NCBI GenBank assembly: GCA_025677815.1
Contig: JAIXMP010000059.1
Span: 62,001 to 126,000, forward strand
From: Phascolomyces articulosus
Taxonomy: Eukaryota; Mucoromycota; Mucoromycetes; Mucorales; Lichtheimiaceae
DNA: 64,000 nucleotides
Direction: 5' to 3'
Shown: positions 1-64,000 of the stretch, in pieces
How the letters are laid out: each line of letters opens with the position of its first letter
How positions within the stretch are numbered: the first letter of the stretch is position 1
Made by a program: the position numbers and the translations under genes
Notes under the pieces: model-generated
Seen by the model: the letters and a program-made list of their open reading frames with translations, nothing else
What the model was told of the DNA's origin: nothing
The model's database searches: none

Positions 1-1544
1 TGACAGAATATTGAACATCTGCAGCAACAGCAACATGGATCGTCGTGCATAATAATAGGAATAAGTACGCCAGGAATAGTTCTTGTATTTTTTTCCTTTG
101 TAGTAAATTTATTTGGATCTTCATTTTTATTTTTCTCGCTTTTTTAAGGAAAAAAGAAGTATAAAAGTAGAAGAAAAAGGAAGTGAATCCGTTTTGCCCG
201 GCAATTTCATTTCCGTTCTTTATATATATTTTCTGTTCGTTTTCAATAACAACAGCTAACATGGATCGTGGCTGCTGTGTTCCCATCCTAATTGCATCTA
301 GTAGTACGTATTATAGATATACATATTTAGAGTATGAGATAAATGGAAGGATTCTATTTTTTTCAACGGTTTGTGTTAATAGGTGCTAGTATAGAGTGTA
401 GAGGTATAGTATTGTAATATAATAAATGATGGATAGATTAGCTCTGGAATCCGTAGGTAGTTGTTATTGTATTACTATGTGTTCATGGAAAATGCAGAAA
501 ACATGATTATGCTGTTTTGTTATTGTTTATAGGCAGTTGCGTCAATCGCTTTATTAAATAAAAATAGTACAGTGAATTTGCTAAGCTTTCCTGTTTTGGA
601 GATGACAACAGGAATTTTTTTATAATTTGGATTTCTTAGTTAGTGTCACCTTCATCCTCAGCCATCTCCTGTCTCTGTAGCTTCTTATTTGTTTATGCAT
701 CTTACTTTTTGGTATAACATGAATCCAAGATAAGACAAAGATGACTATTCGATTAAATCATTCAAACACTCCATAAATAACCCATTTTTATTAAGGTATT
801 TGATTGCCAAGCAACAAAAAAAAGGAAATATATATATATATATATATACTCACACCCAACATTGCACCCAAAAAAAAAAAATGCTTCGAAATGATCCCAA
901 AATGGGTAAAGTCGGTTTGTGCAATGAAACAAGTTAATTAGGTTAATTCAAAAGGTTACTTATTTTTTTTGATTCCGGATGTTCCGTGAATTCGATAATA
1001 AAATGGGGATACTACTACAGAATTATTCTACATAGACCATTCTTATACAGTACTATTCTTTCTTCTGTAACGAAATTGTAGTAATATATAGTATCCTCAT
1101 TAGACTTATTTAGTAGTTTTTTTTTATTATTATTCTGATCAACACAAACTATTTTTTATTCGTTTTAAAAATGAACTCTTGGACTCAACAAATAACAATC
1201 TTAATGATGAAGAAAGAAAAACATGGGCGTATTTTTTTAATACTTCTCATCAATTATAATTTAATCAATAATCAAGAAAAATTAAGGAGGTAATGAATAT
1301 GATAATTTAATTCAAAAAAGTTTCTTAAAATTCCATGCATTGAACAACACAATAATAGCATATTTTAGATTGAATAATTATTATATAAAAGAAGCATAAG
1401 AATTGTTTAATGTAAGAATAATATTTTTATTGTAATATTCTTGAAGGATGAAAAAGAATTGAATGAACTAGTATAATTAATTAATTATTATTATTGTTGT
1501 TGTTGGTATATATATAAAATGTATAAAATGATGGTAAATTATGT
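1..1544. other. intergenic region, no gene seen
   Basis: AT-rich DNA with T-runs, A-runs and a short TA repeat near 830-848. The only open frames are short and low in complexity. It lies downstream of the CotH gene, so it includes that gene's 3' untranslated region. I see nothing else in it. Confidence 0.6.
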
Positions 1545-3937
1545 TTAGGAACGTAATGCAATGACAACAAATGAAATGAAAAGAGAAAACGTGCTGATGA
1601 ATGACATCGTGTGAGGAGGGGTGATATTACTACTTGCAGCAGCAGTGGTCTTTTGACCTGCTAAAGCAAGTTGGTCATTAGCATCTTGTTGTTGTGAAGA
1701 TCCAAGTTCTGTAACCTGACCCGATCCATCCATGGAACGGCCACCTTTATATGGACCGATAGGCATAAGATCATCCGTATCCGTAATATCCAATTGTTTG
1801 CAAATCAATTCTGAACGTTGTTTGATCCAATCGGCAATGCTTAAACTTAGATCGGAGTTACCAACATGACCTTCTCCAGTAACAGCTTTCTCGTTGCTAT
1901 CCCGTTGCTCTTCAGCAATACGAGTTGTAGTACCAAGAGTAGCCATTTCAAAATCCGCCATCGTCCATGGAACCTTTTTGCCCGGCGAATGATCCGGTAA
2001 AGAACGATCCCAACCGACATCTTGGCGCAACATTTTTACCCAAGCTTCCAAACGTGGCTTGACCACTCTTGGATTAAAAAACTTTTTCACCAAAGTTTTC
2101 AAAATCGTTTCAAATTCGTTACGATAATAAGGGGATTGAAGGATGGCATCCACCAAGGGGCGTTTGGAAGATGAAGGTGTATATGCATCATATTTGACAT
2201 TGACAAATCCTGCTGTTTCTACACCATTACCCAATGTTTCATCAAAATCATAGGTAATCAACGCCCACTGTTTGCTTGCCAAGTCTTGATTTAAATAATA
2301 ATTCGAAGCCCGGAACCAGAAGCCATCCCACGATCCAACCAGATAATTGATGGCCATATGCAACATGAGGTTTTGAGGGTCAATCAGTTTTTCAAGATCA
2401 CCACGATGTTGAGCATCCGTGGCTTGACTTGGGTCCAAATTGGCCAGTTGTTTGGTAAATTCAATCAAAGGTTGACTTTTGTTTTCCTTTTTTAATTCAT
2501 CCTTGGATTCACCTTTGTCTTTTAGTTTATAAACGTCTTCTGAATATAAAGCAGCATCATCTCCCAAGTATTCAAGATTGGCACTATGTTCGTGATCAAT
2601 GGCATTTCCTTTATAAGTAGGACCTATATATAGTTTTTATTTTGACAATCGTTGTTTGTTTTGCTTGTGATTAACATTTCTTATCATTCCATAAAAATAC
2701 AAAGCATAATATACATAAATGTATATTGCATATTTATTTATATATAATACCTGTGTTTGCATAGGACCAATCACCACCATGTAATACGTTATCAATGAAA
2801 TGGGTCGATGCGTCGTCTGTCATTAAAAAAAGCCCGAGCGGCATATCATTCACAAACACACGAACCCAACTAGATGATAAGGTGGCGGCACCTGCAGCTG
2901 CCAACATGTCCATTGTCAATTTTTCGCGTCTTTAAATGTATAAATATATTTCATGAGTAGCCCAATCATTAATACAACTAAAAAATAATAATAATGAATT
3001 ATTATACTTACATAAATGAACCATCTGTTTGTTCACCCCGTAACTTGACTACTGATCGTCCAAATAAAAGTTGCTTGGGAGCATTTTTATCAGTGACAAA
3101 CTTGTTAAAATCGATTTCAAAGGATTGACGAGCATATTCTTTGGTGGATTGACCACTATTATCAATGGCAGCATTGGTAAATGAATGAATTTCCGAATTA
3201 CTGATATAAGTCAATGTGAATACTTGAGCACCACCCTTTTTATGTTTTTCAAGAGGTTCTTGACAGACTTCACCAAATGCTTGTTCATCCACCGTCATGA
3301 TAATCGTTGCAACTTCATTTGAATTATTCATATGTGTAAATAGTGCTAATAATATACATATACCCAAAAAAAATTGAGGTATAGATCATTCATTATGTTA
3401 GTTAATTTACATATTATTATTGGAGTGTAAACTAGACTTTGGTTTTATATAGTTCAACAACCATTGAAAGTTATTTATCCGCTACTTACGAGGATAAATA
3501 GGATTAAATGCTTGAGGTAATTCGGGGACACTATAAACAGTGGGAGCTCTATCGAAAAATTCATTGCCAGTCGAAGCAGCATTACTAGGTAAGGATCGTT
3601 TTTGTTCTTCCTTTTTTGTGACTTGGCCAGAAGCATCGGTATAAACATATTCATAGACTTGACCATAAGGAGCACTTGCACAGAAAAGATATGGATGATC
3701 GGTACTTGCTTTCAAAGCATGATTTTGATTATTGACTGAAACTGAAACACCTTCACCTTGATTGGGAAAGGCGACAACACAATATTGAACATTTTGATTG
3801 CTATTGTTATTAGCATCGTCCTTATTAATAGTAGCCGCTGATGTTACACTGATGATCGTGGTACAAAATAATAATAATGTGGTAATGATTTGACCCACAC
3901 AATGATGACGATTTATTTTCATCATCTTATTATTCAA
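1545..3937 (-). CDS. CotH-family (spore-coat-protein-H-like) GPI-anchored surface protein
   Basis: Four exons (3937-3490, 3345-3012, 2929-2751, 2623-1545) join in frame to 679 residues. The N-terminus is a signal peptide with a hydrophobic stretch around residues 15-35. The protein ends in a Ser/Asn-rich stretch, a hydrophobic tail and a short polar end, as expected for GPI addition. The middle matches the CotH kinase-like fold: a segment reading SFIREKLTMDMLAAAG, then DMPLGLFLMTDDAS, then AINYLVGSWDGF and YDFDETLG. CotH proteins are atypical protein kinases; in Mucorales some are cell-surface proteins that bind host receptors during invasion, while others act in spore-wall biology. Which role this copy has cannot be told from sequence. 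The start is the first ATG before the signal peptide; a second Met lies four codons later. The next gene upstream is 1.8 kb away, so it is probably transcribed alone. Confidence 0.85.
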
Positions 3938-5701
3938 GATTGTAAAAATAAATAACTATAACAAATGGAACGGTTGGGTATATATATATGTATAACTATT
4001 ATATATAGTAACTTTTTGGTCCTTTTTGTAAACGAATGTGGAACGGGGAAGAGGGAGGAAGAAAAGGTCAGGGCACGCACCACTCGAAAAGCCAATTATA
4101 AACAAAAATTTCTCTAGTATATGCACTCCTTTAAAAAAAACTATGGATTGTAATAATAATATAATAGAAGGTACATGTGGTGTCGCGTGATGACAGGTAT
4201 TTCGCTACATGTTCAATAATAATAGTAGTAGTAGTAACAACATCAACGTTTTGCTGCAATAAAAATTTAGTTATAAAAATATGAGTTATTTCTAACTCCC
4301 AATCTCCCCTTCTTCTCGGGCACTAAAAGGAGATATTCATCATGCGTGTTCATCTTTTAAACTATGAATCAAAAAAGTATATTTTTCCCGAGCATTGAAA
4401 TATTACATATATATAAAATAGATATCTTCTCGTGTCAATATCCATATTTATGTCTTTAAGAAGAAGGGGAGAGGCAATGAAAGAAAGAAAGAAAGAAGGG
4501 GTCGTATATATTATATGAATAGAGTATAGAATATACCGTTACTAGCTATTCTTATTTGGCCATAAGTGAATAATTTAATAATAATTCTTAAAATTTATAA
4601 TGGAATGAACCCTTAAATTAATAACAATTTACATAGCAACGGATGGTTTTATTCTTATTGTTTTTGAGTTACACATTCCAATTCGCTTCCGTTGACAGGA
4701 CCGATTGCCCATTGTTTCAACTCTAAAATACTTTAATTAATAATATAACCTTCTTTTTTTGGTGAAATCCTAATCATTATACTTTAAACTTACTGTGGCA
4801 TGTCATTATCACCCTACATTTTTTGTAAAGCTATAATAAATTTGATATACATGGTATTTTTATTTTTATATTCTTCAAGGGGAGTAGCAGGAGGAAATTA
4901 CATTAACATATACTCATTTAGGCAGTAAAACTCATTATGAACTCCTTGATTTATAAACATATTATACCCCCCCTTTTTTTTCCTCGCTCAAATTTGACTT
5001 TTATAGACGAAAAAAGAAAAAAGGTCGTATCAAGCATATATATATATATATATATCTTGTTCATTTTACACAGACAAACCGTGAAAACAGGTTTTAATAC
5101 GTATCTATTGATATCTATAATACAATAATGAAGATGACAACAGCAATGATAAAAGAAGTACTTTTCTTTTTTCTAATCGTTTTTTTTTTTCACCTCCTAT
5201 GTTTTTTTTAGATTCTCCAACGATCTCCTAATTATTATAATTTATGTATCAACAAGCATTTAAACAATAACTATCATATAAAATGTTAATACAAGCACTT
5301 AAAATATTTAAAATGTAGTAGCAATTAGTAGCGATAATAATTCATAGATACAATACATTCTTGGGGAAAAAAATATGAACACAGCACATCAATTTCGGAT
5401 CGCCCTCACTTGGAGTATGTACTACTATCTAGGATCTTCCATTTTCAAATATGTGTCACTCTAACAAAAAAGAGTGACCCATATGGATCAAAAGTATTAC
5501 CATATATATTTATAATAAGCTTTTATTGATATTTCGAATTACGGGTTTTTTTTTACTTGGACATACCAAAAGGATAAATATATTATAATAATAAAGTAAT
5601 ACAAAAATGTCAAACCCTAAACATGTAGTAAAAAAGTAACTAGTCTTTATAGTTATAGTGTATATGTATATACATATATATATAAAATAGAGAAGGTTCA
5701 T
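3938..5701. other. intergenic region, no gene seen
   Basis: Contains the CotH promoter (next to 3937) and the 3' end of the BTA1 transcript (next to 5701). AT-rich with TA-type repeats near 5037-5056 and a GAAA tract near 4481-4497. The short open frames are low-complexity and not credible genes. Confidence 0.55.
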
Positions 5702-8051
5702 TTATGAGGAGGAAGATGATGTACTTGATATTTTACGCTTCAATATGCCTTGATAAAAGCTTGCATACATATTGACACGATCTGTAGATTGACCAGGTTG
5801 ACGAATGGTCAGTGGTTCGACTTGGAACCCAGCCTTTTCAAATAAAGCATTATACCAGGGACGTGTGCCTGCACTGCGCCAATAAACACGACCTTCCAAT
5901 TGTAATGTACGTGCCATTTCGACGATTTCTAAATACAGTTGACTTGGGTTTTCCTTTGGATCAAACCAATCCATATGATCCATCACTACCATACGTGTCA
6001 AATAATTTTCAGGTAAACTCTTTAATGTATCAATGATTGAATCTGTATGTAATCGGAAGGCATCCATTGCGTCGGTATTCTATCATTGATTTTTTTTTCT
6101 TTCATGTTAGCTTTTCTTGTTCAAATCCGCTTCTCCTCCTCCCTCTGAATTTTGTTTATTTGTTTACCTTGAGTTTATTGAACCCTTCCTCGGTAAGGTA
6201 CGTTGGACATGATTCTCGGGTATAATGTTGCATCATACATAGATGATAAAAGTATTGATCATTTCTGAACAAGGATCTGGATGGAATAGGATCCAATGTA
6301 TTTTCAACATATTCACGCGTTGTACATTCTTCCAAAAACATATTCATTTGATTGATTGGCACTATACATCATTGTATTCAAATAAGAAAAATATTACTCC
6401 TTAGTTTTTCTTCTTACATAATGCATGCATTATTATGCCCACTATAATAATAACTCATATCCACCTTTTCTCTCTTTCTATCGATCTTCATCTTGCATCT
6501 TATCCCCAAGAGAAATCTTATTCATATATACCTCCAAGTGCATTCCACATAAACATCGGGTTATCCATTAATTTTTGGACGAGAGGGGATAGGATAGCAG
6601 GTCGCACACGTTGTTGCCAAATACGTTCTTGCTCTTCAATAGTAGATGCATGACACATTTGTTCAACATCCTTTGTGATACCTGTGGCACGGCTCCACCA
6701 TTCAAAAATAACCAAAGCTAAGCCAGAATAGCCCGTCTTGTAAAATTGTTGTGAAAAACGATCACTATGTTGTGACCAATATTGGAAAGCATAGGAGCTT
6801 AACTGAGGTGAAATACAATCGTGTAATAAACTTGAAAAGTGCGGGTGTTGACCATGACCAAACATGCGCCAGAAATCACGGTACGACAAGGATGCAATGC
6901 TTGCTAATTTTAATTCCAACAAGTGATTCTATTTTTTTTTATCCCGTTGCCATGGAAAATAATATATGTAAGTTACCGAGCTTTTCGTACTACCCTTTTA
7001 TTATTATTGTTTTTTTTCCCGTTCCTTTCTATTTCTACCCTCCCTCGCACCACTTCCAAAAAAAAAAAAAACATTTTGAATACATACCTGACATGGATTC
7101 ATGTCAACACAATGAATGCGTTTAGGTTGAGCAGCAATGGCATATTCGAGGGCATTATCACCTGCTGAAGTAATGACCAACATGACATCATCGCGGGATA
7201 AAGGAATATGTTGTAAATCAACACGAGGATCTTCCCAGGTGAAAGCATAAATATAGGATCGGAACTGAGTATGACACGGCAAAGAAGGATCATAATCCAA
7301 ACGCCATTGTCGGCGACGACTGACCGATGATGGTTCTACCATCACCACAGAAGAGGATTCTACACCACCGACACTATGACCAGGACCCAGTTTAGGTGAT
7401 GAGCCACCACAATCACTATTATTACTACTACCACTACTGCTACTATAGATATCGGAAGCACCGGAGGAAATGGTGGTGGAAACCATCATATCACTTCCCC
7501 TTGCATGGGAACAACCAAGCCAAATATAATAAGGAATCTGGATTATGTAAGGGACGATAAAGTGATTTCTGCGATTTAAACTCTTGACAGTACCAAACTT
7601 GTATTCCATATAATCACGACGTCCGGGTGCCAAATTGATATGATCAAAATCAAACCAAATATGCCAAAAGAATCGAGTAAACCAATTGCATTGTCGATTA
7701 TGTTGAGGGGAATAGGCTTCTGCAGGTGCACTAGATTTTCCAGATACATAAAAATCAACAACACCAAAAAGGCCATCAGGTGCCAATAAGGATTGAACAC
7801 GATCTACAACTGGGAAATAACCATCCATCATGGAGACTTATTGAAAAAAAAAATCCCCGTAGTTTAAGGATTGTTTTCAGATAAGTATGATTATGAATTA
7901 ACAACAACTTTTTTTCCCCTTTTTTGTGTCTTGTGCTTTGATGTATTGCTTATATGGTAAATATAAACAAATACACACATTACGCCATTTTTTGTTATTA
8001 TTTTTCCCACCCATCATCCAATCGCTCCAATCCCAAAAATAAACAAATCTT

Positions 8052-8089
<38 letters not shown>

Positions 8090-9235
8090 CACTTACGTGA
8101 ATATGACATGGTCACTAAATGAACGCCACCTTCGGTATGAAAAGGTGTTTCAAATTGAGCGGCATCTTGACATAATACAATGACATTGTTCCAACCTCTC
8201 TTTTGGAAACGATCTTGAGCAATTTTACATAAGGAAGGTGTCAAATCCACAAGAATAACTTTTTCAAAATTTTCAATAGGGAAACTATTATGCATTTGTT
8301 CAATGTTCCAACCTTATGGTTTTTTTTTTAAAAAAAAAGAAATAACGGTGTGTAAGTGAATACGTTTACACAAAAATCAGCCCCGTCATCCTTCGTTCTC
8401 CCCCTTTGTGGTTTAGTACACTTGTGTATATTTAGATAAATATACCATATAATCCCTTCCATCATCGCAGTAACTCCTCTTCTTCAACGCGACATTTTAT
8501 ATGTAAATGTTGATGCCCTTGATACAAACACAACCCCCCAAAACGAAAAAAAAAGATGAAGATACTATACCAGTCCCACCTCCCAAGTCAATCCAAATAG
8601 GTTTTTGTGGAGTTGTTCCATTAGCGATTTGATCCTTTAGCTGTGCGGCGCATAATCGTAACATTGTTTTTCGACCTCTTAATAGTTTACCACGAGAGTC
8701 GTCATAAACTTTAAAATAAAATTAGAGTTTGTTAAAAGGGGGAATAAGAAGTGTATTCTTTTTGTTGCATATTTGTATATTATGTGCAGCAGACAGGTAG
8801 AAAGATAAAAAGCAGATATATATATATATGTGTGTGTTGCAAGGGATGAAAAGGACAGGGGGGAAATAAGAGAGAGTATGTGTGTGTGTGCATTTGCACG
8901 TCCCATGCAGTAATTAGAAGATAAAGAAAGCACAGTTCGCACTTACTATGAGCTTGACCTTGATAAAAAGATTCCAATCGACTTTGTATATCACCATGAT
9001 GACCAAGAGGTTTTAAAAAACAAGAATACATAAACATGATGGGAGTTTTGACATGATCCCAACCAAGAATGACAGACACAATAGATCCAATCATACTCAA
9101 TAAGATGGCATGCGCCCAACGGTATTGAGCATAAAATGGTTCCAAAAGATCCACTTTTTGTAAATAAATGTTAGCCATACCCATACATAGAGGGACCAAG
9201 GCAAACCTCATCTTGCTCCGTTGTGATGATTTCAT
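5702..9235 (-). CDS. BTA1: betaine lipid (DGTS) synthase, bifunctional BtaB-BtaA fusion
   Basis: Seven exons (9235-8947, 8708-8571, 8312-8097, 7836-7088, 6928-6532, 6361-6168, 6079-5702) give 786 residues. The enzyme makes diacylglyceryl-trimethylhomoserine, a phosphorus-free membrane lipid. One half transfers the aminocarboxypropyl group of S-adenosylmethionine to diacylglycerol (BtaA-like, DUF3419) and the other adds three methyl groups (BtaB-like). A membrane segment lies near residues 40-60. A class I methyltransferase motif, IDLGGGTGWNIEQM, sits near residue 140, so the BtaB half comes first, the order known for fungi. The BtaA half starts near residue 385 (YAFTWEDPRVDLQ, SAGDNALEYA, CVDMNPCQNHLLELKLA) and runs to the end. 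A Ser/Gly-rich insert separates the halves. I chose the ATG at 9235; an upstream in-frame ATG at 9355 would add a low-complexity Leu/Phe/Ser run. In other fungi this gene is induced by phosphate starvation; no regulatory site was identified here. Confidence 0.92.
8054..8085. repeat. (TA)n microsatellite inside BTA1 intron 3
   Basis: An almost pure TA run just before the 3' end of exon 3 on the plus strand, that is, immediately inside the intron on the minus strand. It is likely length-variable. Confidence 0.85.
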
Positions 9236-11557
9236 ATTTAAATCAATAGATAGGTAGATAGATAGATAAAATTGAAGTATGAAAAAAAAAAGAGAAAAAA
9301 GTAAAGAAGAATATGAAAGAAGGAAAGAAAGAAGGAAAAACAACAGGAGCCCCATTTCGTTGGGATGTGGATGTATAAATAGTAAAGCATTGTTGTGTAA
9401 TGATGATCCCCCATCGATTTAGCGTCATCTCTTCTAAACCTTTTTCCTTCCTCTTATTATCCCGCGTTCTATATCTCATGGATACAACAACGGACACGTA
9501 CATTTAACATTGTTTTTTGGTATATTTTAATCCCGAAAAAAAGAGGAGGGAAGCACATAAGGTCTTAGTAGGCGAGTTAAGGGGGAGGGGTTTGTTCAAA
9601 AGGTGCAAGTTGGGGTTGCGCGTGAACAATGATAAATCCTTTTCTTATTATCTATTATATGAAATTTTATATATTTTCCAGTAAGCATCGCGAATCAAAA
9701 ACGCGACGTGATCCAAACCATTGGATTTCTTTCCAAGTTGTTTACCAATTTCTTTATAGTCGATTATCACGAGACACGATAAAACATATATAAATATATA
9801 TAATAATAAATAGATAAAAAATGCGCATGCAACCCAAATCCCTTTTATTCTATACTTTTTATTGCGAGCGAATAAGCTGTCGATATTTTTTCGGCGTGAT
9901 CTTTCATAATCCATTCAAAAATGGTGGATCCTGAATGTGTTACACAAAGAAATTCGAATGTATCACGTTGCTGGATTCATGCTAGTTAGACGTGGATCCA
10001 TTGGAGGGTGAAAAAGAAATTGTTTCATTAGTGTCAACATTTTTCTAATCATGGTCACAATCAAACATAGAACTGTATTATTCATGGAGTTCTTTTATTG
10101 TTATCATTTTATTTTAGGTTAAAAAGTTGAAAATTGAATTTGATTACTTTATAAATAATGAAAAAGAAAATATGGTTATTAAATACTATAAAGAAATAAT
10201 TACTCATAATATCGCGTGTTATTATGTAATAAAGAACTTTAACGTTATAAATGACATTTTGTTTTCTATAAGGGTAACGAAAAGAAGCTTGTTGTCAGAT
10301 CAAAATATTTATTTACAAGTACCTGAATGCTGCCTTGATCATATTTTTTTTTGACACATGATGGGTTGTTTTCCATGAATATAATAAACAGATGCGATAA
10401 ATACTAAAAAGGACTTGTATACTTTATATAATAGGTTAGTCATTAATGATTTTTTATACATCTTTGACTGATCGATGATTCAAGTTTTGTTTAGGAGTTT
10501 GTTGTAACATAATCTATAATCTTTGGTTCTTGGATTTCTTATATCGTTGTTCTTGTATATTCTCCTCGATATTATCGGGTTTTTTACAATTCACTATTTT
10601 CTATTGCTAATCAGAGGGAAAATGGGGAAGGGAGAAACTAGTAGTTGTATGCGGCCAATGTGTAATTCTACCACCCTTTTTTTATATGCATTATTTACAG
10701 GGGAAAAAAATAATCTCAAATAAAGACAGGGGAAGAAAGGGTCCAATAAGAAAGGTTTGACCCTAGTACTAGGGGAGATAAATAGGTGACGTAGTAGAAG
10801 TTTATCGAGTTTCTTTTCGTTTATCAAGAAAATATCATTTTGTTTTATCACCACTATGCTGTAATGTCAGTAAAAATGATAGTTTTTTTTTTAAAAAAAA
10901 AAAACACTATCATACGCCTATTATGTAGCAAATTATTTACTGAAAAAAGCACCCAGTACCATGTTACATGAGTCAATTTTTGATATATAAATGTGGAATA
11001 ATTTCAAAAGTTGATCGATTATTATAGCCCTCTATAAAAAGTTGTCACTTTTATTATTCATATAAGTCTCTCTGTTGTTAGAAAAAAAAAGAATATTCAT
11101 GTCTATAGTGTTGTCTGGCTACCGTATTCAAATGTAACAACCCTATGTATGTTAATCATAATATTATGTGTAAGTGTAGGATCTAATAAATAAAATCTTT
11201 TCTTGTCAAATTGATTCATCACCTTTTTTTTTTTTTTTTTACTATATATACTGTGATAATACAGAGAACAAAAAAAGACTAATAATGAGAATATGTTTAT
11301 ATTTGAATAAAGTATATGCTATCATTTTATACATTGCATTATCTTATTTATTATTACAACATTTTGAGGGTTTCAGTGGTTGTGTCAATATTATCATATA
11401 TGAAACAGAAAGATCTAAAAGTGATTTTTTTTTATTTTATACAAAGAAGTTTGGATACAACACGAGAAAAGAAGTAGTAGTATATATGTTGTTATATGTC
11501 TTTTTTTTTTCTATGATAAAATTATGATAAGTAACGTAAAGATAGTACACACTATTA
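9236..11557. other. intergenic region, no convincing gene
   Basis: About 2.3 kb of AT-rich DNA upstream of BTA1. It contains short open frames at 9648-9914 (minus) and 10127-10354 (plus). They lack recognisable domains and have the Ile/Asn/Lys/Tyr composition expected of random AT-rich DNA. The part next to 9236 should hold the BTA1 promoter. Confidence 0.5.
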
Positions 11558-11758
11558 TTATTCGGCTAGTAGCATCGCGATATTTCCAATAGTAACCACA
11601 AATCCGATAAAGATAGATGCTTCAATCCCGTACACACAGAATCGCTGGAAATCACCGCCTCTACTTGTCGGGGGTCTAGTACGACGAGGACCTATACTAC
11701 CAAATCCGCTATCGCTACTAATGGTACTGGGAGTATTTGATCCAGAGTCACAACACAT
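11558..11758 (-). CDS. possible 66-residue tail-anchored membrane microprotein
   Basis: A short open frame starting at an ATG (11758) with sequence unlike random AT-rich translation. It has a Ser/Gly/Thr-rich N-terminal half with Cys-Cys at residues 2-3, then a basic patch (RRTRPPTSRG), then a hydrophobic helix (IEASIFIGFVVTIGNIAMLL) ending two residues before the stop. That shape would suit a tail-anchored or small single-pass membrane protein. I do not recognise a family. It could also be the last exon of a longer gene, but I found no convincing upstream exon. Transcript data would decide. Confidence 0.35.
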   Translation of the reverse strand: MCCDSGSNTPSTISSDSGFGSIGPRRTRPPTSRGGDFQRFCVYGIEASIFIGFVVTIGNIAMLLAE

Positions 11759-11908
11759 GATGCTAGGAGAAATCAAGTTGCTTGAGCAGATTATAGAATT
11801 TTATGTTGTTCTATTTGAGAAAAAAAAAGTAATAACTTTGGAAACAGTACTACTTACAAAGGCACAAATAATATTATGAAAAAAAAGATAACGCGACTGA
11901 GATGTGAA

Positions 11909-11950
<42 letters not shown>

Positions 11951-12266
11951 ATAAGTGATTGGGAGGTTGTCAATAGAAAAAAAGAAGAAGAAATATCTCA
12001 TTGTTCATTGATATGACTTCGTTAATAACAACACTTTGAATAATGTACACTATTAGAGATCACTAGAAACCTCTTTAATCTTAGCTATTATAAGAACTCA
12101 AGTGTGTTGTCAAACTATATTTAATTACAGCAACAAATTAATCATAAATATATTAAAAAAAAAAGAACGGTCATATTTATTTAAAGTAATTGTATTATCA
12201 AGACAAGAAAGAAAAAAAAGGAAGAAAATGGTGAGAGAATATGATAACGTGTGGATAGTATAATAA
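11759..12266. other. intergenic region with a long TA repeat
   Basis: Separates the possible microprotein from the 3' end of the homeodomain gene. The only notable structure is the TA tract at about 11912-11946. Confidence 0.6.
11912..11946. repeat. (TA)n microsatellite
   Basis: An uninterrupted TA run of about 34 bases between two minus-strand genes. Confidence 0.9.
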
Positions 12267-15059
12267 TTAAGTATGTGAGTTAAAAGTAATGGCATTATTA
12301 AGAATAGAAGAGGTAATTGAATTATTATCTGAATCTGTTCTTTCAGTATCAGGGGGTGATGGTAAATGATGTGTTAACGATTTACCTATTTTTTCCATAT
12401 TCTCATCCACTCCATCTTCCTCATTACTATGACTTTGCCTATTATTTGTAAACAAATGTTCTGAAGCCGTCATTTCACTATCCAACACATCTTCTGGTAA
12501 TCCTTTTTTACGCCTCCATAAAAGAAAATCATCATATGTTTTGATCTTGCCATGACTTTCACGTACTGCTTGTTTAAATACTTGTAAAGAATTTTGGAAT
12601 CGACGTTTATGATTTGAAAACCAGTAAGTAATATTACGAGGTTTTAATCCAGTATGTAATTGAACTTGTTTGCGTTGTTCTTTGGTCAGTTTATCCCTCT
12701 TGCTGTAAATACTGAAAAAGACAGATTTTAAATAATGGGTTGTATCGGCATCATAGGAAGTGGCTGTTCGACGTGTATATTGACGTGGTGCACGCGTTCG
12801 ACGTTGTTGTTGATGTTGATGTTGATGTTGGAAAGATGGTTTTTTAACATTGTTATTGACGTTGTTGGATGATGCTGATTTTTTATAAGTTGAATCATTT
12901 GTTGATTGTTTTTTGGAGGGACGACCTGAACGCGCTTTTTTGTTGTTGTTACTATTACTACGTCGACGCATTTTTAAGGTTGAACCATCAATATAATCAC
13001 CATCATCTTCATCGTCTACTACATCATCATCATCATCTAAATCTAAATCTATCATATCATCATCTTCTTCCGTTACCATACCATATTCATCTTCAAAATA
13101 ATCTTCATCTTTATCATCATCATTATCGTATTCACTATCATCATATTCGACATCAATATCATGTTGTTGTTCTTCATTACTACTGATGACTGATCCAAAA
13201 CTACTATGAGATGATGATCCAATAATATCTTGATGTTTTTCGACGATATGGTTCTTTTCTTCATCTTCTCCTTCTTCTTCCTTGTTGTTGCTATCGTTTT
13301 CTTTAACTTTACAATCTTTGAGACTAATATCGACAACACTTTTGGATAATGATTCTACCGTTTGATCTTGCTTTGGTTCGACAATAACAGAAATTGGAGA
13401 AGGTATCATAGTAGTATTGGTAGCTGGTAAAGCAGAAAATTGATTGGCAGGTGTAACATTGGATGTAAAAGAATTGCAAGATGGATGATATCCAGTAACA
13501 AGTTGTTGTTGTTGTGCTGGTAACATGGTTGTATTCGAAGGTTCAGAAGAAAAATCAAAATGTTGTTGTTGTTGTTGTTGATTAGGAAGTTGCATTAATT
13601 CAGTAGGCTGAATACATAAAGTATTATTATTATTATCAAAACAGTGTTGCATAAAATTGTTGGTTGCCAAGTTTCCATTCAAGTCGTTGTCAGCCACCAC
13701 CATCATCATGTTAGGTGTTGGTATCAACGTGTTTAAATCCTGCTGTTGTTGTTCTTGATATTGACTTGCTGATGTTGGTGGCTGATATTGTTGTTGAGAT
13801 AAAAACGATCGTTGCTGCTGTTGTTGTTGCTTTGATTCTTTTTCGTGTTGTTGCGCTAATACCTCTCTACGTTTCAAGACACGTTGAACAATCGGCATGA
13901 TCGCACTCATAGGATCTTGATTTGTCGTATTTATAACACGATTTGTTTCAATAACTTGAAAAACTTGAATAACATTATGAACACGATCTTTTAATGTTTG
14001 AATAGCAGAAATCATAAAAGGTGTTTGTTCTTCCAAATCTTCTTCTTTATTTTCATGATGATGTTGAAGTTGTTGATGATAAATAATCGTATGAACCAAT
14101 TGATGGAGATGAGATACCAATGTATTCATTTCTTGAATCACCATAGGACGACAATGATCAAATCGAGCAAGAGCAATACAATATTGAAAGGTATACCAAT
14201 AATTGACAAAGTGACCAAATTGAGCATGACTCAAGTATTTTGGGATATCTGGAAAATGACTTAGCAAAGTACTAAGAGAGGCAACGGCAGTGATACGTTG
14301 AGGTGTTTTATCATCAGGAGGAGGAGTCACCATAACATTGGACAAGTCGAAAGGGGGTTTCATGGCACAAGAAAACAAAGGCAAGTTGGCACCAGTGACA
14401 TGATGAAAAGGACTGTTGGTCTCCATAGGCACGGTAGCAGAAGACATTGGTAAAAAGGTATTCATGGAAGAATCTTGTTCAGAAAAAAAAGGCATGATGG
14501 TTCCATCAACATGATTATCCGACTGAAAATGATGGATGGGTGTCGTCAAGGCAAGATTTGATTTCATTAACATACCAGCACTGTTCATAACATTTAATGT
14601 TTCTTGTTGTTGGTGTAAGGTTTGACATTTAGAAATTGATGATTCAGGCATAGATGAATAAAGGAGTGGAATATGTTCTTCTTTGATGGTAATAATATCC
14701 GTAGGAATTGTATTGTTGATTGAAGAAGTATCGGTCGTAGGGGTCTAGTAGTTATTTTACGTACGATATAAAATAAAAAAAAGCAATTCAAAAAAAAAGA
14801 GCAAAAACAATGTTAGCATCTGCAGTTCTTTTAAAATGTTGGGGATCAGGAAAAAAAATAGATGTGAACGGATTGCATTGCTGCTATGTCAACAATCAAT
14901 ATACGAATTTTTATATGCATAGTAGTATCGACTAAACCAAATCAAGGGTCCATACGAAGAAGAAGAAGAAAAATGTATAAAATAAAGTTTTTTGGGAGAA
15001 GGGAAGAAAATAAAAATAAAATTGAACTTGTTTCGTACCTGATTCTCGTTGTCGTTCAT
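12267..15059 (-). CDS. homeodomain transcription factor with long low-complexity regions
   Basis: Predicted as two exons. A micro-exon (15059-15039) encodes only seven residues, MNDNENQ. A 294-nt intron follows, then one exon (14744-12267), for 832 residues in all. The joined frame is supported because codons upstream of the first in-exon Met (14651) read as normal protein back to an AG acceptor at 14745-14746. An N-terminal region near residues 160-250 (LSTLLSHFPDIPKYLSH and following) looks structured. Gln-, Asn- and Asp/Glu-rich tracts follow, together with basic clusters (KARSGRPSKK). A homeodomain lies near residues 658-730, with the recognition-helix motif ITYWFSNHKRRF carrying the invariant W, F, N and R. 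It should bind DNA in the nucleus; its targets are unknown. The Mucorales sex locus uses HMG-box proteins, so there is no reason to call this a mating-type gene. Confidence 0.82.
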
Positions 15060-16110
15060 GGGTTGTAGTAAGTAAGCTACTGTTGTTATTATTGATAAAT
15101 TATTGCGTGGTGTATTATGTATATATGTCTGGGTTTATTATTCTATTTATTATGCAAGATTATCGTATGTTGATATAATATTATTATTAGAGAGTTGGGT
15201 TTGGGATGGTCGGGTACAGATCATCATCCGAAAAAAATGACGGTATTTATCCATGTAAAAAAGTAATTAACTATATCAAGCGAACAACAGAATATCATGG
15301 GAAAGGGATGGCATCTTTATGGTATCGGATTATTATTATCATGATACTCATAGATATTAAACAAGTCCATTTGATAATAATATTAATAATGAACAATAAA
15401 TGCGGTGTAAAAGGACAAAAAGAAACCCAACCTTATTTTGGGATTCCGGCGATTAACTATTTTGAGTAATTAAGAATTTTATGCCGGAAAGAGCGGACCC
15501 TTTGTTATTTTTAACAAAGAGATATGAACACATACACACCGATATACTTCCTCCCCCCATAAAATAAATGGTTGGTATTGTACTCTTTCGATAATCAATG
15601 ACTATAATGTGATTCGAACAAACTGAAAATGTTATTTTTTTTTATATAAGAGAAAAAAGAGATGTACAACAAAGAAAGATAAAAGAAAACTAATGATGAC
15701 ACAAAGATGAAGAAAAGAAAAAAATACAGCAGGAGAAACGGGTTCGTTTAGGAAGAAGAATGAGATAAAATAGAATGAGGAAGAAGGTAAGTAGGTAGTA
15801 GTTGGTCGTTCTTTTTTCTTTCTATATCTTCTAAATGAACAAAGAGAAAAGAAAAAAAAGATATGAATTTGAAAGGGTAAAAGTGGTTAGTGAAATGGTA
15901 AGGATGAGGGAAGAAGGGATCTTTTGTGTATAATATGTATGAGTGTATGCCTAATGATGGTCACACTTTTTTTATATGAGGAATTGTGATTTAGGAAGAA
16001 GGTGGTAAATGATTAATAAGAGGTTTGTTAATATTATTACAGAAACAAGGAACACGCAAAAAAAAATAGAAACAAATAATAAATAATAAGAGTTTTCGCA
16101 ACACACTCAA
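15060..16110. other. intergenic region, no gene seen
   Basis: Purine-rich (GA/A-rich) on the plus strand between 15640 and 16080, next to the 3' end of the hydrolase gene. It includes the homeodomain gene's promoter at the 15060 side. No credible open frame is present. Confidence 0.55.
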
Positions 16111-17411
16111 TTACTTGGTTTCAATCATTTCATTATTGTTTGGACGGAAAGGTGAAAAGTATCGGCCACGACGTTGTGATTCAATACTATTAGGGTCCAA
16201 AAGGCCACCACCACTATGACATCGACATGGACTACGACCACGTCGTTGACGTCTCCAAGCCATCATAAGAGCACCGACGGCTAAAATCAAAGTAGACCAA
16301 ATAAATACACGACTCATGGTATGAGTTTCTCTCAATGCGTCATCAAAATCATCTTGCTGAGTATCCATGGTAGAAGGGGAGGATTTGGCCATCTCTTGAA
16401 CAATTTGATCGATAAGGCCCGTGTTGGGAGGAGGGATATAAACAGGGGATCGGTAATGTGATTTAGGTTCTTCAAGAAGCTTTTGAACATTGGTCAAGGA
16501 AATATCCACCGAAGTCGATTGAGCATAAGAGCCAGCAAGTAAAATACTATTGGCAATGGCACGATGAGCACCACCGGTCAAATGAGTACGATCCCACCAG
16601 ACAAATTCATCAATATCTTCTTGGCATGCACCTTGACAAGCGTCAAGATAAGCATGAGTAGCATCGGAGAATCCAAAAATAGGAGGATCAGAAGCGATAT
16701 CGGACAAGAGGTTATGAACATCGACCAAGTCCAATTCAAGAGCATGGTGATGTTTATTCAAATTGACAACATCATTTTGTAACATGCGATTCAATTCTTC
16801 AGCAGCTTGACCCCATGCTTCTTTATCGGTATGAATATCATTATCAGCAAAGAATGGCATTTGTTCCAATGGAGGGACATTGAATACCATAATACGGTTG
16901 GCATGGAAGACTTTACGAATATTTCGAATTTGTTGACCAATACATAATGCCACATTTTTAAAATCAGGAATGGCTTCTGCATCTTCTGTACCTATTAATT
17001 GGATCATATCTAGTTGTTAAATGGCATTGTTTATATTATAGAGATAGATAGAAAGAATTAAAGGTGGATTTTTTATAAATATCTATTTTACCTATACTTT
17101 GTTGATACGATTTTTGAATATCGTTAATACCGACCCAAACGGCAAAGACGGTTTCTGCAGGATCCAAATTCATGTCGAGGTTGTAAAACATTTCAATTTG
17201 ATCACGGATGCTAGGCATTTGGTCTGCTGCTGATACATTAGGGAAAAGTTCATTATCACATGCTGAACCGGTATATGCAAAACTGTACAATGAGGAATTC
17301 CATGCAACAGCTACGTTTTCACTCCAAACAGGACCGTTTGTCCATCGATGAAAGTTTCCAAGATCTATATTTTGTTTGTTTTATAAGTAAATATATATCA
17401 AGAAACAATTA

Positions 17412-17443
<32 letters not shown>

Positions 17444-17565
17444 GAATAAGAATCACCAAAAACGACCAAGTTCTTTACATTACTTTCCAATGCAAATAAG
17501 GATTGTGGAAGTAATGATACAACCAAACAATGGAATAATACAATGAGTGAATAATGACGGTACAT
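16111..17565 (-). CDS. secreted/membrane-tethered GDSL-type SGNH hydrolase
   Basis: Three exons (17565-17442, 17364-17092, 17009-16111) give 431 residues. A signal peptide covers about residues 1-25. SGNH block I is present as VVFGDSYSD, with the predicted nucleophile Ser39. Block III appears as WVGINDIQ (Gly and Asn), and block V as WWDRTHLTGGAH with Asp and His near residues 272 and 275. The catalytic set therefore looks complete. Near residues 366-383 a membrane helix is followed by an Arg-rich tail (RRQRRGR), so the enzyme is probably a type I membrane protein with its catalytic domain outside the cell or in the secretory lumen. Family members hydrolyse carboxyl esters or acetyl groups on lipids or wall glycans; the substrate cannot be inferred. 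The intron structure removes an ATT repeat. Confidence 0.88.
17412..17440. repeat. (ATT)n microsatellite in intron 1 of the GDSL hydrolase
   Basis: A run of ATT units directly at the intron donor; on the minus strand the intron begins GTAATAATAAT. Confidence 0.9.
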
Positions 17566-20500
17566 TTATATATAAAGGAAAGGTAAGGGGGTAGGATTGG
17601 TAAAAAAAAAAGGATGTTAGATTGGAATGGGTGTGGAAAAAAGGAAAGAAAAGAAAAGAAAAGGAATATTGGACAAACCAAATAATGGGCATAAGTTATT
17701 TACAGCAAAGCGAAGTGGGCTTTGTCATTGCTTTGCCCTTGTACGCTTCTTCAGTTTCCATCAAAAGCTTATTCGATTTTCCTCTTTTTCTCTTTTCTAC
17801 TTGAAATGGTCACACGTGTCTTACTCCGCTTTGTTTAAGGTGACACGAATAGGTGCTTAAGAATAAATACACAACTTATCCGTCTTACCGCTCAATTTTT
17901 TCAAATATGTTAATCATTGATATAAAAATAAATAGAAGACCATTATTTATTTTTACGTATTACAAATCCCCAACTTTTACTTCTTCTTCGTCTTCATTAC
18001 TATTATTATGAGGATAATGATAATGAATAGGCAATGATAAGTTTATAGATAGACAGTGAATATGCATAAGATAAACTAAAATCTAAGTACGACCAATAGC
18101 TTAATTTGAACGATTTAGCGCGATTTCATTTTCCTTTCTTGTTTTAATATGAAAAAGAAAGATCAAGTTCCCGGTAAAGTACCAAAAGTTTAAACACATG
18201 TTAGAAAGTCATTTTTGGTATTTTATGTGTAACAAAAAACAATTATGACAAAAAAAAGTGTATATCTTGTTTTAAGCAATTGATTAGAATCATTGACGAA
18301 TAGATCTATTATAAGTAATAAAACAAGAACCTCTTTAGATACTACATAATAAAGAAAAAAGAATTCTATCTTGCGGACTTTACCATAGTTCTTTCTAAAT
18401 CAGGATAAAATGGATAATAATAATAATACGAAAGCCTTTGACTCAGCCCTCCCTTTTATTTTGTTAACGTTGTTATGGGTCAAGTATATATATATATATA
18501 TATTCGTTGGAAAAAAACAAAAAAAACAAAATAGGGTTGTATTACATTTGTATTACTTATTGTTTACAAGAAAAAAAAGAATCACGCTTTGGTAAACTAT
18601 AATAGTGAAATTCTTCCGAAAAGAAATTACTTTTATTATATAGTACATAATTCATGCCATTGTTTTTGATAATAAGAGATCGACCTTGTTTTTTTTAAAA
18701 AAAAATAGAAAAGTAATAGGTTAATAAAATAATCATTTGAAAAGAAAATCAAGAAAATTAACTTGAAATGGGAATATTTATTATTATTTTATTTCTTCTT
18801 AGTTTTCTACGTGAATTATTTGATCTTTTATTACCGATGATTCTATCCTTATATATACATTTATATATATATATATATATATATAATTATAAATATACCA
18901 GATACTTTTTTGATACCTTATTAAAACTTAGCTATTAGATATTCTATACTCTTCTACTACTTTAACATTTTCTCTACATTTAGACTTTTTTTTGAGAGTC
19001 ATCTAGTTATCACCGGGCCTTTAAATAACCTATTACTTGTTGCTTGTGGAGAAGAGATTCATTGTTACACAACATGTACAATAAAGGTCAGTTATCAACA
19101 ATACATTGAGTATTGCATAAATATAAGAAAATTTGTTGTGGCTGTTAAAAAGAAAAAAGTATCATGCATCCTATTAAATACCTTTAATTATATATTATTA
19201 CAACACACTTATGTTCAATGGGATATATTTTCAATATAAAATAGTAAAAGAAATGTCACTGATGACTTATACTTAATTGATAATTATTCTATCTGTACAG
19301 TACCCAGTCAATTTTTATTTATTAACAATCTTTATTTTATCAATGTATATTATGTCATCAGCTATTGATGGATTTACCTATAGCTATTGTTCATCATCAT
19401 TGTACTATTTAAAGCGCGTAAAAGAAATTGGAAAAACATGGAGCATCATGTAATCTGATGTTTCCACGAACCACAGACGTATAATTTTGATTGGTGTGTG
19501 GATGGATACCCTGATATAATTCTGTTTTCCTCCTTTCGTGCATGATGATGTACAAAAGCAATTTGAATTCATGTTTTATGAAAGAAAGCGACTACTTGTT
19601 GTATTTCATAAGATAAACTAAAACTCTTTTGATGATTCTAACAGTACCAAGGGTTAGTTCCTTTATTATAGTGTGTATTGTTTGCTGTAATAGGATCAAT
19701 CGGAAGACAAGGATCTCTTTTCATATTATCAAAACATCTACTGCATAAAATAATATGAAGAAGAAGAAGTGTTTTGCATATAAGATGCTTAACCCAGGAA
19801 TCCAGCAGACATGATACTGGATTTAATTATAACAATGACTATGATTTACTTCCTGTTTACTTTCTTTCTTATTATTGCATCTTGCACATAGCAACAATTG
19901 TATATACATTATATCATTAATTTATTTCTTTTTTCTCTCATACATAGACTTCCTTCTTTATTGGTTAATTTATAACAAAAATGTTCTTTTTCAAATAAAT
20001 ACACCGTATTCATAATGATATACGTAACTACTTGATAAGAAGGTTCAATATGAACTGCTTCAAATGAAAAGCAATGTATAAAAAAGTAATGTATCCTTAC
20101 GGTAGATAAGAAGTGACATCCCACCACAACCATTGTCTACTATCGTAGCTAAAAATATTGAGCTTCACAAGCATCCTTTTCGAATGATTTCTTGTTGCGT
20201 AGCAATGCTGCACAGCAATATTATAATTATTGACAGTATTATTACATCATATCCATAGTAGCTAGTTTAGAAAATAGATAAATATCATTTTCATTGATAC
20301 TCAGTAAAGACCATCTTCCACGTTATCCATAAAATTGTTACGTTAATTGTTTATTATATTTATTACGTACACTTGGTTATTCAAATATCTATTGGCTACA
20401 GCGTTATCCACCAAAAGATACTTACGACACTACAGATTTACATATATTTGACGTAACCTGGAAGACAGATGCTTGGAACAAATTTTGATTATTATTATTA

Positions 20501-20574
20501 TTATTATTATTAAACATAATGTTCAACTGAATAGCTGTAAGTAGGAAGACAATACCTGTTCAACAATTGTTATA
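17566..20574. other. gene-poor AT-rich region
   Basis: About 3 kb between the hydrolase promoter and the LINE insertion site. It has TA runs near 18484-18500 and 18862-18884 and an ATT repeat near 20488-20511. The open frames are short with no domain. I see no gene and no RNA gene. Confidence 0.55.
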
Positions 20575-20588
20575 TAATATAATATCTA
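20575..20588 (+). repeat. target-site duplication, left copy
   Basis: The 14 bases TAATATAATATCTA recur exactly at 25843-25856 and bracket the LINE. The site is AT-rich, so part of the match could be chance, but it falls exactly at a sharp change into GC-richer element sequence (GAGACGTAGTCGAG). Confidence 0.8.
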
Positions 20589-20835
20589 GAGACGTAGTCG
20601 AGTATCGCGCGCGTCAAACCACACTTATATACTTTTTAAAATCCATTTTTCTATTTTAAAATAAATACACTCTGTCATCAAATAAACAAGAAAAAGCCAT
20701 AAAAAACGTGTTTACACAAAGCAAAGTAATTATCTCTACTATCAAACCACCTCCAGAACATAAAATTCATAAACGCCTACCACCACTACCATATTGTTAC
20801 ACACCACCAAAGTTTTTGGAAATAATAAACCAAGA

Positions 20836-22109
20836 ATGGATGGTAGTAGCAACAATAACAAGCAACAAATCAACAGTGATAGTCAACCTCTCGTAGGGGA
20901 GAGCATTGACTCATTTCCATCCCTACCATCACCAACAGCAAGCCAAGTGGAAATAAATAATGTTCCACAATGGGCACAATTTCTTGTACGCAATCAACAA
21001 GAAATGCAAAAGAAAATGGAAGCACAAGAAACGGAACTCAAAGTTCAGAGTGGAAAGCTTCAACTTTTCCAAAAACTACTGGAAGAGAATAAAGATCTGA
21101 AAGCTCAGCTTGAAGCTGCAAATGCACGAATTAGGGAACTTGAATCGCAAAACCCCACAAAGAGCAGCGAATTTGAGGATATCACTACAGAAACAGTAGA
21201 TCAAGATATTCTCTTCACAGGAACATGTGAATCGATTCACTCCATCTCACATGAAGAACGGGAGAAACGTAAGGCTGAAATTGAAGCCAAAAATCAACAA
21301 CAACAGCAGCAAGATGAAGAAAAGCAGATGAGGCAATCGAAACAATCGGATAATCAGCAAAAGCAAAAGCAGCAACAAAAGCAACGTCGTCAACAGAAAC
21401 CAAAGCCAAGTGAGAAAGATACAACCTTATCCTACGCCAAAATTGCAAGTAGAAACGTGGTACCAAAAAAAAAAAGAGTACAACCATCACCCCCATCTGA
21501 AAAAATGATTGAATGGCACGTCGTCTCCTCCAACCAGCAACAGGTCCCACCGCATACAAATTCGTATATATGGGTGTCCCTCGTCGAGCTTTACATAGTG
21601 AAATCCGTAAAGCTCTCAATTTAATTGGTATAGCAAAAGAAAGAATCATCGATATTCAATTCCCAACTCATGGTATAGTAGGAATTCTGGTCCATGCATC
21701 GTATGAAAAAGAAGTCCGTGAACTACTTACCCAAGCAAAGCTTGCGCCAAAAGATGAATTTAATCCTACAGCAGCCTCAACAATTGGTAACCCAACACTC
21801 TTAGCAACATTATCAGAAGAAGAATGTACACTTGAAGCTAAAAAGCTATACCAAGAAAGGATGTTCGAAATATGCTCTCGCATGCACAAGAAACATTTTG
21901 GAATTGCCATTTTACGCCATTTTACTTCCCTACCAAAAGAGGATCAACACCATGTGGATTCGGAATACTGGACTAAATTCCAAGAAAAGTATCCAAAGCC
22001 AATTTACAACAAACGACCTCGATTAGATACAATTGAAGATGCTAGATATTTGTTGTCAGGTAACAATGGCAACAATAACGATGGATCGGAACCTATGCAA
22101 GGATTATGA
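20836..22109 (+). pseudogene. LINE ORF1 (coiled-coil, nucleic-acid-binding type), frameshifted
   Basis: The likely start is the ATG at 20836. The first part reads as an acidic/polar N-terminus, then a coiled coil (residues about 50-115, heptad-like with LEENKDLKAQLEAANARI), then a Gln/Lys-rich basic stretch (QQKQKQQQKQRRQQKPK). Near 21510 the frame must change to continue into ARRLLQPATGP... and on to the stop at 22107-22109. That one-base slip inactivates the ORF. Such proteins bind the element RNA and help target-primed reverse transcription. The last codon overlaps the ORF2 start. Confidence 0.75.
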
Positions 22110-25100
22110 TTGACCATATAAAAATTGGTCTATTAAATGCAACTGGGATAGAAAAATCACCAGTTGAAATAATTGAATTCTGTAACAATAACAACATCGA
22201 CATCACACTCATCACCGAAACTTTTCTTGTCCGCGGGCGGCTCTATACTGATTGGCTTCAGTACCACAACTATGCAATCCAACCCAACCCCAAAAAAAAG
22301 AGGACAAGGCGGACTAACACTTCTTGTTCGACCCGACCTAAATGTCCATATCCATCACTTGCCTAATACAAATCGATTTACATTATCATTCTGCATTGAC
22401 ACGTACACTTTTCATGGCCTCTACCTACCACCTTTACCGACACTTGACGATAACTCTGCCATACAGCTGCTGGATCAGCTAAATATTAATGACCAAACTA
22501 TCATATTTGGAGACCTAAACGCAAGATCAAAAATCGTAACAGGCGATAAATCTAATAATACACGTGGTCTTAAAGCTCTTGAACCTTGGATTAACAGTAA
22601 TGGATTACATGTTGGAATGGATCACTTACAAGATCACAACCGACTTTCCGAACAATAGCTGGAACAAGTGTCATTGATTTGTTTATATCAATGGAAAATG
22701 CAGTACGAAATCCATCAATGAAAATACACGATAAGAAGTCCATTAATACACACCATCACCTTTGTACACTACCCTTTTCACCGCAAACACCATGGCAACT
22801 ACTACCAACACCAAACTCACCTCGACAACATTGGAAATTGCAACGTTTGTCTGATCCTGAAATTCGAAGCTTATATATCCAAAAGTTCAAAGAAAACATT
22901 GCCAGCATAGAGCAAATCCTTGATCAACAATATACAAGCGAAATCGAAAACTTGGTCCCAGACTCAATAGCAATAGAACAACTAGGTCATGATATTATCT
23001 CAGCAATACACGATGCACTAGACAACAGTATCACACGTAAAAAAGCAAGACCAAAGACTTGGAACTGGTTTTGGACAGATGATTTGCAGCAAAAAGCAGA
23101 ACAACGAGAAAAGGTATATCAACGATGGAGACGATCACCAAATAACATTGTTGTTGGTGCCAAACTTTGGTCTAACTATATCCAAAGCTGTGGGGAATTT
23201 TCAAAAGAAATAAGCAGAACACGTCGACGTACCTGGAAACAATTCTGTACGAAACTTGGTAATGCTCCCGATAATGAAGCGAATACCACCATCAAGCGGA
23301 TGCGTCGAAATAGACAACCTTCACAAATATTTTCGCACCCAGATGGGCCACAACAGGCAGTAGAAACAATGATAACACACCTATCAAATGTCTTTGGCGG
23401 TGAAAATCCACAAAAAAGTAAATCCAGACCGACAGCTTATTTAAAACAACAGATCTTTGATACCTCTGCAGATGATAATCCATTTCCAGCACCAGATATA
23501 GAATTTATCATCAGCAAGATGGCACCACGCAAAGCTCCAGGTGATGACCACATCACAGGGGCAATGCTCAAACCAATTATGCAACCCTTATCTCAAATAC
23601 TAAGCAAATTTTTTAAACTTTGCTGGTGTTGGTCATGGATACCTATATCTTGGAGAACAGCACAAGTAGTTCCGATATATAAAAAGGGAGATCCAACAGC
23701 TGCTTCAAATTATCGTCCAATTAGCCTGACAAGTGCTCTTAGGAAACTACTTGAACATTGTCTACTACCAAAACTACTTAATTCAATGCCATCACTAGAT
23801 ATTGCACAAGGGGGATTCCGCCATCATCGTAGTGCTCTTGACCAAGCCTTTTCGCTCCATATGCCCATCCGATAATATCAACAATAATACAACAACTCAC
23901 CAGTACTTGCTTTCCTTGACATCAAATCAGCATATGATTCAGTAGATCGCAGTATCATTTGGTCAATGTTGCAGGGAAACCTGTCGAGCGCTCTGTTCCA
24001 CTTGATCCGCCATATGTTTGACGATGTACGCATTGCTGTAATACTACAGAACTACCAATCCTGCTTCATTAGCCCAAAAAAAGGTGTTCTACAAGGTTCC
24101 ATCCTTAGTCCTCTCCTATACGCCGGTTTTATTGACACACTACCACGCCGCCTACGTATCAACATGCATGTTCGATGTGAAAACACATTGTTCCTCCGAT
24201 CAACTATAAAAAAAGGAACCACTGAAGCATCAGCTCAACAGCAAAAATATGAAGGTGGAAAGAATGGACGTCCTGACTGTAACAGACCTGATAAATAGAA
24301 CCTCGTTGTTTCAGCTTGTCTCTATGCCGACGATGTTGCATTGATAGGATCCCCAGCAGATATGAAACGTTTATTACGAGTAGCAGAAAGATATTCTCTG
24401 GACCTTGGATACAAATGGCACCCTGATAAATGTGCCATTACTGAACCACCATCCAATCCTTGTCCCTAACACCAACAACCAAACATCATCATCACAATAT
24501 CAGCTATACAACAGAACAATACCCTTGGTTGACAACTTTCAATACCTTGGGATCCCATTTAATCACAATGGTATTAATTCTGCACAGCTAATAAACCAAC
24601 GCACCACCAAAGCAACAAGAAGTATGGCGCTACTGCGACAACTTGGTGTGCATCAGTATGGCATTGGTTTATGGCCTGCCCTTCGAGTATACCGCACCTT
24701 TGTCAGACCAGTTCTTGAATATGGAATAGCAATTGCCAATCTTACAGCAACACAAAAAAATAAACTCCATGATGCACAAAAAGGATGTATAAAAATGGCC
24801 CTTAATCGGAATAAAGCAACACACTTTCCAACTATTGTTCCAATGGTGTTAGCAGACTTGCCATAATGCACACTCGTACCCGTACATTACAACTTAAATT
24901 TGCTGCTCGACTTCAAAACCTACCAACCACACCACTGGCTCGTTCCATTGAACTATCTTTTCTCTGGAACAAGAAAAAAGATAAACATTGGAAACACCTT
25001 ACGTCGAACAACTCTTTTTACCAGCTTTACTCCAAATTGAAATATAGCAACAACCCTCCAAAGGATCCACTTGAACAAGCAGTCTCCCAAAAACGGGATG

Positions 25101-25593
25101 AAGAAGATAAAAGCCGGGTTAATAAAAAGAAAACTATTCGCTGTCTGCGGGATAAAAGAATGATCGACCCAGTATTATATCTTCATGCTACTTCGCGAGA
25201 CCGACACAGGCTAATAAAATAGAGAATGCATTGGCTCCCTTCCTATCCTCTAAAAGATTGTCGATGTGGCCATCCTGCGGCAAATAGGAACACTTCGCAA
25301 CGTGTCCACTAATGGTAGAAATTCTTGAGGAACTACCATTTACTTTTGGAACAATACCTGACCTTAAACAAGACATACAGCCACTCGACTATATTTTAAA
25401 CCACCTCCCACGCTCAGAAATTGGCTTATCTCGTGGAAAATGGATAAACTGCTGGTTCGTTCTAATCCGTGTTCTCCGGGAAATCGACCGCCTAAGTCAC
25501 TCCGAAGATGGCTACGAAGAAGATGAACCAGAACCTGAAGAACCACCGCTATCATCACAACTCACATCTCAATCAACTCAAGAAAACAATTAA
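22106..25593 (+). pseudogene. LINE ORF2 (endonuclease + reverse transcriptase), multiply broken
   Basis: The start ATG at 22106 overlaps the ORF1 stop as ATGA. The endonuclease part shows LLNATG, LITETFL and, after a frame slip near 22290, FGDLNARS. The closing SDH motif appears as THH near 22753. The reverse transcriptase shows KAPGDDHI, VVPIYKKGD and NYRPISLTS. After a stop near 23873 come FLDIKSAYDSVDR, KGVLQGSILSPLL and, after a stop at 24296-24298, [12 protein letters not shown] with the catalytic Asp pair. The C-terminal part has a WKHLTSNN segment and a C-R-C-G-H knuckle whose downstream frame is broken. The last segment ends in a Glu/Pro/Ser-rich tail at 25593. At least four lesions are visible. 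Confidence 0.85.
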
Positions 25594-25842
25594 TTAGTTT
25601 CTCTTTCTATTCTCCCCTCTTATATAAATTTCTCTTATTTCTTTTTTCTTCCTTTTACAATTGTACCACTACCACTTCATCCACACTAGCTTAGCTTTTC
25701 CTCCCAAAGGGGGGTTTTTCAGCTAATGCTACATATCTTTATTCATTTATAACCTTACATCAAAGTACCGCAAGGAAGCGACCATATGCCTATAGGCGTA
25801 GGTCAAGCAAGTCTTCCACTTTAATAAATATAAATTTTAACC

Positions 25843-25856
25843 TAATATAATATCTA
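25843..25856 (+). repeat. target-site duplication, right copy
   Basis: Exact repeat of 20575-20588, immediately after the conserved 3' end of the LINE. Confidence 0.8.
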
Positions 25857-26641
25857 CGTTACTCCATGTGTAATTTTTTGCCCAATTTGGAAACATTATT
25901 ATCTGCAAGATATAGAGGTTTGTCATACTGATTGATGGCAGATAATGCGCTGATCATTCTTGCAAATATTATGTGCTATTAATTTTCAAACGAGTCCCGA
26001 GTGTGGAAAATATTTATATTTATGATTTCTACCACAAATATTGTGTATAGTATACCATATTTCTATTATAGGAAAGACTTCTATCATCACCAACAATCTC
26101 GAATTTTAGTATAGCATTGGTTGTGTATATTTTACATATAAATGCGCCAGAGCAATTCACCGTATCATGTTTAAAATGTATATCATATTTTCAAAGTCAA
26201 CTGATGACAGAATAAGGTGTGTATTATATCATCACATGATGCCAAAAATACCTAAAAAATGTGTACATTGAGAGAATAAGATACTGAATCATGCAAGAAA
26301 GCATATTTCTTATTAAATAAAGTAAATGGTCAATCTAATGAGCATTTATAATAATAACAATAAATGATTAATAAACAATAACAAAAGAGAAAAGAAAACT
26401 ATCAGTGTTTTTATGCGTGCACCGTTGGCACCTGAGATTTTTATCATATTTGAATGCTAGGATAAGTTCATTTGAATGACCGAATCATGATTACAGCCCA
26501 CCACCTGGAGTGAATATCAAATTTTATTATCAACTTATACACTGGTTATTATACAAAAGATATTTATATTAGAATTTCAGAATGTTATTATTATTATAAT
26601 AATAAATAATATATAGAAAAAAAAATTAACATATATACTGT
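25857..26641. other. intergenic region, no gene seen
   Basis: AT-rich DNA between the LINE and the 3' end of the F-box gene. Around 26420-26510 it carries the words CCGTTGGCACCTGAGATTT and GCCCACCACCTGGAG. Similar wording (CACTGGCATCTGAATT, TTATGCACCTGAGCG) recurs at 29130-29235, on the other side of the F-box gene. The likeness is loose and unexplained. Confidence 0.45.
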
Positions 26642-28817
26642 TCAGATACATGGATCAAATAGAACCAGGATTTCATTAAACAAAAACACACGCTTTACTT
26701 CATCTTCAGTTACTCCTCCAATGGATATAAGATCAACACTGGATAAACTTGTACTTGTACTAATAATCTGGAGACCTTCTACAGTCATATCTGTATTATG
26801 TACACTGAGATGTTGAAGAAATGGCAATTGTGCAATGTCTTGTACAAATGCCTTAACAGCTATTTGACTCATACCATCCAAATGGATAGAAAGGCTGTTC
26901 AAACTTTGAATCTTGGCGCATATAACTTTGACATCTTGTTCAATCCCAGTACAACCCAAGAGTTTAATGTTAGCCAAAGAGGAGGTGGATGATTTGTTTT
27001 CTGCAAATAGCGTTATCATGTGCCGTAGTTCAGAGGTATTCAATTGACAATTAATGAACCATATGTCACTCAATTTGGGCATCGTATTGGCAAGCATCAT
27101 CAATGCGCCATCACCTATCATGGTATCCGTGTCTTCCAAATAAAATGTTTCTAAGTTCGGTGTTTGTTTCAATAATGCAGGTAGATACTGGCATAAGGAA
27201 GGCGGAACAGAGACAAGCCGAAGGTCTACCAAGTGTATAAGTGTTGAAATAGTACAGAGGGCACTCCAATCCGATTCACTTCGTGGTATTCTGTTAAACA
27301 TGTGTCGTATCAATGGGAGTCGTGACTCGATGGATAGTTTGCAAACTGTCAAATGATGTGTTTCTATTAACGGGACAATGGTGGTTGCTGATGGAAAACA
27401 GCTTGAAGCTTCAAGAATCTTGAGTCCATTGAGTTGTTTTTTAGAATTCTTGGAGGATACATATTCTTCTGAAGGCGTGGTCCAAATGCTAGTTTGCTGA
27501 TTCACTCGGACTGTACGGATGTCTGGACAATAATGTCGAATAGCTTCGTATATTTCAACGCAGCAATTTATCACGGATATGTTTTGTAAATGTGGGCAGC
27601 GTTGTATGAGATTTTGTATATCCATGTTTGTGATGGGTTGAAGCGTCCCAGGTAAACTAAGTATATCACTTGGTGTCGACAAGTCAAGGTTCGTTAATTG
27701 TGTTGTATTATTTAATATCATTGGGGAGATAATGGGTAGAGTTGTCTCTGCAAAATATTTTATTGATTTAAGGTTTGGGCAAAGGGTTAAGATTCGAGAG
27801 AAACTGGGTATTGAATTTCGCCCCTCAAAATGGATGTCGAGGGAGGTTAATGTCTCAGCGACGCTCGTCAACGCAGAGCATATATCAGAGTAATTTTCTT
27901 GTTTGAAACTTTTATCTAATGTTATTATTGAAGAGCCCATTGATGAGTAAAAATGTGTTTTTATTCCAGATGAACTGGATGAGTAATTTTTTCCATAATG
28001 GCCTCTTCTTACCAGTGATTAATTGTAACGACTGAAGATTTGAAGACTTTACCATGTCAAAAAGCTGTTTCAGGCTATTTCGAGTGACACAGGTGAACGA
28101 AAGGATTGAAAGATGTTCCATATGATGTATTACCAACGGCAACAAAAAGGTATAAAAATGTGATAGAAAAAGGGCTTGCGAAAAATTTAAGTCAATATGT
28201 ACGCAACGCCATGGCTTTGGATAATCTAGAATAAAGGCGCGCCAAGCAGTGGATACGCGTGCACATTGAACGAGTGTTTGTTGAGGAACATTATCAATAA
28301 CATGACATGCAATATCGTAAGGAAAGTGGGCAAGGATATCCAATCGACGTCGATGCCGTGCTTCTGAAGATTGAATGGCTTGTTGCAATGTTTTGTAATG
28401 TGGATCAATCGTTGGTACATGATGCAAGCCTTGGTTAAAAATTTGGATGGCTCGAGTTTGAAATCCTTGATCCGAGTAACGACGTCCAACTACCAAATAA
28501 CCGGTTGCATCATAGGGAGCATAAGATATCATGGCCATAGCTTCTTTCAATTCTTCTTGAGAACGTCCTTGTTTTCCCCATGCAATAACACGTGCCTTGA
28601 AGAGTGCAACGAGTCTTGTTTGCAGATCTTGAACTAGTGGTAAAGTGTGTTCAATCACAGCATGGTAATGCCCATTTTCGAGTGCTTCCTGAATAATTCT
28701 TGAAACACAATCAAATTCATGAGTAGCTGGTGGTGTAATTCTCTTTTGAGACATAGCTGCAACATGAAGGCTATAGTCCATTGTCATGCATTGGGGCAAT
28801 CCATCTTTGCCGGGCAT
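26642..28817 (-). CDS. F-box protein with TPR-like N-terminus and leucine-rich repeats
   Basis: Two exons (28817-28013 and 27915-26642) joined by a 97-nt intron give 692 residues. The N-terminal 130 residues are helical and TPR-like (ALENGHYHAVIEHTLPLV, QTRAIQIFNQGL). An F-box follows near residues 155-200 (DILAHFPYDIACHVIDNVPQ, VQCARVSTAWRAFI). The rest is a series of leucine-rich repeats with the spacing L..L.L..C (for example LCPNLKSIKY, RCPHLQNISV, YCPDIRTVRV). Such proteins are substrate receptors of SCF ubiquitin ligases, with the LRR binding the target. The acceptor is chosen as ATTAG at 27916-27917; CAAACAAG slightly further in would also keep the frame. The start is uncertain: ATG at 28817 or 28787, and a TTTCAG just upstream could be an acceptor for a further 5' exon. 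Confidence 0.8.
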
Positions 28818-29292
28818 TGGTAGATTTTTTGACACAATGGTTCCTGAAAGACAAAAATACTGCTACTGATCATTCCGGTTTCACGGTATATTTTAATTTG
28901 AATGCGAGCGGTATTATAAAGTTGCATTTATTACCTTATTCTATTCTTTGTGTATGTAGAAAAACTATAAAAGTCAAAAAAGACTCTCAAGGATTTATTT
29001 AGAATATTGCTTTTCTTTTAAAATGCGCCTCACTGAACCTTGACCTTTCTTTTCATGCGCTTCTATTTTTCTGTTTTTTACATCAAATAGCAAATGCCTT
29101 GTATTATTACTCGATCTGAATTACAGGTTATCACCACTGGCATCTGAATTAATTACCATATTTGAATGGAGGATTGATGGCCATTTGAATGGACGAACAT
29201 GATAGGAGCCTCAGGTTATGCACCTGAGCGGACGTTTAAAATAATATTCAATTAGCCAATCAATTAAAAGTTTTTGTTTGTTGCCAATGTAT
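28818..29292. other. short intergenic region upstream of the F-box gene
   Basis: Would hold the F-box gene's promoter or a small first exon. A second LINE inserted at its far side. Nothing else is recognisable. Confidence 0.45.
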
Positions 29293-29305
29293 CTCTTTTT
29301 GCTTA
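29293..29305 (+). repeat. target-site duplication of LINE family B, left copy
   Basis: The 13 bases CTCTTTTTGCTTA recur exactly at 31308-31320, directly after a poly-A tract. Three more bases would match with one mismatch. Confidence 0.8.
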
Positions 29306-31307
29306 ACCTCACTTTGTATCAATATAAATGGTTTTATCTCGTCCTCATGCAAACAAGGAAGAGGACTTAGACAAGGTGACCCTTTGTCTCCTCTCTTATT
29401 CAACATTGTACTTGAACCCTTATTGTGCGCAATCAGATCGTCGCCGTCCATTTCTGGTTTCTCCTTTATCACACCTGGAAGCACCACCTTGGATCGTCCC
29501 ACTGACACACCACCACGAGTAAAGGTCATGGAATATGCGGATGATATTTTTGCCTTTCTCACCAAGCCTAGTGAATTACAATTCCTCTTGTCACTTTTTG
29601 ATCTTTATGGCAAGGCATCCAATGCCAAGCTTAACAAGGATAAAACTATTGCTTTATCCCTATCAGATGAATCTCAATTGCTGGCAGCATACCCTTCGTG
29701 AACAAAGTATTCACAATTGGCATGACAAGTTTGATCCAGAGGCAGTGCTTACCTTGGATATCCATTATCAAGTAATACTGCTCAGCTTTCCAATTTCTTG
29801 ATTCCATACGAAAAAAAATCGAGCACCATGCCAATATTTTATCCAGTCGTCGATTGTCAATTGCTGGTCGTGGTTTAGTAGCAAATTCGCTCCTGTTAAG
29901 CCGTCTATGGCATGTTATCCGTGTGCTACCGTTAACTCAAGAATTTTTACTCAAAATTCGGTCCATCATCATCAAGTTCCTGGCTCACAAGTCCTTCCCA
30001 GCTGTTAGCTTTGAAACTTCCACCATACCTCGGAAATTTGGAGGTCTAGGTGTACTGGATCCTGATGCACAACATAAAGCTCTTCAGTTACGATGGATCC
30101 TCCCTTTGCTTAGGATTTTCCCGGTTAACTCAGAATCGTTTATCCATCATATTCCTCATTTTGTTTATCCTTCTTCTCCAATTCAATTGATCCTTCGATT
30201 CCCCTGGTATTCGAGGAAGGAAGGCCCGCGACTCTAACCACAATTGGCTCTTTCAAGACGATCTTACAAGCTGCATCCAAAATTGGTTTAAACACTGCGT
30301 GGATCAATATAACCCCTCTGTTATTCTCGAATTGCCCATTAAGGTGCTATGTCGAAGTTTACCACGTACGTTATCCACTGGTCAAGTCCATCGTTGGAAG
30401 GAGGTGAAGGTCAAACAATACTTTTATTTTAATTTGGCTTTGTCACGGTTTATGCCAATAATACCTGGTCGTTCGTATCGTCAGCCAAACCTGGTGAATA
30501 TATTTTTTAACTTGCTGGATCAAGAATACCAATTAATCACACCAACGCTACGACATCTCTTTAAGCCTATTGATCAAACTGTGAACCGCTCTTTCTGCAA
30601 TCTACCGTTTCATCCACAACAGCTTTTCCATGACACCATCCATTTTAACAACATACCCATATCTGATCTAGACACCAAAATACTACGTCATATACAACAT
30701 ACAGGTTGGGTATCATCTTCACCGTCATTGTTTAACACGGAGACTAATCGAGTTCCTTCAACTGCCTGGAAATATTTTTGGAATACGCCTTTACCTCACC
30801 ACGCTCATAGTGAACTATGGCGTTTCTATAAGAACAAGCTTCCTTGTCGTTCTCGTCTCAACCGCCTAATACCAAATAGTTTTCCTGATCCTATTTGTCC
30901 TTTTTGCCCCCATGATGATACAGATCAACATTTTCTCTGGGAATGCGCATTAAAAAAACAGGTTTGGACTGGTTTGGCAGAAAGGTTCCTTGTAGAACCA
31001 CATCTTCTTTCGAACATTTATCAGTAAATCCACCGTCTAGTCTTGAACTCCAAAACATTACCCATATCTCTTTTCGTACATTTATTGGTTGTGCCATTTT
31101 ATCCATTTGGCAAGCGCATTGGAGGTTCATTTTTGATGAACAAACTTTTTGGCCTAATGGGGTCGTTGCATCCATTATTAGAATCCTCAAACAAATTGAA
31201 GCACAAAACTCTCTTCCGTGTACCCCTTAGTATAGCACCATAATATTTGTAAATTTTGAACCATTCTCGGTTTTAAAATAAAATTTCTTAATACAAAAAA
31301 AAAAAAA
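29306..31307 (+). mobile_element. 5'-truncated LINE, family B, with poly-A tail
   Basis: About 2.0 kb between 13-bp direct repeats, ending in a run of about 13 A. It begins inside the reverse-transcriptase region, so the endonuclease and ORF1 were never copied, which is typical of incomplete target-primed reverse transcription. Its reverse transcriptase and C-terminal zinc-binding region differ clearly from the LINE at 20589-25842, and it uses a poly-A tail, so it is a separate family. Confidence 0.85.
29340..31240 (+). pseudogene. reverse transcriptase fragment with zf-RVT-type C-terminus (LINE family B ORF2)
   Basis: The conserved RT segment reads RGLRQGDPLSPLLFNIVLE from about 29358. The catalytic block MEYADDIFAFL lies near 29527. 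Later segments at 29854-30237 and 30299-31027 hold a thumb-like region (LGVLDPDAQHKALQLRWILP) and a zinc-binding region (WRFYKNKLPCRSRLNRL, CPFCPHDDTDQHFLWEC) of the type found at the C-terminus of L1/Tx1-like and plant LINE proteins. Stops and frame changes near 29700, 30237 and 31027 break it. It is non-functional. Confidence 0.82.
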
Positions 31308-31320
31308 CTCTTTTTGCTTA
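31308..31320 (+). repeat. target-site duplication of LINE family B, right copy
   Basis: Exact repeat of 29293-29305, following the poly-A tract. Confidence 0.8.
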
Positions 31321-33947
31321 CCCGTAATCCTCAACCCGTTTTTAATACGGGAAATTGTTTCTTGAGCAAAAGCAGTATCATGGTGCAAATCATAGTACCA
31401 TCACGAGCGACAGAGGCCATTCTTAGGCATGACTACTCCCCACATACTACAATTAACCTTGGGACTGATCAAAGCAAGTAGAAAAAATAACATCATATTG
31501 GACTATTGCAAAATAACAACAATAAGAGGAGTGAAAAACAAATAAATAAATAAAAAAATAATAATCAACTTACACGAAGCAGAGAAAATGAAATGAGAAC
31601 ACCCAAAAAGCAATGGGGTACTTTATTCCATAACTAAGCTAAAGAATAGGTCAACGTTACGACCAAAAAGATGGCACACGCAAGGTGGCACACTAGTCAA
31701 CAGAACCAACAAACATTGGAATAGTGGCGTGATACGCAATCACGCCTTACACACAACACGAGAAAGGAGCTGGGCTGTGATATCATACACAAAGACAAGA
31801 TATGCAGATGAACTATTGTAAAAGCAGAACAATGAAAGAACATGAACCAAAGCAAGAAGTGACACTTCAGTTTTACTGTACAGAACAAAGGAGAGCATCT
31901 TGAGAAGATTAATAAAAATATAAAAAAAGAACACTAAGTGCAATATGTCTAATAGCTTCATCCATCCATCACACACAAATAAACATGACAGGTCCTTACC
32001 AGATTCATTTTTCTCTTTTCTACTATTAACTGAATATTTTAATGAAGCATATCAAACAAGTTCTCTTTCTCATCTTCTCCATCTTAATCAAAAGAACCAA
32101 CGATAAACGTACCTTTATTGATCTGCACCTGGGTCAAAGAAAAAATCCTATCAATCGAAACCAATTGGAAAAAAGACCAGATGCGTCTACTTTTCCCAAA
32201 CAAATGAAAATAGTGCAACGACATCCACAAGCGTAACATATAAGGAAAAAACCCAGTGGGAAAAATGGCCCTTATACATTGAACTTGCCTGCCGATAATC
32301 CTTCAATACCGTCAAATATTTACAAATAGATACTTCCAAGGATACATTTACAATTATTTATTCTATTCTGCTTTTTCTCCTTAATCCATCGCACCAACAA
32401 AATCTATATATAGATTATATATAAAACAAAACAAAGAGAGAATGATCCAGTGTAGCAAATTGATAATCAAAAACAAAACAGAGTGTGTACATTTAATCCC
32501 CACATCCAAACGAATGATATACAAACCAAGGACCAAAAGACATCAACCATAAGCATCAAGAAAATTCATTGCAGAAATTCCACAACTATATACTTAATAA
32601 TCATTTATTGACCCGTGAATTTGTTGAATACAATGAAAAGCATTTATTAAAAAAAAGGAAGGAAAAAAATACTACAACAAAGGATGTACAAACTTACCCA
32701 AAGCGTGTGCTTTTTATTTGAAGGAGAAGAAACAAGAATCAAGCTGAGTAAATTGATTTTATCATTTATAAGAAGAACTTATAGTGGTCAGATCAACAAA
32801 AAGATCAATCAACAGAAAGTATTGCTTACCAGTAAAAAGCATGTGCTATTACCAACATCACAGTATACAAACAGATCTCCAAAGAGAGAAAAAGAAATAG
32901 TGATCTTGACCATTGGATGAATCATGAATACCTTTAAAATGATTTAATAATATAGAATTGTTTGATCTTGCTTGAATTAATGGTCATATCATTTGGAGAA
33001 AAAAAGAAACATAATATAGTATTTATTGCCACTCCTTCCCTAATAAAACTATCCCTGCCTTTTGTTACGCATCAATAGGGACCACCATCCTATTCTTGCT
33101 TGCCTTGTAATAAACAGAAAGAGGCTTAATGTCGAACATTATATTCTTTATTGACCAGAGGAAACCATCCAAATAGATTTAAGATCAAAAAGTGAAAGAT
33201 TCTCTTTATAGTTCTCAAACTTATAATAAAGAATACCCCTTCCATCATGTATTATTTTGATAACAACAAGTTTCTTTTAATTTATAATATGACTTACGTT
33301 TTACGGTTATGTATAATGGCCTAATGGTTAAAAGTGTGTTTTTTGAAGTAGGAAAAAAAATGGAACGCGTCAACCACAACACGAACCGCGTGTTTACAAA
33401 ATTGGGAGTTGCTTTCAACTTGCATGAAATCTCTTTAAAAAGTAGTAATGGTTATATGATGGAAGTCAGAGTGCGTGGTAAAAGAGTTTGGGTCAATCCT
33501 TTTCTCTTTCTTTCTTTCTTTCAAACCTCAACATGTCAACCTTTAATATCAGCAATATACAATCGATGAAGGTGGTAAACGTCGCTAAACAAGAAAGACG
33601 TTAATCTACATGTCTAAAATAGGCAAAGTATGTTATATTAGCTATGGTAATGGAAGCAACAACCGACTATTAGATTATTCATGGAGTATATCTATTATAT
33701 CTACTTTAATAGGAAAGAGATCCTATCAAAACAGGAGACCTTAGGACGACCAAAAGATTTCTAAATTAGGCTCCACAAACCCCACTGCTCCTTATTTGAA
33801 GCCAAGTCGGAAGTTCATGCCCAGTTCACTCAGTATTGCTGGTTGCCAATTTAATTAATTTTGCTGGTCATTTTTTTTTTCAGTACACATTATATGTCAA
33901 GGGGAAGGCGGAGTGACTATATTAGTGCTACGAAAAAGTCCTTGAAA
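31321..33947. other. gene-poor region, no gene seen
   Basis: About 2.6 kb with only short open frames lacking domains. A tRNA-like A-box word occurs near 33315 but has no B box or cloverleaf. It ends at the 3' side of the TnpB/Fanzor-like relic; a guide RNA, if this element ever had one, would be expected to overlap that end, but I cannot identify one by eye. Confidence 0.5.
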
Positions 33948-36900
33948 TTACATGGATGTTTGACCTGCACCTATACACAAATTAATAAGTATTTGTAGCT
34001 TGATGTTTTTAAGTTATAAAATTCATTATGTAGAAGTATAAAAAATTTACGTACCATGCAAAAAAGTTGATGATGGCGAGACCAAACGATAAATTTGATC
34101 CAGTTCGAAATGACTGGTGGTAGTTGCTGTGGTAGTTGTGGATGCTGATGGGTTGTAGGGCGGGAGAAGTTTCTTGTCGCTTGAAAAAATAGTTGTGACC
34201 ACAGCTAACCCAATACCGGTTGCGCCAACAGCATCTCTGTTTAAAGTAGTATATCCGGCTAATACTGCTGGACAGTTACTGTTGTTGCATGTAAGCGCAC
34301 CATGCGAGTTCTTTTTTTGTTTTTTTTCCATCTTTGAGTATAGTTGCGGGCAGTAGACTGAGTGGTTGGAAACAAAATACGCATATCTGACTTGACATAT
34401 GTTCATTCTGCAAGGCAACTGTTGTTGATGTGCGGTGTGCCTTTCGAAACCTCTTGCCCCCTCTTCGGGGCCTTCCTTTCAGAAAGGTATTGAAACCCAT
34501 CCCTGTAAGACCAATACTATTAATTCACGTGTGTAAGGTTAGCCTTAATCTTGAAATGATATCAAAAAGGATAGATTCAAAGAATTGAACACATTTATCA
34601 ATAGAATAATAAAAAAAGACTTACAGCATCATTACTTTTAATTGCTTTCGATGGTACGGGAGTTTGGCAGCACATGATTTTTTAACATATTCACGTTCCT
34701 TCCGGGCTAGCTTGACATAAATATTATGACTCGCCACGTACTAATGTCGATGTTCGTTCATAGCTGCTGGGCAATAGTAAAATTCACGAAGAACATTTTT
34801 TACAGAAAGTCGTACCTATTATATATATACAAAAAAAGATTGAGCTATCATACTATTTTCCAAAAATATATAACTTTTAGGATGACTACCTTTTGACACC
34901 GCAATAATTCTTCTGGGTCGATGATACCAGTAAAAGAGCATGACTTTAATTGTTCCTCAGCAAGAACAACCTTCTTATTTCTTTTTCGCTATTGAAATAT
35001 TGAAAGAGTACAATACTCAATATATTAATGGTTACTTTACTTTTTACTTTTTATATATCTTCAGTCACCAACCTTTTTACGCTTTTCCCTCCTTCTGGCA
35101 AACTTCCTGGCAAATGGCTCTTCGTGTACTTGTTCGTTTGTTATTGAAAATGGTTTTGGTAATTTCAGATCTTCAACTGAAAACGCTGTCTTCATAAATT
35201 TGATCTCATTATCCAGCATTATCCGTAATTTTTCCAGTTGGTCATTTTTTAAAGCATCATCTGTCAATGATATAAAATCAACTTCATGACTTGAATGTAT
35301 AACCCAGTTACAATGCATTTCCTCAAACTGCTCGTGTTGCTGTTGTAAATCCTGTGATTTGCTTTTTTCGTCAGATACATCATGTTTCATATCAGGCTGT
35401 TGTTTTTCAACAACGTCTTGTTCCGTTTTTCCAGTATCTTGCATATTATCAATAATTTGGAGCTGTCGTTGTTGGTGTTGTCATTGCTTGTTGTACAAAT
35501 CCACATGGAAGCGTATATTGTTGTTCGTTAATGGAACTGTTTGAGATAACACTACATGGCCATAATCTGTTGCTCCATATACACATTTGTTCATATCAAG
35601 TTTAGAAACATCAATATTTGCTGAAATATCTTCATGTTGCATTCTAGTTGGTGTTGGTGTTGTAGGTGGAACAGAAGAGGGCGGATCATTTTTTCCATAA
35701 TGATTAACGGCCTATTGGTAACATAAGGAGCTTAATAAAAAACCCAAAAAAAAAGATTAAACAATACAAGAAAAACAATCAAGATAACCACTTACTTTGT
35801 TCAACTGATATTTCATACTACGAAAGTCCTTGATTTTCCTTTGCGCAAGCTTGAGCAAACTATTCGCTTTCCTCTTCTCTTGGACATCATCTTTTAGTTT
35901 TTTGCTAAGTAGTTGTTTTACTTTGCCCTTGCTTTTCTTCAATTCGTCCTTTGCAGTTTGCCATGCTTTGGTTGCTTGCCCTGCTTGCTTTTTCAATTCA
36001 ATTTGGGTTGTTTGTAGCTCCGTGATTGATCCTTCTACAGATTGCAGATCCTGTTCCAACTGACTTTTAGATTTTCCTGCAAGGTGAGGGAGGATGTTGA
36101 CATAACTGCTCTTCTTGCTGTTACGTTTCTTCTTTTGTCGTTTCTCGTATTCTGATATAATTGGTGTGTGATTGTTTTTGATCGTGCCTAGTAAGGACAC
36201 TGTCTTGTCAGGACGAACCACCATCCGGTTGGCAAAAACCATCTTATGCATATCACACAATTTCTTGACCTTCGTGTGGTCGAAGAAAGACCACCACATA
36301 GCGTCCCCATCTTTGCGAGCAGCAGATGAAGTAATTGGTTTGCCACTTCCAACAGGGGTAACTTGAAATGGACCTTGAGGAATACCATATTCATGTGGCG
36401 TTAATGTTTCATATATGATGGCCGGGTTTATAGCTATGGTATGAATCTTGTGAGGAGGAACATCAGGGGAGATATCTTGAATATAATCATTGTACCCAGC
36501 AGCCATCAAAATCGCATTTCCTAATATGATGAAAGGCAACTGTGTCAATAGACACATGGATTCTGAATCAGGTGTGTATGATAGCAATTGATTTGTTATA
36601 AGCTTGATTGTCTCTACTTCATTTGCTTTGAGTGATTTGTTATGGCTTGTTTTTAGGATTTGTTCATCGGTTAAATTGCCAGCACGATCAATTTTTTTGC
36701 TTTTTAATAGTGCCTTGATCACACCTATAAACATTTCAGATAATCTTTAGATTCTATAACTTAAGGAACATTTTCATCAAATAGAATGATTTCATTTAAG
36801 TATTGTATTACCTTCCAGTGCTCGAATACGTCCTGTACTTGTATCCTTTGGTTGTTGTTGCTGCTTATCAGTCGCTTTTTCGACCTTTTTACTTCATCAT

Positions 36901-38604
36901 CTTTCTCTCCTTCTGTTTCTTCCGCTTCATCTGCCTCTTTTTCCCATTTTTCGATTATATCACCGACACCAAGAGTTTTTGCGTCTTGAACAGCAGACTA
37001 TATTGATATAGGTACAAGTACAATAAATAAGTATTTTTTTACGTCGATAATAAAACTGCACTAACTATGAATTACCTTAGGTATTTCCGGTGTCATGCTC
37101 CTCTCTTTGTCATTGGGATATATATTGGATTCATCTCTCTGAAGAGTTGTTAGTAAGTCATCTAAATCATTTAAAAGTAATCAATATGGGCAATACCTGG
37201 TCTGGATTCTTCATCAAAGATTCCAATTTATGTATACGTTTTTCACACGAGTGTATCCGTCTGTGGTACTTTTCTTTGTTGCTTTCGTCGGATTGAGTTT
37301 TTTTCTGATGCCTTTTAATTTGATGACGTTCATGCTGGATCTTTGACTTGATTTGCTTTCGAGATAGAGTTTTGGATGGTTGGACCATGTCATCAGATTG
37401 TTGCGTCTCATTGATGTCTAGCATTTTCTTTGCCACGGCCTTCATTGCTTTCTTTACACGTTCCACATATATAGCTTCACGTGTTGGGGCGAGATGAAGT
37501 CGTAAAAGAACGCGAATAACTTTTCTTTCTACACGCTTATAGATTGCTGCTCCTTCCCACATGTTTTTGAAGCTTGTACTAAACTCCTTGATGCCAGATG
37601 CTATAGTAGTACTTATGCCTTGCGGTATGGAGGGAAGGTTGCAGTTTTTGAACGTTAAATCATACCAAAAAGGGTGATTCGGGTCGTTTGTGCTGTTCTT
37701 TTTATCCCCGAGATGATATGATTGTATGTGCTGGAGGTGGTTGTCATAAAACAGACTTTGTAGATCACTGACACCAGTCTTTGATTTGTATACTTTTTCA
37801 AGTTTCTCTTTCAATGAAATGTTCGATTTTGCAATCATAACCTTCCCTTTTTCATCCATAGGTCTTTTATCTCGTATGGTAAAAGACGCTGGGAATATTT
37901 TTAACATTTGGAAGCCAGATTGTTCTATTTTTAATTGAGCATTGTCATCCTTGATAGTGATTTGATGCTGAGCAACTTGCATAAGGTTATTCTCACCAAA
38001 ACGCTGATGTTTGAGACAGCTGTTGTGGTATGAGCTGCAGCTTGACTGATCGCTTTTGTACATGTTCATGAGACACGTCTTCCCGTAAAATGCTGTTGAT
38101 CCCAATGATTGAGCTTGTGCGTTTGTTTTTATCATCAATCTTGTCTTCGTCGTTGTTGTCATTTTTAGAGGATTCTGTTGCTGTCCCTGTTGTTGATTTG
38201 GTTGTAGAAGCATTATCTTTAAATTCATTGTATAGTTTTTCATAATAATTTTTTTTGATCATCTGCCAGGTGCTTTTAGTCGTCCTCTCTAAAGTCTTGT
38301 TGATTTGTCTGGTGGTTCGATCTATTCCATGTCGTTGTTTGGTTAATTGTGCTACCATTTCCATTGTACCTTTAGGACAATTAATTTTCTTTTCCAGAAA
38401 AATAGCAAACTCGTCCTTGGTGTATTTTGATGCATTTTCATGGACGATCTCCTTAAGCTTTTGTTGTAATACTTCATTTAGTAATTTGGTAATTGTTTCT
38501 TTGTCAGCCTTTGATGTTTTTGTGAATTTCCTTTTTCCTGTCTCCAAAGATCCCTCTTCAATCAGGGTTGCAGCTTGCTGTGGTGTTGCTGTTGAAGTCG
38601 ACAT
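33948..38604 (-). pseudogene. decayed TnpB/Fanzor-like RuvC nuclease gene
   Basis: Exons inferred on the minus strand: from 38604 to 37197 (with an internal frame slip near 38.05 kb), 37138-37076, 36997-36812, 36724-35796, 35711-35073, 34988-34890, 34815-34625, 34502-34055 and 33970-33948. The N-terminal part is Thr/Lys-rich. A middle part includes WWSFFDHTKVKKLCDMH, a long coiled coil (about 36060-35830) and RKIKDFRSMKYQLNK. Next comes a RuvC-I-like strand, YGATDYGHVVLSQTVPL (Asp codon 35565-35567). The C-terminal exon has a RuvC-II-like ALQNEHMSS (Glu codon 34402-34404), a zinc ribbon with C-V-F-C and C-N-N-S-N-C, and a RuvC-III-like LNRDAVGATGIG (Asp codon 34233-34235). This D...E...zinc ribbon...D order is the hallmark of TnpB and eukaryotic Fanzor RNA-guided nucleases. 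Lesions: TGA at 35481-35483, TAG at 34741-34743, and frame slips near 36880, 34500-34630 and the A-runs at 34311-34329. Family assignment is by motif only. Confidence 0.6.
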
Positions 38605-39572
38605 TTGGATTCATATTACAATGTGAGTGATGTGAGGAAACAAAAAAAAAGTTTAGAAGAAAAAGCGTGTCGCGTGTTTTCGCGTTTTACCCCACAATTT
38701 AAAAAATAATATTCCGAAATTTATAAACAATTGCTCCTTTTGATGAGAAGTATTATTTAGGAGTTAATAGTTTTAATAAATATATTCACACCTACAGGAT
38801 CATTACTTACAATGAAATAGGCTGTATATAATAATGTACACATTCACTGTGATGTTTAGTAGCTGCAATGGATCGATGTGAATATGTAAATTATTTAAAT
38901 ATTAATTGGATGTAAAGCAGGTTGTTATTCATCCCCGTCGCACCTGGATAAGTTATAGAAATTTAAAATTCATCAAATGTAACAGGAAATGAGTACATAC
39001 ATCTATTGTAGCAATAAGGAAATTGTAATGACGAGTTTTATTCTATTATATATTCAGTCAAGGTTCTCCTATTTTGGATGAACATTGGTATTTAAGCATT
39101 TTGATACCATATATAAAGCAACAACACCTCTCTTCTCTTCTTTTCTCGTCATATAAAATTTTCGTCCTATTGATCTAGTTTCGCGCTGATTTCGTCTTTA
39201 TCATAACTCGAGTATGTGAAGGAACAAGAAGTCTATTTGGATTTAGGATAATTTATAGTTTATTAATGGGAATAATATCCATATAGTTATTTAATTCGCC
39301 TTATTGTTTTGTATCGCTCGTTATCAGCCTTTATCTTTTATTGTCATCGTTGTATCTCTGCTGTTGCAGTCGCTTTATCTCTGTCCTCTTATTATATTTG
39401 GGTATGGATCAGCCGTTTATTTATTCTGTAGTTATTAATTTAGTGTGACAGTCTAACTGTACTATCACTAAAATAATGTAATTAAACTTTTGATTGGGCT
39501 CACTATATCAAAATATTATTGGACGAGAAAACACATTTTTTTTCACCTTTTCTGCTTTAACTAAATACTTCA
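38605..39572. other. intergenic region between divergent genes
   Basis: About 970 bp separating the start of the nuclease relic (minus) from the importin gene (plus). It should contain the importin promoter. No open frame of note. A short stretch with several CGCG words lies near 38665-38690. Confidence 0.5.
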
Positions 39573-42500
39573 ATGGAAGTGGATCAAGCTCAAAAGGTAA
39601 TTTTAACCAACGTTTTCTCTTTTTAAATCTTTTATGCTTTCTGTTTATGAAAAAAAAGTGGGTTATTTTGGTTACATCAAGAAATTTTAGTTGATTGAAG
39701 GGCTTTACAGCGCAAGTGGCCCAGGTATAGCGAAAGAAATCCAAGAGCAGCTATTGGCCATTCAACGACAACCTCAAGCATGGCAAATCGCGTCTCAATT
39801 GCTTTCCATTGAGGTAAAATTCCTTTTTTTTTTCCACATAAAGTAGAAGCTGCTTTTTTTTTTATCTCCTAGGAAAAAGTATATAAGCTCACATTGCAAA
39901 GTAGTCAGATCAATGTCGGTTCTTTGGTGCACACACGTTCCAAGTAAAAATAGCACGCGATTGGTATGCTCCACCTATATATATATAAAATCAATGGAAT
40001 GTGGATAAATAATATAAGGTTATTTTAATTAGGAACACATTCCCAGAAGAACGTATTGAATGGCTTCGTGAAGAATTATTGTCATGGATCGTTCGATCGT
40101 CCACAGGACCTCTTTTTATCACAACAAAACTTTGTCTTGCTGTAAGGATATATATGAACATAGAGGATTCTTCATTGATCCATAGATAAAGATAATGGGT
40201 GAGAAAATAATACTTATATATTATTCGTTTATAGCTTATTACATATGCATTTCATACCATTCCCCAACACTGGAAGAATTTTGTTGCTGCATCTGTCCAT
40301 ACAATGCAAAATGGTGCACAGACCCTTGGTATTCAGCCGAGCAATATCAGCATGACGATCTTGGAGTTTTTAACATTAGTTCCAGAGGAAGTGTCTAACA
40401 CAGAGATCATTGGGGGAAAGAGGTATTTATAATATTTAGGATAATTTCAATGGATTGCATTTCCACTGAAATAGACTGACTTTTTTGTTGGATGATTTCA
40501 GAGCACAAGTGCTACAAGAATTAAAGGATGGTATACCATTGGTGCTATCCACATTATCTTCATTTCTCATAACGACGAGTAGCGATACGGATGTGGATGT
40601 CATCGTGCAGCAAAAGGCACTTGGCTGTTTACAGAGTTGGATTCAATATGGTGTTGATTTTGAGTAAGTGGATATTTGATTACCTAAATGAATTAATTTA
40701 TTTGTTCTTACTTTGTTTTGATTTGTCTAATCCATCCTATTGCTTTGCTTATCATTGATGAACAAAAAAAAAAGAGAAGTTTACCTTCTTATTCGACAAT
40801 CAATGCTATTTCTCGGCAACGAACAATTATTTCGAAATGCGGCGGATGTTCTCTTGGAAACAATGCAACAATCATCCTATGCCAAATACAATACGTTACG
40901 TAACGATTTGCTCGAATGTTTTTCATCTGACGAAATGAGATTGAAACTTACAAATTGTATTGCAGGTATTTAGTTTATATACTGTATGAAACAGTCATAA
41001 AAAAAAAGGTGGTGTTAAACTCTCTCTGAATTTTATATATACAAAAATATAGAAGAAGATGATGAAGTGGGAATTCTACTAGCTAAATTGCTTACTGGAT
41101 TTGGAGAAACCTTTACCGAGTATATCTCTGACCATCTTGCTGCTCCCAGCATGATTGCATTATTGAATATGATTATGCAATTGACCGATTTTCCTGGGTA
41201 TTTTCCTACAGATCAAGAAGTAAGTGAGATTCCACTTAATTTCTGGTATGTACTACAAGAGACATTGTTTGATGATGGGATTATTCCTATCCGACAACAA
41301 GTTTCCATCGTTACCGATGCAGATGATGATGTGGTAGTAGATCGAGCAACAACACATTCTGAACATATTGCTTGGATACGCCAATGTGGAGAAACGGCGA
41401 TGGCTGTTTATCGTGAGCTCGTTAGTGTAATGAAGCGAAAAGCTGCATTTCCAGAAGATTCGATTTGGCAATCATGGCCCAAAGGTGCGTAATTCTTCAT
41501 TTATACACAATGAAAAAGCAATGGGATGATAAAGTAATCAATAACTTTTCTTTAAAACAATTTATGGATACAGATATTAAAGAGAAGTTTAGACGCTGTC
41601 GTCGAGATTTGGGTGATACAATGATTAATCCATATTATGTATTGCGAAATGAATTATTGGATATTTTACTCAATCATACATTTACTATATTGAATCAGTT
41701 AAACAGCTCACGGTCCCAGCTATTGACGGTAAATATTTTTAAAACGAAGCATGAGTAGAAAACAAAGGCGGAGCCCTATTTTAGCACCAGGCTTGATTTA
41801 CAAAATCTCTATTTTATTCTTTCAGGACCTTGAAGCAACCATGTTTTGTTTAAAAAGTATTTGTGAAGAAATACCACCCGATGAAAATACATATATTCGA
41901 GAATTTTTTGGACCCAAAGTACTTGGACGATTACCTACGAATGGGGATTTTCGATTACAAAATACAACTTTATTGTTAATGGGTTCATTAGCTGAATGGC
42001 TAAAATTACATCCAGAGTTCCTTCCACCTGTGATGAATTACATTGTTCCGTGCCTTAGCGTTCCTCGATTATCCATGTCTGCAGCTAGCGCATTTTCAGA
42101 TATATGTGATACATGTAGAGAATCGTTGACAGATGAATTGGAAAGTCTTATGCATGTATACAATGCTATGGCCAATTCAATGATTGAGGTGAGTGAATAT
42201 TTTATCTTGGATCATGGGGATTTAAATTAAATTAATACTGATAATAAATTATCTTATAATATAGTCCAACATTATGCAAAAAGTGGTAGAATCTGTTGCA
42301 GATGTTATCCAAGTATTATCTCCAGAAAGAGCCATTGCTCCACTTATGGTAAGAAAAAACAGTAGAATGAGGAGGGAGGAAAGGTAATATACGAAACCAA
42401 GAGAAACTGAACAGGCAGTTTACTTTATTAGGCATTAGCCGGTGATATTCTTCAAGGCGTCGGAAAAGCACTCAACGCTATTGAGGATGCATCTATAGAC

Positions 42501-44083
42501 TCTCGTGAAATTATCCTCGCCCAATTACAATATCTATCTGCCTGCTGTCGCGGTATTCAATCTCCCAACGATGATTATCAATCATTATCAGCTCGAAACT
42601 CAAATTACGATAATTTCGCCAATGGACAACTTGAAACCTTGTACGCCAAAGTGGATGGTTTTCAACAATTTACGTCAGCCATTTATTCCTCTGTTCAACA
42701 AATAGCTACAGCTTGGCGAGATGATGAAGAAATTATGAAGGCACTTACTCATTTTATCGAAGCAGGTGTACGAGCCATCAATCCATTATTGACGTTATCA
42801 TTTGACGATTTAATTGGATTGATTATTACAAGCTACCAGGCAACCGGATTTGGATGTTGGTTACACACAGCTACATTGATAATAACTGTTTATGGTGGGC
42901 ATGAAGCAAATTATTCTCGATTGTGTAATTTACTTGGATCGTTAACTGAAAGGACACTTGGTTTTATTGGTTCCATTGAAGGTATAGAAGAGTTCGTACA
43001 TGAAATATTTAGAGGAAACTGGAGGCATAGGGTATTTACAATTGACTCGCTTTTATAATTTCTTTTGTGTTATTACTAATAGATATGGAACAATTTCCAG
43101 ATGTTGTTGATAATTATTTTGAATTATTATCAAGAGTAAGTTTGAATGTGGTAAAAATAATTTATGAACTTGACTGATATTTTATTATTTTAATTTGTGT
43201 GTGTGGTTTTGTATTAGATAATTGGAAGATGCCCTATTGTATTCTATCAATTACCGAGAGAAATGATTAATACTATATTTTTATTTGCCATCGCTGGTAT
43301 GGGACTTCAGGAGCGACTTGCTTTGAAAGCTGCCTTGAACTTTATGGTAACTATATGGCTCTATAAGAATATACTAGTTCGAAAAAAGATTATTTCAGTA
43401 TATTTATAAGCTTGAATGCATTTTAGGCGGATTTTGTTGCTCAAGAATATGATGAGGATAGTCAATTGGCAGTAACGACGCATTCTTTAGTCATGAATAT
43501 GGGGTTGCAAATTATGGAGCGATTATTGGCTGTAAGTTCTTGAATCACATTTTCCCCTATAAAGATAAAGGAAGATCTATAGATAATTGGGCGTATCTAT
43601 TTAAGCATTTGAATCTATCTTAATCTGCTTTATTTTTTTCATTAGGGTATTGGTGGTCAGGTACCACGTTCATTCTCAGGACCGCTTGTTGATGTGCTAT
43701 ACAAATTAACTGGGCGCTATATTGAAGGGTGTAGACATTGGCTTAATCAATTACTTGCACAGGTACATTATTATTATTGGTCCCTTTTTTTATCTACAGA
43801 ATCTTTTTTATGATATCTTATACTGCTTTACTTTGGAAATGCTGCCAATAGGAGGGTTTTCCATCCGTATTAATTCAACAATCAGATAAAGACACATTTA
43901 TTAAAGGAGTTACCGGGTAAGAAACGGGTTTCTTTTTTGGCAAAAAAAAAAACCTAATTTATAACAATCAATTAATCATTTTTTTTTAGAACTCGATCAT
44001 TCAAGCGTTTCAAACAACACACACACGAATTCTCTATTAAATGTAGAGGTTTGAATAACACAGCATTTGGATCTGTTGCTTAA
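39573..44083 (+). CDS. importin-13/Kap122-type karyopherin (nuclear transport receptor)
   Basis: Eighteen exons were traced: 39573-39596, 39691-39813, 39905-39963, 40033-40141, 40235-40422, 40475-40663, 40775-40965, 41053-41484, 41574-41728, 41826-42188, 42265-42348, 42432-42981, 43083-43135, 43218-43346, 43427-43531, 43646-43762, 43852-43916 and 43990-44083. They join to 1009 residues, the usual size for this family. The N-terminus shows the importin-beta-type block CRFFGAHTFQVKIARDW, followed by alpha-helical HEAT-repeat sequence. Later blocks include LMGSLAEWLKLHPE and LAQLQYLSACCRGIQSPND, close in style to importin-13. Such receptors bind RanGTP and carry cargo through nuclear pores. Exon 1 encodes only eight residues. 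Transportin-3/Mtr10 is the nearest alternative family. Confidence 0.87.
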
Positions 44084-44808
44084 TAGGCAGCAGAAGGATG
44101 AAACGCTATCCTAGATTCTTCATTCTACATTTTACTCTTTTTCTACCTCACACTATTTTTTTTAATAAAGTCATGATTCTGCACATGCACTTCAACATTT
44201 CCTTATCCGGCCGACCTTTTTACAGCAACTATGGACTGGCCCTATTTTTTTTTTTTTTTTTTACAACAGTACATATGTCAAATACCATTTGGAAAAAAAA
44301 TACATGTATTTACCTTTTACCTTTTATCTTTTCGCTTTCTTTCAATAAATATATTATAGAATCCTCAGTTAGACTTTTTGATGTCTAAAACTATACATCT
44401 GGTAGATTTCAAATGAATTTTTACAACAAAATATGTTGCAGTTTATTCTCTTACATATCCTTAGTTTTCAATCGTAACAATAATTATAAATTTCTGTTTT
44501 GAAGAATATAATTTACTGTACCCGTCATTGACGTTTTATCCGTTAGTTCATACATCACTAACTAAAGGCCAAACCCAAGGTTACTTCATCCAGAGGAGAA
44601 ATAATACTTTATATATATACATATATGTATTATAAATGCAAAATGATTATACAAAATATACAAAGAAGTCATAGGATACAAAAAAATGGGATTGCTTGAT
44701 AGTGTGGGTATTTTTATAAACCAAGGTATATATGTATGAATAAATATGTATGAATAAGTATTATATATAAAAATTTACAATTAATGATATGTTAATAATA
44801 ATGAAACT
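44084..44808. other. convergent intergenic region
   Basis: Holds the 3' untranslated regions of the importin gene (plus) and the LRR membrane-protein gene (minus). T-runs and a TA-rich stretch near 44610-44630. No gene seen. Confidence 0.6.
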
Positions 44809-46875
44809 CTACTTTATCAAATAAGCTAATTCCATTTGTTCTCTTGTTGTCACAGTTGTTGAGCTACCATTGGTGGCAACATTCGTCGTTGATGATTCTG
44901 CGGGCACAGTAGATAACCCATTCATCTCGTTTTTTCCTTCTACATACCCAAATAACACATCGTGATGTGATTGAGAAATATCATCTTCATCTGGGGATGA
45001 TCGAGTCATTGGATGAAATTTAAAATGAAGACTTCTTTGGCAGGAGAATGTAATCATTTGATATATAGCTCGTACAATTCCCAAGCCACTGGTAATGCAA
45101 GTCAATAATACAGATGCCACTGGTGCATGCAACATCATTAAATAGATCGCCACTACAGTATGGGGTATGTCAGCAATAAGGACCTTAATCCAACTGAGGA
45201 CGACGGGGATACGATGCTCAATTGGAAGACGGTAAGCAGACAAATTCAACATTCGTACTTCATACAAAGCAAAATTATTCAAATCCAATGTACAAAGCAA
45301 AAAGACAGGCCAGGTCCGACGAATGACAAGGATGCTGAAACGATGGCAACAATAGCGATAAAGGAAACCGTTGGCAATAAGATAAATACCAGTAGTAATG
45401 ACAAGAACAATAAGGGTGGTTGGATAAAGTGGTATTTGTATGCCCAGATAAACAATCATAGTAATCAAATTAATACCACTAAAAACGGAATAAAACACGC
45501 GGAGCCAGATACCAAATGAGGTATGTTGATGCTTTTTCACCAAAATATAAATCCATATGAATACAATAAGAACCAGACAAGATGCAACCACAATCCATTG
45601 AATCGTGTACCGGCGCATGATATCTCCAAAACTTGGCACAAGATTGCAATGCTGGCATACATCCCATGGATTTCCGATGCCGGAACACAAGATTGGGTTA
45701 CCATCCAAATTACATGCTATTGTATCGCGCAGTGAAGAAGGGATTTTGCCTGTTAATTCATTACCGGATAAGTCGATATCATTGAGCTGTGAACTTGATA
45801 AACCTTCATCATCGTCACTGGAATTTTTACTGGGAAAATCGCCATGGATTTTATTCCCTGTCAAATTTAATGTCGTAAGTGGTAGTGTGCTGAGTATATT
45901 TGCTGGCATAGCATCTACTATGTTGGTATGGTAGGAGAGGGACGATAAATGCTTTAGTTCACTAAGCCATGTTGGAAATGTGGCACGCTGCTGTTGATGT
46001 TGATTATAAGCCGTCGCTACGGTCAAGCTTTGCAAATATTGCCCCAGTGTTGGTACCATTATTGGTGCAAGCCATTTAGAAACGTCGAATGTAGGGTCAT
46101 TTATTTGAATATCTAGTTGCGTCAGTTTCGTACAATTTGCCAACCATGAACCGTCACTATCATTCATCAATGGTGATGATGGTGCAATATCTAGTGTAAG
46201 ATTCGTTAATGACCCACATAGAGAGGTGAGAGCGATGGATGAAGACGATGATCCGTTAGTATTGCCTTGTCCCTGCTGCCAACGGGTACCAAGCAAAATA
46301 AAGTTTTTTACAGATGGAAACGCGTCTGGTATCCATGTTGGAATGAAATTACTATCAGAAAGATCTAATATATTTATAGATGGTGATATGGTATTATTCC
46401 CAAGACTGGGGAAAGTAGAAGAAAACTGAGTGCCTCGAATTTCTAATGATGCTATTAGGGTTAAGTGATTGAATAAACTGGGTGATGAAAAAAATGACGG
46501 GCATAATGATTGATCAATATAATAGTTTAACGTCAACTTTTCGATTTTAGTAAGTTTTGAAAGAATAGATACAGTGCTGTTGTCACATATTATACTGGTG
46601 CTGCTGTCTTGCTGGTGCTCTTCTTGACTACTGTATTCTAATGCTGTGATTTCTTTTTGGTCATTACAAGTAATTTGTAGCCCTTGAAATGCTGTGTTGC
46701 AGCAAAATGACGGTTCGTTATTATTGTTTGGAGTTCCAATAAAGTGAGCCCATAAAGTTTGGCACATCTCTGTCGTTGCATAATCCTGCTGAGCCTTTAC
46801 TATTTGAATAAAAAAAGCTGCGAAATATATGGCTAACACCAAAGATAATGGTTGTTGCAGGATCGCCATTAACAT
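44809..46875 (-). CDS. receptor-like protein: secreted LRR domain plus polytopic membrane domain
   Basis: One intronless frame of 688 residues. A signal peptide covers about residues 1-28. A Cys-containing cap with CQTLW and FCCN follows, then plant-style leucine-rich repeats (LTTLNLTGNKIHGDFPS, LNDIDLSGNELTGKIPSSL) closed by a Cys cap near residues 395-415 (IACNLDG, CSGIG, CQHC). After that come about five or six hydrophobic helices from residue ~425 to ~640 (for example WIVVASCLVLIVFIWIYILV, LIVLVITTGIYLIANGFLY). The tail is a polar, Ser/Thr-rich cytoplasmic stretch with no kinase. It therefore looks like a cell-surface sensor or wall-associated protein. I do not recognise the membrane domain. 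It lies 185 bp downstream of the PMS1 stop on the same strand. Confidence 0.8.
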   Translation of the reverse strand: MLMAILQQPLSLVLAIYFAAFFIQIVKAQQDYATTEMCQTLWAHFIGTPNNNNEPSFCCNTAFQGLQITCNDQKEITALEYSSQEEHQQDSSTSIICDNSTVSILSKLTKIEKLTLNYYIDQSLCPSFFSSPSLFNHLTLIASLEIRGTQFSSTFPSLGNNTISPSINILDLSDSNFIPTWIPDAFPSVKNFILLGTRWQQGQGNTNGSSSSSIALTSLCGSLTNLTLDIAPSSPLMNDSDGSWLANCTKLTQLDIQINDPTFDVSKWLAPIMVPTLGQYLQSLTVATAYNQHQQQRATFPTWLSELKHLSSLSYHTNIVDAMPANILSTLPLTTLNLTGNKIHGDFPSKNSSDDDEGLSSSQLNDIDLSGNELTGKIPSSLRDTIACNLDGNPILCSGIGNPWDVCQHCNLVPSFGDIMRRYTIQWIVVASCLVLIVFIWIYILVKKHQHTSFGIWLRVFYSVFSGINLITMIVYLGIQIPLYPTTLIVLVITTGIYLIANGFLYRYCCHRFSILVIRRTWPVFLLCTLDLNNFALYEVRMLNLSAYRLPIEHRIPVVLSWIKVLIADIPHTVVAIYLMMLHAPVASVLLTCITSGLGIVRAIYQMITFSCQRSLHFKFHPMTRSSPDEDDISQSHHDVLFGYVEGKNEMNGLSTVPAESSTTNVATNGSSTTVTTREQMELAYLIK

Positions 46876-47060
46876 TTATATTATGTATACGGAATATGTA
46901 CAGAAGAAAAAAAAAGTTAAAGAGAAAGATATCATAAATATAAGGGAAGGTCATGTGATATTTTATACATAAAAAAAGTAGCTTCGCCAAGGGCACCTGT
47001 AAACAGGCTAATTCCTAAAACGGAAAGCAATTTAAGGAAGAAATTCAAACAACAATGCCA

Positions 47061-50000
47061 CTATCGGAACAAAGAACCTTTGCATTCGATCGACCTTTCC
47101 TTCTTTCTTGGCGTTCTTGTTTTTGTAATACTGCATAAGTGACGCATCGTTGGTCTACCATGTGGACAATTCTATTACATCAAAGCAATAAATATTTGTT
47201 ATTAGAAAGAATAAGATGGGTGGTGTAAAGTAATAATAGAAATCAGTAAACTTACCCAAGGTTGATCAATTTCACCCATATGCTGAACAATCTATATTGG
47301 TTGTATTATTTGTTTGTCAATTAAAAAGCTTTACTTATAATAATTTTGGTCGAAATCATAAAATTATTAACGAATACTTTACTTGACACATTTTACGTAT
47401 ATTAAGGCAATGGCCTATCATTACTGAACTTCGACATGCTCGAGAGGCAAACATGGCGCGTGCACGAGAGCATCGTACCATTCGACCGGGTCGTTCCGAT
47501 AGCGCAAATACCAGTTCACTAAAATCTATGATAGTTTATCGTTATTAATAATTTCTTAAATTATTCATTTCCTACCCGTATCCCCTTTGTTAGAAAGTAT
47601 ATATTGATGAATACTTTAAAAAAAAACAAATAGATGGTACCTCTTTTATCAAACAGCACATTTCTAGATATAGGTTGAGAAACAACACGTATTCTTTGGG
47701 TAGGTTCCTTATCTGGATCAATTTCAAGCTCAAAGCCATTTGCACGTAGAATTTCCGCATTTTCTATAGCAACCAATTCTTCAGCAACAGTGAGATCTGG
47801 ATTTTGGGGTCTAAACATATGATTTTAAACCTTCCATTAATGCATGTTTTCTCCAAATATTTATTGATAGTAGGACGTTCCACACCTTTTTTTTTTTTTG
47901 AAAAAAATATAAATTACCTGATCAACCGTTGCCCATCAATAATTGTTGTTAACTGTAAAGTTTCAAAGTTATATTTTTCATCCGATGCATGCTGATCCAC
48001 GATAAATAAATCATCATCAAGCATTGTAATGATAAAGCCAAGATTGAATTGTCCAATCACTTTCATTTTTGCAAAATCCACCTTTGTGATCACCCGACTC
48101 AACACTGCTGTTGCAGCCTCGTTATCATCTGTATTCGTCAAATTCGCGTCATCAAAAGTAGTAACACTTGTTGCAGCGGTGTCGGAGGTGGAGGATGCAT
48201 CAGTATTGGAATACCGTAGTGGTTTGTTTATTGAATTATTGCATACGTCAGGTCGAATAGAGATAGATCTTGTCATACAGCGAGTATACCATGGACCAGG
48301 TGTACCGAATATCACACTTTCATTATCTTGAATTGCAACCCTTGCCAGATTTGCATCTTTTTCATTTTTATTGACTTTAGATTGTTGAAATGCTTGCACC
48401 TCTGATGGTGAAGATGAAGATAATGGTAGGTCTATAGTCGTTTTAGTAGTAGTTACAGACATTGGAACATCACCATCTTCATCAGCTAATTCATCGTCAA
48501 CCTCTTCTTCCCTATCAATGAGTCCATTACGTTGAGTTTCAGAATTTCGTTGTTCATTCGATCTTGAACGTTTATTCATGAAATCCATGATGGTAGTACT
48601 ATTGATTCGTTTTCTACCATTCATGGTTGAACTCGATGATGATGTCCTTTGGTTGGAATAAGTGAAAGATGCTAAAGAAGCACGTGTTACAGGTGCTTTT
48701 GGGCGTGATGATGATATTTGAGGAGCTATAGTCACTCTGGCTGTTGGTGATGTTGGCGTTGACAATGTTGTGTCATCTTCTTGTAACATGTCTGTTTCCA
48801 TTGGGTTTGATATCGGATCAACTGGTTCCACACAAGTTGCATCTGGTAAGGTATCGATAGAATCTTGCCTTTGGCTCGAAGCTATAAAAGATCCTACAGT
48901 AAATGTAGAGCGGGATGGTTCAAGTTGCTCTCGTAGATCGTTCTATATTTGAAGCAGTCCATATTAGCCATATTGTTGAAATAAATAAAAATGGTCATTT
49001 TAAGTATTCACATACGATAATGAACTCGATTATTCTTTGTTCGTCATGTAAAAGAATAGTCCTTTTATCCGGTGTAACATTAACATCATACAAATCTATT
49101 AAATAAATACAGGATGAAACAGCTATTGTAAGTACACAAAACAATGAAATTAATGTACCAAAGAGGGAAAGACTTTTACTAGTTGGAAGTCGGATATCAG
49201 CAACAATGAATGGGTATTGATTAGTAACAAAGGATCGGTATAATTCATTAAATGCTTTCGAAAGCTAATAAAATTGAAAAATATCTGTTAGAAAAATGAA
49301 TATGGATATGGATAGTGATACGTCAGTTTCACACTAACCTTTGGAAGGACACAAGGCCGACCATTGATAAAAAAATATTGTCGATCCCCACTACTACGTC
49401 CATATCCAAACTCAGGTTTTGAAATAAATCCATGAATAATCGGCTGTATCCTGTATAATAAATGGTTTATGTAACATGACCTCACAATATAAAAAGAATA
49501 ACATATAACTAATTCTTTTTGTTACTTACTCTGATTCAATATTATTCCCATGGTGGTTATCTTGATTCAATGCAGTGCGCAAATCGACTTGAAAAAGCAT
49601 GATTTGGGATAATGTTTTTACACCAAAAATATTGGAAATATTTTCACGTACTGCCTTGTTACCGCTGGTGGCGATAGATCGTGTAGTTGCCCTGCATATA
49701 AACATTTGAAAACGCACTATGCTGGTAAATGTCTTTTTTTTCTACAAGTAATTCAAAGTGAAAAAATATATACCCCCGAGAGAGTTGATTCATGGCAGTG
49801 ATTTTTGTATTTTTTGCAATGATCCCATAAGCTTGAATAATAGCAAGAGCTTTTCCATATTCTCGCTTGATATTACGTTTAAATTCTTGCTGTCGAACAG
49901 GCAGTGCGTGAAAAAATTTGGATAATTGGATCGTTGTACCCATCTAAATGATACAGAATGAAATAGAACGCATCATTAGTTCGAGTGAAAACATATAGTA

Positions 50001-50621
50001 AAAATAAAACTAAGAAAATGGTTCACCTACAGCACGAGCAATTGGCGTTTGTGATACAAGATGCCCTTCTGCATCATATACGAGTTTGACACCTCTGGGT
50101 GCTTGATCACTGGTAGCAGTAGTCACAGTCACTTCGCATAATGCACATAAAGAACTCAGAGCTTCTCCTCTAAATCCAAACGTTGTTACACTTTCCAAAT
50201 CCTCAAACCGTTTGATTTTTGAAGTATAATGTTTCAAGGCTAAATAAAAAAAATTACATGTTAATAATTAGTATCCTATATTGTGCAAATATTTATCAAT
50301 TAATCAAATCCAATACTTGCCTAAACTTTCATAGTTTTCAGGTGAAATGCCACATCCATTATCAATAACTTCAAGATTTTCTATACCATTTTCTTTAAAT
50401 TTGATTTCTAAGAAAATAAAAAGCATGAATTCTTTCGATTAATACTGAAAACTAAGAGGGAAGAATTAGTGAACATGTTCCTTTTCCCTACCGATTGATG
50501 TAGCACCAGCATCGAGACTGTTTTCTACAAGTTCTTTGATTGCCATTGCGAGATCAAGTACAACTTGGCCAGAACATATTCTATGTACTGTTTGCTTATC
50601 GATGGCAGAAATTGCACTCAT
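47061..50621 (-). CDS. PMS1: DNA mismatch repair endonuclease PMS1 (MutL-alpha subunit)
   Basis: Thirteen exons (50621-50492, 50407-50321, 50239-50031, 49943-49774, 49691-49530, 49450-49339, 49264-49180, 49095-49016, 48942-47918, 47810-47641, 47525-47383, 47291-47256, 47171-47061) sum to 839 residues. The N-terminal GHKL ATPase motifs are all present: [32 protein letters not shown], and later [10 protein letters not shown] long disordered linker lies in exon 9. The C-terminal domain carries the metal-dependent endonuclease motif [12 protein letters not shown], matching DQHA(X)2E(X)4E. The Zn-site helper motifs ACRSSVMIG and [12 protein letters not shown] follow. It pairs with MLH1 and nicks the nascent strand during mismatch repair in the nucleus. 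This motif separates PMS1 (human PMS2) from MLH1. Intron 2 uses a GC donor. Confidence 0.94.
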
Positions 50622-51276
50622 GTTTAAATATGCTATTGAAAGAAAAATGGAGCTAAAAGAAAGTTGCGATTCAAAGATGAAATAGAGAGAACGCGTCTTT
50701 TGTAACGGATAGTCAGCGCGACAGGACGCGGCGCAACCTGGCTACAAATGTTATCGGTGTTTTCCAGAATTTTTCTAGCCCCTTAGCTGTGGATATTTTG
50801 CCAATATATTTATTTAGTTTGACTCACACATGTACATGAACATAAAGTATGCATAGAAAGGTCAATATTTGTATTCAAGCTGATAAGCTTTCAATCCAAA
50901 AGGCCTTCATATAGGAAAATAGAAAATTTCCTCGGGTGTTGTTGTTACGACTTATTTATACCCAACAAAAACAAAACAAAACATAAAAAGGATCTAGTCG
51001 TATGATGCTTTCCTAATGGAATTCATGGGATTAGATAGCACTAATGATAACAAAGCTATAATAAATGAAAATGACTGATAAAAGATCCATACAGGGCGGG
51101 TAAAAGTTGAGTGGATGATTTATATTTCCTGATTGCTATATGGACATGTGTTCACTGCGGATGAAATCATCCGAAAATGTTCGTTATTATAATAAAGAAT
51201 GTATAAAAGAGGAGGCCAAACATTGGTTTTTATCCAATAAGCACTTTTCTTTTCCTCTAAACTTGTAAAAATAACA
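50622..51276. promoter_or_regulatory. shared upstream region between divergent PMS1 and phosphate carrier genes
   Basis: A 655-bp intergenic region must supply promoters for both divergent genes. A TATA-like word, TATAAAAG, at 51202-51209 lies about 70 bp before the carrier's start codon. A GC-rich patch (ACGGATAGTCAGCGCGACAG) near 50705-50724 sits about 90 bp before the PMS1 start. Confidence 0.45.
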
Positions 51277-52559
51277 ATGGCACCGTACCCTACTGCAACA
51301 AAATATTCGATATCTTCTGTTCAAGAAAAAAAGCCTTTTGCACCAAAACAACCTATTGAAGTAAATAGTAATAGATACTTTGTTACCTGTGCACTTGGTG
51401 GTGTCTTAGCATGCGGGTAAGGTATTAAGTCCTTATACGTATAACAAAACATTTGCGTTTTAGCTTATGAAACTTTCATATATTTTTGTATCATATTTTA
51501 CTGCAGCCCAACACATTCTTTAATGACGCCTTTGGATTTGGTGAAATGCCGATTACAGGTAAATGTTACAATATATAATGAATAGAAGGAATGAAAAAGA
51601 AACCAGTGGTATACTTATATATGCACAACATTATATTTTATAGGTAAAACCAGACTTATACAAAGGAATTTTTGATGGTTGGAAAACTATCATACGTTCT
51701 GAAGGTTTTGGTGGTGTTTTGGTGGGTCTTGGTCCCACTGCCATTGGTTATTCATTCCAAGGAGCTGGAAAATACGGCCTTTATGAATTTTTCAAATACA
51801 AATATGGAGATATTGTTGGTGAAGCCAATGCCCACAGGTATCGTGCATTTCTTTATTTGACAGCCTCTGCCTCAGCCGAATTTTTTGCAGATATCTTTTT
51901 GTGCCCATGGGAAGCCCTCAAAGTTCGTCAACAAACATCGTATCCATCTTTTGCCAGAGGTACAATTGAAGGGTTTCAAAAACTCAAATCATTAGAAGGT
52001 CTGCAGGGATTTTACAAGGGAATTGTGCCTCTTTGGGGTCGACAGATTCCATACACAATGATGAAATTTGCTTCATTTGAAGGTACCGTTGAAATGATCT
52101 ACAAAACGTGCCTGATAAAACCAAAAAATGAGTATAACAAATTACAACAGGTAAATATCATCTGGTCCGCTGTTTAGGAAAGCTGTATATTGCAATTGTA
52201 ACTGATTTATTTTTATTATTGTTTAACAGCTTGGTGTTAGTTTTGCTGGTGGTTATATTGCAGGCATTTTATGTGCAACTGTATCTCACCCAGCTGATGT
52301 TATTGTATCTAAACTAAATAATCTGCCTAAAGCAGAACCAGGTCAAAAGTATCCAGGGCTTTCACAAATTGCTAAGGAACTCGGATGGCAAGGTGTGTGG
52401 AGAGGATTGGGACCTCGTATTATAATGATTGGTACGCTCACTGCACTTCAATGGTTAATCTACGATACCTTCCGAGTATATGTTGGCCTTCAAACTACAG
52501 GCTCAGCAGATGATAAAGCAATTACAACAGAACATTCAGCTGTAAAAATATCAAAATAA
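51277..52559 (+). CDS. MIR1: mitochondrial phosphate carrier
   Basis: Four exons (51277-51416, 51507-51558, 51644-52150, 52230-52559) give 342 residues. The protein imports inorganic phosphate with protons across the inner mitochondrial membrane for ATP synthesis; some homologues also carry copper. Three mitochondrial-carrier repeats are clear, each with its signature: [21 protein letters not shown] and PADVIVSKL. Other typical segments are [24 protein letters not shown], here split over residues of exon 3, and [21 protein letters not shown] near the end. A short N-terminal extension precedes the first repeat. It is divergent from PMS1 and 107 bp upstream of LTO1 on the same strand. A PIC2-type paralogue is an equally good name. 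Confidence 0.93.
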
Positions 52560-52666
52560 ATAAATGCATTCAACAATTTTAGTCTCCTATGAATTTGTCA
52601 GCAACAGGCATAACTCTTTTGTTGTAAAATATTTTATCCTGCCTTTCATTGATTGTCCATAATATA

Positions 52667-53266
52667 ATGGCAACATCAGCTGCAGATCCTGTTCCAGATG
52701 GAAACCTTGAATCTCTGGTTTACCTAGAAGAAATGTAATTAAACTTGCCTTATTTTTATTTGATTCGAAACATACCATTTGGCTCACTTTTTTTTAACAT
52801 CGTTAATTGTATATAATAGGTTTCAACAATGTGGACATGAAGATGGTATACGAGATGGAAAGGAATCGGGTGTTTTAGAAGGGCGAATCTTTGGTTGTGA
52901 GAAATCATTTGAACTTGGTCGTGAAATTGGTTTTTATGACGGCTGTGCTAAGACATGGAAAGAACTTGCTGAACGACACCCAGATAAAATTTCGTCCAAG
53001 TAAGTTGAATTTGATTAAAATATTAATATAAACAACAATGGGTTTTTTTAATAATACTTATACGTGTTTATATATAAAGGGTTCTCAAGAATATTCAAAC
53101 ATTGCAAAAGATGATTGATGAATTTCCTTGCGATAACTGCCCAAACACTGACATGTTTGCTGCTCGAGATAAAATGGCAGCTAAAATGAAAGTGATCATC
53201 TCTTTGCTCGGTGTCAACCAAAAATTCAATAAAGAAAAATCAACAGCAACAGAGTTGATTTATTAA
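52667..53266 (+). CDS. LTO1: LTO1-type protein (essential protein Yae1 N-terminal domain), Fe-S cluster adaptor
   Basis: Three exons (52667-52734, 52820-52999, 53080-53266) give 144 residues. The central region carries the repeated G-x3 pattern of the Yae1/Lto1 domain: GHEDGIRDGKESGVLEG, then GCEKSFELGREIGFYDG. In yeast, Lto1 with Yae1 brings the cytosolic Fe-S assembly machinery to the ABC protein Rli1, needed for ribosome recycling and biogenesis. The C-terminal half is helical with a CDNC motif. The length fits the family. Its end faces the NPC2-like gene, 177 bp away and convergent. Confidence 0.88.
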
Positions 53267-53443
53267 CATAGATAGGATAGGAACTTGTAAATATATATTT
53301 AGAAAAGTAAAATAGTAACAAAAGTAATAATAATAATAAAAGTACTAATCATGATAGTATTCGAAAGTGGATAAAGATTATGGTGTGTATTGATAATGGA
53401 TATATATATATATATATATAACTATACATTGATCAGATATGGC

Positions 53444-54106
53444 TCATTGAAGGCTAAAGTTAAGTCGAATACATGTAACAGTTTGATCATGTTGATCTGA
53501 TATGCGAATTGTACCATCCAAAGGCAATTTCGGTATCTCTCGAGGAATTAAAGCTATTATTAGGTTTTGAAACAGTTATTGTTCTGCTTTTATGATTACG
53601 AAAAGATTATAGAAATTTACCTTTTGCTTCAAGCAATAGATCACCAGCACTTAATGGACACTGCTTATGGCCCATGATATCAGAATTCAATACACTACAT
53701 AAGTCTAATTTTTTATTGACTTTGATCATGGAAAGAAGTTTGAGGTCGATCGAAACAGTACCGCCCGTCACCTCACTTACTACAAATGATTAAAGAAATC
53801 AGTTTGCAATCATATCTGTATAGAATCTTTCACCATTTGATTTTCTCCATTTATTGAAATATAATACATACATAGATTACCGTTAATCTTGACACTGATA
53901 TCTTGCCCTGTATGTGGGATAGATGGTGAAATATCAACACCGTTTTTGTATGCTATTAAAGTGTGCGAAGAAGGATTGTCGCATAATGACCAAATGTCCC
54001 CATGTTCTTCAGGTCTCATAAAGGAATGCTGTTGTTCAATAGGTTGTGCTGATGCCAACAAGCAGGTTGCTGCTAGTAAAAAAGCTGTAGTTGAATCGAA
54101 TCGCAT
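53444..54106 (-). CDS. NPC2: NPC2-like ML-domain sterol/phospholipid transfer protein
   Basis: Three exons (54106-53881, 53779-53621, 53553-53444) give 164 residues. A signal peptide (residues 1-20, FLLAATCLLASAQ) targets it to the secretory route or vacuole. The ML (MD-2-related lipid-recognition) fold is shown by spaced cysteines (LCDNPSS, LDLCSVL, KQCPLSAGD, VTCIRL). The segment LIPREIPKLPLDGTIRISDQ is typical of fungal phosphatidylglycerol/phosphatidylinositol transfer proteins and NPC2. It should shuttle sterols or phospholipids between membranes of the vacuole lumen. The start is the first Met of the signal peptide. Confidence 0.88.
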
Positions 54107-54563
54107 AGGTTACTATTATTTTTCAATTAAAGAAAAAAAGAAGATGCAAGGAAAAGTTTTAGAGCTACATACGGCTGGCTGTGTTCTGAGAAATGAAACC
54201 AACTGGTCGCACAGCACCATATTTGGAAAAGTCTCAACTACTTCTTTGTTTATGCTTACGAAATGGTGATTTGCAAAACATAAAGGTTACACTGATATGC
54301 ATATACATAAACTGTCCGTTTACATCCATCATCAACATAGATACGATTTAATATCAGTTATTTAAGAGTTTTATTATAGATTATTATACAAAATGAATAA
54401 AAAAATGAATGAAAGAGAAAAAAAAGATAAACAAAACTTTTTTATGACAAGTGAAAAGTGTATTTGATGGTGTTACTTTATGTGAATGTATAGATGGAAA
54501 TAAAAGTATAGTAGAAGTGTAGGTGAATGTAAGGTAAGAGTAAATGCTGTTTTGGTTTTGTTT
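54107..54563. other. intergenic region, no gene seen
   Basis: Between the NPC2-like start and the RPA190 stop, both on the minus strand. It contains the NPC2 promoter and the RPA190 3' untranslated region. No other feature. Confidence 0.6.
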
Positions 54564-57500
54564 CTATGCTGTGCTAGTAAGAGGTTGTAAGACTTCGAAA
54601 GATCCAGTACCACCTTCAACAACCTTACCCATTACGATACGTGCTGAAGGTGATTCTAAAGTGTCAAAGTCACCATGTCTAATTTTAAAATAAAAGTATC
54701 GAGTTAAACAGGTTATCATTCTTCTGAATATAAAGTACCCTAAAGTCAAAGAAAAATAACTTACAATGTAGCATCCGTCAAGAATTTACAAGTTGATTCA
54801 AAACTCATTTTTAAGAAGGGTGAAGTATTGGATGCAAGACCAATACGGTTAAATGGCTTGTAACCACCTTCAAATGTCATATAATCAGCAATGAGTGTCA
54901 AATGGCGCCTGTCTACCTTGATACCATAAACTTCAAAGACACCCGCAATTTCCTTAATGATAGCGTTACGAGCAGCTTCAACACCATATGTTTGAAGAAT
55001 CGCTGCAATGTCATTGGTATCGATAAAGTTGATATCAAGCAAATCGCTGTGGTTCCACATGCCTCGCAAGTTAACACCTTCAGTTTGTAATTGTTTCTAT
55101 GTTTTATAAATATAAAATGTTAGTTCAAATCATCTTTATCATTACTATTGGGTTTCTTCTCCTTCCTGTATTATACATACCGAAGTATCATTTTCAATGC
55201 GATTGAGATATTCAAAGCAGCGTTGAATACCCTTAATTTCGTGTACAACGACTCTTGGGCAAACCTTCTCGATCAGACTAACCATCAGAATCTTTTTGGT
55301 ATCAGCTGGGAACTGCAAGATAAAAAGTATTAGTGACGAATAATAAATAAAGAACTACATAAATAAATTAAGTATCATTTTTTTTACCTTCATATCAATC
55401 TCACACCAAGCACCATTTTCGTTATCAAAGTCCCATCGAGTTACATATTGACTATTGTTAATGGCGGATTGTGCCCAATTCTTTTTGCCTATCGGGCTAT
55501 CATTTATTTCTTCCATTTCTTCGTTATCTTGTCCTCTTTGTGCAACAGCTTCCAACTCAGCCTCTTCATCCTCAAGAGACTTCAGTCTTTCTGTGACTTC
55601 CACATCATCTTCATCAGGTTCATCATAACTGGCCTTTTCTTTTGTCTTTGCTGCTAATCGGGCGTTAGTTGCATCTTGATCACCTTCATCAGAGTCATAT
55701 TCTGCTTCAACATTAGCACTATCATCTGGTTCATTATCCTTGTTTGCGTTAGAAACCTTGGATGGTTCAGCAATATTGACGATTTTGCGAGAATCCTTAA
55801 TATCTTTTCGAATAACCTCTTCCAATTGCTTCAAGAAAGTCGTGGCGAGTACTTCCTTGATACGTGTAGCAGACACTCGGTATTCATCCTTGTATTCTTC
55901 CTCATCAAACAAATTGAGACGAATTGTGTACACCTTGGATCTCCGATAGTTGTTTTCGGCAGATTTCGAGGTCATTGATTCCGTAACCGAAACATCATCT
56001 ACAATTTGTGATAAAGTAAGCTTGGAAGCAACTTTACAAAAATCACCTGCTTGTTCTGATGATACGTCCACCTTTAAAGGCAATGTCATGGTGGGAGTTT
56101 TGATCACTTTGGCAGCGGTCATGATAATTTCACGAAGACGTGGAATACCCAAAGTAACATTAGCAGCACCATAACCAGCAAAATGGAAAGTGTTGAGCGT
56201 CATTTGTGTGGAAGGTTCACCAACTGATTGCGCAGCCAATAAGCCAACAGCTTCACCAGCGTCAACCAAACTATGCAAGTACTTCAAATGCATTAGTGCT
56301 CTAAACTTTGGTTTAGTCAACGAAGCAAATCGTTCGTTATTCTTTGTCGTCTCGCTGTGTTTGTCAAATGGCATATTGTCAGGATTTTCTTCAATGTATT
56401 TCTTCATACCCAATGCAAACTTTTCAGAAACAACGCCCAAATGAGTTGCAGGGTTGAACTTGGATAACGGAGGATCATACTTGCCAGGCTTCTTGAGCGC
56501 CTTCTTGGCATATTCTTCACCGCGCTTGGTATCAAGTGATGAAAGTGCAGCTTTGGGGTTGTATTTTTGAGACAGGATTTCAAAGTTGTGTGCAGAAAAG
56601 CTGAACTCATTCAAATATTTCGCTTTAATAACATCCAATGAGTCTTCACCATAGTGGAACTGTAAGATAGATCCATCTGAATCTCTAACAGTGTGATCAT
56701 AATGTACACGAAGACCTTCCAAATGCTTGATCAAACAGCGTTGCAAATAACCGGAACGAGAAGTCTTGACAGCGGTATCAATTAGACCTTCACGACCAGC
56801 CATACAATGGAAATAATATTCCTGTGGACGAATACCAGTCAAGAAACGACCAGCAACAAAACCACCAGCACGTGCTGCTGTATCATACGGTCGGAATGAC
56901 GGTAAAGAACGACCTGATACCATAAGAGGTACACGACGGCCCTCCAGTTCTTGTTGACCCAACATACAAGAAATCTGTGCTGCATTGACGTTGGAACCCT
57001 TAGCACCAGAAACTGTCATCATTTGCATATCATTATCAGGGAATTTACGGATCTAAATATAAATTTAAGTACATGAATTTAATCATAAATACTTGTGATT
57101 TTCAAATCATAGGATTAACAAAAGAAAACACACATACCAAGCCATTTGGCAAACATTTTTCAGTAATAGATGATGTAAGTTTGTTAACCTTGGACTTCAT
57201 TGCATTGTCAAGACCAGCCAATTTGTTATCGTCACGAGCAACTTCAGCCATACGTAAATTGAATTCTATACAGTCATGTCACTCTTATTAGAACTACTAT
57301 TTGATAAACACTCGTAAAATTATTTCATCTTGTTGAAAAAAAATACCTTTCTCAAGTACTTCCTTTGAAGATGTTTTCGCAGTATCAGTTAGTCCCAAAA
57401 ATTCAAGATGCGCCTCACGGCCAAGACCTTGCCCATTGTTGAGCAGATCACGGCGCCACATATCACCCTCTCCTGTCAATCGAAGATCATCCATACGACA

Positions 57501-60317
57501 AGTGAAACCATGGGACTGAATGTATTTTGTGAACAATCGACCGAAAATACTGAGAATCTTACCAGCCGATTCAGGACCATATAATTCGTAAATCGAGTGT
57601 ACAAGACCGTATGCTGAAGCACCGAATTGGGATTTGTCAAGAATACCAATCAACAGTTCACCATCCATAATCAAGACATTTTCTTCTTCCTTGGCATCAG
57701 GACCCCAGAAGCGACCGGGCACTTTACTCTTTGATCTCGCATTCAAAGGAGCTTTACCAACTGTTAAATTCAAAAGAATGGTGGAAATCTTTGTTTATAA
57801 AACAAAAAAAACATATATTTAAAATTAATATACAAATATTCATGTGCAATACTATTCGTTTTCAATGAAAAAAAAACTTACCACTTGTTTTCCAGTCCAC
57901 AATGGTACAGGTTTCCAAACAGTAGGTGGCATAGTCAAGATGCGACAATTTCCAGTTCCATCAGTCTCGGGTCGCAAAGATCCATACAAGAGCTGATGAT
58001 ATTCTTCTCTGGTGAAGAATGTATTGCGAGATGTCATCCACACACCAGAAACGACATGGTCTTGGATCAAACCACGCAAAGGATTACCACTAGTAGGAAC
58101 AAGATATTGGTTATCCGTATTGGCGATAAAGGATGCTTCAGCACGAGCAATCTCATTTTGAGGAAAATGCATATTCATTTCATCACCATCAAAATCGGCG
58201 TTATACGTGTTACAGTTTGCATAATGCATGCGAATAGTTTTTTCACCAGGTAATACACGAGCTTTATGGGCCATAATAGATGGTTTATGCAAGGTTGGTT
58301 GACGATTAAGCAAAAGCATATCACCATTACGCAAATGGCGGAAGACTTTTTTGTTGATTGTCTGTGTACGTGTTGGATATGAATTGCTACTACTTTGAGC
58401 TGCTTGTGAGTTTTGTGGAGCCAAAAGTGAATTAGCCAGTGCAATACGAGACTCTAAAGAAAGGTTGGCAAGTACATCAAGCGATTGATCTTCATGCTGA
58501 ACATGCGTTGCACCTGGCCATTTAAATGGGCCGTTAATCACTGCTTGTCGTAATTCCTTGATGTTGTGTGCGGTAACAGGTTCAGGGTAGGTCAGCTTTT
58601 TTGCAAAGACAGGTGGCACACCGATTTCATTGGTGTCAATATTTGGATCAGGAGAAATAACCGAACGTGCGGCATAATTTACACGTTTACCCATCATATG
58701 TTTTCTGAATAGACCTTCCTTCTTTTCAAGTGCTTGTCGAATACCAGCAGGTGGTTGTGCATTTTGACCAAAAGATTGAGGGTTTTTTGTGGAATCGATG
58801 AACGAGTTAACAGCGTGCTGTAATGTAATAATGCTATTAACAAACATATCTTGAAGACGGGTCACATGCTTCTTGTCAACTGGAACTTGGCTACTAGCTT
58901 CCTGTAAGTTCATTGAAACATCCCGCACTTGATGTGCACCGTTCAAGATATTGCTTAATAATTCGTTTTGTGGTGATTCAAATAATTTATCACCCATCAC
59001 AGATGGTGGTCTGAAACGAGTAGGGGAGACAGACAATACTTCAATGAAGAACATATGATAAGTTGCTCTTTTCACTTGTGATGGAACATTTGGGTTTCGT
59101 GCACCATAAAGCAAAGTTGTAATATCTGGTTCTTCTTGGAACAGGTCCTGAATACTCTTGCGCACTTCAACTGGGTTCAAATAACGTTGGGTACCAGGTG
59201 CTGTTGATTTTTTGGTAGGTGTATCATTATCGCTGTCGCTGTCCGACAAATCCTTTGTGGTTGCACTTGCACGAGCATTCATGGTCATCTGATCCTTTTT
59301 CGAAAGGCTAAGCTCGAAAAGTTTGGCAGCACCATCGCGGCGAATAGGGGGAGAAATACCACTACAATTTCCACATCGTTTGGAACCAACACAGTATTTC
59401 ATGAACTCCATCATTACTCGTTTACGTGCATCATTAATCACGGTCACCTTGTAGTTATCACTGGCAAACTTGCGGCTATCTTCATCCGCTAAGCATTCTT
59501 TAACATATATATCTGATATTTAATAATAAAAAACCTTGGTTAGTCTATAGCATTCTCTAAACTTGCTCCGACATCGATCAACTACTATTGCGTATACAGG
59601 CTAATTACCAATGCGGTTAATTGTATTATCTGTTTCATCAATAACTTTTCCATCCTCTTCCATTCTGTCCTCAATGTTATCGTCGTCACTTTTTTTCTTT
59701 GATGACTTTTTACTATCAATATACATTTCATCAAGAGCTTGTGCTTCACGTATCAAACCGTGTTGAAGCAAGGTCAATTTCGCAATTGTTTTTTGCATCT
59801 GTAAGGAAAATATAAGTTTTTTCGTTTATAGATAAAATTACTATTTACAATCATATTGCAACACCAGAATTATCATATAGGCACACATACCAAATGACGG
59901 CCCATGCGGAATTTATTACAGTATGAACATTTAGCTCGAATCAGGGCGTACAAGTTGTCAAAGAACAATGGATTATATGTTGGTACTGGGAGTTCGATAT
60001 GTCCAAAATGACCAGGACAATTATGGTGATCTTGGGAACAAGTTCCACAACTATCAAAGAATAAAATATTAATATTATTGAAAAGATAAACTCAAACATA
60101 TGTAAACAGTGTGTCATTAGCTAGAAGCTCACATTTGAGTTTTTTGGAAAGGACCGAGTGTTGGATCGTATAGACCACCTTTTGTTGGGTGGCCGAGAGC
60201 ATCGAATAATACTGGATTAACAATTTGCTTAACCGAAATTTTCTTTATCTCATGGGGTTGATAAAAAGAGAAAGACACAGTGTCAATCTCGGAACCAATG
60301 GGACACGAGATATTCAT
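54564..60317 (-). CDS. RPA190: largest subunit of RNA polymerase I (RPA190/RPA1)
   Basis: Ten exons (60317-60133, 60050-59891, 59798-59609, 59512-57882, 57788-57347, 57265-57138, 57052-55388, 55312-55181, 55096-54765, 54678-54564) sum to 1659 residues, the expected length. The enzyme transcribes the large rRNA precursor in the nucleolus. The N-terminal zinc-binding clamp reads CGTCSQDHHNCPGHFGH and CSYCNK, with a further pair KRCGNCSG. The active-site loop NADFDGDEMNMHFPQ (codons about 58172-58202) holds the three Asp that bind catalytic magnesium. The bridge-helix and funnel region follows (HCMAGREGLIDTAVKTSRSG, then SVGEPSTQMTLNTFHFAG). An acidic insert (about 55500-55760), characteristic of the Pol I jaw, separates it from the C-terminal clamp. 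Acidic inserts and sequence class distinguish it from Pol II RPB1, and there is no CTD heptad tail. Confidence 0.96.
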
Positions 60318-62503
60318 GACGGTCAGTCCTGCAACGAATAATGGAAAGAAGTCAACACTTTTAGAAAAAAGTAGAAGTGGCAGGAAGAACAGTCTTTAAT
60401 TTAGGTAAAAGCCACACTACGGGCAATGAAAAGGTTATTGCTGCGCTCCAAAACAATATGGGCCACTAAAAAGATAACAATAATGAAGAGATTAAAAAAA
60501 TTACTAACGAGGACGATTTTTACGAACATTAAAAGACATACATATCTACATATTATATACTACTTGAGTTATATAAAGTGAACTAAGGCTATAAAAAATA
60601 ATATTGACTACTACTGCGCTGCAAAAAAAAAATCTGTTGCTTTATTGTTTTCTCAACATCCATTTGGTTGGCCAAAAAAAGTATCATCCCCAGTGAACTA
60701 TTTATGCATTATTATATATAATAAGGTGTTGCTTGTTACTGAATTGTTCAGTGAGATTGGCGCTTTGTAAAAGAGTGTGATAACTTTAAAAATGATGTAC
60801 AAGTATATAGATAAAGAGTTCAACAGTCCGGAAACATACATGAGCCAAAGCTACTGGTTCGTTCTAACACTGCCATTGCATCATACTCATCCAAATGCAC
60901 TTCCGTTTACCTAATATCATTCAGTTATTTTTTTTAGCACAAATGGTTGATTTTTGCAGCGCATGTAATAATCCCCGTTACATAACAATGGTGAATGTCT
61001 TTCAGTAGCTCCAAATTGCCGTTTCCATAATGTGGTTGTGAATTACTCTGTGATATCATATTATTGTCGAGGATTCCCTTGACAACATCCAATAAACCAA
61101 ACCCATTATAGATTTATGTTTTTATTTGATTTTTGTTATGACTTTCGTGGGTTGATGACCAGTGTCAGTACCATTAGACTATTATTAGTTGCTGAATAAA
61201 CATAAACTTTCAATGATTCAGTAAATGTTTGCGTGAATTTTGGTTTATTTGGTCTGACCTTGCTGCATGACGGCGAGCTGATATAATACTATTTCTTTCC
61301 CCTTGTAACGATCAGTTAAATCCATTATTGAAAATATAAATAAATGAAAGTATAGAATGAACCAAAAATCACATCGATAATTCATCCAATATCATTTCCA
61401 AATTGATTTCTAATGACATACCGGTAAATGGATAGCTCTATGATGCTCTTAGAAAGGCTTAATATTATTTGATTTGTTTAAGCTACTTGCGCCCCCCTGG
61501 TATCGCTAAAGAGATTGATTGATTTAGTACTGAATACTTTTTGTTTTAAACTTTTATTGAAATATATGATATATTATTTTCGGATTTTATGTGTGGGGGT
61601 GAGTACACAACCATTATCAGTCGATTCGAGTTTTCATCATATGCCGCCCGTTCCTCATTGGTCTCACTGTTTCTTTTTCTACGTTTGATGGCAGCAGGAT
61701 TTTGAGAATAAATATTCAACCGAGTTATATAGAGAGAGTTCTTAAAAACGCATTATATAAAAACTTGTACCTGTACGTTTTTTACTATATTCAATTCGCC
61801 TTTCCTATCCTTGAAACTTATATTTGCAACGCCTTGAGTGTTGATATGTTGCTTTTCAGGTGGCTGTGGTTGGCTTGATTTTGTCTTCAAACAATTCATT
61901 TTTTAAGTCCTATAGAAAATATCACAACCAGAAATTCGTTAAAAAGAATGAAGGCAAAAGTTGGGTACTTATGAATATTGGTTGAAACACATTACATTTA
62001 TTATCTTCAAATTGACTTTTACATATTCAATATTGGTAATTTGATTTATCCCAATAACAAGAGAATGATATTTTCGTTCTTAATTGAAGAAAAATAGCAT
62101 GCTTTTTTAATATGTGTTTGAGCCTATCTGTTTTTCTAAAAAAAAAGTTTGGAAGAACAAAACATCTCGACTAAAATGAAGGGGTTTTTTTTGTGCGTCG
62201 AATAATTTCTTTATATATAAGTAATAGTATTTTTATTTTCTATAGATCTCTGTACATTGTAGAAAAAAAAGTACTTATACGTAGCAGCATGATTTTTGTA
62301 TGTGGTTATTTTAAGAACATGAGTTTCAAAGAAAAGCTGGCAGTGGTACCTCCTATATATATTCATCGTTCAAAAAAAAAAAAATACTCCATACTTGTAG
62401 CAAAGTTCTATATCTATCATGATTACATTTATTCTATTTTCAAGTTATAAAATTGTAAGTATTGATTGAGAAAGTGGATTGAACATTGCGCACTTCCATT
62501 TTT
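60318..62503. other. gene-poor region upstream of RPA190
   Basis: About 2.2 kb. The part next to 60318 should carry the RPA190 promoter. Apart from the coding-like stretch at 61546-61899 and the LINE fragment that follows, I see no gene. Confidence 0.5.
61546..61899 (-). pseudogene. coding-like stretch interrupted by one stop, unknown function
   Basis: From an ATG at 61899 the frame runs 118 codons with a single internal TAA at 61753-61755. Its composition (Gln, Pro, Lys, Glu, Arg) is unlike random AT-rich translation: KTKSSQPQPPEKQ before the stop and NPAAIKRRKRNSETNEERA after it. A GT...AG pair flanking the stop would define a 30-nt intron, too short to be credible here. It may be the remnant of a gene or of a mobile-element protein. 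No family recognised. Confidence 0.3.
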
Positions 62504-62515
62504 TATAGATAAATA
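62504..62515 (+). repeat. target-site duplication of truncated LINE, left copy
   Basis: The 12 bases TATAGATAAATA recur exactly at 63409-63420. Confidence 0.78.
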
Positions 62516-63408
62516 CTTTACCTACCACCACCTTGATACAATCCATTGAGATATCCTTTCGCTGGAACAAAAATAAGGATAAACATTGGAAGCATCTAAC
62601 ATCGAACAATCCATTCCACCAATTATACATCAGACTAAAAAATGAAATCAACCCACACTTGAGCGAGCCATATCCCATAAACGCGATGAATAATATAAAA
62701 CCCGGACTGATAAAAATAAAACTACCCGCAGTCTTCGAGATAAAAGAATGATCGACCCAGGCAGTACTATATCTTCCTGCTACTTCACAGATTTATCAAA
62801 TGGCAATGTATTGGCTACTATCCTACCCGTTAAAATATTGTAGATGCGGCCATCCAACAGCAAATAGAGAACATTTTACAAATTGTCCGTTAATGGAAGA
62901 AGTACTTGATGAGTTGAAAACAACACTCGGTACAATTCCTGAACTCCAGCGAGAACTACAACCACTCGACCATGCTATAAATCATCTCCCGCGCTCAGAG
63001 GTTGGCTTATCACTTGGACAGTGGATAAACTGCTGGTTTGTCCTAATCCGTGCACTTAGGGAAATCGAATGTCTTAGTCACTCTGAAGAAGATGAGCCAG
63101 AACCAGAAGAGATACCCTAACCATCACAACTTACATCCAATTTGACTCAAGAGGACAACTAATTTCTCATTATCTACTCCTCCCTATATAAATATAATTT
63201 CCCCCTTTCCTTCTATATTCATAGCATTATTTCATTATCTACTCTAGCTTGGCTTTCCCCCCTAAAGAGGAATTTTTTTCAGCTGATGGCATATAATTGT
63301 TTATTCATACATAATTCTGCCACAGAGGACTGCAAGGGAGCAACCATATGCCTACAGGCGCAGGTCAAACCAATCTTCCACTTTAATAAATATAAAAAAA
63401 AATTAACC
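62516..63408 (+). mobile_element. 5'-truncated copy of LINE family A
   Basis: An 893-bp fragment matching the 3' end of the element at 20589-25842, starting at the equivalent of about 24910. The translated tail shows the same landmarks: WKHLTSNNPFHQLY, CRCGHPTANREHFTNCP and WINCWFVLIRALREIE. The acidic C-terminus and the 3' untranslated end, including CCATATGCCTACAGGCG and a final TTAACC, follow. Perfect 12-bp direct repeats flank it, so it inserted independently. It retains the Cys/His knuckle frame (NREHFTNCP) that is broken in the full-length copy. Substitutions and indels separate the two copies, so neither is very recent. Confidence 0.88.
62800..63120 (+). pseudogene. C-terminal fragment of LINE family A ORF2
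   Basis: About 106 codons of open frame ending at the stop at 63118-63120. It includes a C-x-C-x2-H...H-x3-C knuckle and an acidic, Pro/Glu-rich tail. It has no start of its own and is only the end of a longer protein. Confidence 0.8.
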
Positions 63409-63420
63409 TATAGATAAATA
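63409..63420 (+). repeat. target-site duplication of truncated LINE, right copy
   Basis: Exact repeat of 62504-62515, directly after the conserved TTAACC end. Confidence 0.78.
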
Positions 63421-64000
63421 TTATATAACTAAAACTACTGTTGTATCCAGAGGATTGGGATATCAATATCATTATTTATGTGTAACGATTTATTTTAAAT
63501 ACTAGTGTTAGATAGATATTATGTTTCCTCTCTTTTTTTATAATAAAAACTATTATATTAAGGGTCTCACGAACCATTTCGCCTATTTCTATTTCGCATT
63601 CTATAGAACACTATAGCCACTATTACCACTCTCCTATATAATTACGTTGAAATTATAAATTTTTATTAAGGACGAAATTAAATGAGCACATGCTGATTTC
63701 AGCTTCTTGCTCTCGTCAGTTCACAAGACTCAGTTCTGAAAAACCTGCAGGGCAGCAGGAAAAAGGTGTGGGTATACGGCCGAAAATAAGAGGGTACAGA
63801 TCAAGAAGATGCATAAAGGAAGGGGATTACTAAGTTATATATAAAAGGTTGGGAGAAAAAACCTATATAACTACAGTCAACCCCAGGTTTTCGCAACCTC
63901 GCTTTTTGCAAACTCTGTGATGAACCACAACAATGGTTCTATTATGTCCATTCATTCATCGGTTAAACATCATTCTCATATATATGATATGACCATTAAC
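63421..64000. other. window end, no gene seen
   Basis: AT-rich with no open frame of note. A slightly more GC-rich patch (63700-63790 and 63880-63920) could belong to a gene or repeat that continues beyond the window. Confidence 0.4.

Follow-up and report, generated by a model that had tools for sequence, protein, structure and literature searches.

This locus raises the question of whether a broken, intron-rich gene in a fungal genome is the remnant of an RNA-guided nuclease, and in what kind of DNA it is carried. The window, a stretch of 64,000 nucleotides from a Mucorales-like fungus, very probably harbors a decayed mobile DNA element, the one recognised gene of which is predicted to encode a divergent Fanzor1-like RuvC nuclease. 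Judged by its sequence, the element is of a known kind, the Fanzor transposon, on a branch marked by unusual length and by deviation from the usual Fanzor signature. The parts of this account that are read from the sequence are the copy number, the common 3′ end, the insertion into A-tracts, the gene model, the motif order, the homology to Fanzor1 and the purifying selection.

The gene comprises nine exons (Table 1). The four motifs that a sequence-only reading had set in order were all located on the minus strand between window positions 34215 and 35579, and the limits it had given, 33948 and 38604, coincide with the stop of the last exon and the ATG of the first. The succession RuvC-I, RuvC-II, C4 zinc ribbon and RuvC-III is that of TnpB and Fanzor proteins. 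GT-AG is retained at all eight introns, and the long coiled coil previously proposed corresponds to the K/E/Q-rich stretch of exon 4, as judged by eye. The description of the copy as a relic holds, as it carries two stops, three frame breaks and a shortened 5′ terminus. The window copy is dead and can make no Fanzor-like protein itself.

Table 1. Features of the element and its gene, in window positions
Feature	Positions	Strand	Basis
Whole element, 5′ terminus ~17-21 bp shorter than C22	33882..39532	- (gene strand)	blastn limits against other copies, end alignments
A-tract on the 5′ flank, GAAAAAAAATG on the gene strand, second side of likely target duplication; A-run length differs	39534..39544	.	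End alignments
Fanzor-like gene, broken, 9 exons	33948..38604	-	C22 splice model transferred by alignment
Exon 1, N-terminal region, holds frame break	37197..38604	-	Alignment to C22 model
Exon 2	37076..37138	-	Alignment to C22 model
Exon 3, net 37 bases lost relative to C22 (frame break)	36812..36997	-	Alignment to C22
Exon 4, helical, K/E/Q-rich, coiled-coil-like	35796..36724	-	Alignment; coiled coil by eye
Exon 5 with RuvC-I and one in-frame stop	35073..35711	-	Alignment to C22 model
RuvC-I YGATDYGHVVL, Asp codon 35565-35567	35547..35579	-	Sequence; kept in Circinella
Exon 6	34890..34988	-	Alignment to C22 model
Exon 7, one in-frame stop	34625..34815	-	Alignment to C22 model
Exon 8: RuvC-II, zinc ribbon, RuvC-III; internal frame break	34055..34516	-	Alignment, sequence
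QNEHMSSQICVFC: RuvC-II alternative Glu (codon 34402-34404), SS, first CxxC	34372..34410	-	Sequence
Zinc ribbon, second Cys pair CNNSNC	34272..34289	-	Sequence
RuvC-III NRDAVGATG, Asp codon 34233-34235	34215..34241	-	Sequence
Exon 9, final codons and stop	33948..33970	-	Alignment to C22 model
Terminal stretch with high conservation, from intron 8 through exon 9 to the 3′ end; candidate locus for omega RNA, and transposon end	33882..34054	-	Divergence table, Fisher tests
A-tract on the 3′ flank, GAAAAAAAAAATG on the gene strand, first side of likely target duplication	33869..33881	.	End alignments

An intact relative had been envisaged elsewhere in the genome, and at least one sister copy, on contig C22, indeed reads as an open frame of 1342 aa with eight GT-AG introns under the same hand-made splice model, spliced by eye. 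This model is backed by a protein of Circinella minor, INT45_013529 (P0002), recorded merely as a "hypothetical protein", which is 56% identical across the entire 783-aa part searched and colinear with the C22 protein from the start Met. As the sole protein relative found, it agrees with the Mucoromycota setting proposed earlier, Circinella minor being one of the Mucorales. It is a full-length member of the same family with the same motifs, including DYG, and is ~60 residues shorter than the C22 protein, although its C-terminus extends beyond the end of the C22-family protein. Both proteins retain all three acidic residues of the predicted triad, D925, E1224 and D1279 in C22 numbering, as well as the four cysteines. 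Relative to C22, dN/dS ranges from 0.14 to 0.53 and is below 1 in 11 of 11 copies, which points to purifying selection on the gene across copies. The motifs are each short and the window copy is broken, as might be expected had they been assembled by chance from unrelated exons. That idea, of practically nil probability, is already refuted: sister copies share the same exons and introns, the Circinella protein is colinear, dN/dS lies below 1, and the long Fanzor/TnpB motif described below, with its first spacing relaxed to 350, never appeared when the C22 protein was shuffled 3000 times.

Direct comparisons with Pfam, NCBIfam, PADLOC and PDB gave nothing usable for individual exons, for the spliced protein or for its Circinella relative, and PDB searches with one or two sequences and no bridge recovered no Fanzor; the link to Fanzor was made only through related Fanzor pieces of this genome that served as a bridge. 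A joint profile of the RuvC-II/III region, built from two family and three bridging sequences, places the three solved Fanzor1 proteins at the top of 177,635 PDB sequences (SpuFz1 1.2e-5, PpFz1 0.0078 and GtFz1 0.18; the GtFz1 value is not significant on its own). The bridging pieces without the family sequences score 0.0051 for SpuFz1 in the PDB profile search. With hhalign, the element protein matches three Fanzor pieces of the genome at E 3.8e-13 and gives no match to another Fanzor-type exon, C23 (probability 0.1%). In a whole-genome search, an exon of a canonical DPG gene of Fanzor type, C33 (L042), matches five sister copies in their exon 8 region (E 4e-5 to 1.3e-3). The C33 Fanzor had no match in a protein search, a search with the Circinella RuvC region recovered only that protein, and scans of viral and prokaryotic contigs, each consisting of only two short peptide patterns, found no relative. 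Pfam PF07282 gives only 0.03, which does not pass its cut-off, and is absent for the Circinella protein. Taken together, exon search, hhalign and joint profile support the gene as Fanzor-like, with clear kinship of its RuvC-II/III region to Fanzor1. The three solved proteins (8gkh, 9cf0, 9cer), as described in PMC10432273 and PMC11423790, share with it the alternative Glu, [TS]S, the C4 ribbon and RD; the element protein differs in DYG and in the ~300 residues from the RuvC-I Asp to the SS pair. C33 is similar and colinear in its N-terminal, middle and RuvC-II/III parts, in a reading that joins pieces over uncertain boundaries, but has the canonical GIDPG. Other Fanzor-type stretches are abundant in the genome, with 35 matches to one exon query, of which five lie in this element and several come from one locus.

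The Fanzor fingerprint, as given in PMC10711439, combines a near-exclusive DPG at RuvC-I with an alternative RuvC-II Glu six residues before the zinc finger. The family has the alternative Glu but lacks DPG, the triad being otherwise kept. Its alternative Glu (E1224 in C22, E1152 in the Circinella protein) lies seven positions before the first Cys and in C22 is the only acidic residue among the 66 preceding that Cys. DYG is read in place of DPG in the window, C22, C21a, C21b, C45 and Circinella, and the gene is therefore classed as a divergent Fanzor1-like variant and not as a plain member. The sequence-only reading had not foreseen DYG. The canonical Glu of TnpB, ~50 residues before the zinc finger, is missing in C22; the Circinella protein has further acidic residues ahead of the first Cys, a Glu at -51, which C22 lacks, and an Asp at -59. 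The motif of Bao and Jurka, D-X(125,275)-[TS][TS]-X-X-C4-X(5,50)-RD (PMC3627910), has every part present in order in both proteins, with a last spacing of 11, but the distance from the RuvC-I Asp to [TS][TS] is 301 in C22 and 315 in the Circinella protein, both beyond the limit of 275; the bare pattern still matches when started from a different Asp.

These departures bear on what the protein does. Tyrosine in place of the RuvC-I proline, together with the large N-terminal and Gln-rich additions of the C22 and Circinella proteins, would suit a Fanzor whose nuclease function is lost and whose present role is RNA-guided DNA binding or regulation. We consider this improbable, as the acidic residues and cysteines are kept from C22 to Circinella, D-hydrophobic-G at RuvC-I is typical of TnpB (PMC10711439), and copies of the gene lie in dispersed repeats. 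At 1342 aa the C22 protein is also about twice the usual Fanzor1 length, most Fz1 proteins having 600-700 aa (PMC11423790), and its gene is the only one recognised in this element, which has target duplications; it might then be a transposase that moves the element itself, with a zinc ribbon and an RNase-H fold of another family. This is very unlikely, given that no Pfam transposase family matches the exons searched or the Circinella protein, that homology to Fanzor1 is seen in the RuvC-II/zinc/RuvC-III unit, and that Mucorales Fanzor1 elements without a transposase are described in PMC3627910. A divergent Fanzor1-like nuclease is the reading we retain.

The gene lies within a multi-copy mobile element, which the earlier reading had not anticipated. 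The mobile setting that marks Fanzor1 is seen in at least 12 dispersed copies of ~5.7 kb, 10 of 12 sharing the 3′ end and 4 of 12 having the full 5′ terminus. The end sequences are GGCGGGCATACGATGGTTAGGG and GGTACACATAATATGTCTAGGG. Insertion is into GAAAAA tracts and leaves short duplications of the target, which among the six copies with both borders read are exactly 9 bp (C22, C13 and the window), 8 bp (C45), 7 bp (C2) and 6 bp (C21a); the window duplication is A at all but one base, and A-runs weaken the shorter ones. Known Mucorales Fanzor-type elements, compared by description, likewise have a Fanzor-type gene, no internal transposase and 9-bp duplications (two or three copies here), whereas here the inverted ends are weak and the 5′ ends variable.

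Movement may proceed either by MuDr-like cut-and-paste or by a one-ended process from the 3′ end, the latter being considered because the 5′ ends vary. They differ over the first 8-18 bases adjoining the duplications, with 18 (C13), 8 (C2) and 9 (window) bases before a fixed anchor as opposed to 26 in C22 and C45. The duplications of these three copies thus adjoin shortened 5′ ends, which weakens the MuDr-like reading. The one-ended process, for which 5′-truncated Helitron2-type Fanzor1 families of Chlamydomonas offer a model (PMC3627910), would also fit the more frequent survival of the 3′ end and the single orientation relative to the A-tract in the copies read. It is a real possibility, if a somewhat doubtful one: three strongly 5′-truncated copies show no duplication at the 5′ junction by eye, and the weakly inverted ends (14 of 22 matching, equalled by 87 of 200,000 random pairs) and 9-bp duplications resemble those of MuDr-type elements. 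No transposase carrying both matching ends was found, and the exons searched have no MuDR transposase match in Pfam; MULE domains have 29 matches in the genome. The DUF6729 gene that follows one shared 5′ module (L049), considered as the autonomous partner, is a single decayed copy without a matching 3′ end, and one other DUF6729 pair whose border was read has a different end. Retrotransposition of spliced mRNA, proposed from the ends beside A-runs and the three 5′-truncated copies, is contradicted by the introns, which persist in each copy spanning them, and was rejected. RIP-type hypermutation was likewise rejected, C-to-T plus G-to-A changes (19-51 per copy) being roughly equal to the reverse (13-41).

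The sequence-only reading had suggested looking for a conserved non-coding RNA at the 3′ boundary of aligned copies. Strong sequence conservation is found there: in three old copies, the terminal 160-175 bases have 6-11% differing sites, compared with 22-34% at third codon positions. Covariation gives no support to a guide-RNA structure, only 2 of 28 pairs having changed on both sides and several being broken, and Rfam has no match in the C22 locus or the window. The last ~175 non-coding bases are a candidate guide-RNA locus. In the mechanism we propose, the protein would bind RNA read from this conserved end into the flank, would check a short motif beside the target, perhaps the GAAAAA tract used for insertion, and would cut the empty donor site. 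Such cutting may favor retention or spread of the element, with another enzyme doing the moving. A bolder version, which we hold to be unlikely, envisages a distinct lineage of very large DYG Fanzor nucleases, so far in this genome and Circinella minor, in which the GAAAAA tract used by the transposon would also be the recognition motif, tying the choice of insertion site to the RNA-guided recutting of donor sites left empty.

DPG and the alternative Glu serve as the Fanzor fingerprint, and a family under coding constraint that has the Glu without DPG means that fingerprint searches can miss genuine relatives. Should the open copy prove functional, its product would count as an RNA-guided nuclease of eukaryotes, possibly one whose targets follow an A-tract rule. 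The many other Fanzor-type stretches make this genome a natural place to study the co-evolution of nucleases and transposons.

Placed on contig C66 of the 47.4 Mb genome, the window, when read directly, holds a series of exon-like open stretches on its minus strand (see table). A sister copy of the element, on contig C22, keeps these stretches open and has exon 1 within a single 481-aa open frame. Spliced by eye at GT-AG sites, the C22 copy has a predicted gene of nine exons, with introns of 58-108 bp, that stays open for 1342 aa, and under this model it represents the relative that the sequence-only reading had envisaged elsewhere in the genome. When the model is carried to the window, GT-AG is kept in all eight introns, in line with the copy having been called intron-rich, and the stop and start fall exactly on the limits originally noted for the gene. 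In a search of 5.8 billion proteins, the sole match among 7990 scored candidates was a hypothetical protein of 1280 aa from Circinella minor; it is colinear with C22 from the first Met and 56% identical across all 783 residues searched, and the splice model is therefore supported from outside. The window copy itself is broken: exons 5 and 7 each contain an in-frame stop, the frame is interrupted in exons 1, 3 and 8, and the 5' terminus has been shortened. In a comparison among five long copies, 133 substitutions are private to it. It is indeed a relic, as had been proposed.

Positions of the element, its copies, the predicted active-site residues and neighboring features
Feature	Position	Remarks
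Element	about 33875-39532; 3' end 33882	window; limits by blastn against other copies, 3' end by end alignments
Open stretches and transferred model	start 38604, stop 33948	window, minus strand
RuvC-I Asp	925	C22 numbering; equivalent in Circinella
Alternative Glu	1224	C22 numbering; equivalent in Circinella
Zinc-ribbon cysteines	1231, 1234, 1262, 1267	C22 numbering; equivalents in Circinella
RuvC-III Asp	1279-1280 (RD pair)	C22 numbering; equivalent in Circinella
Copies	window, C22, two on C21, C45:1.607 Mb, C23:2.080 Mb, C13:551 kb, C2, C32	
5'-truncated copies (n=3)	C13:711 kb, C35, C61	
Transportin-3/Importin-13 gene	39573 onward; domains at 41022-42227	window, + strand; ATG placed by eye
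zf-RVT domain (PF13966, 4e-9)	30191-31024	window; type found with reverse transcriptases
Possible chimeric junction	L043 5293-6000	5'-truncated copy
Replaced 5' end	L031 (C21:538214-538513)	one Fanzor copy
Further Fanzor-type stretches (examples)	C31:255067, C89:1419832, C100:1133400, C29:371622, C27:137502	several lineages

At least 12 copies of the element are present in the genome; the window copy is 94.5% identical to C22, the two C21 copies 95.4% and 93.5%, and C45 94.8%. The terminal 22 bases are GGCGGGCATACGATGGTTAGGG and, with the other end reverse-complemented, GGTACACATAATATGTCTAGGG; these are alike at 14 of 22 positions, a likeness matched by 87 of 200,000 random internal pairs. In the six copies where both sides were read, the exact border duplication is 9 bp (C22, C13), 8 bp (C45), 7 bp (C2), 6 bp (C21a, one of the C21 copies) and, in the window, 9 bp made of one G and eight A. 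All ten 3' flanks read start with (G)AAA and all seven 5' flanks read contain GAAAAA, which has a background frequency of 0.0016 per position in the fetched loci. In C13, C2 and the window, the 5' terminus adjoining the duplication is shortened to 18, 8 and 9 bases, respectively, before a fixed anchor, against 26 in C22 and C45. By our own tally, 10 of 12 copies have the 3' end but just 4 of 12 have a complete 5' terminus. Both observations speak against simple cut-and-paste movement. No transposase was recognized inside the element. According to Bao and Jurka (PMC3627910), the Rhizopus, Phycomyces and Mucor Fanzor1 elements are MuDr-type, lack a transposase and make 9-bp duplications, and Chlamydomonas has Fanzor1 families that are 5'-truncated and Helitron2-type; going by these descriptions, the element combines traits of both groups. 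In largely open-access literature on Mucoromycota and fungal Fanzors, no account of this family was found. At L043 a truncated copy is joined to another ORF, in frame into element exon 5, possibly giving a chimeric reading frame, and at L031 foreign sequence carrying an opposite-direction ORF takes the place of the copy's 5' end, about 1.2 kb from a MULE domain. The element sits close upstream of the Transportin-3/Importin-13 gene, as this seemingly starts about 40 bp beyond the element 5' end.

The 5' end also contains a module of about 60 bp, near GGTTAGGGTTTTCTCGTCCAATGATATTTTGATATAGTGGAGCCAATG and with two CCAAT boxes, that is shared with other sequences and found at 20 genome places, six of them in Fanzor copies. 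Seven places outside Fanzor copies were read (L046-L049, L051, L054, L055), most without a recognized gene; L049 has a single, decayed DUF6729 transposase-like gene behind the module. A matching 3' end was found at two of the seven (L046 at 2.5 kb, L051 at about 1.8 kb), so there are related elements that lack an intact Fanzor gene.

Taken by itself, the element's protein has a weak link to Fanzors, with a value of 0.03 against Pfam PF07282 and no match in a PDB search. Canonical Fanzor-type genes are, however, present in the genome. PF07282 has four matches there, three over the cut-off, and the fourth, on C33, reads GIDPG, NEFRSSKTC and NRDDVGA. Used as a query, the C33 exon finds 35 stretches genome-wide, including the exon 8 region of five element copies (C22 4.0e-5, C45 5.3e-5, C21 7.6e-5 and 0.0013, C13 3.9e-4), and blastp of the C33 protein against the element protein, in a database of one, gives three colinear regions (1e-8, 2e-7, 6e-4). 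With hhalign the value is 3.4e-8 against the C33 exon and 3.8e-13 when two more pieces (L056, L059) are added, with no match to a Fanzor-type gene on C23. Two of these three bridge pieces match PF07282, with E up to 1, and a bridge-only profile finds SpuFz1 in the PDB at 0.0051. A profile of the bridge plus two family sequences ranks SpuFz1 (1.2e-5), PpFz1 (0.0078) and GtFz1 (0.18) first among 177,635 PDB sequences, with two Cas12f chains coming next at 1.5; because the profile mixes family and bridge sequences, its score applies to the group as a whole. This ranking of three Fanzor1 structures supports the proposed Fanzor-like identity. Among the many other Fanzor-type stretches, some are without stops in the matched part.

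From its predicted residues, the element's protein is classed here as a divergent Fanzor1-like variant that fails one fingerprint: the alternative Glu is the same as in Fanzors, but RuvC-I reads DYG instead of DPG. Both spacing and length differ as well. In the respective papers, DPG is near exclusive in Fanzors and D-hydrophobic-G is found in TnpB (PMC10711439), the D to [TS][TS] spacing ranges over 125-275 (PMC3627910), which the 301-315 of this family exceeds, and most Fz1 proteins have 600-700 aa (PMC11423790).

Conservation was also observed at the 3' boundary of aligned copies, where the sequence-only reading had proposed looking for a non-coding RNA. From intron 8 to the element end, C35, C61 and C13:551 kb differ from C22 at 10/165, 20/175 and 17/160 sites, compared with 54/157, 77/246 and 117/528 third codon positions (p 6e-11, 8e-7 and 6e-4); the contrast with intron 7 is weaker (p 0.0013, 0.16 and 0.033). 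These p-values cover three old copies; in a fourth, C2, the 3' end differs by 8.8-17.4% by segment and third positions by 18.5%. An omega RNA would be located at this position, according to PMC10432273, and the stems predicted by RNAalifold include a small hairpin, CCATG-TAATTT-CATGG. No covariation support was found for the RNAalifold stems at this 3' end, folding z-scores lie between +0.26 and -2.35 (six stretches of five copies), and a function as transposon end could also explain the conservation.

Between long copies, introns diverge by about 3-4%, less than synonymous sites (dS about 0.1), and C-to-T hypermutation was ruled out as the cause. Relative to C22, with gapped and stop codons excluded, dN/dS in 11 of 11 copies is 0.41, 0.41, 0.36, 0.28, 0.53, 0.38, 0.14, 0.32, 0.29, 0.45 and 0.33. 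Judged from its sequence, the protein most likely works like a Fanzor, and source copies seem to have kept it during the spread of the family.
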